From assembly GCF_014635285.1 (NCBI RefSeq), contig NZ_BMCR01000011.1, positions 1 through 64,000 of the forward strand: DNA of 64,000 nucleotides, in the 5' to 3' direction. The DNA is from Stappia taiwanensis. Lineage in GTDB: Bacteria > Pseudomonadota > Alphaproteobacteria > Rhizobiales > Stappiaceae. Positions 1 to 64,000 of this stretch are shown here, piece by piece (position 1 is the stretch's first letter; every line of letters begins with the position of its first letter). The position numbers and the translations under genes were made by a program. Under the pieces are notes generated by a model. It ran no database searches and was not told where the DNA came from. It worked only from the letters and a program-made list of their open reading frames with translations.

Positions 1-133
1 CGAATGGACCACAACGTGAACGGCGCTAGCCTATGAACGGGTACATTCAGGGGAGCAGGTCAGAACAAGCGGCCCCAGAAAGATTTTGTTCCTTGCATCG
101 TTGTGTGAACAATGGGGAGTCTCGAAACGGTGA

Positions 134-625
134 ATGCGAGACACTCATATGAATGAACATCAATCCGGTGCGCCTTTGCATCAAGGGCTGGCTGCAACAC
201 ATCCAATCTCGGTAATTAATCTACGAAGAACACTACGCGTCTGTGCGGGCGTTACAAAGCAAGCTGCAGAGCAGCTGTCTGCACTACAGAATGGGGCAAA
301 GCTGCCAACTGAAAGCGATGCATATGTTGCGATTGCAGCGGTCGCCATCGGGGAACGCTTTCCCATTGAGATTTCCGATAACAATCACTTCCTGAAAGCT
401 TTAGAGCTTGCCCGGCAGGGAAAGATGTCAGCTTACGTCGACGATGCCGTCGATGAGGTAGGATCCGTGTTGCGCTTAATGGAAAAGGCTCTTCGTGGTC
501 TTGAGCTACTCGACCATTTGCCGGCGCCGATGCCCACCGGATGGGCCAATCTGCCAGCGCCAGCGCTTGCCCGGGCAATCACCAAGCACTGCTTGGCCAT
601 CATTGGCCCCACATCACTTCGATAG
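134..625 (+). CDS. Hypothetical protein of the integrated element
   Basis: A 163-residue protein, or 158 residues if the in-frame ATG at 149 is used. I do not recognise it. It has no signal peptide, membrane segment or cysteine motif; the middle is rich in helix-forming residues and the C-terminal third is rich in Ala and Pro. It lies first in a same-strand run with the primase and HTH genes, and its stop codon sits at the edge of a run of ten Gs preceding the primase start, so the genes are probably co-transcribed. Base composition is more mixed than in the chromosomal genes. A role in the element's replication or regulation would be a guess from position. Confidence 0.6.
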   Translation: MRDTHMNEHQSGAPLHQGLAATHPISVINLRRTLRVCAGVTKQAAEQLSALQNGAKLPTESDAYVAIAAVAIGERFPIEISDNNHFLKALELARQGKMSAYVDDAVDEVGSVLRLMEKALRGLELLDHLPAPMPTGWANLPAPALARAITKHCLAIIGPTSLR

Positions 626-634
626 GGGGGGGGG
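625..634 (+). repeat. Poly-G tract (10 G) before the primase gene
   Basis: Ten consecutive Gs start at the last base of the upstream gene's stop codon and merge into the GGGGAGAG sequence that serves as ribosome binding site for the ATG at 639. A change in tract length would not shift either reading frame but could alter the Shine-Dalgarno region. It could also be a sequencing-length error. Confidence 0.7.
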
Positions 635-638
635 AGAG

Positions 639-1607
639 ATGGTCCATCCAGCAACAAGGCGGGCTGCTTTGAACGCCGCAATGGCAGTGGGGGCATCAGT
701 CGACATCGGTTTTGTCTTTACTCCTCGGGCTACCGAGGATCGGGGACGAGGCATCTGGACAGGTCGTGATCTGATGCCAGCAGATGTCGGGGAACTGCTT
801 CCCCGGGCGGCAGCCGCAAACGCCCAGGGTGCCGCCATATTTATGCGTCTCGGGCCATCGGCCCGGGACGGGCATCCCGGAACCGTTATGCTTGATGATC
901 TGAATGCTGAAGCTGCAACGCGCATTGAGCTTGACGGCTTTCAGCCAGCTTTGACCGTTGAGACGTCACCGGGGAATTTTCAAATTTGGATCAGGCTCAT
1001 CGCCGCTGGCGAACTGCCGTACCCCGTTGTTCGTGTTGCGATCAAGCGCCTGGCTGAACTTTATGGCGGGGACCCGAGAGCCGTCAGCCCAATGCAACCG
1101 GGCCGGTTGCCGGGCTTCACCAATCGCAAGCCAAAACACCGCCAGGCAGACGGACATTTCCCGTTTGTCCGTCTGGTGGATGCCAGTGGCTGTATCGCTG
1201 CCGCTGGAACAAACTTGGTTGACGAGATAAAGGCGAACCTCCCGGCACAGCGCGGCCGCGCCCAAGGCGCTGCCTCTGAAACGCCGCCGGTGGCGGCGGT
1301 GTCTAGCCGTCCTCCCGCCATGGAGGATTTCGATGCGCTCGACAGGATCCGCCAAGCGCAAGAGGAGCGCATTCGGGCTGAAGCCAAACGTGGCAGTCGG
1401 CCAATGGATGCCTTTTCTGCATCGGAAATCGACTTCGCCGCGGTGGTGGTTGCCCTCTGTGAGGGCGTGCCCAGACCGATGCTGGAGGCCTGGCTCAGGA
1501 TGCGCCGGCCGGAAAAGGCAGCCGGATATGCGGCCCTCACTGTCCAGAATGCCGACCGATACTTGGAGGACCAAACCAGCACGCCGCAACCCTCGGGCCG
1601 CCCATGA
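639..1607 (+). CDS. RepB/AEP-like primase of the integrated element
   Basis: A 322-residue protein. The start at ATG 639 is chosen because it directly follows a purine-rich ribosome binding site; the longer reading begins inside the upstream gene. The N-terminal ~200 residues resemble RepB/MobA-type primase domains: a GAAIFMRLGP strand, an acidic VMLDDLN motif, and a later PGNFQIWIRL strand followed by a basic GRLPGFTNRKPKH stretch, the pattern of archaeo-eukaryotic primase folds in plasmid and satellite replication proteins. The C-terminal ~120 residues form a less conserved helical tail. It probably primes replication of the excised element. It overlaps the next gene by four bases (ATGA), implying coupled translation. 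The family call rests on motif recognition only. Confidence 0.65.
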   Translation: MVHPATRRAALNAAMAVGASVDIGFVFTPRATEDRGRGIWTGRDLMPADVGELLPRAAAANAQGAAIFMRLGPSARDGHPGTVMLDDLNAEAATRIELDGFQPALTVETSPGNFQIWIRLIAAGELPYPVVRVAIKRLAELYGGDPRAVSPMQPGRLPGFTNRKPKHRQADGHFPFVRLVDASGCIAAAGTNLVDEIKANLPAQRGRAQGAASETPPVAAVSSRPPAMEDFDALDRIRQAQEERIRAEAKRGSRPMDAFSASEIDFAAVVVALCEGVPRPMLEAWLRMRRPEKAAGYAALTVQNADRYLEDQTSTPQPSGRP

Positions 1608-1996
1608 AGAGATATTTGACACGGCGGGAGGTCGCGGAAATCTATCCGATTTCGGAAAGCTCCCTTGCGCAACTCGCGATGAGGGGCGAGGGGCCACGAT
1701 ATTTCATGCCTCAGAACCGCGCCCTTTACCTTGCCGAGGACGTGGAGGAGTGGATCGAGGCACATGCTGTCATTGCGCGGTCGCGCCCGATGCTGAGATC
1801 ACGCAAGTTCATCGAGGAGAAACCTGTCACGCTGCAACAAGCTCCCGGGCCAAAGGCGGAAACCACTCGACGAGAGCCCATCCAGGAAGAGCCTAAAAAG
1901 GTGGGAGCGCAAAAAGGCAAGAAGCGCGGGAGGCGGCGCAAGAGCTTGGTGCCGTCAGCCAATTCCTGGCTCCGAAACAATCCCGATCATCAATAA
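1604..1996 (+). CDS. AlpA/excisionase-like HTH protein
   Basis: A 130-residue protein overlapping the primase stop by four bases. Residues 1-60 match the MerR/AlpA-type small helix-turn-helix (LTRREVAEIYPISESSL, then RGEGPRYFMPQNRALYL and EDVEEWIEA), as found in prophage and satellite regulators and excisionases. The remainder is a strongly basic tail (KKVGAQKGKKRGRRRKS) likely to contact DNA nonspecifically. It lies between the primase and the convergent integrase gene, consistent with controlling integrase expression or excision. Either AlpA-type activator or excisionase would fit. Confidence 0.7.
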   Translation: MKRYLTRREVAEIYPISESSLAQLAMRGEGPRYFMPQNRALYLAEDVEEWIEAHAVIARSRPMLRSRKFIEEKPVTLQQAPGPKAETTRREPIQEEPKKVGAQKGKKRGRRRKSLVPSANSWLRNNPDHQ

Positions 1997-2021
1997 GGGG
2001 TTGCTGCCGGAGCCAGGATGC

Positions 2022-3101
2022 TCATACCGCAATGCGCAGGCTACCGGCTGCTTGACGCTCGCTCTCCATTTTGCGTAGGCGCGCCACTGCATCGCTCACC
2101 CGCGGGTGTCGATAGCGCAGCAGCGACTTGATATCGACGTGGCCGGAAAAGTCCATCACCTGCTCAGCGGTCCAGCCATGATCAAAACAACGCGAAATCG
2201 CCTCATGCCTGAAATCGTGCCAACGCCAATGGGCGACACCAGCACGTAGACGTGCCCGCTCGAACGCGTTCTTCAATGCCTCAGCGGAAATCGGGAAGAT
2301 ATGTCCTTCCCTTTTCTCGCGGCCGGGAAGCTCTTCGATGATGACCTGCGCGGCGTAGGTAAGCAGAATATCCCTTCCGCGCCCGTTCTTGGCGTCGTGC
2401 AGATAAATCGTCCCGCCGTTGTGGCTGTAATCACTCCAGCGAAGGCGCAGCAGTTCGGACCGCCTGCACCCGGTCTCCAGTGCGAACCGGGCGGCCGGTA
2501 GAAGAAGCTTGTTTCGTGCGCAGGCGAACTCGTGGAAGAGCCGGTCCTCCTCATCCGGTTCGAGCCGGATAATGCGCTCGTCCCGTACCTGGGGGCGACT
2601 GACCTGGTCCAACGGAGAGCCAACCATCTCAAGATCAATCGCTGCCTGTCTCATGACCGGCATCAGCAAATTCATTTCCCGGCGGACGGTGCTGGATTTC
2701 ACCTCTTCCAGCCGCAGTGACTTCCAGTCCTCCCAGTCGTGGCGGGTAATGTTCGCCATGCTCATATGGCAAAACGCCGGATGCCGTTTGATGAAAGTGG
2801 AGAGACGTGCGGCTTCGCCGTCTTTGCCCTTTTTCTCGCTTTGCTGGACTTCCCTAATGGCATTCTCCAGCACTTCACCGAGGGTGATCCGCTCCGGAGC
2901 CCGGTGGTCGCGACGGCTGCCATGGTTGCGGTCATTGAGGACCTGGACGACGGCGGCATCGGCATCCGCCAGCCGGTCGAACGTTTTCGTGTAAACGGGA
3001 AAGCCTTTTTGACGAATTTTCACCTGATAGCCCGTGAGACGGCCGTCAGAGGAAATTCGTTCATAGACGTGACGGTGATTCTTGAGACGTTTGGTCGGCA
3101 C
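2022..3101 (-). CDS. Tyrosine-type site-specific integrase
   Basis: A 359-residue phage-type integrase that recombines the element with the tRNA-Arg gene. An N-terminal arm-binding region is followed by a SAM-like core-binding domain (about residues 73-170) and a C-terminal catalytic domain with the full set of residues: R213 in TGCRRSEL, K238 in the beta-hairpin, H296-x-x-R299 in HDFRH, H321 and the nucleophile Y330 in LLRYRH. Nothing appears truncated, so it should be active. It is transcribed away from the tRNA, starts about 100 bp from the tRNA 3' end, and is convergent with the HTH gene, the usual layout for tRNA-integrated elements. Confidence 0.93.
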   Translation of the reverse strand: MPTKRLKNHRHVYERISSDGRLTGYQVKIRQKGFPVYTKTFDRLADADAAVVQVLNDRNHGSRRDHRAPERITLGEVLENAIREVQQSEKKGKDGEAARLSTFIKRHPAFCHMSMANITRHDWEDWKSLRLEEVKSSTVRREMNLLMPVMRQAAIDLEMVGSPLDQVSRPQVRDERIIRLEPDEEDRLFHEFACARNKLLLPAARFALETGCRRSELLRLRWSDYSHNGGTIYLHDAKNGRGRDILLTYAAQVIIEELPGREKREGHIFPISAEALKNAFERARLRAGVAHWRWHDFRHEAISRCFDHGWTAEQVMDFSGHVDIKSLLRYRHPRVSDAVARLRKMESERQAAGSLRIAV

Positions 3102-3126
3102 GGGACTTTGGTTCCTTGAAATAGGA

Positions 3127-3148
3127 TTTGTCCCAAATTTGTCCCAAA
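3127..3148. repeat. Tandem 11-bp repeat TTTGTCCCAAA x2 upstream of integrase
   Basis: Two directly adjacent copies of TTTGTCCCAAA lie between the integrase start and the tRNA. Each copy is itself an inverted repeat (TTTG-N3-CAAA). The position fits integrase arm-type sites or an operator for integrase transcription; which one is not decidable from sequence. Confidence 0.5.
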
Positions 3149-3203
3149 CCTATGAAAGGAACAAATTTTCACCGTAGAAATTTCGCTAAGCCATTGAAAA
3201 CAT

Positions 3204-3280
<77 letters not shown>

Positions 3281-3439
3281 TTCGCGGCGACGGGCGCCGG
3301 ATAACGCGGCAGGGATAGCCGATCCGATCCGGCGACGCAACGGTTTTTATGCAAAGACCAGTACGTCGCCAACAGCTTCCGCCACAGGTGGGAAAACCCG
3401 GTGCCGCAGCGCCTGTCGGGCGCGGCACCGGTCCGGGCG

Positions 3440-4654
3440 TCAGAGATCGAAGCCGAGCAGGTTGCCGACGGTGAACACGTCCTTGTCGCCGCGCCCGCAC
3501 AGGTTCATGACGATGATCTGATCCTTGTCCATGGTCGGCGCCAGCTTCATCACCTGGGCAAAGGCATGGGCCGGCTCCAGCGCCGGAATGATGCCTTCCA
3601 CCCGGGTCAGCAACTGAAACGCCTCCAGCGCCTCGGCGTCGGTGACCGGCACATACTGCGCCCGGCCAATGTCCTTCAGCCAGGAGTGCTCCGGGCCGAT
3701 GCCCGGATAGTCGAGCCCGGCGGAGACCGAGTGCCCCTCCAGGATCTGGCCGTCGTCGTCCTGCAGGAGGTAGGTGCGGTTGCCATGCAGCACCCCGGGC
3801 TTGCCGGCATTCAGCGAGGCGCAATGCTCCTCGCCCTCAAGCCCCTTGCCGCCCGCCTCGACGCCGTAGATCGCCACGTCGCTGTCATCGAGGAAGGGGT
3901 GGAACAGGCCGATGGCATTGGAGCCGCCGCCCACCGCCGCGACCAGCGCATCGGGCAGCCGGCCTTCGGCTTCCAGAATCTGCGTGCGCGTTTCCGCGCC
4001 GATCACCGACTGAAAATCGCGCACCATCTCCGGATAGGGATGGGGCCCGGCGGCGGTGCCGATCAGGTAATAGGTGTCCGCCACATTGGTCACCCAGTCG
4101 CGCAGGGCCTCGTTCATGGCGTCCTTCAGGGTGCCGGCTCCGGCGGTCACCGGCACGATCTCCGCACCCAGGAGCTTCATGCGGAAGACGTTGGGCTTCT
4201 GCCGCTCCACATCGGTGGCGCCCATGTAGACAACGCAAGGGAGGCCGAAGCGGGCGCAGACCGTTGCCGTCGCCACCCCATGCTGGCCAGCGCCGGTCTC
4301 GGCGATGATCCGGGTCTTGCCCATGCGCTTGGCCAAAAGGATCTGGCCGAGGCAGTTGTTGATCTTGTGGCTGCCAGTGTGGTTCAGCTCGTCACGCTTG
4401 AAATAGATTTTTGCGCCGCCCAGTTCCGCCGTCATCCGCTCGGCGAAATAAAGCGGCGAGGGCCGGCCGGTGTAATGGGTGTTAAGCGTGTCGATCTCGC
4501 CCTGAAACGCCGGATCGGCCTTGGCATCGGCATAGGCCTTTTCCAGCTCCAGGATCAGCGGCATCAGGGTTTCGGCCACATAGCGTCCGCCGAAGATCCC
4601 GAAATGCCCCCGCTCGTCCGGACCGGAGCGATAGGTGTTCTGCTGCATGGTCAT
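3440..4654 (-). CDS. trpB: Tryptophan synthase beta subunit
   Basis: A 404-residue PLP enzyme that joins indole and serine to make tryptophan in the cytoplasm. Visible are the PLP lysine K97 in HTGSHKINN, the phosphate-binding loop VGGGSNAIG and the N-terminal GIFGGRYV typical of TrpB1. Length is normal. Its ATG overlaps the trpF stop in ATGA (4651-4654), which fixes the start and shows an operon trpF-trpB. The usual next gene, trpA, is not here: trpB is followed by tRNA-Arg and the integrated element. trpA may lie beyond the element or elsewhere. Confidence 0.98.
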
Positions 4655-5319
4655 GCGCCCAATTCCTCTTTTGCAGCGGAGCGTGCCGCCGCCACGAATT
4701 CCCTGATCAAGTCCGGATCCTTTTCCCCGCGGGCGCGCTCCACGCCGGAGGAGACGTCGACGGCCGCAATGCCGCTGATGCGGATCGCATCCGCAACCGT
4801 GCCGACGGCCAGGCCACCGGAAAGCATGAGCGGCGGGCCAAGGTCAAGGCCCTTGAGAAGCGTCCAGTCGAAGGCAAGGCCGTTGCCGCCGGGAAGCTCC
4901 GCCCCCTTCGGCGGCTTGGCGTCGAACAGCAGCCGGTCCACATGACCGACATAGGCGCGAGCGGCCTTAATATCCTCCGGCGCCGATATGCCCAGCGCCT
5001 TCATGACGCGGATGCCATGGGCGGCGCGCAGCGCGGCGCAGCGCCCGGGGCTTTCCCCACCGTGCAACTGCAGCCAGTCGGGCCGGACCTTCTGCACGAT
5101 CTCCTTGATCAGCGCATCATCGGCATTGACGGTAAGGGCGACGATCTCTGCACGCCCACGCGCCCGCGCGGCGAGCGCGGCGGCGGTCTCCATCGAGACA
5201 TGGCGCGGGCTCTTTTCGAAGAACACCAGACCGATCATCTCCGCGCCCGCATCCAGCGCGGCATCCAGCGTCGCTTCGGTCGAAAGACCGCAGATCTTGA
5301 CGATTTGCCGGCGGGGCAT
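4651..5319 (-). CDS. trpF: Phosphoribosylanthranilate isomerase
   Basis: A 222-residue TIM-barrel enzyme converting phosphoribosylanthranilate to CdRP in tryptophan synthesis. Motifs include VKICGLST at the N-terminus with the catalytic Cys, the strand [14 protein letters not shown], the WLQLHG strand with its following turn, and the phosphate-binding LSGGL and VDVSSGVE near the C-terminus. The start [12 protein letters not shown] is chosen because homologues begin just before VKICG; an upstream in-frame ATG adds eight unlikely residues. It is the first gene of the trpF-trpB pair and overlaps trpB by four bases. Confidence 0.96.
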
Positions 5320-5439
5320 CGTCGTTCCTTTCCAGTAAGTCACGTGAGCGATCCCCGGCGGGCGGGCCGCCGCCGCGCATGAAGGCCATGCACCGCAGCT
5401 CGTCCGGCGGAGTGTCCTTCGGCCCGAAGGCCGAAGGGG

Positions 5440-7722
<2,283 letters not shown>

Positions 7723-7850
7723 GTAGCCCTCCAGTTGCGGTCCGCCTCCGCTGGCGGACGCAGACATTATCCCCTGAAAATACAGCACTCAACCCGCCAT
7801 GCGGATCGGGCGGGCTGAAACCCCCGATCCCTTTTGATAGGGTCGCGCGC

Positions 7851-10598
7851 ATGTCGACGAAACCAGCGGAAACCCGCCCTCGGGACAGCGACGCGCCGGA
7901 GCAAAAAGCCGCACCGCGCCTGACCCCGATGATGGCGCAGTATATCGAAATCAAGACGGCCAATCCGGATTGCCTGCTGTTCTACCGGATGGGCGATTTC
8001 TACGAGCTGTTCTTCGAGGACGCGGAAGCGGCCTCGCGGGCGCTCGGCATCACCCTGACCAAGCGCGGCAAGCATCTGGGCGAAGACATTCCCATGTGTG
8101 GCGTGCCGGTGGTCTCCGCCGACGACTACCTGCAAAAGCTGATTGCCCTGGGTTTTCGCGTTGCCGTGTGCGAACAGACCGAAAATCCGGCCGAAGCCAA
8201 GAAGCGCGGCGCCAAGTCGGTGGTGCGGCGGGACGTGGTGCGTCTCGTTACCCCCGGCACCCTGACCGAGGACCGGCTGCTCGACGCGGCTCGCAACAAC
8301 TACCTCCTGGCGCTGCACCGCGCACGCGGCGGCTCGCTCGATGGCGAGACCGTGTACGGCCTCGCCTGGATCGACATTTCCACCGGCGTTTTTCGTGTCG
8401 CCAGCAGCGACGAGGCGCGGCTTGCCGCCGATCTTGCCCGGATCGACCCGCGCGAGGTGGTCGTCGCCGACAATCTGCTGGAGGACGAAGGGCTGAAGGG
8501 CCGGATCGCCGACAGCCGGGCGGCGCTGTCGCCAGTGCCGCGCAGCCTGTTCGACGGCGCCACCGCCGCCGACCGGCTCGCCCGCTATTTCGGTGTCGCG
8601 ACCCTCGACAGTTTCGGCCAGTTCTCCCGGGCGGAGTTGACGGCGGCGGCCGGTGCGCTCGGCTATGTGGAGCGCACCCAGTTCGGCGAACGGCCACCGC
8701 TCGATCCGCCGTCACGCGAGGGCGATGGCCAGCGGATGCTGATCGACCCGGCTACCCGGGCCAATCTGGAGCTGATGCGCACCCTGTCCGGCGAACGTAG
8801 CGGCTCGCTGCTGTCGGTGATCGACCGCACCGTCTCCGGCGCCGGTTCGCGGCTCCTGGCCAGCCGGCTCGCCAGCCCGCTCACCGATCTTGCCGCGATC
8901 CATGCCCGCCAGGCGGCCATCGCCCATCTCCATCAGGACACCTATCTGCGCGAACGGCTGCGCGGGGCGCTGAAATCCGTACCGGACATCGCCCGCGCTT
9001 TGTCGCGGCTGGCCCTGCAGCGCGGCGGTCCGCGCGATCTTCTGGCGCTGGCCGAAGGGCTGACGGCGGCAGGCGATATCGCCGCGCTGTTTGCCGAGGG
9101 CGCGGAACTGCCGGCGGAGCTCGCCGCCGCGCTGGCCGACCTCAGGGCCGCGCCTATGACGCTGGCCGCCGACCTGGCCCGGGCCATCGACGACAACCCG
9201 CCGCTGCTGAAACGCGATGGCGGCTTTGTCGCGAGCGGGTATCTGGAGGAGCTGGACGAAGTCCGGCGGCTGCGCGACGACAGCCGCAAGGTGATCGCCA
9301 AGATGCAAGGGGACCTGTGCGAAGAACTCGCCATTCGTGCCCTGAAGATCAAGCACAACAACGTGCTTGGCTGGTTCATCGAGGTGCCGGCGGCTCATGC
9401 GGACAAGCTGACAAGCGACCCGGCCCGGTTCATTCACCGGCAAACCATGGCCGGCGCCATGCGCTTCACCACTCCGGATCTGGCCGATCTGGAAAGCCGG
9501 ATCGCCAATGCCGCCGGCCGCGCGCTCGCGCTGGAGCTGGAGACCTTCGACCGACTCACCGCCGAGGTGGTTGCCGTTGGCGCGGCGATCAAGACGGTGG
9601 CGGCGGCGCTGGCCGTTCTCGATGTCGCCAGCGCGCTGGCCGTGCTGGCGGAGGCGGAGGACCATGTCTGTCCGCTGGTGGATGACAGCCTCGCCTTTGA
9701 GATCGAAGGCGGGCGGCATCCGGTGGTCGAAGAGGCCCTGAAGCGCAGCGGCGGCGAGACCTTCGTCGCCAACGACGCCAATCTCGGCCCGGGCGAGGGC
9801 GAGGAAAGCGGGCATATCTGGCTGATCACCGGCCCGAACATGGCCGGTAAATCCACCTTCCTGCGGCAGAACGCGCTGATCGCCATCCTGGCGCAGATGG
9901 GCGCCTTCGTGCCGGCGCGCCGGGCGCGGATCGGCATTGTCGACCGGCTGTTCTCCCGGGTGGGCGCGGCCGACGATCTGGCGCGCGGGCGCTCCACCTT
10001 CATGGTGGAAATGGTGGAAACCGCCGCCATTCTCAATCAGGCGGGCCCGCGTTCGCTGGTCATTCTCGATGAGATCGGCCGTGGCACCTCCACCTTCGAC
10101 GGGCTGTCGATCGCCTGGGCGGCCATCGAGAACCTGCATGAGGTCAACCGGTCGCGGGCGCTGTTCGCCACCCACTACCATGAGTTGACCGCGCTTTCCG
10201 CCCGCCTGCCGCGCCTGGCCAACGCCACCGTGCGGGTCAAGGAATGGCAGGGCGATGTGGTGTTCCTGCATGAGATCGCGCCCGGCGCCGCCGACCGGTC
10301 CTATGGCATTCAGGTGGCCAAACTCGCCGGTCTGCCGGCGGCGGTGGTCGAACGGGCGCGGCAGGTGCTGTCGCAGCTGGAAGAGCAGGACCGGCGGGCA
10401 CCAGCCGAAGCACTGATCGACGATCTGCCGCTGTTCGCGGCCATGTCGCCGAGCCCGGCCCCGGCGACTGCACCGGCGGCACCGGACCCGGTTCTTGAGA
10501 CCCTCGACGGGCTCGACCCGGACGACCTCACCCCGCGCGAGGCGCTGGAGGCGCTCTACGCCTTGAAACGGGCGCGGGCGAGTAAGGAAGCCGGCTAA
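7851..10598 (+). CDS. mutS: DNA mismatch repair protein MutS
   Basis: A 915-residue mismatch-recognition ATPase. The N-terminal mismatch-binding motif GDFYELF (Phe-x-Glu, near residue 50) is present, followed by connector, lever and clamp regions, then the ABC-type ATPase with Walker [10 protein letters not shown] near residue 660, Walker [17 protein letters not shown] and FATHYHEL. The C-terminal tail is rich in Pro and Ala and ends with a short helix ([12 protein letters not shown]) that resembles the MutS tetramerisation helix. The length is somewhat above the E. coli protein. It is divergent from maeB; no mutL lies in the window. Confidence 0.98.
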
Positions 10599-10610
10599 AT
10601 AATTGAGGAG

Positions 10611-10638
10611 CAGTCTGAATGGACACCCGTTCAGACTG
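10611..10638. terminator. Hairpin between convergent mutS and ogt-like gene
   Basis: A perfect 9-bp stem (CAGTCTGAA / TTCAGACTG) with a 10-base loop lies 12 bases past the mutS stop and overlaps the stop of the opposing gene. No T-run follows on either strand, so intrinsic termination is uncertain; an RNA-stabilising or Rho-assisted role is equally possible. Confidence 0.35.
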
Positions 10639-11551
10639 TCTCCAGCACCGGACCGGAAAGGCCTGCCTCCCAGCCGAGAATGGCGCGTTTGCGCGTCAAA
10701 CCCCAATGATAACCGCATAAGGATCCGCTGCTGCCGAGGACCCGGTGGCAGGGCACCACGAAGGACATCGGGTTGCGGCCGACGGCGCTGCCCACGGCGC
10801 GGGCGGCGCGCGGCTTGCCCAGATGGCTGGCAATTTCCGAGTAGGTCGAGGCCCGGCCAAAGGGGATATGCAACAAGGTCTCCCAGACGCGGATCTCGAA
10901 ATCGGTGCCGATGAAGACGATCTTCAGCGGCTGCTCCGGCGACCAAGCGGCGGGGTCGAAGATGCGCCGCGCGGTCTCGGCGGTCTTCGCCGCGTCTTCC
11001 CGATAGGCCGCGCGCGGCCAACGCCCCGTCATATCCTCCAGCGCCGCCGTCTCCTCGCCCGGATCGGCGAAGGCAAGGCCCGCCAGGCCATGCTCCGTGG
11101 TCATCACCAGCGCGCGCCCGAAAGGCGAGGGGTGGAAGCCATAGGTCATGGTCACCCCGGCGCCGCGCGCCCGGTAGGCGCCCGGGGTCATCGCCTCATG
11201 GGCGATGAACAGATCATGCAGCCGGGCCGGGCCGGACAGGCCGACTTCAAAGCTGGTGTCCAGCACCGTGGCGGCGTCCTTTAAAAGCGCTCGTGCATAG
11301 TCCAGGGTGATCGCCTGCAGGAACTGCTTCGGCGTGATGCCGGCCCAACGCGAGAACACCCGCTGCAACTGGATCGGCTGCAGGCCGACCCGGGCCGCAA
11401 GCTCCTCCAGCGAGGGCTGACTGCGCCAGTCGCCGGTGATCGCCTCAAGGGTCTGACGAACCACCTGATAATCGCGCGCCGCCTCCTCGCCGGTGGCGCA
11501 AGGGATCACCGCACGTGCCGCGATCCGGGCGGGGGATGAGGAAACTGTCAT
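10631..11551 (-). CDS. AraC-HTH / methylated-DNA-cysteine methyltransferase fusion (Ada-like)
   Basis: A 306-residue protein. An AraC-type helix-turn-helix spans roughly residues 45-130 (PSLEELAARVGLQPIQLQRVFSRW). The C-terminal half is the alkyltransferase domain, with the recognition helix RAARAVGSAVGRNP and the acceptor cysteine in PCHRV; it would repair O6-methylguanine by irreversible self-methylation. The N-terminal four-cysteine zinc domain of E. coli Ada, which senses methylphosphotriesters, is absent, so activation as in classical Ada cannot work the same way. It is convergent with mutS, another repair gene. Annotated names for this architecture vary (Ada or Ogt). Confidence 0.9.
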   Translation of the reverse strand: MTVSSSPARIAARAVIPCATGEEAARDYQVVRQTLEAITGDWRSQPSLEELAARVGLQPIQLQRVFSRWAGITPKQFLQAITLDYARALLKDAATVLDTSFEVGLSGPARLHDLFIAHEAMTPGAYRARGAGVTMTYGFHPSPFGRALVMTTEHGLAGLAFADPGEETAALEDMTGRWPRAAYREDAAKTAETARRIFDPAAWSPEQPLKIVFIGTDFEIRVWETLLHIPFGRASTYSEIASHLGKPRAARAVGSAVGRNPMSFVVPCHRVLGSSGSLCGYHWGLTRKRAILGWEAGLSGPVLETV

Positions 11552-11718
11552 GGAACGGGCCTCCGGTTTGGCCGTACCCTAGGGCGTGCCCCCTCCCGCC
11601 GCCACCCGTTTCCCGAGGACGGGCCCAGCCCGAGGGCCCCGACCCGTCTTGCTTCGGCCAAAAACCCGGGCCACTCTGGCGGCGATTTTGATCTGATTGC
11701 GAACATCTGGATGAATTG

Positions 11719-13479
11719 ATGACCCTTTCAAGGCCCACACGGACCGAACGACCAGCGCGATCCGCGGGCTTTCCGCGATCGGGATCCACGTTCCGGATCG
11801 GCGCCGCTGTCCTTGCCGGACTGGGGCTGCTGGTCACCGCGCCGGCCCATGCGGAAACACCCCCCGAACGCAAGCTGGTGATGATCACCACCGATGACGA
11901 TGCACCGATCCGCGAGGTGCTGATCGACGGCACGGCGATGGAGGTGCGGCGGCGCTCCAAGGCCCGGGTGTTCGTCGAGGTGGCCGGCGATCCGGACAAT
12001 GACGGTCAGATCCGCTGCCGGCGCCGGGTACGGCTGGTGCTTGCCGATGGACGCATTCTGGAAGAGCCGGTCGACATCTGCGGCGACTGGAAAGTCACGG
12101 TCAAGGCCAGCGCCACGGTGCGCAGCGCCAACCAGGCGGGGGGCACCGCCCGCACGGTTCGCCCGGCGGTTCCCTCCACCGCCAGCCCCTCCGCACCGCC
12201 GCTTGCCGGCGGCATCCGCCGTCCGGAAACCGGCTCCGGCGGCAAGGACGCCCTGCGCGGCAGCACCGATGCCGCTCCGGCGACCTCCGCGCCGGTGCCC
12301 GCCGGCAAGATGGAAAGCCCTGAGCCGGCACCCCAGGCCCCGGCAACCGACATGGCCGCAACGCCGCAGAGCGGAGCCGAACCGGTGGCAGGCAACGCGC
12401 TGCCGACGGATTTCGGACCGGTGATCGAGGGACGAAGCTGGAACGTCGCGCGCGAGGGCGGCGAGCTGCGGCTCTACTACGGGCTGGCAACGACCCATGA
12501 CCGGACCCTGGTGGCCAGTTGCCGGGCGGGTTCCGGGCAAATGACCTTCCGCTCGGCGGAAACCCGGTCGGAGCTGGCCGAAGGCGCGCCGGTCGACGTC
12601 ACGCTTTCGGCCAACGACATTACCCGCAGCTACACCGGCAAGGGATCGCCACGGGCGGAAACCGGCCTGTCCCATCCGCTGGTCAGCCTGTCCGCCGAGG
12701 ATCCGATCTGGTCCGGGCTGATCCGCGGCCAGACCCTGAAAGTGGCCGTCGACGGAACCTGGCGCTTCGGCCTTTCGCTGAAGGGCAGCGCCCGCCATGT
12801 GCGCCAGTTCCAGAGCGCTTGCGCCCGGCCCGCGCCGGTGGTGGCACGCCCGGCACCGGTCGGCGGAGACAGGCCGGCGGGCGGGGCGACTGGCCCCACC
12901 TGCGCCGATGAAGGCTTCATCACCTCCATTCCCAGCGACAGGCCTTCGACACTGGTCTTCAACAACACCCGGCGGCGGCCGGTGGTCGTGCACTGGATCA
13001 ACTTCGATGGGAACCGGGAGACCCAAGCGCGGATCCCGCCCGGCGGGGAAATGGTGCAGCGGACTCTTTCCGGCCATCCCTGGCTGGTGTCGACCACCGA
13101 CGGGCGCTGCATCGGCATCTATCTCGCCGGCGACCGCAACCGCACCGTCACCCTGCGGCCGGGCCGGGTCGCCCCGGTGCCGGACCCGATCTATCGCGCA
13201 CCCGAGCCGCTGTTGCCGCCGGCCAATATCGCGCCGGGGCCGGATCTGCTCGACATCGGTTATGACTGCGACAGCGGTGCCTATCTGACGGTGACCATCG
13301 ACAACGATCGCCGGCTGGCGACGGTGCATGAAGCCGGCCGCTCGCCGGTGACCCTGGCAGACCGAGGCTCCGGCCCCGGTTTCTACTACGCCGGCCGCGG
13401 GTATGTTCTGTCGGGTGACGGCAATCGGGCGGTCTGGCAGCGCCCGGGCGCACCGCCGCAATATTGCCGCGTGTTCTGA
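11719..13479 (+). CDS. Secreted protein with VHL-beta-like and MliC-like domains
   Basis: A 586-residue exported protein. A basic N-terminus and a hydrophobic stretch end in a signal-peptidase site after PAHA. A Pro/Ala-rich linker (about 130-230) leads to a beta-rich region (235-375). Residues about 405-475 resemble the beta domain of the von Hippel-Lindau protein: LVFNNTRRRPVVVHWINFDG, then IPPGGE, then GHPWLV, mirroring human WLNFDG, LPPGT and GHLWLF. Residues about 510-586 resemble MliC/PliC lysozyme inhibitors: GYDCDSG, LTVTIDNDRRLATV, GPGFYYAGRGYVLSGDG, and a final Cys able to pair with the first. An envelope role, perhaps against lysozyme, is inferred. Start ATG 11719; a TTG lies one codon upstream. 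It stands alone on its strand. Confidence 0.72.
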   Translation: MTLSRPTRTERPARSAGFPRSGSTFRIGAAVLAGLGLLVTAPAHAETPPERKLVMITTDDDAPIREVLIDGTAMEVRRRSKARVFVEVAGDPDNDGQIRCRRRVRLVLADGRILEEPVDICGDWKVTVKASATVRSANQAGGTARTVRPAVPSTASPSAPPLAGGIRRPETGSGGKDALRGSTDAAPATSAPVPAGKMESPEPAPQAPATDMAATPQSGAEPVAGNALPTDFGPVIEGRSWNVAREGGELRLYYGLATTHDRTLVASCRAGSGQMTFRSAETRSELAEGAPVDVTLSANDITRSYTGKGSPRAETGLSHPLVSLSAEDPIWSGLIRGQTLKVAVDGTWRFGLSLKGSARHVRQFQSACARPAPVVARPAPVGGDRPAGGATGPTCADEGFITSIPSDRPSTLVFNNTRRRPVVVHWINFDGNRETQARIPPGGEMVQRTLSGHPWLVSTTDGRCIGIYLAGDRNRTVTLRPGRVAPVPDPIYRAPEPLLPPANIAPGPDLLDIGYDCDSGAYLTVTIDNDRRLATVHEAGRSPVTLADRGSGPGFYYAGRGYVLSGDGNRAVWQRPGAPPQYCRVF

Positions 13480-13512
13480 TCGTCTGCGCTGATGACCACC
13501 GCGCGTCGCCGG

Positions 13513-14091
13513 TTATCCGGCGGCGCCAGTTGGCAGGGGCGGCGGCAGCGATGGGGGCAGGGGACCGCCCGAGCGGGCGACGGCAAGCGCCGCCTGCAAG
13601 GCCCCGGCAAAGCTGGTGCGATCCTCCGGGTTGAGAAACCCGCCGATATCCACCTTCTGACCGCGCATGGCGAGGGTGATCCGCACCACCCCTTCATCCT
13701 CTTCCTTGCGCACATGAAGCCGCGCCCAGAACGGATTGAAGCGATACTCCCGGTGCCCGCCCCGGGGATTGACCTTGCGAACGAGAATTTCGGTGCGCGA
13801 GACCCGCACCTCCTCATAGGCGTTCGCCGCCTTGTAGTTCCAGCGGAACGCCAGATAAATGAGCAGGATATCCAGCCCAAGAAAACCGAACACCGGCCAG
13901 GCGCCGAGCGCCAGAAACCCCAGCCCGGCGATCAGGCAGACACCGCCGGTCACCGCCATCAGCACGCTGAAGCCGGTGGTGCCGAGCGAGCGGTAAGGGG
14001 TCAGCAGCGCGTCGAAGAAGGGAGCGTCCACCCCCTCCGCCGAGCCGTTTCCCGACATGTCCCGCTCTGTTTTCGGATTGCCGTTGCTCAT
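13513..14091 (-). CDS. DUF2244 membrane protein
   Basis: About 192 residues. Two close hydrophobic segments (STTGF-like start to LGFLALGAWPVFGFLGLDILLIYLAF, about residues 35-85) precede a cytoplasmic beta-rich region with EEVRVSRTEILVRKV and NPFWARLHV, the pattern of DUF2244 proteins, which resemble small PH-like membrane proteins of unknown function. Two starts are plausible: ATG 14091 (MSNGNPK) and ATG 14058 (MSGNGSAEG), the latter with GAGCGGG just upstream. The gene is divergent from nth by about 20 bp, a neighbourhood recurrent in alphaproteobacteria. The C-terminus is Pro-rich. Confidence 0.8.
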   Translation of the reverse strand: MSNGNPKTERDMSGNGSAEGVDAPFFDALLTPYRSLGTTGFSVLMAVTGGVCLIAGLGFLALGAWPVFGFLGLDILLIYLAFRWNYKAANAYEEVRVSRTEILVRKVNPRGGHREYRFNPFWARLHVRKEEDEGVVRITLAMRGQKVDIGGFLNPEDRTSFAGALQAALAVARSGGPLPPSLPPPLPTGAAG

Positions 14092-14113
14092 GACGGGAAA
14101 GTATAGAGAAGGC

Positions 14114-14923
14114 ATGAGCGAGAACCAGAAATTTTCCGAAACGCCGCCGCCGGCAACCGCTGCAAGCCCGGGCAAGACCACGGCCAGCGCGCCGGCCAAG
14201 ACGCCGGCGGCAGCAAAGCCGGCGCGCGGGAAAAAGCCGCGCGCGCGCCGGTCCCGCTACACCCGCGCGGAACTTCATGCGCTGTTCGCCCGCTTCCACG
14301 CCGCCAATCCGGAGCCGCAGGGCGAGCTTTACTACGTCAACCCCTACACCCTGCTGGTTGCGGTTGCGCTCTCCGCCCAGGCCACCGATGTGGGGGTCAA
14401 CAAGGCGACCCGTCCGCTGTTCGCAAAAGTCGACACGCCGGAGAAAATGGTGGCGCTCGGAGAGGACGCCTTGCGCGATGCGATCAAGACCATCGGTCTT
14501 TACCGCAACAAGGCGAAGAACGTGATCGCCCTGTCGCAGATGCTGATCGAGCGCCATGGCGGCGAGGTACCGCGCGACCGGGCGGCCCTGGAAGAGCTTC
14601 CCGGCGTTGGCCGCAAGACCGCGAATGTGGTGCTGAACATTGCCTTCGGCGAACCGACGATTGCCGTCGATACCCATCTGTTCCGGCTGGCGAACCGCAT
14701 CGGCATCGCCCCGGGCAAGACGCCGCTGGAGGTGGAGACTGCGCTGGAAAAGGTGGTGCCGCCGGAATTCCTGCTGCACGCCCATCACTGGCTGATCCTG
14801 CATGGGCGCTACATCTGCAAGGCGCGCAAGCCCTTGTGCGAGCGCTGCCTGATCGCCGATCTGTGCAAGAGCCCGGAGAATACCACCCGAAAGACAGGGA
14901 AAGCGGCGAAGAAAACGGACTGA
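14114..14923 (+). CDS. nth: Endonuclease III
   Basis: A 269-residue DNA glycosylase/AP lyase of base-excision repair for oxidised pyrimidines. The helix-hairpin-helix LPGVGRKTANVVLN carries the catalytic Lys, and VDTHLFRLANR carries the catalytic Asp. Four cysteines near the C-terminus (CKARKPLCERCLIADLC) ligate the 4Fe-4S cluster. Start ATG 14114 follows GAGAAGG; the longer reading overlaps the divergent DUF2244 gene. A ~40-residue Ala/Pro/Lys-rich N-terminal extension precedes the core, common in alphaproteobacterial homologues. The basic tail KTGKAAKKTD is disordered. Confidence 0.97.
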   Translation: MSENQKFSETPPPATAASPGKTTASAPAKTPAAAKPARGKKPRARRSRYTRAELHALFARFHAANPEPQGELYYVNPYTLLVAVALSAQATDVGVNKATRPLFAKVDTPEKMVALGEDALRDAIKTIGLYRNKAKNVIALSQMLIERHGGEVPRDRAALEELPGVGRKTANVVLNIAFGEPTIAVDTHLFRLANRIGIAPGKTPLEVETALEKVVPPEFLLHAHHWLILHGRYICKARKPLCERCLIADLCKSPENTTRKTGKAAKKTD

Positions 14924-14955
14924 TCCGCGCGGGGCCCGCGCGGATCACTGGCGCC

Positions 14956-15396
14956 TCAGGCGCTCAGGTCGCCGTCCTCGTCCTTGCGGCGCAGGCGCAC
15001 CACCACATCGACCCGCACGATCTCCATGCCCTCCGGCGCCGCCGGCAGCGCCGTCATGGCAACGCCCGATCCGGGAATGTCGATCACCCGGTTCTCGCCC
15101 TCGATGAAGAAATGGTGGTGGTCGTCGGTGTTGGTGTCGAAATAGGTCTTGGTGCCTTCGACCGCGACTTCGCGCAAAAGGCCGGCCTCGGTGAACTGAT
15201 GCAGGGTGTTGTAGACCGTGGCCAGCGACACCGGAACATCGGCGGCCTCGGCTTCCTCATGCAGGCGCTCGGCGGAAATATGCCGGTTGCCCTTCGAATA
15301 GAGCAATTCGGCCAATGCGACACGCTGCCGCGTCGGCCGCAGGCCCGCGACGCGAAGCATTTCCAGAACGTCATGCGGAAGCTGGGTCTGTGTCAC
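14956..15396 (-). CDS. irr: Iron response regulator Irr (Fur family)
   Basis: A 146-residue Fur-family repressor/activator that in Rhizobiales couples iron supply to haem synthesis. The winged helix (GLRPTRQRVALAELLYS...LATVYNTLHQF) and the Irr-typical HHH run (residues 93-95, DDHHHFF) are present. The Cys-Pro haem regulatory motif known near the start of Bradyrhizobium Irr is missing: this protein reads QLPHDVLEML there, so haem-triggered decay would rely on the HHH site. It is divergent from fabA across a 475-bp gap; irr beside fabA-fabB-fabI is a frequent Rhizobiales arrangement. Confidence 0.9.
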   Translation of the reverse strand: MTQTQLPHDVLEMLRVAGLRPTRQRVALAELLYSKGNRHISAERLHEEAEAADVPVSLATVYNTLHQFTEAGLLREVAVEGTKTYFDTNTDDHHHFFIEGENRVIDIPGSGVAMTALPAAPEGMEIVRVDVVVRLRRKDEDGDLSA

Positions 15397-15871
15397 GTGT
15401 CTTCCTTACAAAACGGCTCAAGACAGGTCTGCCAAGCGGCAAAGCGATGTGCCCTGAATGCCTTTTCCCCCACCGTATGTTGCCCCCGCCATCGCTGCGG
15501 GAAACACCGCTGAAGATGATAAGCCAGCCGGACACGGCAGCATACCCTGCGTAATGGCAGTTTTCTGCCATACCCGAGGCATGAAATGCAAGCACCGAAC
15601 GTCCTGGCGCCGACCTGGCTCCAAGTTGTTGGGAACCATTCGCAAAAACAGTATAGCAAACGGTGCTGATGTGGGAAGTCCCGATCGCCGTGACAAGAGG
15701 GGCGGCGACCCTGGGTCGCCACGCCCGGCGGAGGGCTGCCATGTCAGCGGTCACACGGGCTTTCGGAGCGTCAGGGCCTATGATAGTAAGCGGGCAGAAA
15801 CAGACTTTCCCCCGTCCCGAAATGCGGGACGGGAGGCGAAGCGAACCTTGAACTTCGGGATTGGAACCAAA
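15397..15871. promoter_or_regulatory. Long irr-fabA gap with three hairpins
   Basis: No convincing gene is seen. Three perfect inverted repeats lie here: ATGGCAG/CTGCCAT (15554-15571), GGCGACC/GGTCGCC (15704-15720) and CCCGTCCCG/CGGGACGGG (15811-15833), the last ending about 38 bp before fabA. None is followed by a T-run. The gap must carry the divergent promoters of irr and fabA; the hairpins may be operators or 5' leader structure for fabA. Confidence 0.5.
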
Positions 15872-16375
15872 GTGCGGCAATCGAGCTACTCATACGAAGA
15901 CCTGCTTGCCTGTGGACGCGGCGAGCTGTTTGGCCCTGGCAACGCGCAGCTGCCGCTGCCGCCGATGCTGATGTTCGACCGGATCACCGAAATTTCGGAA
16001 GATGGCGGCGAGCATGGCAAGGGCTGCGTGCGCGCGGAGTTCGATATCAAGTCCGACCTGTGGTTCTTCGGGTGCCATTTCCAGGGCGATCCGGTGATGC
16101 CGGGCTGCCTCGGCCTCGACGCCATGTGGCAGATGACCGGCTTCTTCCTCGGCTGGCTCGGCGAGCCGGGACGGGGACGTGCCATTTCCACCGGCGAAAT
16201 CAAGTTCTCCAAGATGGTGACGCCGGATGTGAAGCTGGTGGAATACGGCATCGACATCAAGAAGCTGCGGCGCGGCCGCCTGGTGCTCGGCATTGCCGAC
16301 GGCTGGCTGAAGGCCGATGGCGAGACGATTTATCAGGCGAAGGACCTGCGGGTCGGCCTGTTCCGCGCCGAATAA
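15872..16375 (+). CDS. fabA: 3-hydroxydecanoyl-ACP dehydratase/isomerase FabA
   Basis: A 167-residue enzyme that dehydrates 3-hydroxyacyl-ACP and isomerises trans-2- to cis-3-decenoyl-ACP, the entry to unsaturated fatty acids. It has the hot-dog fold with catalytic His in [15 protein letters not shown] and Asp in [10 protein letters not shown]. No ATG lies near the expected N-terminus; GTG 15872 gives [20 protein letters not shown]-like start matching the family and follows GGAAC. A TTG at 15848 is the alternative. It heads the fabA-fabB-fabI run. Confidence 0.95.
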
Positions 16376-16606
16376 CCGCGCGCCGGATACGCGATTGATC
16401 GCAGGCATTCGCCCTCCTATCTGGGGGAGGTGCGCCGGTCCACCGGCACGCCCTCGCGGTGTGCGGACGACGGTCGCTTGGCCGCGCGAAGCAACAACAC
16501 CGGAGCGGTTCCCGCAGCCTTTCGCGGCGCGGATCGGTCCGGCAAGGAAGACGAGACCGGGTCGTGCCCTATCGTGGCCCCGGTCCGAAACAGACGGGAG
16601 ACCGCG

Positions 16607-17830
16607 ATGAGGCGGGTGGTTGTAACCGGACTGGGGATCATTTCCTCGATCGGCAACTCGGCACAGGAAGTGACGGAAAGCCTGCGCGAGGGCAAATCCG
16701 GCATCTGCGCCGCACCGGACTATGTGGAACACGGCTTCCGCAGCCAGGTGCACGGCATGCCGAACATCGATCTGGCGGCCGAGATCGACAAGCGCCAGTT
16801 GCGTTTCATGGGCGATGGCGCGGCCTATAACTATCTGGCCATGCAGCAGGCAATCGCCGACAGCGGTCTTGAGGAGAGCGAGGTCTCCCATCCGCGCACC
16901 GGCCTCATCATGGGCTCGGGCGGTCCGTCCACCAAGAACCTGTTCCAGGCGCACAAGATCGTGGTCGAGAAGGGCTCGCCCAAGCGGATGGGCCCCTTCA
17001 TGGTCACCCGCGGCATGAGCTCGACCAATTCGGCCTGTCTCGCCACGCCCTTCAAGATCAAGGGCATCAACTACTCGATCACCTCGGCCTGCTCCACCTC
17101 GGCCCATTGCATCGGCAATGCCGCGGAGCAGATCCAGTGGGGCAAGCAGGACATTGTGTTTGCCGGCGGCGGCGAGGAACTGGACTGGACCCTGTCCTGC
17201 CTGTTCGACGCCATGGGCGCCATGTCGTCGAAATACAACGACACGCCGACCACCGCCTCGCGTCCCTATGACGCCACCCGCGACGGCTTCGTCATCGCCG
17301 GCGGTGGCGGTGTCGTGGTGCTGGAAGAGCTGGAGCATGCCAAGGCGCGCGGCGCCAAGATCTATGCCGAGATCACCGGTTATGCGGCGAATTCCGACGG
17401 TTACGACATGGTTGCCCCCTCGGGCGAGGGCGGCGAGCGCTGCATGCGCCTTGCCACCGAGACCCTCGGCGACCGGAAGGTCAACTACGTCAACACCCAC
17501 GGCACCTCGACGCCGGTTGGCGACGTCGGCGAGATCGAGGCGATCCGCCGTGTGTTCGGCGACGATCAGCCGGTGGCCTCCTCAACCAAGTCGCTGACGG
17601 GGCACAGCCTTGGCGCCACCGGCGTGCATGAGGCGATCTACTGCCTGTTGATGATGCAGAACGATTTCATCACCGCCTCCGCCAACATCACGGAGCTCGA
17701 TCCGGCGCTCAGCCCCGACGAGATCGCGATGAAGCGGATCGATAACGCAGGGCTCGACACGGTGCTGTCCAACAGTTTCGGTTTCGGGGGCACCAATGCC
17801 TCCCTCGCGCTCTCGCGCTATCACGGCTAA
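16607..17830 (+). CDS. fabB: 3-oxoacyl-ACP synthase I
   Basis: A 407-residue condensing enzyme that elongates unsaturated acyl-ACPs after FabA. The catalytic triad is visible: Cys in [11 protein letters not shown], His in [11 protein letters not shown] and His in [12 protein letters not shown]. The C-terminal GFGGTNASL glycine motif is intact. Start ATG 16607 follows GGGAG. There is a 231-bp gap to fabA, but the gene is on the same strand and the FabA/FabB pairing is functionally fixed; only 10 bp separate it from fabI. Confidence 0.98.
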
Positions 17831-17840
17831 GGGGCCCAGA

Positions 17841-18671
17841 ATGTCCGGACTTATGAAGGGCAAGCGCGGTCTTGTCATGGGCGTCGCCAACGATCATTCG
17901 ATCGCCTGGGGAATTGCCAAGGCGCTGGCCGATCAGGGCGCCGAACTGGCCTTTACCTATCAGGGCGAAGCCTTTGGCCGCCGGGTTCGCCCGCTTGCCG
18001 ACAGCGTTGGCGCCGATCTCCTGCTTCCCTGTGACGTGGAAGACATCGCCACGGTCGATGCGGTGTTCGACACGCTGAAGGAAAAATGGGGTTCGATCGA
18101 CTTCCTGGTGCATGCGATCGCCTTTTCCGACAAGTCGGAGCTGCGCGGCCGCTATGCGGACACCACCCGCGAGAACTTCGCGCGCACCATGATGATTTCC
18201 TGTTTCTCCTTCACGGAAATCGCCAAGCGCGCCGCCGATCTGATGACCGATGGCGGCTCGATGATCACGCTGACCTATGGCGGGTCGACCAAGGTCATGC
18301 CGAATTACAACGTGATGGGCGTGGCCAAGGCGGCGCTGGAATCCTCGGTGCGCTATCTGGCAATGGATTTCGGCAGCGACAACATCCGGGTCAACGCGAT
18401 TTCCGCCGGACCGGTGCGTACGCTTGCCGGCTCCGGTGTGTCCGATGCCCGGGTGATGTTCAACTACCAGAAGCAGCATTCGCCGCTTGGACGGACGGTG
18501 ACGATCGACGAGGTGGGCGGCTCGGCCCTCTACCTGCTGTCGGATCTGTCGAATGGCGTCACCGGCGAAATCCACTTCGTGGATTCCGGCTACAACACGG
18601 TGTCGATGCCCCGGCTCGATGCCCTGAAGGCGCAGGAAGCGCAGGCACGGCAGGCCAAGGAAGCGGACTGA
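17841..18671 (+). CDS. fabI: Enoyl-ACP reductase (NADH)
   Basis: A 276-residue short-chain dehydrogenase that makes the last reduction in each fatty acid elongation cycle and is the usual triclosan target. GVANDHSIAWGIA is the FabI-type cofactor loop; the active-site Tyr and Lys sit in PNYNVMGVAKAALES (Y-x6-K). Start MSGLMKGKRGLVMG at ATG 17841 follows AGGGGCCC weakly; ATG 17853 is possible. It closes the fab operon and is followed by a strong intrinsic terminator. Confidence 0.97.
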   Translation: MSGLMKGKRGLVMGVANDHSIAWGIAKALADQGAELAFTYQGEAFGRRVRPLADSVGADLLLPCDVEDIATVDAVFDTLKEKWGSIDFLVHAIAFSDKSELRGRYADTTRENFARTMMISCFSFTEIAKRAADLMTDGGSMITLTYGGSTKVMPNYNVMGVAKAALESSVRYLAMDFGSDNIRVNAISAGPVRTLAGSGVSDARVMFNYQKQHSPLGRTVTIDEVGGSALYLLSDLSNGVTGEIHFVDSGYNTVSMPRLDALKAQEAQARQAKEAD

Positions 18672-18710
18672 CCGCTTTTCGCTTCAAAGCGCTGAATTGA
18701 ATCTTAGCAA

Positions 18711-18737
18711 AACGGCCGCCTTCGCGCGGCCGTTTTT
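18711..18737. terminator. Intrinsic terminator after fabI
   Basis: The stem ACGGCCGC/GCGGCCGT with a 6-base loop is followed by five Ts and preceded by AAA on the other strand, so it can serve both fabI and the convergent SH3 gene. Confidence 0.9.
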
Positions 18738-18778
18738 CATATGTGTAGGGTTTTGGGGAGAGGACGCCGGCAAAGGCC

Positions 18779-19315
18779 TCAGTCGAAGGTTTCGTCCGGA
18801 TAGACCCCGAACAGCCGGGTCTGATCGATCCAACCGGAATATCCGCGTGCGGACACCGAACACCAGCCGCCCTCGCAGCTGTCCACGTCCACCAGCACAT
18901 TGGGCGAGAGTTCGGCCAGGATGGCCGCGTCGGAGCGTGCATCGGCGCGCAGCGGCGTGGTCCCGCCGGCTTCCCACGGGGTCACCAGGCCCGTGCGGCG
19001 GCCGGTCAGCAGCGAATGAAACACCCAGCCCTCGGCGCCTTCCCAGTCGCGGATCCGGCGCCAGTTGTCGAATTCCTGCACGATCTCGACCGGCAGACCG
19101 GCGCGCACGAAGGTCCATTCGATGCGGTGTTCCCGGCTCGGCCCGACCCGCACGTTGACCCGGTCGGATTTCAGGCTGACGAAGCGCGGCACCGGAAATC
19201 CGCTCTGACCGATGGTCGACGTTTGGGAAAGGGCCGGTGCGGATCCCTGGGCAAGGGCGACCAGCATGATGGTCAGAAGACCCCAAAATGCCTTGCCCAT
19301 CCGGTATCCCGCCAT
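18779..19315 (-). CDS. Exported SH3-domain protein
   Basis: A 178-residue protein with a signal peptide (KAFWGLLTIMLVALAQGSAPALS) followed by two bacterial SH3 repeats: the first around PRFVSLKSDRVNVRVGPS...WRRIRDWEGAEGWVF and the second around TPLRADARSDAAILAEL...WCSVSARGYSGWI. Such domains bind peptidoglycan or stem peptides in the periplasm. ATG 19315 is chosen because it starts the signal peptide; a longer reading adds 30 charged residues. It is divergent from the 2-hydroxyacid dehydrogenase gene. The precise role is unknown. Confidence 0.87.
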   Translation of the reverse strand: MAGYRMGKAFWGLLTIMLVALAQGSAPALSQTSTIGQSGFPVPRFVSLKSDRVNVRVGPSREHRIEWTFVRAGLPVEIVQEFDNWRRIRDWEGAEGWVFHSLLTGRRTGLVTPWEAGGTTPLRADARSDAAILAELSPNVLVDVDSCEGGWCSVSARGYSGWIDQTRLFGVYPDETFD

Positions 19316-19722
19316 TGTGCGCTTCCTCTTTTCCGGAATGTCCCTTCGCATCGACCCGGCGATGCTGGAGACGGTTTCGTGTTCACGCCGGCCGGGTCCG
19401 GCCATCCGGCCCCGCCAGCAAGCCCGTTGCGCCCGGAATACGTCTCCCGGACGCCGTCGTCAAAGCCTTGCGTCAATTCCGCCGAAACAGGCTGGTTTCC
19501 GTAGCGGCCGCACCGTCGGTCTGTGCCCCAACTCGTTCCTTTTGATGGCGAAAAATGCGGAATTTGCCCCCCGTCAACGGAAATCAATCGGCCGGTCTCC
19601 CTTGTTTTGAGCGGACCATCTGCTAAGGAGAACAAACGCATCGGTCCAACCGTCCGGAGGCGATGCCATTGTGGGACAGACAGGGTTAAGGAGCCCTCAA
19701 TACAGCGCGGAAGGCGAGGAGT
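19316..19722. promoter_or_regulatory. 407-bp divergent gap, SH3 gene / 2-hydroxyacid dehydrogenase gene
   Basis: No gene is supported here on either strand. The right half is AT-richer (around 19545-19640, e.g. TTTTGATGGCGAAAAATG) and probably holds the dehydrogenase promoter; the ribosome site for that gene is GGCGAGGAGT just before ATG 19723. I see no strong dyad. Confidence 0.4.
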
Positions 19723-20709
19723 ATGCCCAAGAAAAAGCCGCTGGTCGTCGTGACACGCAAACTGCCGGATGTCGTCGAGACACGGATGCGTGAACTGTTC
19801 GAAACGCGCCTCAACGAGGTCGACCGGCCCTTCAGCCAGGCCGATATGGTCGAGGCGGTGAAAACCGCCGATGTCATCGTACCGACGGTTACCGACCGTA
19901 TCGATGCCGCGATCCTGTCCCAGGCTGGACCCAATCTCAAACTGATCGCCAATTTCGGCAATGGCGTCGACAACATCGATGTCGTCACCGCCAACAACCG
20001 TGGCATCGCCGTCACCAACACCCCCGGCGTCCTCACCGAGGATACCGCCGACATGACCATGGCGCTGATCCTCAGCGTTCCCCGACGGCTCGCCGAGGGG
20101 ATCAAGGTGATGGAGCAAGGCGAGTGGAGCGGCTGGTCGCCGACCTGGATGCTCGGCCACCGGATCTGGGGCAAGCGCCTGGGCATCATCGGCATGGGCC
20201 GTATCGGTCAGGCCGTCGCCCGCCGCGCCAAGGCCTTCGGCATGTCGATCCACTATCACAACCGGCGGCGCCTGCCCGAGCAGGTGGAAGAGGGGCTGGA
20301 GGCAACCTATTGGGACAGCCTCGACCAGATGCTGGCGCGCATGGATGTGGTGTCGGTACATTGCCCGCACACGCCGGCGACCTATCACCTTCTCTCCGGC
20401 CGCCGGCTCAAGCTGATGAAGCCGGGCGCCTATATCGTCAACACCGCCCGCGGCGAGGTGATCGACGAAAACGCCCTCATTCGGCAGCTTGAAAGCGGCG
20501 CGCTTGCCGGCGCCGGCCTCGACGTGTTCGAACATGAGCCGGCCGTCAATCCCAAGCTGCTCAACTCCGACAATGTGGTTCTGTTGCCGCATATGGGCTC
20601 GGCGACCATCGAAGGTCGCATCGACATGGGCGAGAAGGTCATCATCAACATCAAGACCTTCATGGATGGACACCGGCCGCCGGACCGGGTGCTGCCCTCC
20701 ATGCTGTAA
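19723..20709 (+). CDS. D-2-hydroxyacid dehydrogenase (glyoxylate/hydroxypyruvate reductase type)
   Basis: A 328-residue NAD(P)-dependent enzyme of the D-isomer-specific family. The substrate loop NFGNGVDNID, the cofactor fold GIIGMGRIGQAVARRA, the catalytic Arg in NTARGEVIDE, Glu in DVFEHEP and His in LLPHMGSAT are all present. Homologues next to an SH3 gene in Rhizobiales are annotated as glyoxylate reductase; the true substrate cannot be told from the sequence. Single gene closed by an intrinsic terminator. Confidence 0.93.
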   Translation: MPKKKPLVVVTRKLPDVVETRMRELFETRLNEVDRPFSQADMVEAVKTADVIVPTVTDRIDAAILSQAGPNLKLIANFGNGVDNIDVVTANNRGIAVTNTPGVLTEDTADMTMALILSVPRRLAEGIKVMEQGEWSGWSPTWMLGHRIWGKRLGIIGMGRIGQAVARRAKAFGMSIHYHNRRRLPEQVEEGLEATYWDSLDQMLARMDVVSVHCPHTPATYHLLSGRRLKLMKPGAYIVNTARGEVIDENALIRQLESGALAGAGLDVFEHEPAVNPKLLNSDNVVLLPHMGSATIEGRIDMGEKVIINIKTFMDGHRPPDRVLPSML

Positions 20710-20717
20710 TCGCAAAG

Positions 20718-20752
20718 AACCCGCGCCGACCGATGGTCCGCGCGGGTTTTTT
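20718..20752 (+). terminator. Intrinsic terminator of the dehydrogenase gene
   Basis: The 9-bp stem AACCCGCGC/GCGCGGGTT is followed by TTTTTTATT. It lies 9 bp past the stop codon. Confidence 0.92.
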
Positions 20753-20841
20753 ATTACCACATTGTTTTCATGAGCTTCCGGGCGTCCTGCCGAATGGATT
20801 CGGCTCCGGTTCGAGTCGCTACCGGTTCTTTTCCACGCCCG

Positions 20842-21552
20842 CTAGTCCGCCTCATAACCACGCCAGAGCGCGTTCTCACCCATGCCGGCGATGAACGCCT
20901 TGTGCTGCTCCAACGCCGCTTCGGTGAGACGCGAGGGGAGCGGCTGCGGCCGCTGCAGCGCCGGACCGGCCACCCGGTCCTGGGTCCCGTCGCCACCGGC
21001 AGCGCCATCATCCTCCGCCATCAGCGCCAGACCAGCCTGCTTGCCGCCGATCAGTTCGAGATAAACCTCGGCGAGAATTTCCGCGTCGAGCAGGGCGCCG
21101 TGCTTGGTCCGGCGCGAGTTGTCGATGCCATAGCGCGAACACAGGGCATCGAGCGAGGCCGGCGAGCCGGGATGCTTGCGCCGGGCCAGCGCCAGCGTAT
21201 CGAGCACCTGCTCGTCCGGGATTGGCGGCCGGCCGACCCGCTCCAACTCCATGTTGATGAAACCCATGTCAAACGAGGCGTTGTGAATCACCAACAAGCC
21301 GTCGCCGACGAATTCGAGGAACTCATCGGCCACATCGACGAACAGCGGCTTGTCGGCCAGAAACTCCTCCGACAGGCCATGCACGTTGAACGCCTCGATC
21401 GGCATGTCCCGTTCGGGATTCAGATAGACGTGGTAGGAGCGGCCGGTCGGCACATGGTTGATCAGCTCCACGCCGCCGATTTCGACAAGACGATCACCGC
21501 CCCTGGGATTGAGGCCGGTGGTTTCCGTATCGAAGGAGATTTCGCGGGTCAT
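20842..21552 (-). CDS. dnaQ: DNA polymerase III epsilon subunit (3'-5' exonuclease)
   Basis: A 236-residue proofreading exonuclease of the replicase. ExoI has D8 and E10 in SFDTETTGL, ExoII is HNASFDMGFIN, and ExoIII is HGALLDAEILAEVY with the His typical of the DEDDh class. The C-terminal ~50 residues are the variable tail that binds the alpha subunit. ATG 21552 was chosen from homologues beginning MTREI; the longer reading adds 19 residues. It is the last gene of the leftward run ppsR, maf-aroE-coaE, dnaQ near the predicted origin, about 125 bp after coaE. Confidence 0.97.
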   Translation of the reverse strand: MTREISFDTETTGLNPRGGDRLVEIGGVELINHVPTGRSYHVYLNPERDMPIEAFNVHGLSEEFLADKPLFVDVADEFLEFVGDGLLVIHNASFDMGFINMELERVGRPPIPDEQVLDTLALARRKHPGSPASLDALCSRYGIDNSRRTKHGALLDAEILAEVYLELIGGKQAGLALMAEDDGAAGGDGTQDRVAGPALQRPQPLPSRLTEAALEQHKAFIAGMGENALWRGYEAD

Positions 21553-21678
21553 CCGGGATCTTTCGGCTGATGGCGGGTGGCAGGGCGTGCGCCGACTTTT
21601 GGCCCTCACACCGGTGAAGACAAGCCGGCACCCCGCGTCCCCGGCCTTATCCCCAGCTTGCCCACAACGGGCACCTGG

Positions 21679-22266
21679 TTATTCACATGCGGACAGCGCC
21701 CGCAGGATCCCCTGGACGGCGCGGCGGGCGGGCTCCAATCCTCGTCCGGTATCCACCAGGAAATGCGCGCGCCGGCGTTTGTCCGCATCCGCCATCTGCC
21801 GCGACAGGATCGCGGCAAAGCTCTCCGGCGTCATGTTCGGACGGGCCAGGACCCGCTGGCGCTGAACCTCAGGCGCGGCGGTGACCACCACGCTGGCATG
21901 CACCCGCGCTTCGCCGCCGGTCTCGAACAACAGCGGAATGTCCAGCACCGCCACCCGCGCGCCCGCCGCCCGGGCGCTGTCGAGAAACGCGGTTTCGCTG
22001 CCGCGCACCAGCGGATGGACGATCCCCTCCAGCCGGGTCATAGCCGCGCCATCGCCCATCACCTTTGCCGACAGCGCCTTGCGATCGACCGCCCCGTCCC
22101 GGGTGGTGCCGGGAAACGCCGCCTCGATCAAGGGCACCGCAGCACCGCGATAGAGCGCATGAACCGCCGCATCGGCGTCATAGACGGCAGCCCCCGCCTC
22201 GGCGAACATCGTCGCCGTCGTCGACTTGCCCATGCCGATGGAGCCGGTGAGGCCGAGCACGATCAT
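21679..22266 (-). CDS. coaE: Dephospho-CoA kinase
   Basis: A 195-residue P-loop kinase that makes the final phosphorylation of coenzyme A. The P-loop [12 protein letters not shown], the [11 protein letters not shown] strand with its Asp and the [11 protein letters not shown] motif are typical of CoaE. Its ATG overlaps the aroE stop in ATGA (22263-22266), so it is translationally coupled to aroE in the maf-aroE-coaE run. Length is normal. Confidence 0.97.
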
Positions 22267-23102
22267 GGCGCGATCCCCAGATCGGCCAGCACCAGTCGGC
22301 GCAGCTCGTCGGTCACCTGTGGCTTGACCCCGAACCAGCGTTCGAAACCGGGCACGGCCTGATGCAGCAGCATGCCGAGCCCATCGACCACCTTGTTGCC
22401 CCGCGCCCGCGCCGCCGCCAGCAAGGGGGTTTCCAGCGGCGCATAGACGATATCGGTGACAAGCGCGTCGGTCGGCAGAGGGCTAAGATCGATCTCAAGC
22501 GGCGGTTGCCCCTCCATCCCCAGCGAGGTGGTGTTGACCAGGAGCGAGACGTTTTCCAGCACTGTCCCGGTGTTATCCCAGGAAAGCACTTTCGAGTCGC
22601 CCTCGAAATGAGCCGCAAGATCCTTCGCCTTTTGCTCGGTTCGGTTGGCGATATATACAGGTGCGATGCCCCGGGATAACAATGCCCACACAATCGCGCG
22701 CGCCGCCCCGCCGGCGCCGAGCACCAGCGCCGCGCCGCAGTTTTCATCCCATCCCGGCGCCATCTGATCGAGATTGCCGAGAAAGCCGATGCCATCGGTG
22801 TTGGCGCCACACAGCCGGCCTGCCTCGTCCAGCCAAAGCGTATTGGCCGCGCCCATGGCCTTTGCCGCCTCATCGAGATCATCGCAAGCCTGCGCGGCAA
22901 CCTCCTTGTTCGGAACCGTCACATTGCAGCCGACAAGCCCGGACGACGCGAAATCACGGTAAAACGCCTCCGCGCTTTCCGGCGGCACGCCCACACGTTC
23001 ATACGTTCCGTCGATGCCATGCAGCTTCAGCCAGTAGCCATGCACCAGCGGCGAGCGGGAATGAGTGACCGGATAGCCGGTGATCGCAGCCCGCCGGGTC
23101 AT
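22263..23102 (-). CDS. aroE: Shikimate dehydrogenase
   Basis: A 279-residue NADPH-dependent enzyme reducing 3-dehydroshikimate in the aromatic amino acid pathway. The substrate motif [16 protein letters not shown], the catalytic Lys in [10 protein letters not shown], Asp in NTDGIGF and the cofactor fold [15 protein letters not shown] are seen. ATG 23102 overlaps the maf stop (23099-23102, ATGA), fixing the start; the open frame continues upstream without support. It is coupled on both sides, to maf and to coaE. Confidence 0.97.
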
Positions 23103-23695
23103 CCCTCGAGCGCCCCGAGCACCCGCAATTCCCCCAGAAGCGGCAGCAGCGGCAGGCCAAGAACGGTGAAATAGTCGCCGTCGATGGCGCTGAAGAGCTG
23201 AATGCCCGGCCCTTCGAGCTGATAGGCGCCGACGCTGGTCAGGGCAACTTCGCCCACCCCGGCAAGATAGCGGCCGACGAACTCCGGACCGAACGGCCGC
23301 ATGGTCAGCCGCACGGTGCCGACATTGCGCCACAGGGTTTGGCCGTCGCGGGCGATCGCCACCGCCGAATGCAGCGCATGGGTCTTGCCGGACATGGCCA
23401 GGAGCTGGCGCCGGGCAGCCTCCATATCCGCCGGTTTTGTCAGGCGTTCTCCTTCGAAATCAAGCACTTGATCCGCCCCGATGACCAATGCGCCGGGCCG
23501 GCGTTCGCTCACCTCCTGCGCTTTTGCCTCGGCCAGAACCTGGGCGATATCCTCCGGCGAGAAATCACTTTCCAGCAAGGGCGCCTCAATCGCCCGTTCG
23601 TCGACCCGGGCCGGATCGATGTCAAAGGTCAGACCGGCATTTTGCAATAGCTCGGCGCGGATCTGGCTGCCGCTGGCAAGAACGAGTTCTGTCAT
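23099..23695 (-). CDS. maf: Maf-family nucleotide pyrophosphatase
   Basis: A 198-residue protein hydrolysing non-canonical or bulky nucleoside triphosphates, first described as a septum inhibitor. The N-terminal [15 protein letters not shown] stands where most Maf proteins have ASxSPRR, the catalytic Asp lies in [13 protein letters not shown], and the C-terminal [26 protein letters not shown] is typical. Start ATG 23695 is at the conserved [10 protein letters not shown]. First gene of the coupled maf-aroE-coaE set, downstream of ppsR. Confidence 0.93.
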
Positions 23696-23771
23696 GAGAA
23701 AACCCCGGTTTTCGCGAAGGTGATGTGCAGAACGAGGGAAGGGCGCAGGCAACGCTTTCCCCTCGCATCTC

Positions 23772-24623
23772 TCAGGAGGTGAGCTGATCGACCAGGGCCG
23801 ATTTATGCGCCCGGTAAAGGCTCATGATCTCCGCTGCCGTCTCCTCGATCGAGCGGCGGGTGACATCGATCACCGGCCAGCCGCGCTCGGCGCAGAGTTT
23901 GCGGGTGGTGGCGATCTCCCGGGCGATCTGGCGGCGGTCGAGATAGGTGTCATTGGCGAAACTGCCCGCGTTCAGCGACAGAATCCGGTTCTGACGCACC
24001 TGCTGGATCCGCTCCACCGAGGCGATAACCGCCACCACCATCGCCCGGCGCACGCTGAAAAGCTGCGGCGGCAGCGGAATATCGGGCACGATCGGGATGT
24101 TCGCCGCCTTGAGGCCGCGATTGGCGAGATAGATGCAGGTCGGCGTCTTGGAGGTCCGGCTGATGCCCAGCAACACCACATCCGCCTCGTCCAGATTCCC
24201 CGGAATCTGGCCATCATCGTGCAGCATGGTGAAATTCAGCGCATCGATGCGGTGGAAATAATCCGCATCCAGCGCGTGCTGGCCGCCGACCCGGCCGGTC
24301 AGTTGCACGTTGAGATAGGACTGAAACACCGAAAACACCGGCGACAGGATGTTGACGCATGGGGAAGCGCTGCGGCGTCCGGCCTGTTCCAGCCGCTCAG
24401 CCAGCTCCGTGTCCACCAGCGTGTAGAGCACGATCCCGGGGGAGGCCTCGATCTCGCTGATCACCTGTTCGAGCTGCCGCGCCGAGCGGACCAGCGGATA
24501 GACATGTTCGATCGCTTCGACGTCTTCGTATTGCGCCGTCGCTGCACGCGCGACCGTCATCAGGGTTTCGCCGGTGGAGTCCGAAACCAGGTGCAAATGG
24601 AAGAAGTTACGGCTCTTACCCAA
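23772..24623 (-). CDS. ppsR: PEP synthase / PPDK regulatory protein (DUF299)
   Basis: A 283-residue bifunctional kinase/pyrophosphorylase that switches PEP synthetase or pyruvate phosphate dikinase by ADP-dependent threonine phosphorylation. The N-terminal [13 protein letters not shown] and the P-loop [15 protein letters not shown] are the family marks. The orthologue in Caulobacter (called RP001 after the Rickettsia gene) sits on one side of the chromosomal origin with hemE on the other; the same pair flanks the gap here. Transcribed leftward, away from the predicted origin. Confidence 0.94.
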
Positions 24624-24773
24624 GATATTATCCCCGCGTCGTCAGCCTTTCGCCGTTCGGGAGTCGATAACTCCCTCTTTTTGCCCAGGCAGCCTGGTCA
24701 GGATGCGTGAACCACGAAAACAATCAACAGCGCACAGGCGCGGACGCCGCTTCGCCGAAACGATTTTCATTTG

Positions 24774-24782
24774 TGTGGATGA
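24774..24782 (-). promoter_or_regulatory. DnaA-box-like site in oriC
   Basis: Minus-strand TCATCCACA differs by one base from the TTATCCACA consensus. A weaker one, TGGTCCACA, is at 24950-24958 on the minus strand and is one base away from the TGATCCACA form used in Caulobacter. Confidence 0.5.
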
Positions 24783-24830
24783 CGCGATTGTTCCGCGCCA
24801 CTCCCCAGCTCATCAACAGACGACAAATCG

Positions 24831-24846
24831 TTAACAGATGGTTAAC
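24831..24846 (+). promoter_or_regulatory. CtrA-type site TTAA-N7-TTAAC in oriC
   Basis: TTAA, a spacer CAGATGG and TTAAC match the full CtrA recognition motif without mismatch. In Caulobacter, CtrA binds such sites in the ppsR(RP001)-hemE origin and blocks initiation. No ctrA gene is in the window, and binding is inferred. Confidence 0.6.
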
Positions 24847-25007
24847 GAAGTTTCAAACGGCTGATTTTATTGCGATTATGACGATATCACCGAATTGCGA
24901 CGAAACGCCGTCCCGAAAAATGCTCGACAGTCCCGACTTGAATGAGTCATGTGGACCAGTGTCGATAATCGGTAATCCCGGTTGTCCAGTGACAAACAGA
25001 ATAAACA

Positions 25008-25035
25008 GAATCCTTTTCAAGGATTCTTTCTTTTT
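25008..25035 (+). terminator. Terminator-like hairpin just before hemE
   Basis: An 8-bp stem GAATCCTT/AAGGATTC with a three-base loop is followed by TTTCTTTTT. It ends about 15 bp before the hemE start, so it may terminate transcription coming out of the origin region or act as a hemE attenuator. Confidence 0.55.
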
Positions 25036-25050
25036 AAAAGGGAGTTATCT

Positions 25051-26094
25051 GTGACTGACTCCAGATCGCGGAGAGTGATGCGGGTTCTGGCTGGAGAAAG
25101 GCTCTGGCCGCCTCCGGTCTGGATGATGCGACAGGCCGGCAGATACCTACCCGAGTATCGTGCGACCCGCGCGAACAAGAGCAATTTCCTCGAGTTCTGC
25201 TACGACACGGATCTCGCCACCGAAGTCACGTTGCAGCCGATCCGGCGCTATGGCTTCGATGCCGCCATTCTTTTCTCCGACATTTTTGTCGTTCCCGATG
25301 CGCTTGGGTATCCGGTGCGCTTTGAGGAAGGACGCGGTCCGGTTCTGGAGCCGCTGTCCTCAGAGCTTGTTTCGCGGCTCGACCAGGAGCGGGCGGTGGG
25401 TCATCTCGATCCGGTCATCGAGACCGTGCGCCGGCTGCGCAGCGAATTGCCCGAGGAGACGACCCTTCTTGGCTTCTGCGGTGCGCCCTGGACGGTGGCC
25501 TGTTACTCGGTCGCCGGTCACACCACCGCCGATCAGACCGCGGCCCGGGTCGGGGCCTATCGCGATCCGGCATTGATGCAGTCCTTCATTGACGCATTGG
25601 TGCCGGCCTCGATCCGCTATCTGGTGCGCCAGTTGAAGGCCGGTGCCGATGCGGTGCAGATCTTCGACACCTGGGCCGGCGTTCTCGATGATGCCGGGTT
25701 CAAGCGCTGGTCGATCGAACCGACCCGGCGGATCGTCGAAGGGGTCCGCAAGGAAGTCCCCGATGCACGCATCATCGGTTTTCCAAAGGCGTCGGCCGCC
25801 CGGCTTGAGACATTCATCACTGGGACCGGTGTGGATGCGGTCGGCCTCGACTGGACGGTGCCGGCGGATCTGGCGCGCCAGGTCCAGAGCAAGGTTGCGG
25901 TGCAGGGGAATCTCGATCCGATGCGGTTGGTGGCCGGCGGCGAGGCCTTGCGGGAAGGGGTCGATCAGGTGCTTGCCAACCTGGGCAAGGGGCCGCTCGT
26001 CTTCAATCTGGGTCATGGGGTGACACCGGATGCGGATCCGGACAATGTTGCGCGGATGATCGATCAGGTGCGGTCCGCGCCGGATCCCATGTGA
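25051..26094 (+). CDS. hemE: Uroporphyrinogen decarboxylase
   Basis: A 347-residue cytoplasmic enzyme that converts uroporphyrinogen III to coproporphyrinogen III in haem synthesis. [17 protein letters not shown], the catalytic Asp in [32 protein letters not shown] and [15 protein letters not shown] are the family motifs. GTG 25051 is the likely start, with GGGAG six bases upstream. It is the first rightward gene after the predicted origin and is followed seven bases later by hemJ, another haem gene. Confidence 0.97.
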
Positions 26095-26101
26095 GCGGAC
26101 C

Positions 26102-26527
26102 ATGCTGTATCTGTGGCTGAAAGCCTTTCACATCATGTCGGTGATCGCCTGGATGGCGGCGCTGTTCTATCTGCCGCGCCTGTTCGTCTATCACGCACAG
26201 GTCGCGGTGGGTTCGCCGCAGAGCGAATTGTTCAAGGTGATGGAACGGCGCCTTCTGAAGGCGATCATGCGGCCGGCGATGATGGCGAGCTGGATCTTCG
26301 GCCTGTGGGTCGCCTATGAGGGCGGGTTCCTCAGCGATGGCTGGTTTCACGCCAAGCTGACCCTCGTCGTCCTGATGACCCTCTATCATACTTACCTGGC
26401 AAAATGCGTCGGCGTGTTCGCGACAGACGCGAATCAGCGCGCCGACCGGCATTACCGGATCATCAACGAAGTGCCGACTGTGCTGATGATCGGTGTCGTG
26501 ATACTGGTGGTCCTGAAGCCTTTTTGA
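26102..26527 (+). CDS. hemJ: Protoporphyrinogen oxidase HemJ
   Basis: A 141-residue inner-membrane protein with four hydrophobic segments that oxidises protoporphyrinogen IX in bacteria lacking HemG/HemY. The first helix has the conserved His (KAFHIMSVIAWMAALFYLPRLFVYH), and the family signature RLLKAIMRPAMMASWIFGLWV follows. It sits 7 bp after hemE and is surely co-transcribed. The next gene, rho, is about 300 bp away behind a long hairpin. Confidence 0.95.
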   Translation: MLYLWLKAFHIMSVIAWMAALFYLPRLFVYHAQVAVGSPQSELFKVMERRLLKAIMRPAMMASWIFGLWVAYEGGFLSDGWFHAKLTLVVLMTLYHTYLAKCVGVFATDANQRADRHYRIINEVPTVLMIGVVILVVLKPF

Positions 26528-26530
26528 TCC

Positions 26531-26562
26531 TGTTGGGGGAAAATGACGGTTTTCCCCCAACA
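26531..26562. terminator. Long perfect hairpin after hemJ
   Basis: A 13-bp perfect stem (TGTTGGGGGAAAA / TTTTCCCCCAACA) with the loop TGACGG begins three bases after the hemJ stop. No T-run follows outside the stem, so it is not a textbook terminator; transcript 3'-end protection or partial attenuation before rho is possible. Confidence 0.55.
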
Positions 26563-26831
26563 CATCTGTCACGAAACCGCATTCATATCTAAAAGCGCTG
26601 TAAATGCCGCTTGCGCTTCATTCTGAATAACTGTAAATTCCAGCATCCTCACATCCTGCGGAAATGGTTTCCTGCTCCTGGCAAAGGACGTAACGGAAGT
26701 CAGGTTGACCCGATTTGGCGTCGGCTGAAAATCCGCAGATACTTCCGATCCCTATTCCATGAACCCGACCCGCAGTGCGGCGTTGGGCCCGGCGATCAAG
26801 CATCCCTCCAACAGAAGACCATCCCTTGCCC
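26563..26831 (+). promoter_or_regulatory. rho leader region
   Basis: A 269-bp stretch with no supported gene precedes rho. Bacterial rho genes are commonly autoregulated by Rho-dependent termination within a long leader; the C-rich segments such as 26740-26820 (many CCC and CC runs) would suit this. No clear dyad is visible. Confidence 0.35.
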
Positions 26832-28097
26832 ATGCGGGAAATGAAACTCTCTGATCTGAAGATCAAAACACCGACCGAGCTGCTCAGCTTTGCCGAGGAG
26901 CATGAAGTCGAGAACGCAAGCACCATGCGCAAGCAGGAGCTGATGTTTGCGATCCTGAAACAGCTTGCAGCCCAGGATGTCGATATTATCGGCGAAGGGG
27001 TGGTCGAGGTTCTTCAGGACGGATTTGGCTTCCTCCGCTCACCGGATGCCAACTATCTTCCCGGGCCGGACGATATCTATATTTCCCCCTCCCAGATCCG
27101 GCGGTTTTCGCTGCGTACGGGTGACACGGTCGAGGGGGAGATCCGCAGCCCGAAGGATGGCGAACGCTACTTCGCGCTGCTCAAGGTCAACAAGATCAAT
27201 TTCGAGGATCCGGACAAAGCGCGCCACAAGGTGCATTTCGACAATCTGACCCCGCTCTATCCGGATGAGCGGCTGAAAATGGAAGTTGAAAGCCCGAACG
27301 GCAAGGATTACTCGGCCAGGGTCATCGATCTGGTCGCCCCGCTCGGCAAGGGGCAGCGCGGGCTGATCACGGCGCCGCCGCGGACCGGCAAGACGGTCTT
27401 TTTGCAGAACATCGCCAAGGCGATCACCACCAATCATCCCGAATGCTATCTCATCGTGCTGCTGATCGACGAGCGGCCCGAAGAGGTGACCGACATGCAG
27501 CGCACGGTGAACGGCGAGGTCGTTTCCTCGACCTTCGACGAACCGGCGGTGCGTCACGTTCAGGTCGCCGAGATGGTGATCGAAAAAGCCAAGCGGCTGG
27601 TGGAGCACGGGCGCGATGTTGTGATCCTCTTGGATTCCATCACCCGTCTTGGCCGCGCCTACAACACGGTTGTTCCGTCCTCGGGCAAGGTGCTGACCGG
27701 TGGTGTCGACGCCAATGCCCTGCAGCGGCCGAAGCGGTTCTTCGGTGCTGCCCGGAACATCGAGGAGGGCGGTTCGCTCACCATCATCGCCACGGCGCTG
27801 ATCGACACCGGCAGCCGCATGGACGAGGTGATTTTCGAGGAGTTCAAGGGAACCGGCAACTCGGAGATCATCCTTGACCGCAAGATCTCCGACAAGCGCG
27901 TCTTCCCGGCCATCGACATTCAGCGCTCCGGCACCCGCAAGGAGGAGCTGCTGGTCGAACCGCAGCAGCTCAAGAAGATGTATGTGCTGCGCCGGATCCT
28001 CAATCCGATGGGGACAGTGGACGCCATCGAGTTCCTGCTCGACAAGCTGCGCCAGACCAAGTCGAACGAGGATTTCTTCGACAGCATGAACACCTGA
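26832..28097 (+). CDS. rho: Transcription termination factor Rho
   Basis: A 421-residue hexameric RNA helicase that ends transcription of untranslated RNA. It has the N-terminal Rho-N helices ([17 protein letters not shown]), the RNA-binding OB fold ([20 protein letters not shown]), Walker A APPRTGKT, Walker [17 protein letters not shown], and the secondary-site loop [23 protein letters not shown] 26832 ([10 protein letters not shown]) gives the normal length; ATG 26841 is also possible. An intrinsic terminator merged with a parS site lies downstream. Confidence 0.98.
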
Positions 28098-28167
28098 GGC
28101 ACGACCCGCCGCGCCTGATTTCCTCTGGCGGAGGAAGGTACGGCCGGCTTAATATCAGCGTGTTTGA

Positions 28168-28183
28168 AGATTCACGTGAAACA
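28168..28183. other. parS-like site 1
   Basis: AGATTCACGTGAAACA matches 14 of 16 bases of the ParB site TGTTTCACGTGAAACA, with the CACGTG core and one half-site intact. Its right half is part of the rho terminator stem. Confidence 0.75.
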
Positions 28184-28215
28184 CCCGCGCCGGGTCCTCT
28201 GGTGCGGGTGTTTTT
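28179..28215 (+). terminator. Intrinsic terminator after rho, overlapping parS
   Basis: A 10-bp stem AAACACCCGC/GCGGGTGTTT with a 15-base loop is followed by further Ts. The 5' arm begins inside parS-like site 1. Confidence 0.88.
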
Positions 28216-28223
28216 GTGTCCGC

Positions 28224-28239
28224 TGTTTCACGTGAATCA
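28224..28239. other. parS-like site 2
   Basis: TGTTTCACGTGAATCA matches 15 of 16 consensus bases. It is in inverted orientation to site 1, 40 bp away, flanking the rho terminator. Confidence 0.85.
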
Positions 28240-28276
28240 ACTGGATTCGGATGCGGAAGGAAATGAGGATCACGCG

Positions 28277-28855
28277 ATGGAGCTGATAACCGAGCGTTTG
28301 CGGCTGCGGCCGTGGCGGGAGAGCGATCGCGAGCCCTTTGCCCGGCTCAACGCGGATGCAGAGGTGATGCGCTATTTTCCCGCTCCGCTGACCCCCGCTG
28401 AAAGCGATGCGTTGATCGCGCGGGCGCGGCAACGGACGGCGGAAGCCGGTCTCTGCTTCCAGCCGATAGAGGAAAAGCGGAGCGGGCGGTTTCTCGGCTT
28501 TGTCGGTCTGAACCGGCCGGCCTATCCGGTGCCGCTGCCGTTCGATCCGTGCGTGGAGATCGGCTGGCGCCTGTCGCGCGCGGCCTGGGGAAAGGGCTAT
28601 GCCAGCGAGGCGGCGCGCGCCTGGCTCCGATTCGGCTTCGAAACGCTGGGCCTTGAGGAGATCGTCTCCTTCACCTTCACCGGCAACGACAGGTCGCGCA
28701 AGGTGATGGAGCGGCTCGGCATGACCCGCGATCCGGCGGAGGATTTCCTCCACCCGATGCTCGCGGCCGATCATCCGCTGGCCTCCCATGTGCTTTACCG
28801 GCTCTCGCGGGCCGCCTGGCGTGGCGGCGCGTTCAGCCACGTCGCAGAGCGTTGA
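28277..28855 (+). CDS. GNAT-family N-acetyltransferase (RimJ/RimL-like)
   Basis: A 192-residue acetyltransferase. The start [17 protein letters not shown] is the typical opening of the RimJ/RimL branch, [29 protein letters not shown] carries the acetyl-CoA-binding Q/RxxGxG-like segment (WGKGYA), and [20 protein letters not shown] is the C-terminal signature. The substrate is unknown; relatives modify ribosomal proteins or small molecules. ATG 28277 is preceded only by a weak GAGGAT. Its last 23 bases overlap the 3' end of the convergent thioredoxin-domain gene. Confidence 0.9.
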
Positions 28856-30887
28856 CGGTCTCCGGGATCCGGGCCGGATCGGTCAGTGGCGGGGAGCACA
28901 GGCCTTCGCGGCAAAGATAGAGGGTTTCCCGCCCCTCGACAGCGGTCTTGCCGTGCAGCGGGTGAGAGAAGGGGAAGGCGATGGTGCCGGTCACCTGCCG
29001 CCGGATTATGGAAGGGTCCGCCAATGCCCTCAGGGCGGCGTGGAGGGGTGATTGCACGATGTCCGCTGCCGTCGCCTCTTCGCCTGCAACGATCACCGCC
29101 AGCATCCCGTTTTCGCGCGTGTCGAGCGCGTTGAGCAGGGCGGCGGTGGCAAAGACATTGCGGGTGATGCCGCTGGCGAAGGCGGCGAAGATCGCATCGG
29201 CGCGGGCCCTGTAGATGTCGTCGCCGGTCAGGTGCCACAGCCGGATCAGGGCCTCGGCGGCCACCGCATTGGCATTCGGTGTCGCCTCGTCATTGGCCGT
29301 ATAGGGGCGAAGGATCAGATCGTCGGCCGCGGCGGCCGTCAGATAATATCCACCCTGTGCATGGGCGTAGTCCTGCTGCAGCCGGTCGGCGAGGCTCGTC
29401 GCATCGTTGATCAGGGCTTCTGCCTCGGCGTCGTCGGTGGCGGTTTCCGCGAGCGCAATCGCCGCCTTCATCATGGCGGCGTGATCGCTGGCAAAGCCCG
29501 GGCGGGTCTTCCGTCCGTCCCGGTAGGCATGGGCTAGGCGGCCTTGCCGGTCGCTCATGGTGGTCATGATGAAGCGATAGGCGGACATGGCCAGATCACG
29601 CCAGGATTCACGTGAAACACTGTTTGCCGCCTCCGCGAGGCCGGCAATGGTCAGGCCGTTCCAGTCGGTAAGGATCTTGTCATCGCGGGCCGGTGCGATC
29701 CGTGTCTGCCGCGCCCGCAGAAGGGTCTGGCGCCACTCGGCGAGCGTGTCCTCATCAATCGGCGGCGAGGGAATCTGGTCGGTGTCGAGCCGGTTTGGGA
29801 TGTTGCACCCCTCGAAATTGCCCGCCGGTGTGATGTCATAGATCCGCTTGAAGGCAATCGCCGCTTTTTCTCCGAGCAGGTCGGAGATCTCGGTCGGCGT
29901 CCAGACGTAGTATTTGCCTTCCTCCCCCTCGCTGTCCGCATCGAGGCTGGCAGCGAAGCCGCCCTCCACCGCCATTTCCCGCTCTAGCCAGCCGATGGTT
30001 TCCTCGATTCGCCTTCGGAACAAGTCCTGGCCGGTGGCATTGTGAGCCCGGGCGAGATCGCTGAGATATTGGGCGTTGTCGTAGAGCATCTTCTCGAAGT
30101 GGGGCACCAGCCAACGCTCGTCCACCGAGTAGCGGGCCAAGCCACCGCCGATGTGATCGTAGATGCCGCCCTGGCTCATCTGCACCAGGCTGGTGAGGCA
30201 CAGAGCCTTGTGATCGGGGCTGTCCTGGCGAAGGCCTCCGCGCCAGATCAGCTCCATCACCGCGCTTTGCGGAAATTTCGGTGCACCGCGAATGCCGCCA
30301 TGCTGCGGGTCGATCATCGCCGCGAGCCGCGCGCTGGCTTGCGCCACCAGGCCCCGAGGCAGGGCAGGGGCGCCGCTTCGCTCCGCGGTTCGGGTCAGCT
30401 CGGTCATCAGGGCGGTCCGGTTGCCGTCGATTCGCTTCCGATCCGTTCTGTAGGCGCGGGCCACCGCTTCCAGCACATCAATGAAACCGGGCCGTCCCCA
30501 GCGGGCATGGCGCGGGAAGTAGGTACCGCCCCAGAAGGGCTCTGCCTCGGAGGTGAGGAACATGGTCAGCGGCCAGCCGCCCTGTTCGCCAAGGGCATGC
30601 AGCGCGCTCATGTAGATCTGGTCGACGTCAGGCCGCTCCTCCCGGTCCACCTTGATGTTGATGAAATGCCGGTTCATCACCTCCGCCACCGCTTCATCCT
30701 CGAAGCTCTCGTGGGCCATCACATGGCACCAGTGGCAGGAGGCGTAGCCGATGGACAGAAGGATCGGCTTGTCTGCGGCGCGGGCCTCTTCCAGCGCCTC
30801 CCGGCCCCAGGGGCGCCAGGCGACCGGATTGTCCTTGTGCTGGAGCAGGTAGGGGCTGGTGGTATCGGCAAGGCGGTTGTCGGACAT
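28833..30887 (-). CDS. Thioredoxin-domain protein (DUF255, YyaL/SSP411 type)
   Basis: A 684-residue protein. The N-terminal thioredoxin-like domain opens with [18 protein letters not shown] and has CHWCHVM where thioredoxins have CxxC, then [15 protein letters not shown]; a long alpha/alpha-toroid related to N-acylglucosamine epimerases follows (AWHPT-like [25 protein letters not shown]). Family members occur from bacteria to the human SPATA20 protein; function is unproven. ATG 30887 starts exactly at the conserved N-terminus. It runs against the general rightward direction here and carries a parS-like site in its coding sequence. Confidence 0.92.
29604..29619. other. parS-like site 3, inside a coding region
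   Basis: GGATTCACGTGAAACA matches 14 of 16 bases of the parS consensus. It lies within the thioredoxin-domain gene. Confidence 0.7.
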
Positions 30888-31008
30888 GGGCTTCCCGGGT
30901 ATCAGGAGGAAAAGCGGGACATGTCCCGAACCTAAGGCATGACGGCGGTACAGCAAGGCCCGATGATGATCCGGGTCAAGGACCCGTGCAGTTGCCGGTA
31001 CGATGTGA

Positions 31009-32376
31009 GTGAGCCGCTTGGCCAACGAGACGATTTTCGCCCTTTCCAGCGGGCCGGTTCCGGCCGGCGTTGCGGTGATCCGTGTGTCCGGGCCGAAGGC
31101 TCGATTCGCCTGCGAAACCTTGACCGGGGCCTTGCCTGCCCCGCGACGTGCGGCCTTGCGCGCCTTGCGGGACGGGCTGGATGGCGAGGTGATCGACCAG
31201 GTTCTGGTGCTGTGGTTTCCCGGTCCGGCCAGCTTCACCGGCGAGGATGTGGTTGAGTTTCATTGCCATGGCGGCCGGGCGGTGGTGACCGCCGTGCTGG
31301 CCGCGCTGGCGCGATTGCCAGGGTTGCAGCCGGCGGAGGCCGGTGCCTTCACGCGACGCGCCTTCGACAACAACCGGCTGGATCTCACCGAGGTGGAGGG
31401 GCTCGCCGATTTGATCGCGGCCGAGACCGAGGCGCAGCGCAAGCTGGCCATGCGGCAGATGAGCGGTGAGCTTGGCCGGCTCTATGACGAATGGCGCCGG
31501 CGGATCGTGCGCATTCGCGCGCTGATCGAGGCGGATTTCGATTTCGCCGACGAGGAAGATGTGCCCGAGGGCGTGTCAGCGACGATCTGGCCGGAGGTCG
31601 CGGATCTGCTTGCCACCCTGGACAGGCACCTCGATCGCTCGCGCGGCGCGGAGCGGGTGCGCGGCGGCTTGCAGGTGGTGCTGCTCGGCCGGCCCAATGC
31701 GGGCAAGTCCAGCCTGCTCAATGCGCTGGCGCGACGGGATGTGGCCATCGTCACCCCGGAGGCGGGGACCACCCGCGATCTCCTGGAAGTGCATCTCGAT
31801 CTGCGCGGCTTTCCGGTGACGCTGATCGACACGGCGGGTCTGCGTGAGACCGAAGGCCTGGTGGAGGCGGAAGGCATTCGCCGGGGGCTCGCCCGGGCGA
31901 CGGCTGCCGATCTGGTGCTGCTGTTGTGCGCGCCAGAGGATGCGGCGCCGGAGATGGCCTTGCCGGCGGAAGTGACTGGGCTGACCGCGCCGGTCTGGCA
32001 GGTGGACACCAAGGCCGATCTGGCTGATGCAGCTCTGGAGCAGGGTGCGGCGTCGAAGGGGCTCACGCCCGCCGCGCGGCATCACGTATCGGTGGTCGCG
32101 CCCGGCGGGCTCGATGGGTTGATCGACGCGCTCGGCGATTTCGCCGAGGCGAGCGCGGGCAGCCTCGCCGATCCGCTGGCCACCCGTGAGCGTCATCGGA
32201 CGCATCTCGAGGCTTGCCGGCAGGCGCTGACCCTGTCGCTCGATGACAATCGACCGCTGGAAATTCGAGCAGAGGATCTGCGCCGCGCCGCCGATGCGCT
32301 CGGCCGCATCGCCGGGCGGGTCGGGGTGGAGGATCTGCTCGACGTGATTTTCCGGGAATTTTGTATCGGAAAGTAA
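31009..32376 (+). CDS. mnmE: tRNA modification GTPase MnmE
   Basis: A 455-residue GTPase that, with MnmG, makes the cmnm5 modification at wobble uridine 34. The N-terminal folate-binding domain has RVSGPKA and [26 protein letters not shown]; the G domain has [12 protein letters not shown] and DTAGLRETE; the C-terminus ends in CIGK with the essential Cys. Start GTG 31009 was the only sensible start before [12 protein letters not shown]. MnmG follows after a 420-bp gap. A perfect parS lies seven bases after the stop codon. Confidence 0.97.
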
Positions 32377-32382
32377 ACAAAC

Positions 32383-32398
32383 TGTTTCACGTGAAACA
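32383..32398. other. parS site 4 (perfect match)
   Basis: TGTTTCACGTGAAACA matches all 16 bases of the consensus. It lies between mnmE and mnmG and is the best of the five sites. Confidence 0.95.
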
Positions 32399-32796
32399 GG
32401 GGAATCCTCGCTCGATTCCCTCCCGGAATGAAGACTCCTGCGAAATGATCATCAAAAACCGGGGTCAGATCCGCTGCCGTCGGCGCACTGCGGGGCCTTC
32501 CGCCAGCGCCGCGATGAACGGATCGCCGTGCATGGCCTTCGCCATTTTCGCGCCGGGCGGCGCAGGAATGGCTTTGACCCTTCGCCGGGGATTGGATAAT
32601 CAGAAAAGGCTTTTCGCGCACAGGACCCACCGTTTTGTAGCCCACCCCCGCAGGGGAGGTGGCTGTCATGTGCCGGTGTGCTTTGGTCCTCGGCGGCCCG
32701 ATTGCGCTAGATCAGGTGAGTTGGACCGGCGACCGGTCCGGCCATCCCGCCGCCAAACCACGGCAGGCTCTGGGATGAGCAATGAAGGAGTAGAGG
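32399..32796. promoter_or_regulatory. mnmE-mnmG gap
   Basis: About 400 bp without a supported gene. Short open frames exist on both strands but have no family signature. The ribosome site AAGGAGTAGAG for mnmG lies at the right end. No clear terminator was seen. Confidence 0.4.
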
Positions 32797-34692
32797 GTGT
32801 CCGGCTTCAATCGCGCATATGACGTGATCGTCATCGGCGGCGGCCATGCGGGCTGCGAGGCGGCGGCGGCAAGCGGTCGGCTCGGCGCGGCCACCGCCCT
32901 GGTGACCCATCGCTTCGACACCATCGGCGTGATGTCCTGCAACCCGGCCATCGGCGGTCTCGGCAAGGGGCATCTGGTGCGCGAGGTAGACGCACTCGAC
33001 GGGCTGATGGGCCGGGTGGCGGATCGCGCCGGCATCCAGTTTCGCCTGCTCAACCGGCGCAAGGGACCGGCAGTGCGCGGCCCCCGCGCCCAGGCCGACC
33101 GCGCGCTCTACCGCGCCGGCATGCAGGCCGCGATCCGCGAGACCGACAATCTCACGGTGATCGAGGGGGAGGCCGCCGAGCTTCTGGTGGACGGTGGCCG
33201 GATCTCCGGCATCCGGCTGGTGGATGGCACGGCGCTTACTGCGGGCGCGGTGGTGCTGACCACCGGCACCTTCCTGCGCGGCGTCATCCATCTGGGCGAC
33301 CGTCAGATCCCGGCGGGCCGGGCCGATGAGGCGCCGGCGGTGCGGCTGGCGGAGTCGCTGCTGGCGGTGGGCTTTTCGCTCGGACGGCTGAAGACCGGCA
33401 CGCCGGCGCGGCTCGATGGACGCACCATCGATTGGGCGCGGCTGGCCGAACAGCCAGGGGATTCGGATCCGGAACCATTTTCGACCCTGTCGACCGCCAT
33501 CGAGACGCCGCAGATCTCCTGCCACATCACCCGCACCACCGCGAAGACCCATGAGATCATTCGCGACAACCTGCAGCGCTCGGCGATGTACTCCGGCGGG
33601 ATCACCGGGCAGGGGCCGCGCTACTGCCCCTCGATCGAGGACAAGGTGGTTCGCTTCGGCGAGCGGGATGGTCATCAGATCTTCCTGGAGCCGGAGGGGC
33701 TCAACGATCCCACCGTCTATCCGAACGGCATTTCGACTTCGTTGCCGGAGGATGTGCAGCATGCCTTCTTGCGCACCATTCCCGGTTTGGAGCAGGTGGC
33801 GGTGTTCCGCCCGGGATACGCCATCGAATACGATCACATCGATCCGCGCGAGTTGAACCGGACGCTGGAGACGCAGAAGCTGCCGGGGCTTTATCTTGCC
33901 GGGCAGATCAACGGCACCACCGGATATGAGGAGGCGGCGGCACAGGGGCTGGTCGCCGGGCTCAATGCCGCGCTCAAGGTTGGTGGTGGCGCGCCGCTGG
34001 TGTTCGGCCGGGCCGATGGATACATCGGCGTGATGATCGACGATCTGGTGACCTGCGGCGTGTCCGAGCCCTATCGGATGTTCACCTCGCGCGCCGAGTA
34101 CCGGCTGTCGCTGCGGGCGGACAACGCCGATCAGCGGCTGACGCCCATCGGCCTTGAGGTTGGTTGCATCGGCTCGGAGCGTCGAGTCGCCTTCGAAACG
34201 AAATGCCGGGCGCTGGAGGCAACGACCGCACAGCTCAAGGCATTGACGGTGACGCCGGAAGAAGGGCGCCGCGCCGGTCTGCCGATCAACCAGGATGGGG
34301 TGCGGCGCTCGGCCTTTGAGCTTCTCTCCTATCCGGACATCGATCTTGAGCGGCTGCGCGCTGTCTGGCCGGAGGCGCTTTCCGGGCTCGATCCGAAGAT
34401 CGCCGGACAGGTGGCGATCGACGCGCTCTATGCGGTCTATCTGAAGCGGCAGTCGGCGGATATTGAGGCCCTGCGGCGCGATGAGGCGCTGGCATTGCCG
34501 GCCGATCTCGACTATGGCGCCTTGCGCGGCCTGTCGAATGAGGCGCGGCAGAAGCTGGAAGCGGTGCGGCCGGAGACCCTTGGCCAGGCGGCGCGGATCG
34601 ACGGGGTGACGCCGGCGGCGCTGACCCTGCTTTTGGCGCATGTGCGCCGCGGCGAGGGCAGGGGCCAGGACAACGACAGGGGGGCGGCATGA
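32797..34692 (+). CDS. mnmG: tRNA uridine-5-carboxymethylaminomethyl modification enzyme MnmG
   Basis: A 631-residue FAD enzyme, partner of MnmE. The dinucleotide fold [41 protein letters not shown], and the second signature [20 protein letters not shown] are intact, with the C-terminal helical domain that binds MnmE. Start GTG 32797 follows AAGGAG. Its stop overlaps the rsmG start in ATGA (34689-34692), the old gidA-gidB pair. Confidence 0.98.
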
Positions 34693-35363
34693 GCCGACCG
34701 ATACCGCCATCGGCGGTCGATGGGCCGGAGGTGCTTCACGGACCTCTGGCCGTTTCACGTGAAACACAAGAGCGCTTGTCCGCCTATGTGGCCTTGCTGT
34801 TGCGCTGGCAGCGGGCGCAGAACCTGGTCGCGCCCTCGACCCTTCGCGAGGTCTGGCGCCGGCATGTGGGCGACAGCATTCAGGTCGCGCGGCTGTTGCC
34901 GGAGGCGCGGCACTGGGTCGATTTCGGCAGCGGTGCCGGGTTTCCAGGTCTGGTCACGGCGATCCTCCTGATGGAAGAGGACGCGCCAGGCCGGGTGCAT
35001 CTGGTGGAGAGCAACCAGCGCAAGGCGGGGTTCCTGCGGGCGGTGATCCGGGAAACCGGCTGCCCGGCGGAGGTCCATGCGGTGCGGATTGAGGACATGG
35101 CGCAAGACTTCGATGCGCCGGTGGAGGCGGTCTCGGCCCGGGCATTGGCGGATCTGACCGTGCTGTGCGGCTATGCGGAACCCTTTGTCGCCCGGGGCGC
35201 TTCGGCCATTTTCCACAAAGGAAAGAATTTCCGCGAGGAGATCGCGCAAGCGTCTCACGCTTGGGATCTGGATCTGGTACAAACAGACAGTCTGATTGAT
35301 CCTGACAGCCGGCTCCTGATGATCAGGCACATCCGGCCACGTCGTTCATCAGGGAAAGGCTAG
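34689..35363 (+). CDS. rsmG: 16S rRNA m7G527 methyltransferase
   Basis: A 224-residue SAM-dependent methyltransferase acting on G527 of 16S rRNA; loss gives low-level streptomycin resistance in other bacteria. The SAM loop [12 protein letters not shown], the acidic [14 protein letters not shown] strand and VSARALADL are visible. It overlaps mnmG by four bases and sits six bases before parA, so mnmG-rsmG-parA look like one transcript. A parS-like site is in its 5' coding part. Confidence 0.97.
34751..34766. other. parS-like site 5, inside rsmG
   Basis: CGTTTCACGTGAAACA matches 15 of 16 consensus bases. It encodes part of residues 21-27 (VSRETQE region) of RsmG, 0.6 kb before parA. Confidence 0.9.
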
Positions 35364-35369
35364 ATCCGG

Positions 35370-36194
35370 ATGAGCATTCTGCCGCAGTCTCCCCGCGTGT
35401 TGGCCCTCGCCAACCAGAAAGGCGGGGTCGGAAAGACCACCACCGCGATCAATCTGGGAACCGCTTTGGCGGCGATCGGGGAACGGGTTCTGGTCATCGA
35501 TCTCGATCCGCAGGGCAATGCCTCGACCGGGTTGGGGATCGACCGCCGCGACCGCGATCTGTCAACCTATGATGTGATGACCGGCGAGTGTTCGCTTGCC
35601 GAAACGATCCTGGACACCGATGTGCCGCGCCTGTGGGTGGCGCCGTCGACCATGGATCTGCTCGGGGTCGAGCTGGAGATTGCGGCCCGTCCGGATCGGG
35701 CGCATCGCCTGCGCAATGCCATTTCCACACTGGCGCAGAGCCGGGACGAGACGATCCCGGACTTCTCCTATGTGCTGATCGATTGTCCTCCCTCGCTCAA
35801 CCTGCTGACCATCAACGCGCTGTCCGCCTCCCATTCGATCCTGGTGCCGCTGCAATGCGAGTTCTTCGCGCTGGAGGGGCTGAGCCAGCTTCTCAGCACG
35901 GTGGAGCAGGTCAAGGCGGCGCTCAATCCGGAGCTGTCGATCCACGGCATCGTGCTGACCATGTTCGACAGCCGCAACAACCTGTCGAGCCAGGTGGTGG
36001 CGGATGTGCGCGAGACCATGGGCGATGCGGTCTATGAGACGGTGATCCCGCGCAATGTGCGGGTGTCGGAGGCCCCGTCCTATGGCAAGCCGGCATTGCT
36101 TTACGATCTCAAATGTACCGGCAGCCAGGCCTACTTGCGGCTGGCGTCGGAAATCATTCAGCGTGAGCGGACCTTGCGGGGCGTTGCCGCGTGA
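35370..36194 (+). CDS. parA: Chromosome partitioning ATPase ParA
   Basis: A 274-residue Walker-type ATPase that drives segregation of ParB-parS complexes. The deviant Walker A KGGVGKTTTAIN, Walker A' VIDLDPQGNAST and Walker B YVLIDCPPSLNLL are intact. Length is that of chromosomal (short, type Ib-like) ParA without an N-terminal HTH. It starts 6 bp after rsmG and precedes parB after about 200 bp that contain a short coupled ORF. Confidence 0.97.
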   Translation: MSILPQSPRVLALANQKGGVGKTTTAINLGTALAAIGERVLVIDLDPQGNASTGLGIDRRDRDLSTYDVMTGECSLAETILDTDVPRLWVAPSTMDLLGVELEIAARPDRAHRLRNAISTLAQSRDETIPDFSYVLIDCPPSLNLLTINALSASHSILVPLQCEFFALEGLSQLLSTVEQVKAALNPELSIHGIVLTMFDSRNNLSSQVVADVRETMGDAVYETVIPRNVRVSEAPSYGKPALLYDLKCTGSQAYLRLASEIIQRERTLRGVAA

Positions 36195-36352
36195 GGCGCG
36201 AATTTCGATTCGGAGACGCTCCGATTCGGATGCGCAACAACCTGTTTTGACCAAATGGCAGGCCGGCCGAGGCGCGGCTGGCGCCGGATGAATGTGCAAC
36301 GGGGCCCGGGGTTTCCGCCTTGCTTTCGCATGATCGGAAGGGGAGGGGGCTC

Positions 36353-36393
36353 ATGGCAAAGAACAGACAGCCTGAATGGCGCGAGCAACGGGT

Positions 36394-36397
<4 letters not shown>
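36353..36397 (+). CDS. Short ORF (14 codons) coupled to parB
   Basis: ATG 36353 follows a strong purine run (GGAAGGGGAGGGGGCTC) and encodes MAKNRQPEWREQRV; its stop TGA overlaps the parB ATG in ATGA at 36394-36397. parB itself has no comparable ribosome site at that ATG, so ribosomes finishing this ORF may start parB. It may be a leader peptide rather than a functional product. Confidence 0.45.
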
Positions 36398-37299
<902 letters not shown>

Positions 37300-37348
37300 G
37301 CGGCGCGGGCCTGGATCTAGGATCCATCTGATCTTGTTGAAGAATGAG

Positions 37349-37382
37349 AGCCGGTGCGGGAAACTGCGCCGGCTTTGTTTTT
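37349..37382 (+). terminator. Intrinsic terminator after parB
   Basis: A 9-bp stem AGCCGGTGC/GCGCCGGCT (one G-T pair) with an 8-base loop is followed by TTGTTTTT. It is about 50 bp past parB. Confidence 0.8.
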
Positions 37383-37417
37383 CCCCGGGGCGTGTGCGAA
37401 GGCGGCTGCGGTGCCCG

Positions 37418-37750
37418 TCAGTGCATCGTCGTCTTGGACAGGAGATTGACGATCAGCACGCCGAGCAGGATGAAGCCGATGCCGATGGCGCCCCAGGCAT
37501 CGAGCCGCTGGCCGAACAGCGCCCAGCCGATGCCGGAGACCAGAATGATGCCGGCGCCGGACCAGACGCCATAGGCGATGCCGACCGGCATGACCTTGAG
37601 GGTCAGCGACAGGAAATAGAAGGCCACCAGATAGCCGAGCGCGACGATCACCGAGGGCACCAGTTGGGTGAACCCGGCGGAGGCTTTCAGCGCGGAGGTG
37701 GCAATCACCTCGCCGAGGATGGCAATGCCGAGGAACAGGTAGGTCTGCAT
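37418..37750 (-). CDS. SMR-family small multidrug transporter
   Basis: A 110-residue inner-membrane protein with four helices that would export lipophilic cations or guanidinium-type compounds by proton exchange as a dimer. The essential Glu lies in [13 protein letters not shown] of helix 1; [22 protein letters not shown] and [28 protein letters not shown] are the SMR signatures. The sequence is closer to EmrE/QacC than to the Gdx guanidinium exporters by my reading, but I cannot prove this. It is downstream of the TetR gene (four-base gap), so co-transcribed with its likely repressor. Confidence 0.93.
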
Positions 37751-37753
37751 GGC

Positions 37754-38332
37754 TCAGGGCGCTTTCGGCTCGGTGGTGGGTGTGGGATGGGTCGCGGCGA
37801 TCAGGCGGTCGCGCAGTGCGGCCCGGTCGGGAATGTCGATACCGGCGAGATCGGCGAGCCAGACGCCATCTGCGGCGTGGCGGACGATGGCGAGCGGCGG
37901 TGCATCGTCGGTGCGGCGGTGCCGGTCGAGCCGCTGTGTCATCCAGTCGGCCCACCGTTCGCGCAGCTTGGGGTCGGAAATCGCCGAGACCCAGAGCGCT
38001 GCATGCGGGTCGGCGGGTTCGTCCGCGCCAAGGCGGCAGACCACATCCGCATAGGCGCGGGTGAAACAGCCATGCGCCTGGCCGTCGGCGGCGATCCGTG
38101 CATCGATGTCCCGGTCGAGGCTTTCCAGAAGATCGGCGAACACCGCGTCGACCAGCGCCTGCTTGTTGGTGAAGTGGTGGAACAACGCGCCCTTGGTGAC
38201 GCCGGCGGTAGCCGCGACCGCCTGGAGGCTGAGCGCGGCCAGTCCCTTGTCGCTGGCCATCTGACGCGCGGCGACAAGCAGGGTTTTGCGGACCTTTTCC
38301 GGATCCTTGCGGCGATGGTGGGCGGTGCTCAT
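37754..38332 (-). CDS. TetR-family repressor
   Basis: A 192-residue regulator. The N-terminal helix-turn-helix is LQAVAATAGVTKGALFHHFTNKQALVDAVF; the C-terminal ligand domain is divergent. It ends four bases before the SMR pump gene and likely represses both genes by binding the palindromic site just upstream (38341-38352). Ligand unknown but probably the pump substrate. Confidence 0.92.
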   Translation of the reverse strand: MSTAHHRRKDPEKVRKTLLVAARQMASDKGLAALSLQAVAATAGVTKGALFHHFTNKQALVDAVFADLLESLDRDIDARIAADGQAHGCFTRAYADVVCRLGADEPADPHAALWVSAISDPKLRERWADWMTQRLDRHRRTDDAPPLAIVRHAADGVWLADLAGIDIPDRAALRDRLIAATHPTPTTEPKAP

Positions 38333-38340
38333 GAAACATA

Positions 38341-38352
38341 CCTACCAGTCGG
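38341..38352. promoter_or_regulatory. Candidate TetR operator
   Basis: CCTACCAGTCGG is an imperfect dyad (CCgACtgGTaGG on the other strand) within ACATACCTACCAGTCGGTTTGT, a form common for TetR-family sites. It ends about 20 bp before the tetR start, suiting autorepression. Confidence 0.5.
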
Positions 38353-38405
38353 TTTGTTCGTGGGTCAACCATTGACCGCCGGTTCCATCAGGGTCTGGTC
38401 GCAGG

Positions 38406-38450
38406 AGATGGCAGCGGCAGATGACGGCGGCAGATGGCAGCGGCAGATGA
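38406..38450. repeat. Two copies of a 19-bp direct repeat
   Basis: AGATGGCAGCGGCAGATGA occurs twice with a 7-bp spacer (26-bp period). It lies in the 167-bp gap between the tetR and sigma genes. Function unknown. Confidence 0.6.
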
Positions 38451-38499
38451 TGGGGGCGGTGGGCGTTGCGGTCCGGGTCCTTCGCGGATCGCGGCGGCG

Positions 38500-39066
38500 T
38501 CAGGGCCGGTCGACCGCGCTGTCGGCTTCCAGGGTCTTGCGCAGCTTGGTGAAGGCGAGCCGGATGCGGGATTTGACCGTGCCGAGCGGGATGCCGCTCT
38601 CCTCGGCGATCTGGCTGTGCGACAGGCCGGAATAAAACGCCCGGCGGATCAGCTCGACCTGATCCGGCGGCAAATCCTTCAGCGCGTGGCGCACCCGGTC
38701 ATCACGGATGCGTGCATCCAGACTGTCGTCCTGGGCGTCCGGTGCGGGCGGTCGCAGCATTGGCTCTTCCGGATCGAGCCGGTCGGACCGGTCGCGGCGC
38801 AGGGTGTCGATGCGCCGGTTGCGGGCGATGCGAAACAGCCAGGTGGCGGCCGACGCTCGGCGCGCGTCGAACATATGCGCCTTGCGCCAGAGCGTGACCA
38901 TCGCGTCCTGAACGATGTCCTCGGCCGCGCCCGGTTCGGCGCCGAGCCGGATCAGATAGGCCTTGATCCGGGGGGCGAAGTGATCGAACAGCTCGGCGAA
39001 GGCGGTCTTGTCGCGCGCTTCGGCGACCCGGGCGATCAGGCGGGCGTGATGGAGCTGATCTGTCAC
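38500..39066 (-). CDS. ECF-family RNA polymerase sigma factor
   Basis: A 188-residue sigma factor with region 2 (FAELFDHFAPRIKAYLIRLG...DIVQDAMVTLWRKAHMFD) and region 4 (LPPDQVELIRRAFYSGLSHSQIAEESGIPLGTVKSRIRLAFTKLRKTL), linked by a short acidic/Pro segment. GTG 39066 is chosen because AGGAG lies just upstream. Group resembles those paired with ChrR-like anti-sigmas (SigK/EcfG-type not supported), yet no anti-sigma gene is adjacent on either side, which is unusual. It probably controls a stress response. Confidence 0.92.
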   Translation of the reverse strand: MTDQLHHARLIARVAEARDKTAFAELFDHFAPRIKAYLIRLGAEPGAAEDIVQDAMVTLWRKAHMFDARRASAATWLFRIARNRRIDTLRRDRSDRLDPEEPMLRPPAPDAQDDSLDARIRDDRVRHALKDLPPDQVELIRRAFYSGLSHSQIAEESGIPLGTVKSRIRLAFTKLRKTLEADSAVDRP

Positions 39067-39422
39067 GGTTGAGGCTCCTTCGCGCCTGCCGGGTTCGGCC
39101 GCTGCTGTCGCCTGGGCTGCATTGCGATCCCCATCCCCCGATCTTCCACCCGGATCCACAGGCCTTGGCCCGATAGCGCGACCCAGCGGAGGTCCCGGCC
39201 CGGTTCGGACGCCGGTCCCTGGTCGATGTCACACTGTTGCCCGATTTGTGCTCGCAGCGTGCACCCTCCGATTGATCATAGCGGGTTTTCGCAGGGGCAC
39301 CATGTGCGAGTGGATCTATCAACCCTTTCGTAACTTGCAATGCAGTAACCTTAAAACAAGGTGACAAATCTGCAGCAGATTTGATCAGATGTCGAAGCGC
39401 GAGCAGTAGCGGTCAGGAGATC
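39067..39422. promoter_or_regulatory. Sigma gene / ialB-like gene divergent gap
   Basis: A 356-bp gap without a supported gene. It holds a perfect dyad CAAATCTGC-A-GCAGATTTG at 39365-39383, about 40 bp before the ialB-like start, a plausible operator. The right half is AT-richer than flanks. Confidence 0.45.
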
Positions 39423-39929
39423 ATGCAGGCACGAACGCTAATTCCAGCCCTCATCGCAGTCGTCTTGTCGAGCGTGGCGGCTTCGGCCCAGACGCCGACC
39501 CCGATTGGCGAGTTCAAACAGTGGCGTGCGTTTTCCTACGGCGGTGCCAAGGGAAAGGTGTGCTACGCCTTGTCGCAGCCCACCAGAATGGCGCCGACCG
39601 ACCGGAACCACGGAGATGTGTTCTTCTTCGTGTCCAACCGTCCAGGCGAGAACGTCACGAACGAACCCAGCGTTATCGTCGGGTATCCATTCAAGGACAA
39701 TTCCTCCGTTTCGGTCGATGTGGACGGCCGGAAATTCACGCTGTTCACCAAGAACGACGGTGCGTGGATGTCGAACCCGGCCGAGGAGCGTCAGCTGATC
39801 GCCGCCATGAAGGCGGGCAGCAAGATGCAGGTGTCCGGCGTTTCCAAGCGCGGCACCCAGACGGTCTATGACTTCTCCCTGTCGGGAGTGACCGCGTCGA
39901 TCAACGCCGCGGACAAGGCCTGTCGCTGA
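39423..39929 (+). CDS. Invasion-associated locus B (IalB) family protein
   Basis: A 168-residue exported protein. The signal peptide (LIPALIAVVLSSVAASA) precedes a mature domain starting FKQWRAFSYGGAKGKVCYALSQPTRM and ending SLSGVTASINAADKACR, two cysteines that could pair. IalB was first found in Bartonella invasion, but most bacterial relatives have unknown housekeeping roles. Start ATG 39423 follows CAGGAGATC. Single gene with its own terminator, divergent from the sigma factor gene. Confidence 0.87.
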   Translation: MQARTLIPALIAVVLSSVAASAQTPTPIGEFKQWRAFSYGGAKGKVCYALSQPTRMAPTDRNHGDVFFFVSNRPGENVTNEPSVIVGYPFKDNSSVSVDVDGRKFTLFTKNDGAWMSNPAEERQLIAAMKAGSKMQVSGVSKRGTQTVYDFSLSGVTASINAADKACR

Positions 39930-39984
39930 TCGGCGATCCGGCGGGCCTCCCCCCGCAGGTTGATTGCCGGTCGTATTGCCTCGG

Positions 39985-40010
39985 AAAAGCCCGCTTTGTC
40001 GGGCTTTTTT
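39985..40010 (+). terminator. Intrinsic terminator after the ialB-like gene
   Basis: AAAGCCCG/CGGGCTTT with a six-base loop, followed by further Ts. Confidence 0.93.
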
Positions 40011-40352
40011 CGCGTTTGCGCCTGCGCTATATCCTGTGCAGCCGATACAAGGGGCTCACAAAGCTGGCGCCAGCGGGTATACTGGAGGGCGTCCGGCTGA
40101 CCAGCGCGGCGGAATGGCTGTGTGCTCGCATGGCCGGATCAAGGCCTGAAGCCTCCTGTGCGCCTCCCCATGTTCGGGGGCGTAGAGGAGGCTTTTGCGC
40201 AACGCGCCGAAAGGCGGTGGCAGCGGCCGCCGCCTTTTCGCGTTGGCGCTGGCACTGAGATTGGCACTAAGACTGGCATTGCCGCACGTTGAGGCCGGAC
40301 AGGGTCCGGGCGCGTCCCGACCCCGACCCATGAAACCGCCCCTAGGCCCCTG
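40011..40352. promoter_or_regulatory. rlmN upstream region with two hairpins
   Basis: A 342-bp gap without a supported gene. One hairpin pairs AAGCCTCC with GGAGGCTT (40149-40194) and is followed by TT; the second pairs AAAGGCGG with CCGCCTTT (40210-40237) and is followed by T. A 12-bp palindrome GCTGGCGCCAGC is at 40063-40074. The paired hairpins could be attenuation sites or the end of an unannotated small RNA. Confidence 0.45.
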
Positions 40353-41603
40353 ATGAAGACGACGAAGACCATGAGCATGCGCGACAGTGACACACAGACG
40401 GCCCCCGCTCCCGGGCCGGTTCGGCCGCCCAAGGCCCCGGCGGCGGCGGAAAAGCCGTCGCTGATCGGCCTGGACCGGGAGGAGCTTGCCGAAGCGCTTG
40501 GCGCCATCGGCGTGCCCGACCGACAGATCCGGATGCGGGTGGCCCAGCTCTGGCACTGGTTCTACGTGCGCGGCGTGTCCGATTTCGCCGACATGACCAA
40601 TGTGTCCAAGGACCTTCGGGCCCTGCTTGCCGAGCATTACACCATTGCCCGCCCGGAAATCGTTTCCGAACAGATCTCCAACGACGGCACGCGCAAGTGG
40701 CTGTTCCGCTTTCCTCCGCGCGGCGCCGGCCGGCCGGTGGAGATCGAAACCGTCTACATTCCGGAGGAAGGACGCGGCACGCTCTGCGTCTCCTCCCAGG
40801 TCGGCTGCACCCTCACCTGTACCTTCTGCCACACCGGCACCCAGCGCTTGGTGCGCAACCTGACGGCGGAGGAAATCCTCTCCCAGGTGCTGATCGCCCG
40901 GGACCGGCTTGGCGATTTTCCCAAGGGCGAGACGCCGGCCAATGCCGCCGTGCCGTCCGAAGGCCGGCTCGTCACCAATATCGTGATGATGGGCATGGGC
41001 GAGCCGCTGTACAATTTCGACAATGTGAAGAAGGCGCTGTTGATCGCCTCCGATGGCGACGGGCTGTCCCTGTCGAAGCGGCGGATCACCCTGTCGACCT
41101 CCGGCGTGGTGCCGATGATCGAGCGCACCGGCGCGGAAATCGGCTGCATGCTGGCGATCTCGCTGCACGCGGTGCGCGACGAGTTGCGCGATGAACTGGT
41201 GCCGATCAACAAGAAGTGGAACATCACCGAACTGCTCGATGCCTGCCGCGCCTATCCGGGGCTCAACAACGCCCGCCGCATCACCTTCGAATACGTGATG
41301 CTGAAGGGCGTGAACGACAGTCTCGCCGATGCGCGCGAGTTGGTGCGCCTGTTGAAGGGCATTCCGGCGAAGATCAACCTGATCCCGTTCAACCCCTGGC
41401 CCGGCTCGGCCTATGAATGCTCTGACTGGGAGCAGATCGAGACCTTCGCCGATGTGGTCAACCGGGCCGGCTATGCCTCGCCGATCCGTACCCCGCGCGG
41501 CCGCGACATCTTCGCCGCCTGCGGCCAGCTCAAGTCGGAATCCGAACGCATGCGCGCCAAGGAACGGGCCGCGCTCGAAGCCGCGACGCCGGCCGCTTCA
41601 TGA
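40353..41603 (+). CDS. rlmN: Dual-specificity 23S rRNA/tRNA methyltransferase RlmN
   Basis: A 416-residue radical SAM enzyme that forms m2A2503 in 23S rRNA and m2A37 in tRNA. The radical SAM motif CTFCHTG (CxxxCxxC) lies in [36 protein letters not shown] follows, and [20 protein letters not shown] carries the C-terminal Cys that is methylated during catalysis. Start ATG 40353 is the first of several possible; a later ATG is ten or so codons in. It overlaps the next gene by four bases (ATGA). Confidence 0.97.
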
Positions 41604-42094
41604 TCGACGGTGGCGGCTTCGTCCTTCAGGTGATCCGCATCGTCGCCGGCTTCATCTGCGCCATGCTGGCGGCGGGCCTGTTCCTGGCCTACGGCTTTGT
41701 GCAAGGGGTGGACCTGCAGCAGGATCCGGTGGCCGCCGGTGCCGCGTTCGGCACAGGCATCATCGGTGCCAGCGTCATTGGCGGCTTCGCCTTCCTGCCC
41801 GCATGTCTCGCCATCTTGCTGTCGGAGGCGCTGCGGTTGCGCGGTGTGATCTTCCATCTGGCCGCCGGTGGGGCGATCGGCTTCGGTCTGTGGATGCTGG
41901 GGGATGCAGCGCCGGCGGATCCGGCACGGGCTGCCATGGGCGGCTTGCCACCCGGCTCGACGGTGGCCGCTGCCGCGGGGTTCCTTGCCGGCTTCGTTTA
42001 CTGGCTGATCGCCGGGCGCTGTGCCGGCCGCTGGCGGCTGTCCCGCGCCGTGTCCGGGGATGCCGGCATGAATGGCGATCCCGGCCGGAACTGA
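41600..42094 (+). CDS. Four-helix inner-membrane protein, unknown
   Basis: A 164-residue protein with about four hydrophobic segments ([89 protein letters not shown]). It overlaps the rlmN stop by four bases, so translation is coupled. I do not recognise a named family; similar small proteins often follow rlmN in alphaproteobacteria and are called hypothetical. Confidence 0.75.
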
Positions 42095-42130
42095 CCGGGG
42101 CCTGACCTTCCCGATCACCTTTTCGCCGGA

Positions 42131-42517
42131 TCACTCGGCGGTGCTGTCCGTCTCCGGATGCAGCGCCTTGCGGGCGGCGGCGAGATGTTCGTCGCGCACA
42201 TGGGCGCGCACCAGCGCCAGCACGCCAAGCAGGATGCTGGCATCGTCGCCGAAGCCGATGCCGACCAGCATGTCGGGCACCGCATCAAACGGCATGACGA
42301 AATAGGCAAGAGCGGCGAAGATCGCCCCGCGCACCCGTGACGGGGTGGCCGGATCGAGGGCGCAGTAATAGGCCGCCAGCACATCCTCCATGAACGGGAT
42401 CTGCCGCATGGCCTTGCGGGCAACGGTGAAGATCCGCTCGGAGACGCGGGCCTTCTGCTCCTCCTCGGGGCCGAGGAATTCGGCATCGAAGCCGAGATCG
42501 TCGAAGCGGGATGTCAT
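42131..42517 (-). CDS. YkvA-type DUF1232 protein
   Basis: A 128-residue protein. The DUF1232 signature is [42 protein letters not shown], a hydrophobic hairpin with PFDAVPD turn, usually membrane associated. Start ATG 42517 begins the conserved [10 protein letters not shown]; 16 further in-frame residues are unlikely. Function unknown. Convergent with the rlmN-linked gene. Confidence 0.87.
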
Positions 42518-42692
42518 GCGGAAGCCTCCTCCCCCTTTGCGTGAGCCTGCGCTGGCGCCCAACAAATCTGGCGCCGGCTGGTTCCCTTCATGTGGGGCGG
42601 TGCCGTGCCGATTTCAAAGCTTTCCGGGGAAGAGAAGCCCTTCCGGCGCCAGCCGAAGCTCGCGCCGGGAGGTGTCTCGGGCGTGATCGCGA

Positions 42693-44309
42693 TCAGTGCC
42701 GGAAGTGGCGCATGCCGGTGAAGACCATGGCAAGGCCGGCCTCGTCGGCGGCCTTGATCACCTCATCGTCACGCATGGAGCCGCCCGGCTGGATCACCGC
42801 CGTGGCGCCCGCCTCGACGGCGGCCATCAGGCCATCGGCGAAGGGGAAGAAGGCGTCGGAGGCAACCACCGAGCCGCGGGTCAGCGGCGTGGCCGCACCG
42901 GCCGCCTCGGCGGCATCCTCGGCCTTGCGCGCGGCGATGCGGGCGCTGTCGACCCGGCTCATCTGGCCGGCGCCGACGCCCACCGTGGTGCCGTCCTTGA
43001 CGTAGACGATGGCGTTCGACTTGACGTGCTTGGCGACGCGGAAGGCGAATTTCAGATCGGCCAGTTCCTGCGCGCTCGGCGCCCGCTTGGTCACCACCTT
43101 CAGATCCAGATCGTCGACGACACCGGAATCGCGTCCCTGCACCAAGAGGCCGCCGGCCACGGTCTTGACCGCCAGGCCCGGTGCGCGCGGATCGGCGAGA
43201 CCGCCGGTCAGGAGCAGCCGCAGGTTCTTCTTGCGGGCGACGATGTCGATCGCTTCCTGGCTGGCATCGGGCGCGATGATCACCTCGGTGAAGATCTTGA
43301 CGATCTCCTCGGCGGCTTCCGCGTCCAGCGGGGCGTTGAGGGCGACGATGCCACCGAAGGCGGACACCGGATCGCAGGCCAGCGCCTTTTCATAGGCGGC
43401 CTTCAGTGTCTCCCCTTCGGCAACACCGCACGGGTTGGCATGTTTGATGATCGCCACCGCGCGGGTGCGGACGGGATCGAACTCGCTGACCAGCTCGAAG
43501 GCGGCATCGGTGTCGTTGATGTTGTTGTAGGAGAGCGCCTTGCCCTGGATCTGCCGGGCGGTGGCAACGCCGAAGCGGTGCTCGCCGGTCTTGTAGAAGG
43601 CAGCCTGCTGATGCGGGTTCTCGCCATAGCGCATCACCTCGGCCAGGGTGCCGCCGATGGCCCGGTGGGCCGGTGCGGACTCGCCGATTTCGCCGGCAAA
43701 CCAGTTGGAGACGGCGGCGTCATAGGCGGCGGTGCGGGCAAAGGCCTTCTGCGCCAGCTGCTTGCGCAGGGACAGCGGCACCTGGCCGTCATTTTCCTCA
43801 AGGGCGGCGATCACCGCGTCATAGTCGGCGGGATCGCTGACCATGGTCACATAGGCGTGGTTCTTGGCGGCGGCGCGGGTCATCGCCGGCCCGCCGATGT
43901 CGATGTTCTCGATGCCGGTGGCATAGTCGGCGCCGCCGGCCACGGTTTCCTCGAACGGGTAGAGATTGACGCAGACCAGGTCGATGCCCTCGATGCCATG
44001 GGTCTCCATGGCCGCGCGGTGCTCCGCATCATCGCGGATCGCCAGAAGGCCGCCATGCACATTGGGGTGCAGCGTCTTGACCCGGCCATCCATGATTTCG
44101 GGAAAGCCGGTCACGTCGGAAATGTCGGTGACCTCAAGGCCGGCCTCGGCCAGCGCCGCCCGGGTTCCTCCGGTCGAGATCAGCGCCACGCCACGGGACG
44201 CGAGCGCGGCGGCGAAGGCGACAAGACCGGTCTTGTCGGAAACCGACAGGAGCGCGCGCTTGACGGGGACAAGATCGGGAACGGGAATGCGTTTTGACGC
44301 CACGGCCAT
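42693..44309 (-). CDS. purH: Bifunctional AICAR transformylase / IMP cyclohydrolase
   Basis: A 538-residue enzyme for the last two steps of IMP synthesis. The N-terminal cyclohydrolase has [20 protein letters not shown] and [22 protein letters not shown]. The C-terminal transformylase has [24 protein letters not shown] with its Lys-His pair, [13 protein letters not shown] and [10 protein letters not shown]. Length is normal. It is downstream of the heparinase-like gene in the leftward block htpX, rsmB-type, heparinase-like, purH, a recurring Rhizobiales order. Confidence 0.98.
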
Positions 44310-44476
44310 CGCAATATCCTTCGAGCTGGTGAGGAACGGGAGTTCGCCCGCGCCCTAGCACGAATGGCGGCATATCGGAAGGCGGCAGCGGCGGAAATCG
44401 GCGCTCGTGGCTGCGTGCCACACCCCGTGATAAGGCCTGCGGGCCGCGTGTGATGGCCCCGAGCCGTCAGGCGTCG

Positions 44477-46225
44477 TCAGAGGTCGAGTTCCTCTGCGTT
44501 CGGGCTGCTGACCCGTTTGCGGCTGGTTTTGGCGCTGACCGTGCGGCGCAGCTGCCAGGTCACCTCGTCGCGCAGCGAAACCCGGCCATGCAGCACGATC
44601 TGGGCCGTGCGGCGATGGCCGTAGGTGTCGGACAGATAGATCGATTCCTCGACCGTCATCTCGCAGCCCGGCGCCACGAACTCCCAGGCCTCGCCATCGG
44701 CGGCGACCAGAAGAACGGCGGTGCCGGCGCGGATCGAGCTGGTCTTGACCGATGGGTGCAGGTGAAAGCGGATGGCGTAGCGGTCGCGGGGGCCGAGCTT
44801 GCCGGTCTTGCGGAACCGGTCGATGCCGTCGAGCACGGTCCCGTCTGAGGCCAGCGTCAGGTCGCGTTCGTGAATGATGCGGTGGCTGTCCTGATAGCCG
44901 TTGTGGCTGGCGACGACACGGGTTCCGGCGGTGTCCTCTTCCCGCTCGACCGGCACCTGGGTCGGTCCGGCGACGATCGGCGCGCCGAGCCAGCCGCGAT
45001 AGCGCTCCTCGGCGATGAAATGGGCCGAGGAAGTGTCGTCGATGACGGCGGTCGAATGGGCGGCGGTGGAGCGGGAGACCGCGCGCCAGACGCCGCGGTC
45101 GCTATGGGTGACGCCGCAGTTGACGATGATGCGGTTGCGCCGGGACGACAGCTCGAACGACAGACAGCCGGCATGGGCGTTCTGGCTGAGGGCGGCTGGC
45201 GGCGGCGGGCCGACATCGATCAGCACAACGGTGTCGTTGTGGGCGAGCCGCTGGTAGCCGGAATGGGGCGCATTGCCCGGCGGGGCGCCACGGGCATCGT
45301 CATAGGCCAGGATGGTGGCGACCAGATCGGCCGGCGTCGAGCCCATGCCGTTGAAATGGGCGAAGGTGCCGTCGCCATGGCGGAAGAACCGCACCATCGG
45401 CATCATCCGGTCGATGGCCTGCATCACCGCCTGCGAGGACGGCAGGCCCTGCATGGTCAGCGCCTGGCGGATCGGCAACAGGTCGACGAGAATGTCCAGC
45501 AGTGCTGCCGGGTTGCGGGTGATGTGGCCGCCGTCGGCGAGGATCTGCCGCGCCAGTTCCTGGTCGAGCCGGCGCAGGCTCTGGCGCACGTAGCGCCCCT
45601 GCCCGGACAGGGACACAGTGGCGGCGGCCACCGCGATGGCGGCGCTGAGACGGGGCAGCCCGTCCGGAACCTCGTTCAGCGTCCGGCGCAGATAGCGCAC
45701 CTGACGGGCGAGCGAGCGCAGGAAGCGGCGGTAGAAATCGTGGTCGCAGCCTTCCAGGATCAGTGGCGATTGCGACAGCCAGGCCATCACCCGGCGCGAC
45801 ACCACCTGCTCTTCCCAGCCGGTTTCGTGCCAGTAGCCGCAATAGCGGATCCAGTCCTCGACCAGTGCGCGGGCGTTCTGACGGGCGACGATGGTGTCGG
45901 CGGCCTTGAGGTGACGCAGCCAGCCGAAGCCGTGCAGCGCCCGTTCCCAGTCGGCGGAGGGCGGGATCACCTCGAAGGGCGACTGGCCGTTGGCCTCGAC
46001 GAGCTGTCCGGCGAACAGGAAGCGTCCGGCATAGATATCGGCGGCATTGGTGCCGTCGGCGGTGCGCAGGTCCTGCGGGGCGATGAGCAGGCGCGCGGGC
46101 GCGCCCGTGAAGGGGCTCCAGCGAAACAGCGGCCCCCCATGGACCCATCGCAGTACCGATTGCCAGGCTGTATGCGCAAGAAGATGCCATACCCGAGCCC
46201 GCTCGGTCACCGAGCCAAGCGTCAT
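44477..46225 (-). CDS. Heparinase II/III-like protein
   Basis: A 582-residue protein. The N-terminal half is an alpha/alpha toroid (AAPF-like DWERALHGFGWLRHLKA...VEDWIRYCGYWHETGWEEQVVSRRVMAWLSQSPLI); the C-terminal heparinase II/III domain has DGTFAHFNGMG, LDRI-like beta segments and VNCGVTHSDRGVWRAVSRSTAAHSTAVIDD with the His-Ser-Thr pocket. No signal peptide is seen, although polysaccharide lyases usually act outside. Start ATG 46225; a TTG three codons earlier, nearer GGAGGG, is possible. Substrate unknown; its stable place next to rsmB and purH in Rhizobiales suggests a wall or capsule glycan role. Confidence 0.85.
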   Translation of the reverse strand: MTLGSVTERARVWHLLAHTAWQSVLRWVHGGPLFRWSPFTGAPARLLIAPQDLRTADGTNAADIYAGRFLFAGQLVEANGQSPFEVIPPSADWERALHGFGWLRHLKAADTIVARQNARALVEDWIRYCGYWHETGWEEQVVSRRVMAWLSQSPLILEGCDHDFYRRFLRSLARQVRYLRRTLNEVPDGLPRLSAAIAVAAATVSLSGQGRYVRQSLRRLDQELARQILADGGHITRNPAALLDILVDLLPIRQALTMQGLPSSQAVMQAIDRMMPMVRFFRHGDGTFAHFNGMGSTPADLVATILAYDDARGAPPGNAPHSGYQRLAHNDTVVLIDVGPPPPAALSQNAHAGCLSFELSSRRNRIIVNCGVTHSDRGVWRAVSRSTAAHSTAVIDDTSSAHFIAEERYRGWLGAPIVAGPTQVPVEREEDTAGTRVVASHNGYQDSHRIIHERDLTLASDGTVLDGIDRFRKTGKLGPRDRYAIRFHLHPSVKTSSIRAGTAVLLVAADGEAWEFVAPGCEMTVEESIYLSDTYGHRRTAQIVLHGRVSLRDEVTWQLRRTVSAKTSRKRVSSPNAEELDL

Positions 46226-46383
46226 CGCCGCCAATTACCCTCCGAAAACCTGAATCCGTGCCGGCACCCCACCGCGATCCGCGTTGTGTCCTGTGCCGAC
46301 TTTCGGGGATTAACGTTAGCGTTTCGTTACGATTGGCGGACGGAGATGCCCGGAGATGCTCGTCCGTCCACCGAAAACGCCGG

Positions 46384-47892
46384 TTACAGGCGCTTCAGAC
46401 GGGCGGCGAAAAAACCGTCGAGGCCACCCAGCCGCTCAGGCTCGCCCGGCGGCGTGCTCGGCAGCAGGCATGGCAGCGTGCGCAGGTCCCCATCCGCAGT
46501 GATGGCGCCGGGAATGCCGATCTCGTCTTCGCTGACCGGCAGGCGGGCAAAGCCGGGATTGGCGGCAAGGAACGCGGCGATCTGCGCTTCCCCCTCCTCC
46601 GGCTGCAGGGAGCAGGTGCAATAGACGAGGGTGCCGCCCGGCACCAGCCAGCCGCTGACCCGCTGGAGCAGCTCCGCCTGGATCTGCGTCAGGGCGGCGA
46701 TGTCTTCCGGGCGCTTGCTCCAGGCCACATCCGGATGCCGGCGAATGGTGCCGGTGGCCGAACAGGGCGCGTCCAGCAGGATCGCATCGAACGGCGCCTC
46801 CGGCTCGAAGCTGCGCAGATCGCCGACGCGGATCTCGGCGCCAAGAGACAGCCGGTCGAGATTGGCGCGCAGCCGGGCGAGCCGGCGGGCGGAGATATCA
46901 ACGGCGGTGACATTCGCCCCGGCGGCGGCGAGCTGGGCGGTCTTGCCGCCGGGGGCCGCACACAGGTCGGCAACCCGCAGGCCGGTGACGTCGCCCAGCA
47001 GCCGGGCGGGCAGCGCGGCGGCGGCATCCTGCACCCACCAGGCCCCCTCCTCGAACCCCTCCAGCCGGTCGACCCGGCCCGCATGATCGGCAAGACGGAT
47101 GCTGTTGCCGGCGATCCGCCGGCCGCCGAGCCGCGCGGCCCAATCGTCCGGATCGCGCTTCACGGTGAGGTCGAGATTGGGGGTGTGAAGGTGCATGGCG
47201 GCGGTCTGCAACGCCCGTTCCTCGCCATAGGCCTTCTGCCAGGCAGCAAAGAGCCAGACCGGCGTGTTGCGCCAGGGCTCGTTGAAGCGGGCGCGCAGCT
47301 CCTCGGCGTCGCGCGCGATCCGGCGCAGCACCGCATTGACGAGCCCCTTGTAGGTCCGGGCCTTGCGGTCCTGATCGGCCAGGGTCACGGCGAGGGAGAC
47401 AGCGGCGTGATCGGCCACCTCCATGAACAGGATCTGCGCGGCGGCGATATGCAGGATATCCATCGCCGCGCCGCTCTTGTCCGGGATCGGCCGGTCGAGC
47501 AGATGATCGAGGATGGCGGCGATCTGGCCGCGATGGCGCAGGGCGGTGCCGAGAAGCGCGCGCAGCAGGCCCCGATCCTGGGCGTCGAGCTCGCGTACCC
47601 CCGGATGGCCGTGCTCGGCGTCCAGCTCCTCATCGAGCGGGCGCTGGGCACGCAGCACCCGGCCGAGAATATCGGCGGCTGCCTTGCGCACGGCCAGACC
47701 GCTGGGCTGCTCGGCCTTCGCATGCGGGCTACCCGGACGTGCTGCCTCTCTCGCAGGGCGCTGCGCGTCCTTCCTGGGCGGGCGTTTCGGCGGATGGGGC
47801 GAGCGGGCCACGGTCGTTATATCCTTGTTCTGCGACGGTGCGAGGGACCGGATATGCCCCTCAGCGCCCTGCAGGACAAGCGAAAATGCCAT
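46384..47892 (-). CDS. rsmB: RsmB/NOP-family rRNA m5C methyltransferase
   Basis: A 502-residue methyltransferase probably acting on C967 of 16S rRNA. An NusB-like N-terminal helical domain (AADILGRVLRAQRPLDEELDA...LLRALLGTALRHR) precedes the SAM domain with DLCAAPGGKTAQLA, ILLDAPCSATGTIRRHPDVAW (motif IV Cys) and LVYCTCSLQPEEGEAQI (motif VI Cys, the nucleophile). The basic tail before the NusB part (residues 30-60) is variable. Start may be ATG 47892 or GTG 47811, which follows AAGGA. The four-base-scale spacing to htpX suggests one operon. Confidence 0.92.
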   Translation of the reverse strand: MAFSLVLQGAEGHIRSLAPSQNKDITTVARSPHPPKRPPRKDAQRPAREAARPGSPHAKAEQPSGLAVRKAAADILGRVLRAQRPLDEELDAEHGHPGVRELDAQDRGLLRALLGTALRHRGQIAAILDHLLDRPIPDKSGAAMDILHIAAAQILFMEVADHAAVSLAVTLADQDRKARTYKGLVNAVLRRIARDAEELRARFNEPWRNTPVWLFAAWQKAYGEERALQTAAMHLHTPNLDLTVKRDPDDWAARLGGRRIAGNSIRLADHAGRVDRLEGFEEGAWWVQDAAAALPARLLGDVTGLRVADLCAAPGGKTAQLAAAGANVTAVDISARRLARLRANLDRLSLGAEIRVGDLRSFEPEAPFDAILLDAPCSATGTIRRHPDVAWSKRPEDIAALTQIQAELLQRVSGWLVPGGTLVYCTCSLQPEEGEAQIAAFLAANPGFARLPVSEDEIGIPGAITADGDLRTLPCLLPSTPPGEPERLGGLDGFFAARLKRL

Positions 47893-47929
47893 CGCCCTTG
47901 CGTTGGCGGGCTATCCGTCCCCGGCGTCG

Positions 47930-48922
47930 TCAGCCCCATGGTCCACGTTTGGAGGGACCGCGCGATGGCGGATGACGGTCGGAGCGCTCGCGCCGGCCCC
48001 AGGGGCCGGGCGGGTCGGTGCGCGGCGCCCGGTCCTCATGCAGCCCGGTTCCGGCGAACCCGCCGGCGCCCGCCGGCGCCATGTGGCCGGCCAGATCGCG
48101 CAGGGCGGCGATGCGGTTTTCGGTGTTCGGGTGGGTGGAGAACAGGTTGTCCATCCGCTGGCCCGACAGCGGGTTGATGATGAACATATGCGCGGTCGCC
48201 GGGTTGCGCTCGGCATCCTCGTTGGGGATCCGTGCCGCGCCGCCGGCGATCTTGGCGAGCGCCGAGGCGAGCCACATGGGATTGCCGCAGATTTCCGCGC
48301 CCATGCGGTCGGCGGCGTATTCCCGGGTGCGGCTGATCGCCATCTGCACCAGCATGGCGGCGAGCGGCGCGACGATCATCGCCAGCAGCACGCCGATGAA
48401 GCCGAGCGGATTGTTGTTGTCGCGGTTGCCGCCGAAGAAGAAGGCGAAATTGGCCAGCATGGAGATCGCGCCGGCGAGGGTCGCGGTGATCGTCATGATC
48501 AGGGTGTCGTGGTTCTTCACATGGGCCAGCTCATGGGCCATCACGGCGGCCACCTCCTCGGCACTGAGGGTGTCGAGCAGGCCGGTGGTCGCCGCGACGG
48601 CGGCGTTTTGCGGATTGCGGCCGGTGGCAAACGCATTCGGTTGCGGATTGTCGATCAGATAGACCTTGGGCATCGGCAGGCCGGCATTGGCGGCGAGCTG
48701 GCGCACCATGTGGAACAGCTCCGGCGCCTGATGCTCGTGCGCCTCGATGGCATGGTGCATGCGCAGCACCATCTTGTCGGAGTTCCAGTAGCTGAAGACA
48801 TTCATCGCGGCGGCGATCAGGAAGGCGATCACCATGCCGCTCTGGCCGCCGATCAGGAAGCCGATCCCCATGAAGAGTGCGGTCATGGCCGCGAGAAGCA
48901 ACGCGGTGCGGAAGTAGCTCAT
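47930..48922 (-). CDS. htpX: Heat-shock membrane metalloprotease HtpX
   Basis: A 330-residue inner-membrane zinc protease that helps clear misfolded membrane proteins. Four hydrophobic segments include [21 protein letters not shown] at the start; the zinc motif is [10 protein letters not shown] in the typical [16 protein letters not shown] context, and a third ligand Glu is in [12 protein letters not shown]. The C-terminus is Gly/Pro/Arg-rich and likely disordered. ATG 48922 is set by homologues; the frame stays open upstream without a start. Followed by the rsmB-type gene. Confidence 0.95.
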
Positions 48923-49088
48923 GTCGGTTCGCGATCCTGTCCGGTTCGATCCTGGTGCGGTGTGGCGCGGCGCGCGCAAGCGCCGCCCCTTGCGAAAGTC
49001 TGCCCCGCGGCATTTGGTCCCCGGCATCCGCTCAAGGGGCTTCGCCGGCGTGGGCGTTGGTCTTATATGTTGGCGGGAGGTGGCCGCT

Positions 49089-49367
49089 ATGCAAGATGGA
49101 AGCGGTGCGACGCGCGGCAAATGGAGAGCGGCAGTGACGAGCGATACGGACATTTCCCCCCTGAGCGAGGATCAGGCAGCCCCCACGGGACGCCGACTTG
49201 AGGATCTGCCGCCGGCGGCGCAGCGGGCGTTGGCGGAAGCTGAGGCCCGGCGGGCGGAGATCGATGCAAGGCAACAGGCGATGGCCCGGGAAATCGACGG
49301 GCGCGGCGGGCTTGATCCGGCCCGCTACGACGATTGGGAAATCAAGGGCATCGCCTGCGACTTCTGA
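49089..49367 (+). CDS. DUF1674 protein (succinate dehydrogenase assembly factor SDHAF4-like)
   Basis: A 92-residue protein, or 77 if GTG 49134 (preceded by GGAGAG) is the start. The C-terminal [20 protein letters not shown] is the DUF1674 signature, the region shared with eukaryotic SDHAF4, which helps insert flavin into SdhA. The N-terminal part is a predicted helix rich in Ala, Glu and Arg. It is divergent from htpX, a position conserved in related genomes. No sdh genes are in the window. Confidence 0.85.
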
Positions 49368-49427
49368 GCGGCGGTGCGGTGGCGCGGCGGGATTGGCCCC
49401 GGTCTGACCCCGGCAAATGCCCGATGG

Positions 49428-49442
49428 TTAATGAGGGATTTA
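49428..49442 (+). promoter_or_regulatory. CtrA-like site upstream of the aminotransferase-ftsK genes
   Basis: TTAA-N7-TTTA is one base from the full CtrA motif TTAA-N7-TTAA. It is about 80 bp before the aminotransferase gene, which seems to share a transcript with ftsK. Low confidence, as such matches occur by chance. Confidence 0.3.
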
Positions 49443-49522
49443 CCAACCGGCGATAGGCTTGCGGCAGATATTCTGGACGATCCGGGCCAAGGCCTTCGGA
49501 TCTAGGGAGAATTTTGGTTCGC

Positions 49523-50743
49523 ATGTCCGATACCGCCACCATCGCCCCGCGTTCCCCTGCCTCCGCCCTGCCCTCGGACAACCCGTTCCAGCGGCTGGCC
49601 GCGGTGCTGGAGGGCATTACCCCCGGCGCCGATCCGATCGTGATGACGATCGGCGAACCGCGCCATCCGATCCCCGGCTTCACCGGTGAGGTGCTGCAGG
49701 CGCATCTGGCCGAATTCAGCCGCTATCCGGCGATCACCGGCACCGAGGACTTCCGTGCCGCCGCCGCCGCCTGGCTCGATGCCCGCTATCGGCTCGGCGG
49801 TGCGCTGCCTGCGTCGAAGGGCGTGGTGGCGCTCAATGGCTCGCGCGAGGGGCTGACCTTCGCCGCGCTGGGCGCACGCGACTATTTCGCCAAGACCGAC
49901 GCGCGGCCGGCGGTACTGATGCCGAACCCGTTCTACCAGACCTATGCGGCGGCGGCGCATGTGGCCGGGGCGGAAGCGGTTTATCTGGATGCGGGGCCGC
50001 AGACCGGGTTCCTGCCCGATCTCGACCAACTCGATCCGGCTCTGCTGGACCGCACCGTTGCGTTCTTCCTGGCCTCGCCCGCCAACCCGCAAGGGGCGGC
50101 GGTGGATCTTGAGATGTGGAGCAAGCTGATCGAGCTGGCCCGCAGGCATCGGTTCCTGCTGATCGCCGATGAGTGTTACTCGGAGATCTACCGCGACACG
50201 CCGCCGCCTGGCGTGCTGGAAGCGGCCCTTGCCATGGGCGAGGGCTTTGCCAATGTGCTGTCGATCAATTCGCTGTCGAAACGCTCGAACCTGGCCGGGC
50301 TGCGCTGTGGCATCGCCGCAGGCGATCCGGCGTTCCTGACCGCCTGGACCCGGTTCCGGGGCCTCAGCGCGCCGCAGGTGTCGATGCCGCTGCAGGCGGT
50401 GGCCGCCGCTGCCTATCGCGACGAGGCGCATGTTGAGGAAAACCGCCGGCTCTACAATGAGAAATTCGCCATTGCCGAGCGCGAGCTGGCGCCGCTGTTC
50501 GGCCCGGTGACCCCGGCCGGCGGGTTCTTCCTGTGGCTCGATGTCTCCCGCTGGGGCGGCGGCGTCACGGTCAGCCGGCGCCTGTGGGCCGAGGCCGGGG
50601 TGAAGGTGCTGCCCGGCGCCTTCCTGTCGATGGACCAGCCCGGCGGCAATCCGGGTGAGGCCTATATCCGGCTGGCGCTGGTCGATGATGCGGCGACGGT
50701 CGAGGCAGGGCTTGCCTGTGTTCTCGCGGTGTTGGGAGACTAA
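49523..50743 (+). CDS. PLP aminotransferase (succinyldiaminopimelate aminotransferase-like)
   Basis: A 406-residue class I/II aminotransferase. NPFYQTY, ASPANPQGA with Asn and Asp, ADECYSEIYRD, and the PLP lysine in SINSLSKRSNLAGLRCG are the family motifs. Relatives in Rhizobiales at this spot are annotated as DapC or alanine/aspartate aminotransferases; substrate is unproven. ATG 49523 is chosen; a TTG three codons earlier opens the frame. Four bases separate its stop from ftsK, so they are co-transcribed. Confidence 0.88.
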   Translation: MSDTATIAPRSPASALPSDNPFQRLAAVLEGITPGADPIVMTIGEPRHPIPGFTGEVLQAHLAEFSRYPAITGTEDFRAAAAAWLDARYRLGGALPASKGVVALNGSREGLTFAALGARDYFAKTDARPAVLMPNPFYQTYAAAAHVAGAEAVYLDAGPQTGFLPDLDQLDPALLDRTVAFFLASPANPQGAAVDLEMWSKLIELARRHRFLLIADECYSEIYRDTPPPGVLEAALAMGEGFANVLSINSLSKRSNLAGLRCGIAAGDPAFLTAWTRFRGLSAPQVSMPLQAVAAAAYRDEAHVEENRRLYNEKFAIAERELAPLFGPVTPAGGFFLWLDVSRWGGGVTVSRRLWAEAGVKVLPGAFLSMDQPGGNPGEAYIRLALVDDAATVEAGLACVLAVLGD

Positions 50744-50746
50744 GCC

Positions 50747-53545
50747 ATGCGACGCGCCACCACCATGCGCAGCGGACGGGCCGCGGCCCTGGGGCTCGAT
50801 GACACGGAAGCGCCGCTGAAGCGGTTCCTGAAGCGCAATCTGATCGGTGCCAGTGGTCTGGGCCTGATCGCCCTGTGCGCGGCGCTGGCGGCGGCGCTGG
50901 CCACCTGGTCGGCGACCGACCCGAGCCTCAGCCATGCCACCTCGGCACCGGTGCGCAACGCGCTGGGCCTGCCGGGGGCGGTGGTCGCCGATATCCTGAT
51001 GCAGGCGATTGGCCTGTCGGTCGCGGTGTTCCTGGTGCCAGTGGTGCTGTGGGGCTGGCGGCTTCTTTCGGCCAAGGCGACGCGGATCGCCCTGCGTCGG
51101 CTGGTGGCCTGGATCGCCGGGACGCTGCTCGGCGCCGGGGCGCTGGCCGCCCTGCCGGTGCCCTCCTCCTGGCCGTTGCCAACCGGCCTTGGCGGCTTTC
51201 TCGGCGATTTTGTCTACAAGCTGCCGGAAATGGTCACCGGCGAGCTGACCGAAGGCATGGCGATGATCGTCGGCGGGCTCGGGCTGGGTGTGCCGGCGGT
51301 GATTCTGCTGTTGCGCGCAGCCGGCTGGCTTGGGGCCGATCCGGAGCCGGTGTTCGAACCGCTTCCGGAACCCTCGCGCCATGCCCGCTCCGTCGGTGCG
51401 GTGCCCGACTATGGCGATGAGGAGGACGAGGAAGAGCGCGACAGCCGCTGGGCCGCCGCCGCTGGGGCCTTGGCCCATTGGGGCTTGCTGGCGCGGGCGA
51501 CCCTGCGCCGGCGTCTGCGCCGGCCGGCCCGCGCGGCGGAGCCGGTTTATGAGGACGACGATTATCCGGACTATGCGGATCCGGCGGAGAACGACGACCC
51601 GCGCATGGAGCGGGACTTCGCCGAGGATGACTATCCAGAGGGCGCCGAGGAGGACCATGACGCGCCGGAGGATGCACATCGGAGCGGCGGCCGGGTGCGG
51701 TTCGGCACCTTGCGGCGGCGGCTGGCCGAACGGCTGATGCCGAAGGAGGATGATGGTCTCGATGACTATTATCCGGACGAAACGCCGGACGCGCCCGGGG
51801 AGCGGCGTGGGCCGCGTGTGGTCACCTCCGGGGGAACCATCGACGATCTGCCCGACCTTGACGATGAGGGGCCGCTGGCCGAATTCGGCACATCGCTACC
51901 TAAGAGCATTGCCGGGCCGGCGAGCCGGGCCGAGACGCCGAACCGGGTGGTGCCGCCGGCGGCCCGGCCCAAGCCGGGCAAACGGGTGGCGGTCGAGGCG
52001 CAGCCCTCCTTCCTGCGGCCGACGGAAAGCTATGAACTGCCGCCGCTGCGCCTGCTGGCGGAGCCCAAGGGCGGTGGCCGGCAGACCGCGATCAACACCG
52101 ATGCGCTGGAACAGAACGCCCGAATCCTGGAAGGGGTACTGGAGGATTTCGGCGTGCGCGGCGAGATCATCGAGGTGCGACCCGGTCCGGTCGTCACCCT
52201 CTATGAGCTGGAACCGGCGCCGGGCATCAAGTCGAGCCGGGTGATTGGCCTCGCCGATGACATTGCCCGCTCCATGAGCGCGATTTCCGCCCGTGTGGCG
52301 GTGATCCCGGGCAAGAACGCCATCGGCATCGAGCTGCCGAACCAGCGGCGCGAGACGGTTTACCTGCGCGAATTGCTGGCAGCGAGCGACTACGAGAAGT
52401 CGAAGGCCAAGCTGGCGCTCACCCTGGGCAAGACCATTGGCGGCGAGCCGGTGATCGCCGATCTGGCGCGGATGCCGCATCTGCTGGTGGCCGGCACCAC
52501 CGGTTCGGGCAAGTCGGTGGCGATCAACACCATGATCATGTCACTGCTCTACCGGCTGGAGCCGGAGCAGTGCAAGCTGATCATGATCGACCCGAAGATG
52601 CTGGAACTGTCGATCTATGATGGCATTCCCCACCTGCTGACGCCGGTGGTCACCGATCCGAAAAAGGCGGTGGTGGCGCTCAAATGGACCGTCCGCGAGA
52701 TGGAAGAGCGCTACAAGAAAATGTCGAAGATGGGCGTTCGCAACATCGACGGCTACAACACCCGGGTCACCCAGGCGCTGGAAAAGGGCGAGGTGTTCAC
52801 CCGCACGGTGCAGACCGGCTTCGACCGGGAGACCGGCGAGCCGATCTTCGAGGACGAGGAGCTGCCGCTCGAAAAGATGCCGTACATCGTCGTCATCGTC
52901 GACGAGATGGCCGACCTGATGATGGTCGCCGGCAAGGACATCGAAGGGGCGATCCAGCGGCTGGCGCAGATGGCCCGTGCCGCCGGCATCCATCTCATCA
53001 TGGCGACCCAGCGTCCGTCCGTCGACGTCATCACCGGCACGATCAAGGCGAACTTCCCGACCCGGATCTCCTTCCAGGTGACCTCGAAGATCGACAGCCG
53101 CACGATCCTTGGCGAACAGGGCGCGGAGCAGCTTCTGGGCCAGGGCGACATGCTCTACATGGCTGGCGGCGGCCGGATCCAGCGCGTGCACGGTCCATTC
53201 GTGTCCGACGATGAGGTCGAGCATATCGTCACCCATCTGAAGCGTCAGGGCACGCCGCAGTATCTGGAGGCGGTGACCGAGGAGGACGATGCGTCCGACA
53301 GCCCCTATGACCAGTCCGGCGGCGGTGGTGGCGATGACGCCAACGACCTTTACGACAAGGCGGTGGCGATCGTCCTGCGCGACAAGAAGGCCTCCACCTC
53401 CTATGTCCAGCGCCGGCTGTCGATCGGCTATAACCGCGCCGCCTCGATCATCGAGCGGATGGAGCAGGAAGGGCTGGTCAGCCCGGCCAATCACGCCGGC
53501 AAGCGGGAAATCCTGGTCAAGAACGGGGTCGAGGACGACTTTTGA
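50747..53545 (+). CDS. ftsK: DNA translocase FtsK
   Basis: A 932-residue septum-located DNA pump. Four membrane helices fall within residues 35-200. An acidic and Arg/Pro-rich linker (about 210-440; e.g. [10 protein letters not shown]) precedes the motor, with FtsK alpha/beta motifs, Walker [15 protein letters not shown] near residue 583, Walker [13 protein letters not shown] near 714, and the C-terminal gamma winged helix ([46 protein letters not shown]) that reads KOPS. Start GTG-free, ATG 50747. It is 4 bp after the aminotransferase gene and precedes lolA, as in many alphaproteobacteria. Confidence 0.98.
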
Positions 53546-53801
53546 TATCCCGCTGGCCGCAACTTCGCCACAGGCCTTTGCTAGAGTTAGGTAACCTGAA
53601 GCCGGTGCGGGGCATGGAGCCGCGGCCCTCCCCGCCCGCCCGCCGGATCACCGGCCAGCCGGTTCGGCACTGACAGGACAGGCTTTCGCCGCAGTCCCGT
53701 GCCATCTCTCCGCCGGTTTCCCGGATCAGGCTTGCAACTGGCGCGCCGTTTCCGAAACTGGCATTCTCATTGGGCCGCGCCCTATCGACGGAGTTTTCCG
53801 C

Positions 53802-54458
53802 ATGTCACTCGCCCGCCGTTCGTTTCTTCGCAAGACCGCCGCTCTGGCGGCAGGTGCCGCCCTCTTGGCGGTCGCCGGTCTGGCCCCGGCCATGGCCGCG
53901 TCGCTGTCGTCGGAGCAGAAGCGCTCGCTTGCCGAGGTCAACGCCTATTTCAACTCGCTGAAGACCATGCATGGCGACTTCATCCAGTTCGGTCCGAATG
54001 GCGAACGGGCGGAAGGCAAGTTCTACATGGCCCGGCCGGGGCGGATCCGCTTCTATTACAATCCGCCGTCAAAGGTGGATATCGTCGCCGATGGCAAGTC
54101 GGTGTCGGTGAAGGACCGGAAGATGGCGACCCAGGATATCTGGCCGCTGTCGGAAACCCCGTTGCGCTTCCTCCTGGCGGATCAGATCAATCTGGAGAAG
54201 GACGCGCAGGTCTACGGTGTCTCGGTGGAGCCGGATCTGGTCACCGTGGTGCTGGCCGATGACAGCACCTTCGGCTCGGGCAAGCTGACGCTGATCTTCG
54301 ATGCGGAGACCATCGCCCTGAAGCAATGGACGGTGACCGACGCGCAGGGCTATGACACCTCGGTGGCGATCTACAACACCAAGGTCAACGGCCCGACCAA
54401 CCCGAAGCTGTTCAAGATCGACTACAACGCCAACACCATGCAGCGGCGCGGCAAATAA
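53802..54458 (+). CDS. lolA: Outer-membrane lipoprotein carrier LolA
   Basis: A 218-residue periplasmic chaperone that ferries lipoproteins from LolCDE to the outer membrane. Mature features are EVNAYFNSLKTMHGDFIQF, GKFYMARPGRIRFYYNPP and WPLSETPLRFLL. The signal is notable: ARRSFLRKTAAL looks like a twin-arginine (Tat) motif followed by a mildly hydrophobic helix and an Ala-x-Ala site. Start ATG 53802. There is a 256-bp gap to ftsK and 20 bp to the ATP-grasp gene. Confidence 0.94.
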   Translation: MSLARRSFLRKTAALAAGAALLAVAGLAPAMAASLSSEQKRSLAEVNAYFNSLKTMHGDFIQFGPNGERAEGKFYMARPGRIRFYYNPPSKVDIVADGKSVSVKDRKMATQDIWPLSETPLRFLLADQINLEKDAQVYGVSVEPDLVTVVLADDSTFGSGKLTLIFDAETIALKQWTVTDAQGYDTSVAIYNTKVNGPTNPKLFKIDYNANTMQRRGK

Positions 54459-54477
54459 CGGCGCGACCGCGACGGAA

Positions 54478-55551
54478 ATGCGTGAAATTGTCGTCGATTC
54501 CGCCGAAATTGTCACCGAACTGACCGCGCCCGCCCCCTCCCCCGGGGCGGTGCGCCCGCCGCTTTGGGTGGCCATTCTGGAGCGCCTGTGCACGGCTCAT
54601 GGCGCGGTGCTGACCGTCGAGCCGGAGTATGGTTATGCCGGGTCTATCACCGGCGCCGATGGCCGGCGGCACATGTTCAAGGGCACCAATTTCGACATCA
54701 ACGGCGCCGGCGCCGCCGCGCTCGCAAAGGACAAGGATTACGCCGCCCGCTTTCTGGCGGCGGAAGGTCTTGCGGTGCCGCAGGCGCTTTTGGTTCATGC
54801 CCCGCGCCGGACCGCCGCGCTTGGTCTGAAGAACCCGCAGGTGGCCGCAAGGCTGGCCGGCGTTCCGCAAGCTCGCGCCTTCGCGGCGGCCTGCGGCTAT
54901 CCGCTGTTCGTCAAGCCGAACGAGGGGTCGGAAGGCGATGGGGTGGTGAAGGTCGGCGAGGAGCGCGCGCTTGTCGCCGCGCTCGGCGATCTTTTTGAGG
55001 TCCATGACCGGGTGCTGGTGCAAAAGGCGGTGGTGGGCGAGGATTTCCGCCTTGTGGTGCTCGATGGCGCGGTGCTGGCCGCGTTCCATCGCACCCCCTT
55101 CACCGTCACCGGCGATGGCATCCGCTCGCTGCGGGCGCTGGCGGGCGCGGCAATAGCAGGCTTCGCCGAGGGCGGTCATGGTGCGCGGATTGCACCCGAG
55201 GATCCCCGGATTTCCGCCCATCTTGCGGCACACAGCCTGCATCTCGACATGGTGCCGGGCGCCGGAGAGCGGATCGCGCTTCTGCCCAATGCCAATCTGT
55301 CGACCGGCGGCGGCGCGGTGGAGGTGACGGAAGCGCTGGCGCCGGGGATTGCCGAGACGGCGGTGCGGGCAGCCGCGGCGCTGGGCCTGCGTTTTGCCGG
55401 CGTCGATCTCCTGGTGGAGGGACCCTCAGCGGTGGTGCTGGAGGTGAATGCGGCGCCTGGCCTGTCCTATGCGCACCGGCTTGGCGGCGCTGCGGCGGAA
55501 ACGGTCGAGCGGATCTATGCCCGGCTGCTGCAGGCGATCCTCGCCGGGTGA
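54478..55551 (+). CDS. ATP-grasp ligase of unknown substrate
   Basis: A 357-residue protein with an ATP-grasp fold. GTNFDINGAGAAALAKDKDYAARFLAAEGL is the entry, PLFVKPNEGSEGDGVVKV the ATP-binding hinge, VLVQKAVVGEDFRLVVLDG the second strand, and LRFAGVDLLV...VVLEVNAAPGLSYAH the metal-binding Asp/Glu/Asn. It most resembles the amino-acid/peptide ligase branch (cyanophycin synthetase and glutathione-synthetase-like modules) by motif order, but no partner gene shows the substrate. It lies alone between lolA and the convergent acnA, likely co-transcribed with lolA. Confidence 0.82.
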   Translation: MREIVVDSAEIVTELTAPAPSPGAVRPPLWVAILERLCTAHGAVLTVEPEYGYAGSITGADGRRHMFKGTNFDINGAGAAALAKDKDYAARFLAAEGLAVPQALLVHAPRRTAALGLKNPQVAARLAGVPQARAFAAACGYPLFVKPNEGSEGDGVVKVGEERALVAALGDLFEVHDRVLVQKAVVGEDFRLVVLDGAVLAAFHRTPFTVTGDGIRSLRALAGAAIAGFAEGGHGARIAPEDPRISAHLAAHSLHLDMVPGAGERIALLPNANLSTGGGAVEVTEALAPGIAETAVRAAAALGLRFAGVDLLVEGPSAVVLEVNAAPGLSYAHRLGGAAAETVERIYARLLQAILAG

Positions 55552-55606
55552 TCGCGACCTGAGGGCTTTGGCCCAAGGTCTGGAAAATTCACTAATGATT
55601 TCAAAG

Positions 55607-55640
55607 AAAAAGGCCGGTGGATCGCTCCGCCGGCCTTTTC
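55607..55640. terminator. Bidirectional terminator, ATP-grasp gene / acnA
   Basis: AAAAGGCCGG pairs with CCGGCCTTTT around a loop of 12 bases whose edges also pair. A-run on one side and T-run on the other suit both convergent genes. Confidence 0.9.
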
Positions 55641-55685
55641 CTGTTTCGATCGGCACCGGCGGGAGGAGATCCCGCCGGGTCCGGA

Positions 55686-58433
<2,748 letters not shown>

Positions 58434-58836
58434 GACTGGCGATCCCCTTCCTGAACTCGGTGCGGCCCGGCCGGCGGCCGGGCGTACCCTCGATGCGCGA
58501 TCCGGTCACCGCCCCTGTCGACTTCTGGCGAAGTCCGGCGGCGTGCCGGCGGCGTGCGATTACGCCGCGCTGCCGCACCGGGGTGCGATCAGCACGCGAG
58601 TTGGCGCCCGTATAGCGAATTTTATCGCGCGGTGCCAGCGGATACGCGCCGGTGTGGTGTCGGCAAATAGGATAGGCTGCCGCGCTGGCCGGCGCCCCTG
58701 CGGCAGCCCGGCGGAGCAGGGCTGCGATAGGGGTGCGATGGATTGCCTCTTGATCGAAGTCCGCCGGGCATGCGATGCGGAGAAGACCCGCGTTGTGGGT
58801 CGCCTTGTTCGTTTCCCGAAACCGTTCCGGATCGCC
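58434..58836. promoter_or_regulatory. acnA-ccmA divergent gap
   Basis: 403 bp without a supported gene; it must carry both promoters. The reading frame of ccmA stays open upstream but shows no family match there. An AT-rich patch (58612-58630) may be part of a promoter. No clear dyad was found. Confidence 0.4.
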
Positions 58837-59463
58837 ATGCGCCTCGTTGCCGACACCCTAGCCTGCGATCGTGGCGGCCGCCGCGTGTTCTCCGATCTGT
58901 CGCTGAGCCTCGCCTCCGGCCATGCCCTGGTGGTGCGCGGGCCGAACGGGGTCGGCAAGTCCAGCCTGTTGCGGGTGATCGCCGGGCTGGTGCAGCCCGC
59001 CGCCGGGCAGCTTGCGGTCGAGAACGGGCTGCCGGAGCACAGTGTCGGCGAACACTGCCATTATTTCGGCCATCAGGATGCGCTGAAACCGGCGATGACG
59101 GTGTTGGAAAATCTCACCTTCTGGACCCGCTTCGTGCAGCCGGCGCCGCTGCCGGGCGAGCCGGCCTCGGTCACGCCTGAGGCGGCGCTGGACCATCTGG
59201 GCATCCTGCATACCGCCCACCTTCCGGCCGCCTATCTCTCCGCCGGCCAAAGGCGGCGCTTGTCGCTGGCGCGGCTGATGGTGACCTTGCGGCCGATCTG
59301 GCTGCTGGATGAACCGACCTCGGCGCTCGACAGCGCTTCGGAGGCCACCTTGACCGGCTTGATGCGCGATCATCTTGCCGCCGGCGGCATGATCCTTGCC
59401 GCGACCCACCAGGATCTGGACTTGCCGGATGTGGCGAGCTTGCGGTTGGAGCGGGCGGCATGA
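58837..59463 (+). CDS. ccmA: Haem exporter ATPase CcmA
   Basis: A 208-residue ABC ATPase that with CcmBCD loads haem on CcmE for cytochrome c maturation. Walker A GPNGVGKSS, the LSAGQRRRLSLARL signature, Walker B WLLDEPTSALD and the switch His in AATHQD are intact. Start ATG 58837 is at the conserved MRLVADTLAC; no ribosome site is obvious. It overlaps ccmB by four bases (ATGA). Confidence 0.95.
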   Translation: MRLVADTLACDRGGRRVFSDLSLSLASGHALVVRGPNGVGKSSLLRVIAGLVQPAAGQLAVENGLPEHSVGEHCHYFGHQDALKPAMTVLENLTFWTRFVQPAPLPGEPASVTPEAALDHLGILHTAHLPAAYLSAGQRRRLSLARLMVTLRPIWLLDEPTSALDSASEATLTGLMRDHLAAGGMILAATHQDLDLPDVASLRLERAA

Positions 59464-60131
59464 GCGGCTGGATCGGCGCGCTGTTCCTGCGCGAGTTGCG
59501 ACTGTCGGTGCGGGTTGGCGGCGGGGCGCTGATCGGCGTTCTGTTCTTCCTGGCGGTGATCACCGTCATTCCCTTTGGCGTTGGCCCGGATCTTAATCTT
59601 CTGGCGCTGATCGGCCCGGCGGTCCTGTGGATCGGCGCGCTGCTGGCCACCCTGCTCGGGCTCGACCGGCTGTTTCAGGCAGACCGGGACGATGGGTCGC
59701 TCGATCTGATGCTGATGGCCGGACGGCCGCTGGAACTGCTCGTGCTGGTGAAATGCGCCGCCCATTGGCTCGGCACCGGCCTGCCGCTGGTGCTTGCCGC
59801 GCCGGTGCTGTCGATCTTCCTCAACCTGGAGCCGCTGGCGGTGGGCGCGCTGACACTGACCCTTCTGGCCGGCACGCCGGCGCTGACCCTGATCGGAGCG
59901 ATCGGCGCGGCGCTTACCGTGTCGTTGCGACGTGGCGGGCTGCTTCTGGCGGTGCTGGTCATTCCCTTCAGCATCCCGGTGCTGATCTTCGGCGTCAGCG
60001 CCGCCGGGGCGGTGACGCGGGAGCCGGCGCCGTTCCTGACACCCTTTCTGTTTCTGTGCGCGCTCAGCCTGATCGCACTGGTGGTCGGGCCGGTTGCCTC
60101 GGCGCTGGCGCTGCGGTTTTCAAGCGATTGA
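59460..60131 (+). CDS. ccmB: Haem exporter membrane subunit CcmB
   Basis: A 223-residue six-helix inner-membrane protein. FLRELRLSVRVGGGALIGVLFFLAVITVIPFGVGPD and ALLATLLGLDRLFQADRDDGSLDLMLM are typical CcmB. It overlaps ccmA and is 69 bp before ccmC. Confidence 0.95.
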   Translation: MSGWIGALFLRELRLSVRVGGGALIGVLFFLAVITVIPFGVGPDLNLLALIGPAVLWIGALLATLLGLDRLFQADRDDGSLDLMLMAGRPLELLVLVKCAAHWLGTGLPLVLAAPVLSIFLNLEPLAVGALTLTLLAGTPALTLIGAIGAALTVSLRRGGLLLAVLVIPFSIPVLIFGVSAAGAVTREPAPFLTPFLFLCALSLIALVVGPVASALALRFSSD

Positions 60132-60200
60132 CGCTCGTCAAGGCATTATGCCGCCCATCGGTGCATTGAAAGCGCGGGCATCCAACACTAGAACGGTGAC

Positions 60201-60959
60201 ATGGCTATCCTCGACCTCGCCAACCCGACCCGGTTCCTGAGCCTGGCGCAGCGCCTGCTGCCCTGGGTCTCGGTCGCTTGCGTGGCCGCCTTCGTGGCGG
60301 GGCTCTATCTCACCTTCTTCGTCGCGCCGGACGACTACCAGCAGGGCGCGACGGTGAAGATCATGTATCTGCATGTGCCGGCCGCCTGGCTGTCGATGCT
60401 GTGCTATTCGACCATGGCGCTGTCGGCGCTGGGCACCTTGATCTGGAAGCACCCGCTGGCCGATGTCTCGGCCAAGGCTGCGGCGCCGATCGGGGCCGCC
60501 TTCACCTTCGTCTCGCTGATCACCGGCTCGCTCTGGGGCAAGCCGATGTGGGGCACCTACTGGGTGTGGGACGCGCGGCTGACCTCGGTGCTGGTGCTGT
60601 TCATCATGTATCTGGGGCTGATCGCCCTGTGGCGGACCATTGAGGATCCGATCCGCGCCGGCAAGGCCGCCGCCGTGCTTACCCTGGTCGGCGCCATCAA
60701 CCTGCCGATCATCAAGTTTTCCGTCGACTGGTGGAACACGCTGCATCAGCCGGCCAGCGTCATCCGCATGGACGGTCCGACCATCCATGCCTCGATCCTG
60801 TGGCCGCTGTCGGTGATGGCGCTGGCCTTCACCCTGCTGTTCCTCGTCATGCACCTGATGGCGATGCGCAACGAGATCCTGCGCCGCCGGGTGCGGACCC
60901 TGCAACTTCACGCCGCCAGTGCCCGGCACGGCGTCGCCACACCACAGGCCGCGGAATGA
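60201..60959 (+). CDS. ccmC: Haem delivery protein CcmC
   Basis: A 252-residue six-helix membrane protein that holds haem for CcmE through the tryptophan-rich motif MWGTYWVWDARLTS and flanking histidines (VKIMYLHVPAAW; VDWWNTLHQPASV). Its stop overlaps the ccmD start in ATGA (60956-60959). Confidence 0.97.
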   Translation: MAILDLANPTRFLSLAQRLLPWVSVACVAAFVAGLYLTFFVAPDDYQQGATVKIMYLHVPAAWLSMLCYSTMALSALGTLIWKHPLADVSAKAAAPIGAAFTFVSLITGSLWGKPMWGTYWVWDARLTSVLVLFIMYLGLIALWRTIEDPIRAGKAAAVLTLVGAINLPIIKFSVDWWNTLHQPASVIRMDGPTIHASILWPLSVMALAFTLLFLVMHLMAMRNEILRRRVRTLQLHAASARHGVATPQAAE

Positions 60960-61150
60960 CCCAGTTGCTCGATCTCGGCCCGCACGCGGGATTCATCCTC
61001 GCCAGCTTCGGCATCACCACCGTCGTCATCGCCGCGCTGTTCGGCTGGATCCTGGCCGATCATGCGGCGTTGAAGGGCAAGCTGGCGGAGCTCGAACGGC
61101 AAGGGGTGCGCCGCCGCTCTGGCGCCCGGCCTTCGGGAACGCCCTCGTGA
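60956..61150 (+). CDS. ccmD: Haem exporter small subunit CcmD
   Basis: A 64-residue protein with one membrane helix (AGFILASFGITTVVIAALFGWIL) and a basic cytoplasmic tail, the CcmD form that stabilises CcmC-CcmE. It overlaps ccmC and ccmG at both ends. Confidence 0.92.
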   Translation: MTQLLDLGPHAGFILASFGITTVVIAALFGWILADHAALKGKLAELERQGVRRRSGARPSGTPS

Positions 61151-61764
61151 GCGCGGGCATGGACGGGGCGAGCGGCGGCCCGGCCCCGAAGCGGCGCCGG
61201 ATCCCGCTGGTGGCGCTGTTGCCGCTGATCGTCTTCGGACTGCTGGCGGTGCTGTTCCTGATGCAGATCCTCAGTGGCCGCGACACCTCGCAGGTGCCCT
61301 CGGCGCTGATCGACAAGCCGGCGCCGGAGTTTTCCCTGCCGCCGGTGGAAGGACTGGTCGATGACGGCAAGCCGCTGCCCGGCGTGTCCCGCGCCGATCT
61401 TCTGGGCAAGGTGAGTGTCGTCAACGTCTTCGCCTCCTGGTGCGTGCCTTGCCGGCAGGAGCATCCGCTTCTGGAAAAGCTGGCCCGGGACGGGCGGGCG
61501 CAGATGATCGGCTTCAACTACAAGGACAAGCCGGAGAACGCCCGGCGGTTTCTCGGCACGCTCGGCAACCCCTATGACCGGGTCGGCGCCGACGACAACG
61601 GCCGGGCCGGCATCCTCTGGGGGGTGTATGGGGTGCCGGAGACCTTCATCGTCGATGCGGGCGGCACGATCCGCTACAAGGTCATCGGCCCGCTGTCGGA
61701 AGAAAGCTATAGCGCCGTGTTCCTGCCGGAGCTGGAAAAGGTGCTGGCCGACCCGCGCCCCTGA
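61147..61764 (+). CDS. ccmG: Thiol:disulfide interchange protein CcmG/DsbE
   Basis: A 205-residue membrane-anchored periplasmic thioredoxin that reduces apocytochrome c. A helix (LVALLPLIVFGLLAVLFLMQIL) precedes the thioredoxin domain with FASWCVPCRQEHP and GVYGVPETF. GTG 61147 overlaps the ccmD stop in GTGA, supporting this start; ATG 61159 is the alternative. ccmE, ccmF and ccmH are not in the window. Confidence 0.95.
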   Translation: MSAGMDGASGGPAPKRRRIPLVALLPLIVFGLLAVLFLMQILSGRDTSQVPSALIDKPAPEFSLPPVEGLVDDGKPLPGVSRADLLGKVSVVNVFASWCVPCRQEHPLLEKLARDGRAQMIGFNYKDKPENARRFLGTLGNPYDRVGADDNGRAGILWGVYGVPETFIVDAGGTIRYKVIGPLSEESYSAVFLPELEKVLADPRP

Positions 61765-61895
61765 TCTCTGACTGGGATCTGGGCCCCTGATCCCGGGGCG
61801 GTTTCAAGCGCTCGTGACTCGCCATTGAACGATGGGCTCCGTATGGTCGGGGCGAAGAAAGCCGGACCGGATCCGGCCTTCCCGCCCGCGAACCG

Positions 61896-62633
61896 ATGAT
61901 CCGTCTCATGCGACAGGCTCTTGTCTTCACCCTTTGCGCTGCGCTTGCCGCGTTTGCCGCCACAGTGCCGGCGGCGGCTACCGAGCGGCCGCGGGCGGTG
62001 GTGGAGCTGTTCACCAGCCAGGGGTGCTCCTCCTGTCCGCCGGCGGACCGGCTGTTCTCCGAACTTGTCGGCCGCAAGGATCTGGTGGCGCTGTCCTATT
62101 CGGTCGACTACTGGGATTATCTCGGCTGGAAGGACACGCTCGCCACGCCGGCCAACAGCGCTCGCCAGCGGGGCTATGCGGAGGCGCGCGGCGATAGGAC
62201 GGTCTACACCCCGCAAATGGTGGTCAACGGTGTCCGGCATCTGGTCGGCAGCGACCGGCAGGCGCTGACGCGCGGGCTGGCCGAGGCGCCGGCGCTGTCG
62301 GCGCGGGTGGATCTGAAGCGCCAGGGCGATCTGGTCGAGATCCGGGTGAGCGGCACGCTGCCGCCGGCGGTGCGGATGGCGACGGTGTATTTTCTCGGCA
62401 TCGGCAGGCGGGTCGAGGTGGCAATCGGCCGGGGCGAAAATACCGGGCGCAGGATCGCCTACTCCAATGTGGTGCGCGACATTCGCGCGGTCGGCATGTG
62501 GGAGGGCGGACGCGCCGTCTTTCGCCTGCCGGCAAGTGAGGTGCGCAAGAGCGGTGCCTCCAACTGCGCCGCGCTGGTGCAGGTGGAGGTTCGGGGGCGG
62601 CCGGGCCCGATCCTCGGCGCCGGGTTCCTCTGA
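61896..62633 (+). CDS. Exported DUF1223 protein (thioredoxin fold)
   Basis: A 245-residue protein. A signal peptide (LVFTLCAALAAFAATVPAAA) precedes VVELFTSQGCSSCPPADRLF with a CxxC pair, SVDYWDYLGWKDTLATPANSARQRGYA, and YTPQMVVNGVRHLVGSD, the DUF1223 signature. Thioredoxin-like oxidoreductase activity is inferred; no substrate is known. It follows ccmG after 130 bp, which may link it to cytochrome c or disulfide handling. Confidence 0.9.
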   Translation: MIRLMRQALVFTLCAALAAFAATVPAAATERPRAVVELFTSQGCSSCPPADRLFSELVGRKDLVALSYSVDYWDYLGWKDTLATPANSARQRGYAEARGDRTVYTPQMVVNGVRHLVGSDRQALTRGLAEAPALSARVDLKRQGDLVEIRVSGTLPPAVRMATVYFLGIGRRVEVAIGRGENTGRRIAYSNVVRDIRAVGMWEGGRAVFRLPASEVRKSGASNCAALVQVEVRGRPGPILGAGFL

Positions 62634-62800
62634 GGCGGGCGGTTTTGCCCGTTTTCCTCCATCCCTTTCGTTTTTTGCGCCGGCGGCTTTGTGTTCGCCG
62701 GCGATGATGGTAGGCCTTTGCCGTCGGCGGAACCCCGGCCCGGATGACCGGCCCAATGGTTCCGATCCCGGGCATCCGTGGCGAACGAGGGCCGCTTTCC

Positions 62801-63688
62801 ATGACTTTCAGACTGCGTATCGCCCTTGGGAGCATCGCCGTCGGGCTTCTGGTGCTCGGCTTGAAATTCGTCGCCTATTGGTGGACCGGATCGGTGGCGC
62901 TTTATTCCGATGCGCTGGAATCGGTGGTCAACGTCGCCTCGGCGGTGGCGGCCTTCGTCGCCGTCTGGTTCGCCTCCAAGCCGGCGGACAGCAATCACCC
63001 TTACGGGCATGACAAGGCGGAGTATTTCGCCGCCGTGCTGGTCGGCGTGATGATCGTGCTCGCCGCCCTGTCGATCGTGCGCGAGGCCTGGCTTGCCTAT
63101 GTGGCGCCGCAGCCGGTGATCTTCTCCGTCGAGGGGTTGCTGATCAACGGTGCGGCGAGCCTGATCAATGGCGCCTGGGCCTTCGTGCTGATCCGGGTCG
63201 GGCGGGCGCATCGTTCGCTGGCGCTGGTGGCCGATGGCAAGCATCTGGTCACCGATGTGGTGTCCTCGGTCGGGGTGCTGTTCGGCGTGGTGCTGGTGCT
63301 TCTGACCGGCATTCAGGCGCTGGATTCCCTGCTGGCGGGCATCGTTGCCCTCAACATTCTCTGGTCCGGCTGGGGCTTGATGAAGGAATCCGTCGGCGGG
63401 CTGATGGATGAGGCGGTGGCGCCGGCGCTGCAGGAGCGGATCCGCGAGATGATTTCCACGGCGGGCGAAGGCGCGCTGGAAGCCCATGACCTCAGGACCC
63501 GCTCGGCCGGCCATGTGGTGTTCGTCGATTTTCACCTGGTGGTGCCGGGCACCATGACCGTGGAAACCGCCCATGACATCTGCGACCGGATCGAGGAAGC
63601 GATCTCGCGGGATGTACCCGGTGCGCGAACGACGATCCATGTGGAGCCGGAACACAAGGCCAAGCACGCGGGCATCGTCGTCGTCTGA
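62801..63688 (+). CDS. Cation diffusion facilitator transporter
   Basis: A 295-residue inner-membrane divalent metal exporter. Six helices are seen in the first 200 residues; metal-site motifs are SDALESVVNVASA in helix 2, NHPYGHDKAEYFAAV, and HLVTDVVSSVGVL in helix 5. The C-terminal cytoplasmic domain (AHDLRTRSAGHVVFVDFHLVVPGTMTVETAHDICDRIEEAI) is the CDF dimer fold. Zinc or iron is likely; specificity is not resolved. ATG 62801 starts the first helix. Confidence 0.94.
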   Translation: MTFRLRIALGSIAVGLLVLGLKFVAYWWTGSVALYSDALESVVNVASAVAAFVAVWFASKPADSNHPYGHDKAEYFAAVLVGVMIVLAALSIVREAWLAYVAPQPVIFSVEGLLINGAASLINGAWAFVLIRVGRAHRSLALVADGKHLVTDVVSSVGVLFGVVLVLLTGIQALDSLLAGIVALNILWSGWGLMKESVGGLMDEAVAPALQERIREMISTAGEGALEAHDLRTRSAGHVVFVDFHLVVPGTMTVETAHDICDRIEEAISRDVPGARTTIHVEPEHKAKHAGIVVV

Positions 63689-63716
63689 GCCCACGCGCCG
63701 TACGAGCGCGCTGCGG

Positions 63717-64000
63717 TCAACCGGCGAGCGCCTCTGCCGGCCTGGCCGGGGAAAAATGGCGCAGCAGCTCCAGCACCTGGCGGGGGGAGACCGGCTTGGC
63801 AAGCACCGCGTCGAACCCGGCCGCTTCGAGCTCTGCCCGGTTCGGATCGGCGGTGACGGCGACCACCGGCAGGTTCGGTTGCGCCGAGCGGCCGCGGATC
63901 CGCGACAGGGCGGCGTAGCCGTCCATCTCCGGCATGTGCACATCCATCAGGACGAGATCGAAGGTGCCATCGGCGATCCGGTCCAATGCCTCACGGCCGC
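63717..64000 (-). CDS. Receiver domain, 3' end of a gene cut by the window edge
   Basis: The last ~94 residues of a protein that continues beyond 64000. FDLVLMDVHMPEMDGYAAL carries the phospho-acceptor Asp, VVAVTADPNRAE the conserved Thr position and VLAKPVSP the Lys-Pro motif. The upstream ending REALDRIADG is the usual receiver helix, so no start lies in the window. It could be a single-domain regulator or the C-terminus of a hybrid histidine kinase. Confidence 0.9.
   Translation of the reverse strand, partial: GREALDRIADGTFDLVLMDVHMPEMDGYAALSRIRGRSAQPNLPVVAVTADPNRAELEAAGFDAVLAKPVSPRQVLELLRHFSPARPAEALAG

Follow-up and report, generated by a model that had tools for sequence, protein, structure and literature searches.

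The chromosomal origin of Caulobacter lies between hemE and a gene of the RP001/COG1806 type, and contains an AT-rich region, weak DnaA boxes, and CtrA sites of the TTAA-N7-TTAA type. According to two papers, GANTC motifs occur in this origin (PMC3973325), CtrA is thought to act there by steric exclusion of DnaA, and removal of all five CtrA sites perturbs the cell cycle mildly (PMC4468827). Origins located by hemE, with consensus sites for CtrA, DnaA, and IHF, were predicted in silico in Rickettsia prowazekii and Wolbachia (PMC1914354), and a CtrA ChIP-seq peak next to the origin is described for Hyphomonas neptunium (PMC7200025). Sinorhizobium meliloti over-replicates without CtrA, yet reportedly has neither a CtrA motif nor CtrA binding at its origin (PMC4433202). 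The reported targets of CtrA in B. abortus include the promoters of ftsE and rpoD but leave out the origin (PMC2877005). A 2024 paper still calls the link between CtrA and replication in Rhizobiales unclear (PMC11500502), other published work reports the CtrA docking site to be absent from origins outside Caulobacter and a few relatives, and for Agrobacterium a connection between methylation and the second origin is reported (PMC11514494). Searches of an open-access library, which leaves out most subscription journals, listed no paper on CtrA sites in Rhizobiales origins.

The window analyzed here, a stretch of 64,000 nucleotides, comprises bases 1-64000 of a 147,368-base contig (C11) from a 4.42-Mb genome in 20 contigs. 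The best-matching named record, with a 98% identical ppsR protein, was Stappia indica SN13-18 of the family Stappiaceae, so the placement in Rhizobiales made in a preliminary description of this DNA is right in the wide sense. Another record under the same species name, SBBC 49, shows 84% likeness to the window ppsR, and one of the two species names may be wrong. The preliminary description had also predicted a chromosomal origin in the gap between the divergent genes ppsR and hemE, and the limits that it gave, 24624-25050, are exact: ppsR starts at 24623 on the minus strand, and hemE starts with a GTG codon at 25051, preceded by a GGGAG box. The two genes were adjacent and divergent in 66/66 Stappiaceae sequences used. 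The features of the locus, in window coordinates, are as follows.

23772-24623, minus strand: ppsR (RP001/DUF299 type), left boundary gene (PF03618, Kinase-PPPase, 297.1 bits).
24624-25050: ppsR-hemE gap, 427 bp, between divergent genes; predicted chromosomal origin (oriC).
24628-24636, plus strand: DnaA-like sequence TTATCCCCG, two mismatches; a run invariant in the genus covers 24628-24635.
24723-24729, plus strand: ATCAACA element, ca. 95 bp from the ppsR start; an unbroken invariant run in 14 genus genomes.
24774-24782, minus strand: weak DnaA box TCATCCACA, one mismatch to TTATNCACA.
24813-24818, plus strand: second TCAACA, 12 bp left of the CtrA-type site.
24830-24846, both strands: perfect CtrA-type site GTTAACAGATGGTTAAC, of the form GTTAAC-N5-GTTAAC; TTAA-N7-TTAAC without mismatch.
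24841-24856, minus strand: second CtrA-like match, one mismatch, overlapping the perfect site.
24950-24958, minus strand: weak DnaA box TGGTCCACA, one mismatch to TGATCCACA; overlaps a genus-invariant run at 24946-24955.
24960-24968, minus strand: weak DnaA box TTATCGACA, one mismatch to TTATNCACA.
25000-25039: most AT-rich 40-mer, 77.5% AT; probable unwinding element, with the keto minimum at 25013.
25008-25012: GAATC, the first GANTC (CcrM target) of a pair on the AT-rich stretch beside hemE.
25022-25026: GATTC, the second GANTC of the pair; the two sites together make up a perfect 9-bp inverted repeat at 25007-25027.
25034-25049, plus strand: third CtrA-like match, one mismatch, at the hemE ribosome-binding site; may be due to chance.
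25051-26094, plus strand: hemE, right boundary gene (PF01208, URO-D, 371.8 bits).

To locate the origin, compositional excesses were followed along the contig. The cumulative keto (G+T) excess is lowest at 25013, a position within the gap; the cumulative G-C minimum lies at 23607, ca. 1 kb to the left of the gap, and the purine-excess minimum is found at 9043, away from it. Since the purine excess points elsewhere and this contig holds only 24 kb to the left of the gap, GC skew was sampled in two complete genomes of the same genus, with 20 stretches of 20 kb in each. In 40/40 stretches the skew had one sign on the hemE side and the opposite sign on the ppsR side, and in both genomes the sign switched solely at the gap and about half a chromosome away. 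The stretches flanking the gap in the second complete genome had values of -0.053 and +0.014, and the keto minimum of the flanking 40 kb was located ca. 30 bp before hemE (38 bp for its counterpart in the window). The skew check suggested in the preliminary description thus placed the minimum at the gap in the two complete genomes and left the origin assignment standing, with the G-C minimum of the contig itself 1 kb off. The AT-rich stretch that had been noted in the gap is real: the AT content of the gap is 51.5%, versus 34.4% for the window, and the 40-mer at 25000-25039 ranks at the top of all 63,960 window 40-mers. Based on the skew switch, the keto minimum of the contig, the AT-rich stretch, and the gene order, we conclude, in silico, that the ppsR-hemE gap is very probably the start point of chromosome replication in this marine Stappia.

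The sequence TTAA-N7-TTAAC, reported earlier to stand in the gap without mismatch, is indeed present there on both strands, with hemE 205 bp away on one side and ppsR 207 bp away on the other. When up to one mismatch was allowed, the window contained seven matches versus 0.40 expected, a number reached in 0/100 shuffles, and four of the seven fell within the gap. Perfect copies occur at 13 distinct places in the 4.42-Mb genome, and therefore 0.0013 would be expected in 427 bp; in simulations that used the gap's own composition, a perfect motif arose in 0.26%. A near-palindromic CtrA-like match, with one mismatch and on both strands, is located well outside the gap, at 49427-49443.

Conservation of the site was examined in the genus and in the family. 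All 14 genus genomes had a perfect TTAA-N7-TTAA in the gap, with four different spacers. In the genus alignment, where 32% of gap columns are invariant, all eight motif columns were unchanged while four of the seven spacer columns varied; eight invariant columns in the same arrangement were found at 5 of 412 offsets, and two of these five correspond to the CtrA site. Of the 80 named loci used in the comparisons, nine yielded no gap. For Stappiaceae, loci were taken from 30 of the 87 family genomes, and 15 of the 66 sequences were dropped at an identity of at least 97%, which left 51 gaps. The aligned site was perfect in 23 of these and had one mismatch in 21 (44/51 within one mismatch), and the remaining seven gaps, all from Pseudovibrio, had three mismatches. 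The same place was occupied by unrelated spacers in Stappia stellulata (CAAGAAG), Pannonibacter phragmitetus (GAGATCC), and Roseibium limicola (CGAGACC). The motif, whose conservation the preliminary description had named as a check, is thus kept, and the CtrA-type site looks to be under selection on the evidence of these alignments. A perfect site was missing from 8/8 Pseudovibrio gaps, and the site is therefore dispensable within Stappiaceae.

To see how far the motif extends, 59 genomes from 25 other Rhizobiales families (at most four per family) were picked by hand; the choice was made among the top-scoring listed places of 288 genomes that had a hemE match. Ten of them, without ppsR beside hemE, were dropped (ppsR was located elsewhere in three of the ten, all of one family), leaving 49 gaps from 21 families. 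A perfect TTAA-N7-TTAA was observed in 19/49 gaps, representing 10 families, with 0.35 expected from gap composition; with the dropped genomes included, the count was 23/59 versus 0.67 expected. At the genome-wide rate of 1113 places in 232 Mb, 0.11 sites would be expected in the 49 gaps, versus 22 seen, a ca. 200-fold excess. In a spacing control over the same gaps, spacers of N2 to N6 were found in 0, 0, 0, 2, and 1 gaps, and spacers of N8 to N15 in 0, 0, 0, 2, 0, 0, 1, and 0 gaps, respectively. Families differ in the position that the site takes in the gap, suggesting turnover; in one family (f29), two perfect sites lie 33 bp before hemE. A second, named sample, consisting mostly of metagenome bins, had a perfect site in 4/35 gaps (0.89 expected), the positives being a Beijerinckiaceae bin, a Methylocystis bin, a Hyphomicrobiales bin, and Cohaesibacter celericrescens. 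The rate of 19/49 set against that of 4/35 indicates that perfect sites are frequent in part of Rhizobiales, not throughout. Other alphaproteobacterial orders were represented by 40 of 110, of which 37 had ppsR adjacent, and 4/37 of these gaps contained a perfect site (0.35 expected). Judged by sequence comparison, the CtrA motif at the gap is real, conserved, and spacing-specific.

The genome contains one ctrA gene (NF045991, 424 bits, above the cut-off). Perfect motifs are located directly before ftsE (TIGR02673, 282 bits, above the cut-off), ca. 170 bp before a presumed rpoD ORF that was recognized by eye, and 13 bp before flgB (TIGR01396, above the cut-off). As the promoters of both ftsE and rpoD are reported targets of CtrA in B. 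abortus, the motifs before ftsE and the presumed rpoD support the identity of the motif as that of CtrA. Only some of the other 12 motif places precede typical CtrA targets, and others adjoin genes without a known CtrA link, such as cas9 and glutaredoxin. A motif near flhA lies beyond the flhA stop, and flhA is therefore not counted among the candidate CtrA targets. The cas9 gene (TIGR01865, 446 bits) belongs to a type II CRISPR locus at ca. 396.5 kb of another contig (C4), where a perfect TTAA-N7-TTAAC is situated between the cas9 stop and a cas1-like ORF.

The DnaA-box-like sequences that the preliminary description listed for the gap were found, but they are weak, and no perfect TTATNCACA box is present in the gap. 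Boxes with one mismatch to TTATNCACA occur 12 times across the whole window versus 9.8 expected, which is the level of chance. The sole perfect TTATNCACA box of the window, at 21679-21687, is located at the end of a coaE-looking ORF, 3 kb from the gap. DnaA boxes exceed chance across gaps of Stappiaceae and Rhizobiales: sequences with one mismatch to TTATCCACA numbered 44 in 51 Stappiaceae gaps (4.8 expected) and 63 in 53 Rhizobiales gaps (3.5 expected), and the DnaA-box core TCCACA ranked first in an unbiased k-mer count, being present in 49/53 Rhizobiales gaps with 9.4 expected. The hexamer TCAACA was found in one orientation at 55-150 bp from ppsR, a range chosen after its locations had been seen, in 25/49 gaps from 12/21 other Rhizobiales families (1.0 expected), and in the reverse orientation in 1/49; in other alphaproteobacterial orders, it was found at this distance in 1/37 gaps. 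Either TCAACA or TTAACA stands at the ppsR-side place in 45/51 Stappiaceae gaps. From its sequence, ATCAACA may be a variant of the DnaA box in which one base of the core is changed; its role may lie at the origin or in the promoter of ppsR. It was rejected as an IHF site, because the sequence after it lacks the 3' half of the consensus. The IHF consensus WATCAN5WTR itself has two matches in the gap (24854-24866 and 24885-24897), but they are not conserved, with any match in only 10/51 Stappiaceae gaps.

GANTC, the target of CcrM, is concentrated at the probable unwinding element beside hemE, a trait of methylation-controlled origins of the SeqA/Dam-like kind. At least two GANTC sites between -110 and -20 of hemE were counted in 44/51 Stappiaceae gaps (2.9 expected), in 29/59 gaps of the order sample (3.6 expected), in 18/35 gaps of the named sample (1.2 expected), and in 5/37 gaps of other orders (2.4 expected). 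The genome has a ccrM-like methylase gene (NF050803, 632 bits, below the Caulobacter-set cut-off of 830) and two GcrA-family genes. The inverted repeat formed by the pair in the window scores as terminator-like, and in Stappiaceae, where 34/49 pairs are complementary, the pair may form a hairpin. The hairpin reading was rejected for the order sample, in which 9/31 adjacent pairs were complementary at N, about as base usage predicts, and inward pairing was nearly absent; GANTC itself therefore seems to be the kept feature there. A possible role of the pair is methylation control of unwinding or of hemE.

In silico, the place of the origin, the presence and selection of the CtrA motif, and the presence of ctrA are shown, and the silencing of initiation by CtrA at the predicted site is plausible. 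We consider it probable, though well short of assured, that the main chromosome has a single origin at which CtrA~P binds the mid-gap site, hinders DnaA assembly, and delays initiation; binding, exclusion of DnaA, and delay are what we infer. The gap would be this single origin, and DnaA would load on the weak boxes and open the AT-rich stretch beside hemE. During the non-replicating phase, CtrA~P would occupy the mid-gap GTTAAC-N5-GTTAAC, which adjoins DnaA-like boxes (the nearest DnaA-like hexamer is 12 bp away), and would thereby hinder assembly of DnaA. Dephosphorylation or degradation of CtrA would then lift the block. Silencing by CtrA is made less certain by the reported B. abortus targets, which exclude the origin, and by S. 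meliloti, which is without origin sites; by the Pseudovibrio gaps without a site and the yield of only 4/35 in the named sample; by the single perfect site here versus five in Caulobacter, whose removal acts mildly; and by those other motif places that adjoin genes without a known CtrA link.

The same site could belong to a promoter, so that CtrA would control hemE, ppsR, or a transcript across the origin and have no direct effect on DnaA. The position between two divergent genes would suit such a role, as would the paired sites close to hemE in family f29, and for the origin of Caulobacter, activation of promoters is likewise under discussion (PMC4468827); however, the site is distant from both gene starts, it stands among DnaA-type boxes, and a scan of 24500-25200 found no sigma-70-like promoter, a scan by which alphaproteobacterial promoters may be missed. 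We regard the promoter role as unlikely. Still less likely, in our view, is that the gap is an origin in which the motif is a relic or the site of another factor, and initiation is free of CtrA action, the situation proposed for S. meliloti. The precedents of S. meliloti and B. abortus and the loss of the site in Pseudovibrio fit a relic, but a relic would decay, whereas both half-sites are kept in 14/14 genus genomes around a spacer that varies in four of seven columns, and the N7 spacing is specific over 49 gaps. The motif data thus speak against a relic, but do not separate a promoter role from a role in replication. That the gap is no origin at all, the preliminary description having been misled by gene order, we find scarcely credible: the short left arm of the contig, its purine minimum at 9043, and its G-C minimum outside the gap would allow it, but all 40 stretches in the two complete genomes put the skew switch at the gap.

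Beyond CtrA silencing at this one origin, we tentatively suggest, while regarding it as rather doubtful, that the origins of Rhizobiales follow a format specific to the order. It would read two cell-cycle clocks simultaneously, the CtrA~P level through a CtrA site in mid-gap and the methylation state through a CcrM pair on the unwinding element, and would include ATCAACA as a variant DnaA box at a fixed spacing from ppsR. If this were true, control of origins by CtrA would be widespread, with repeated losses and regains, in an order taken to lack it. Stappiaceae are wide-sense Rhizobiales in which a direct link of the Caulobacter type between CtrA and the origin can be tested at one defined site, and the natural losses of the site in Pseudovibrio provide a ready comparison.

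Compared with described systems, the gap is most likely a Rhizobiales variant of the Caulobacter-type origin. It shares with Cori of Caulobacter crescentus the location between hemE and the RP001/COG1806 gene (ppsR), the AT-rich region, the weak DnaA boxes, the TTAA-N7-TTAA sites, and the GANTC motifs. Cori differs in having five CtrA sites (PMC1914354 and PMC4468827), versus one perfect site and two with one mismatch here, and what sets Rhizobiales apart is ATCAACA together with a GANTC pair in a constant position beside hemE (TCAACA was found at the corresponding place in 1/37 gaps of other orders, and a GANTC pair in 5/37). The predicted origins of Rickettsia prowazekii and Wolbachia are similarly placed on the hemE side and carry CtrA and DnaA consensus sites, but these AT-rich genomes yield TTAA pairs easily, whereas in the GC-rich Stappia genome the chance of such pairs is low; in Wolbachia, the left boundary gene is also different. 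Hyphomonas neptunium has a CtrA peak next to the origin, but it belongs to another order, and binding was measured there, while the likeness here is that of the motif alone. Sinorhizobium meliloti, like Stappia a member of Rhizobiales in the wide sense, is a species in which CtrA restrains DNA content; its origin is reported to be without a CtrA motif or CtrA binding (PMC4433202), whereas the gap of Stappia contains a perfect motif.
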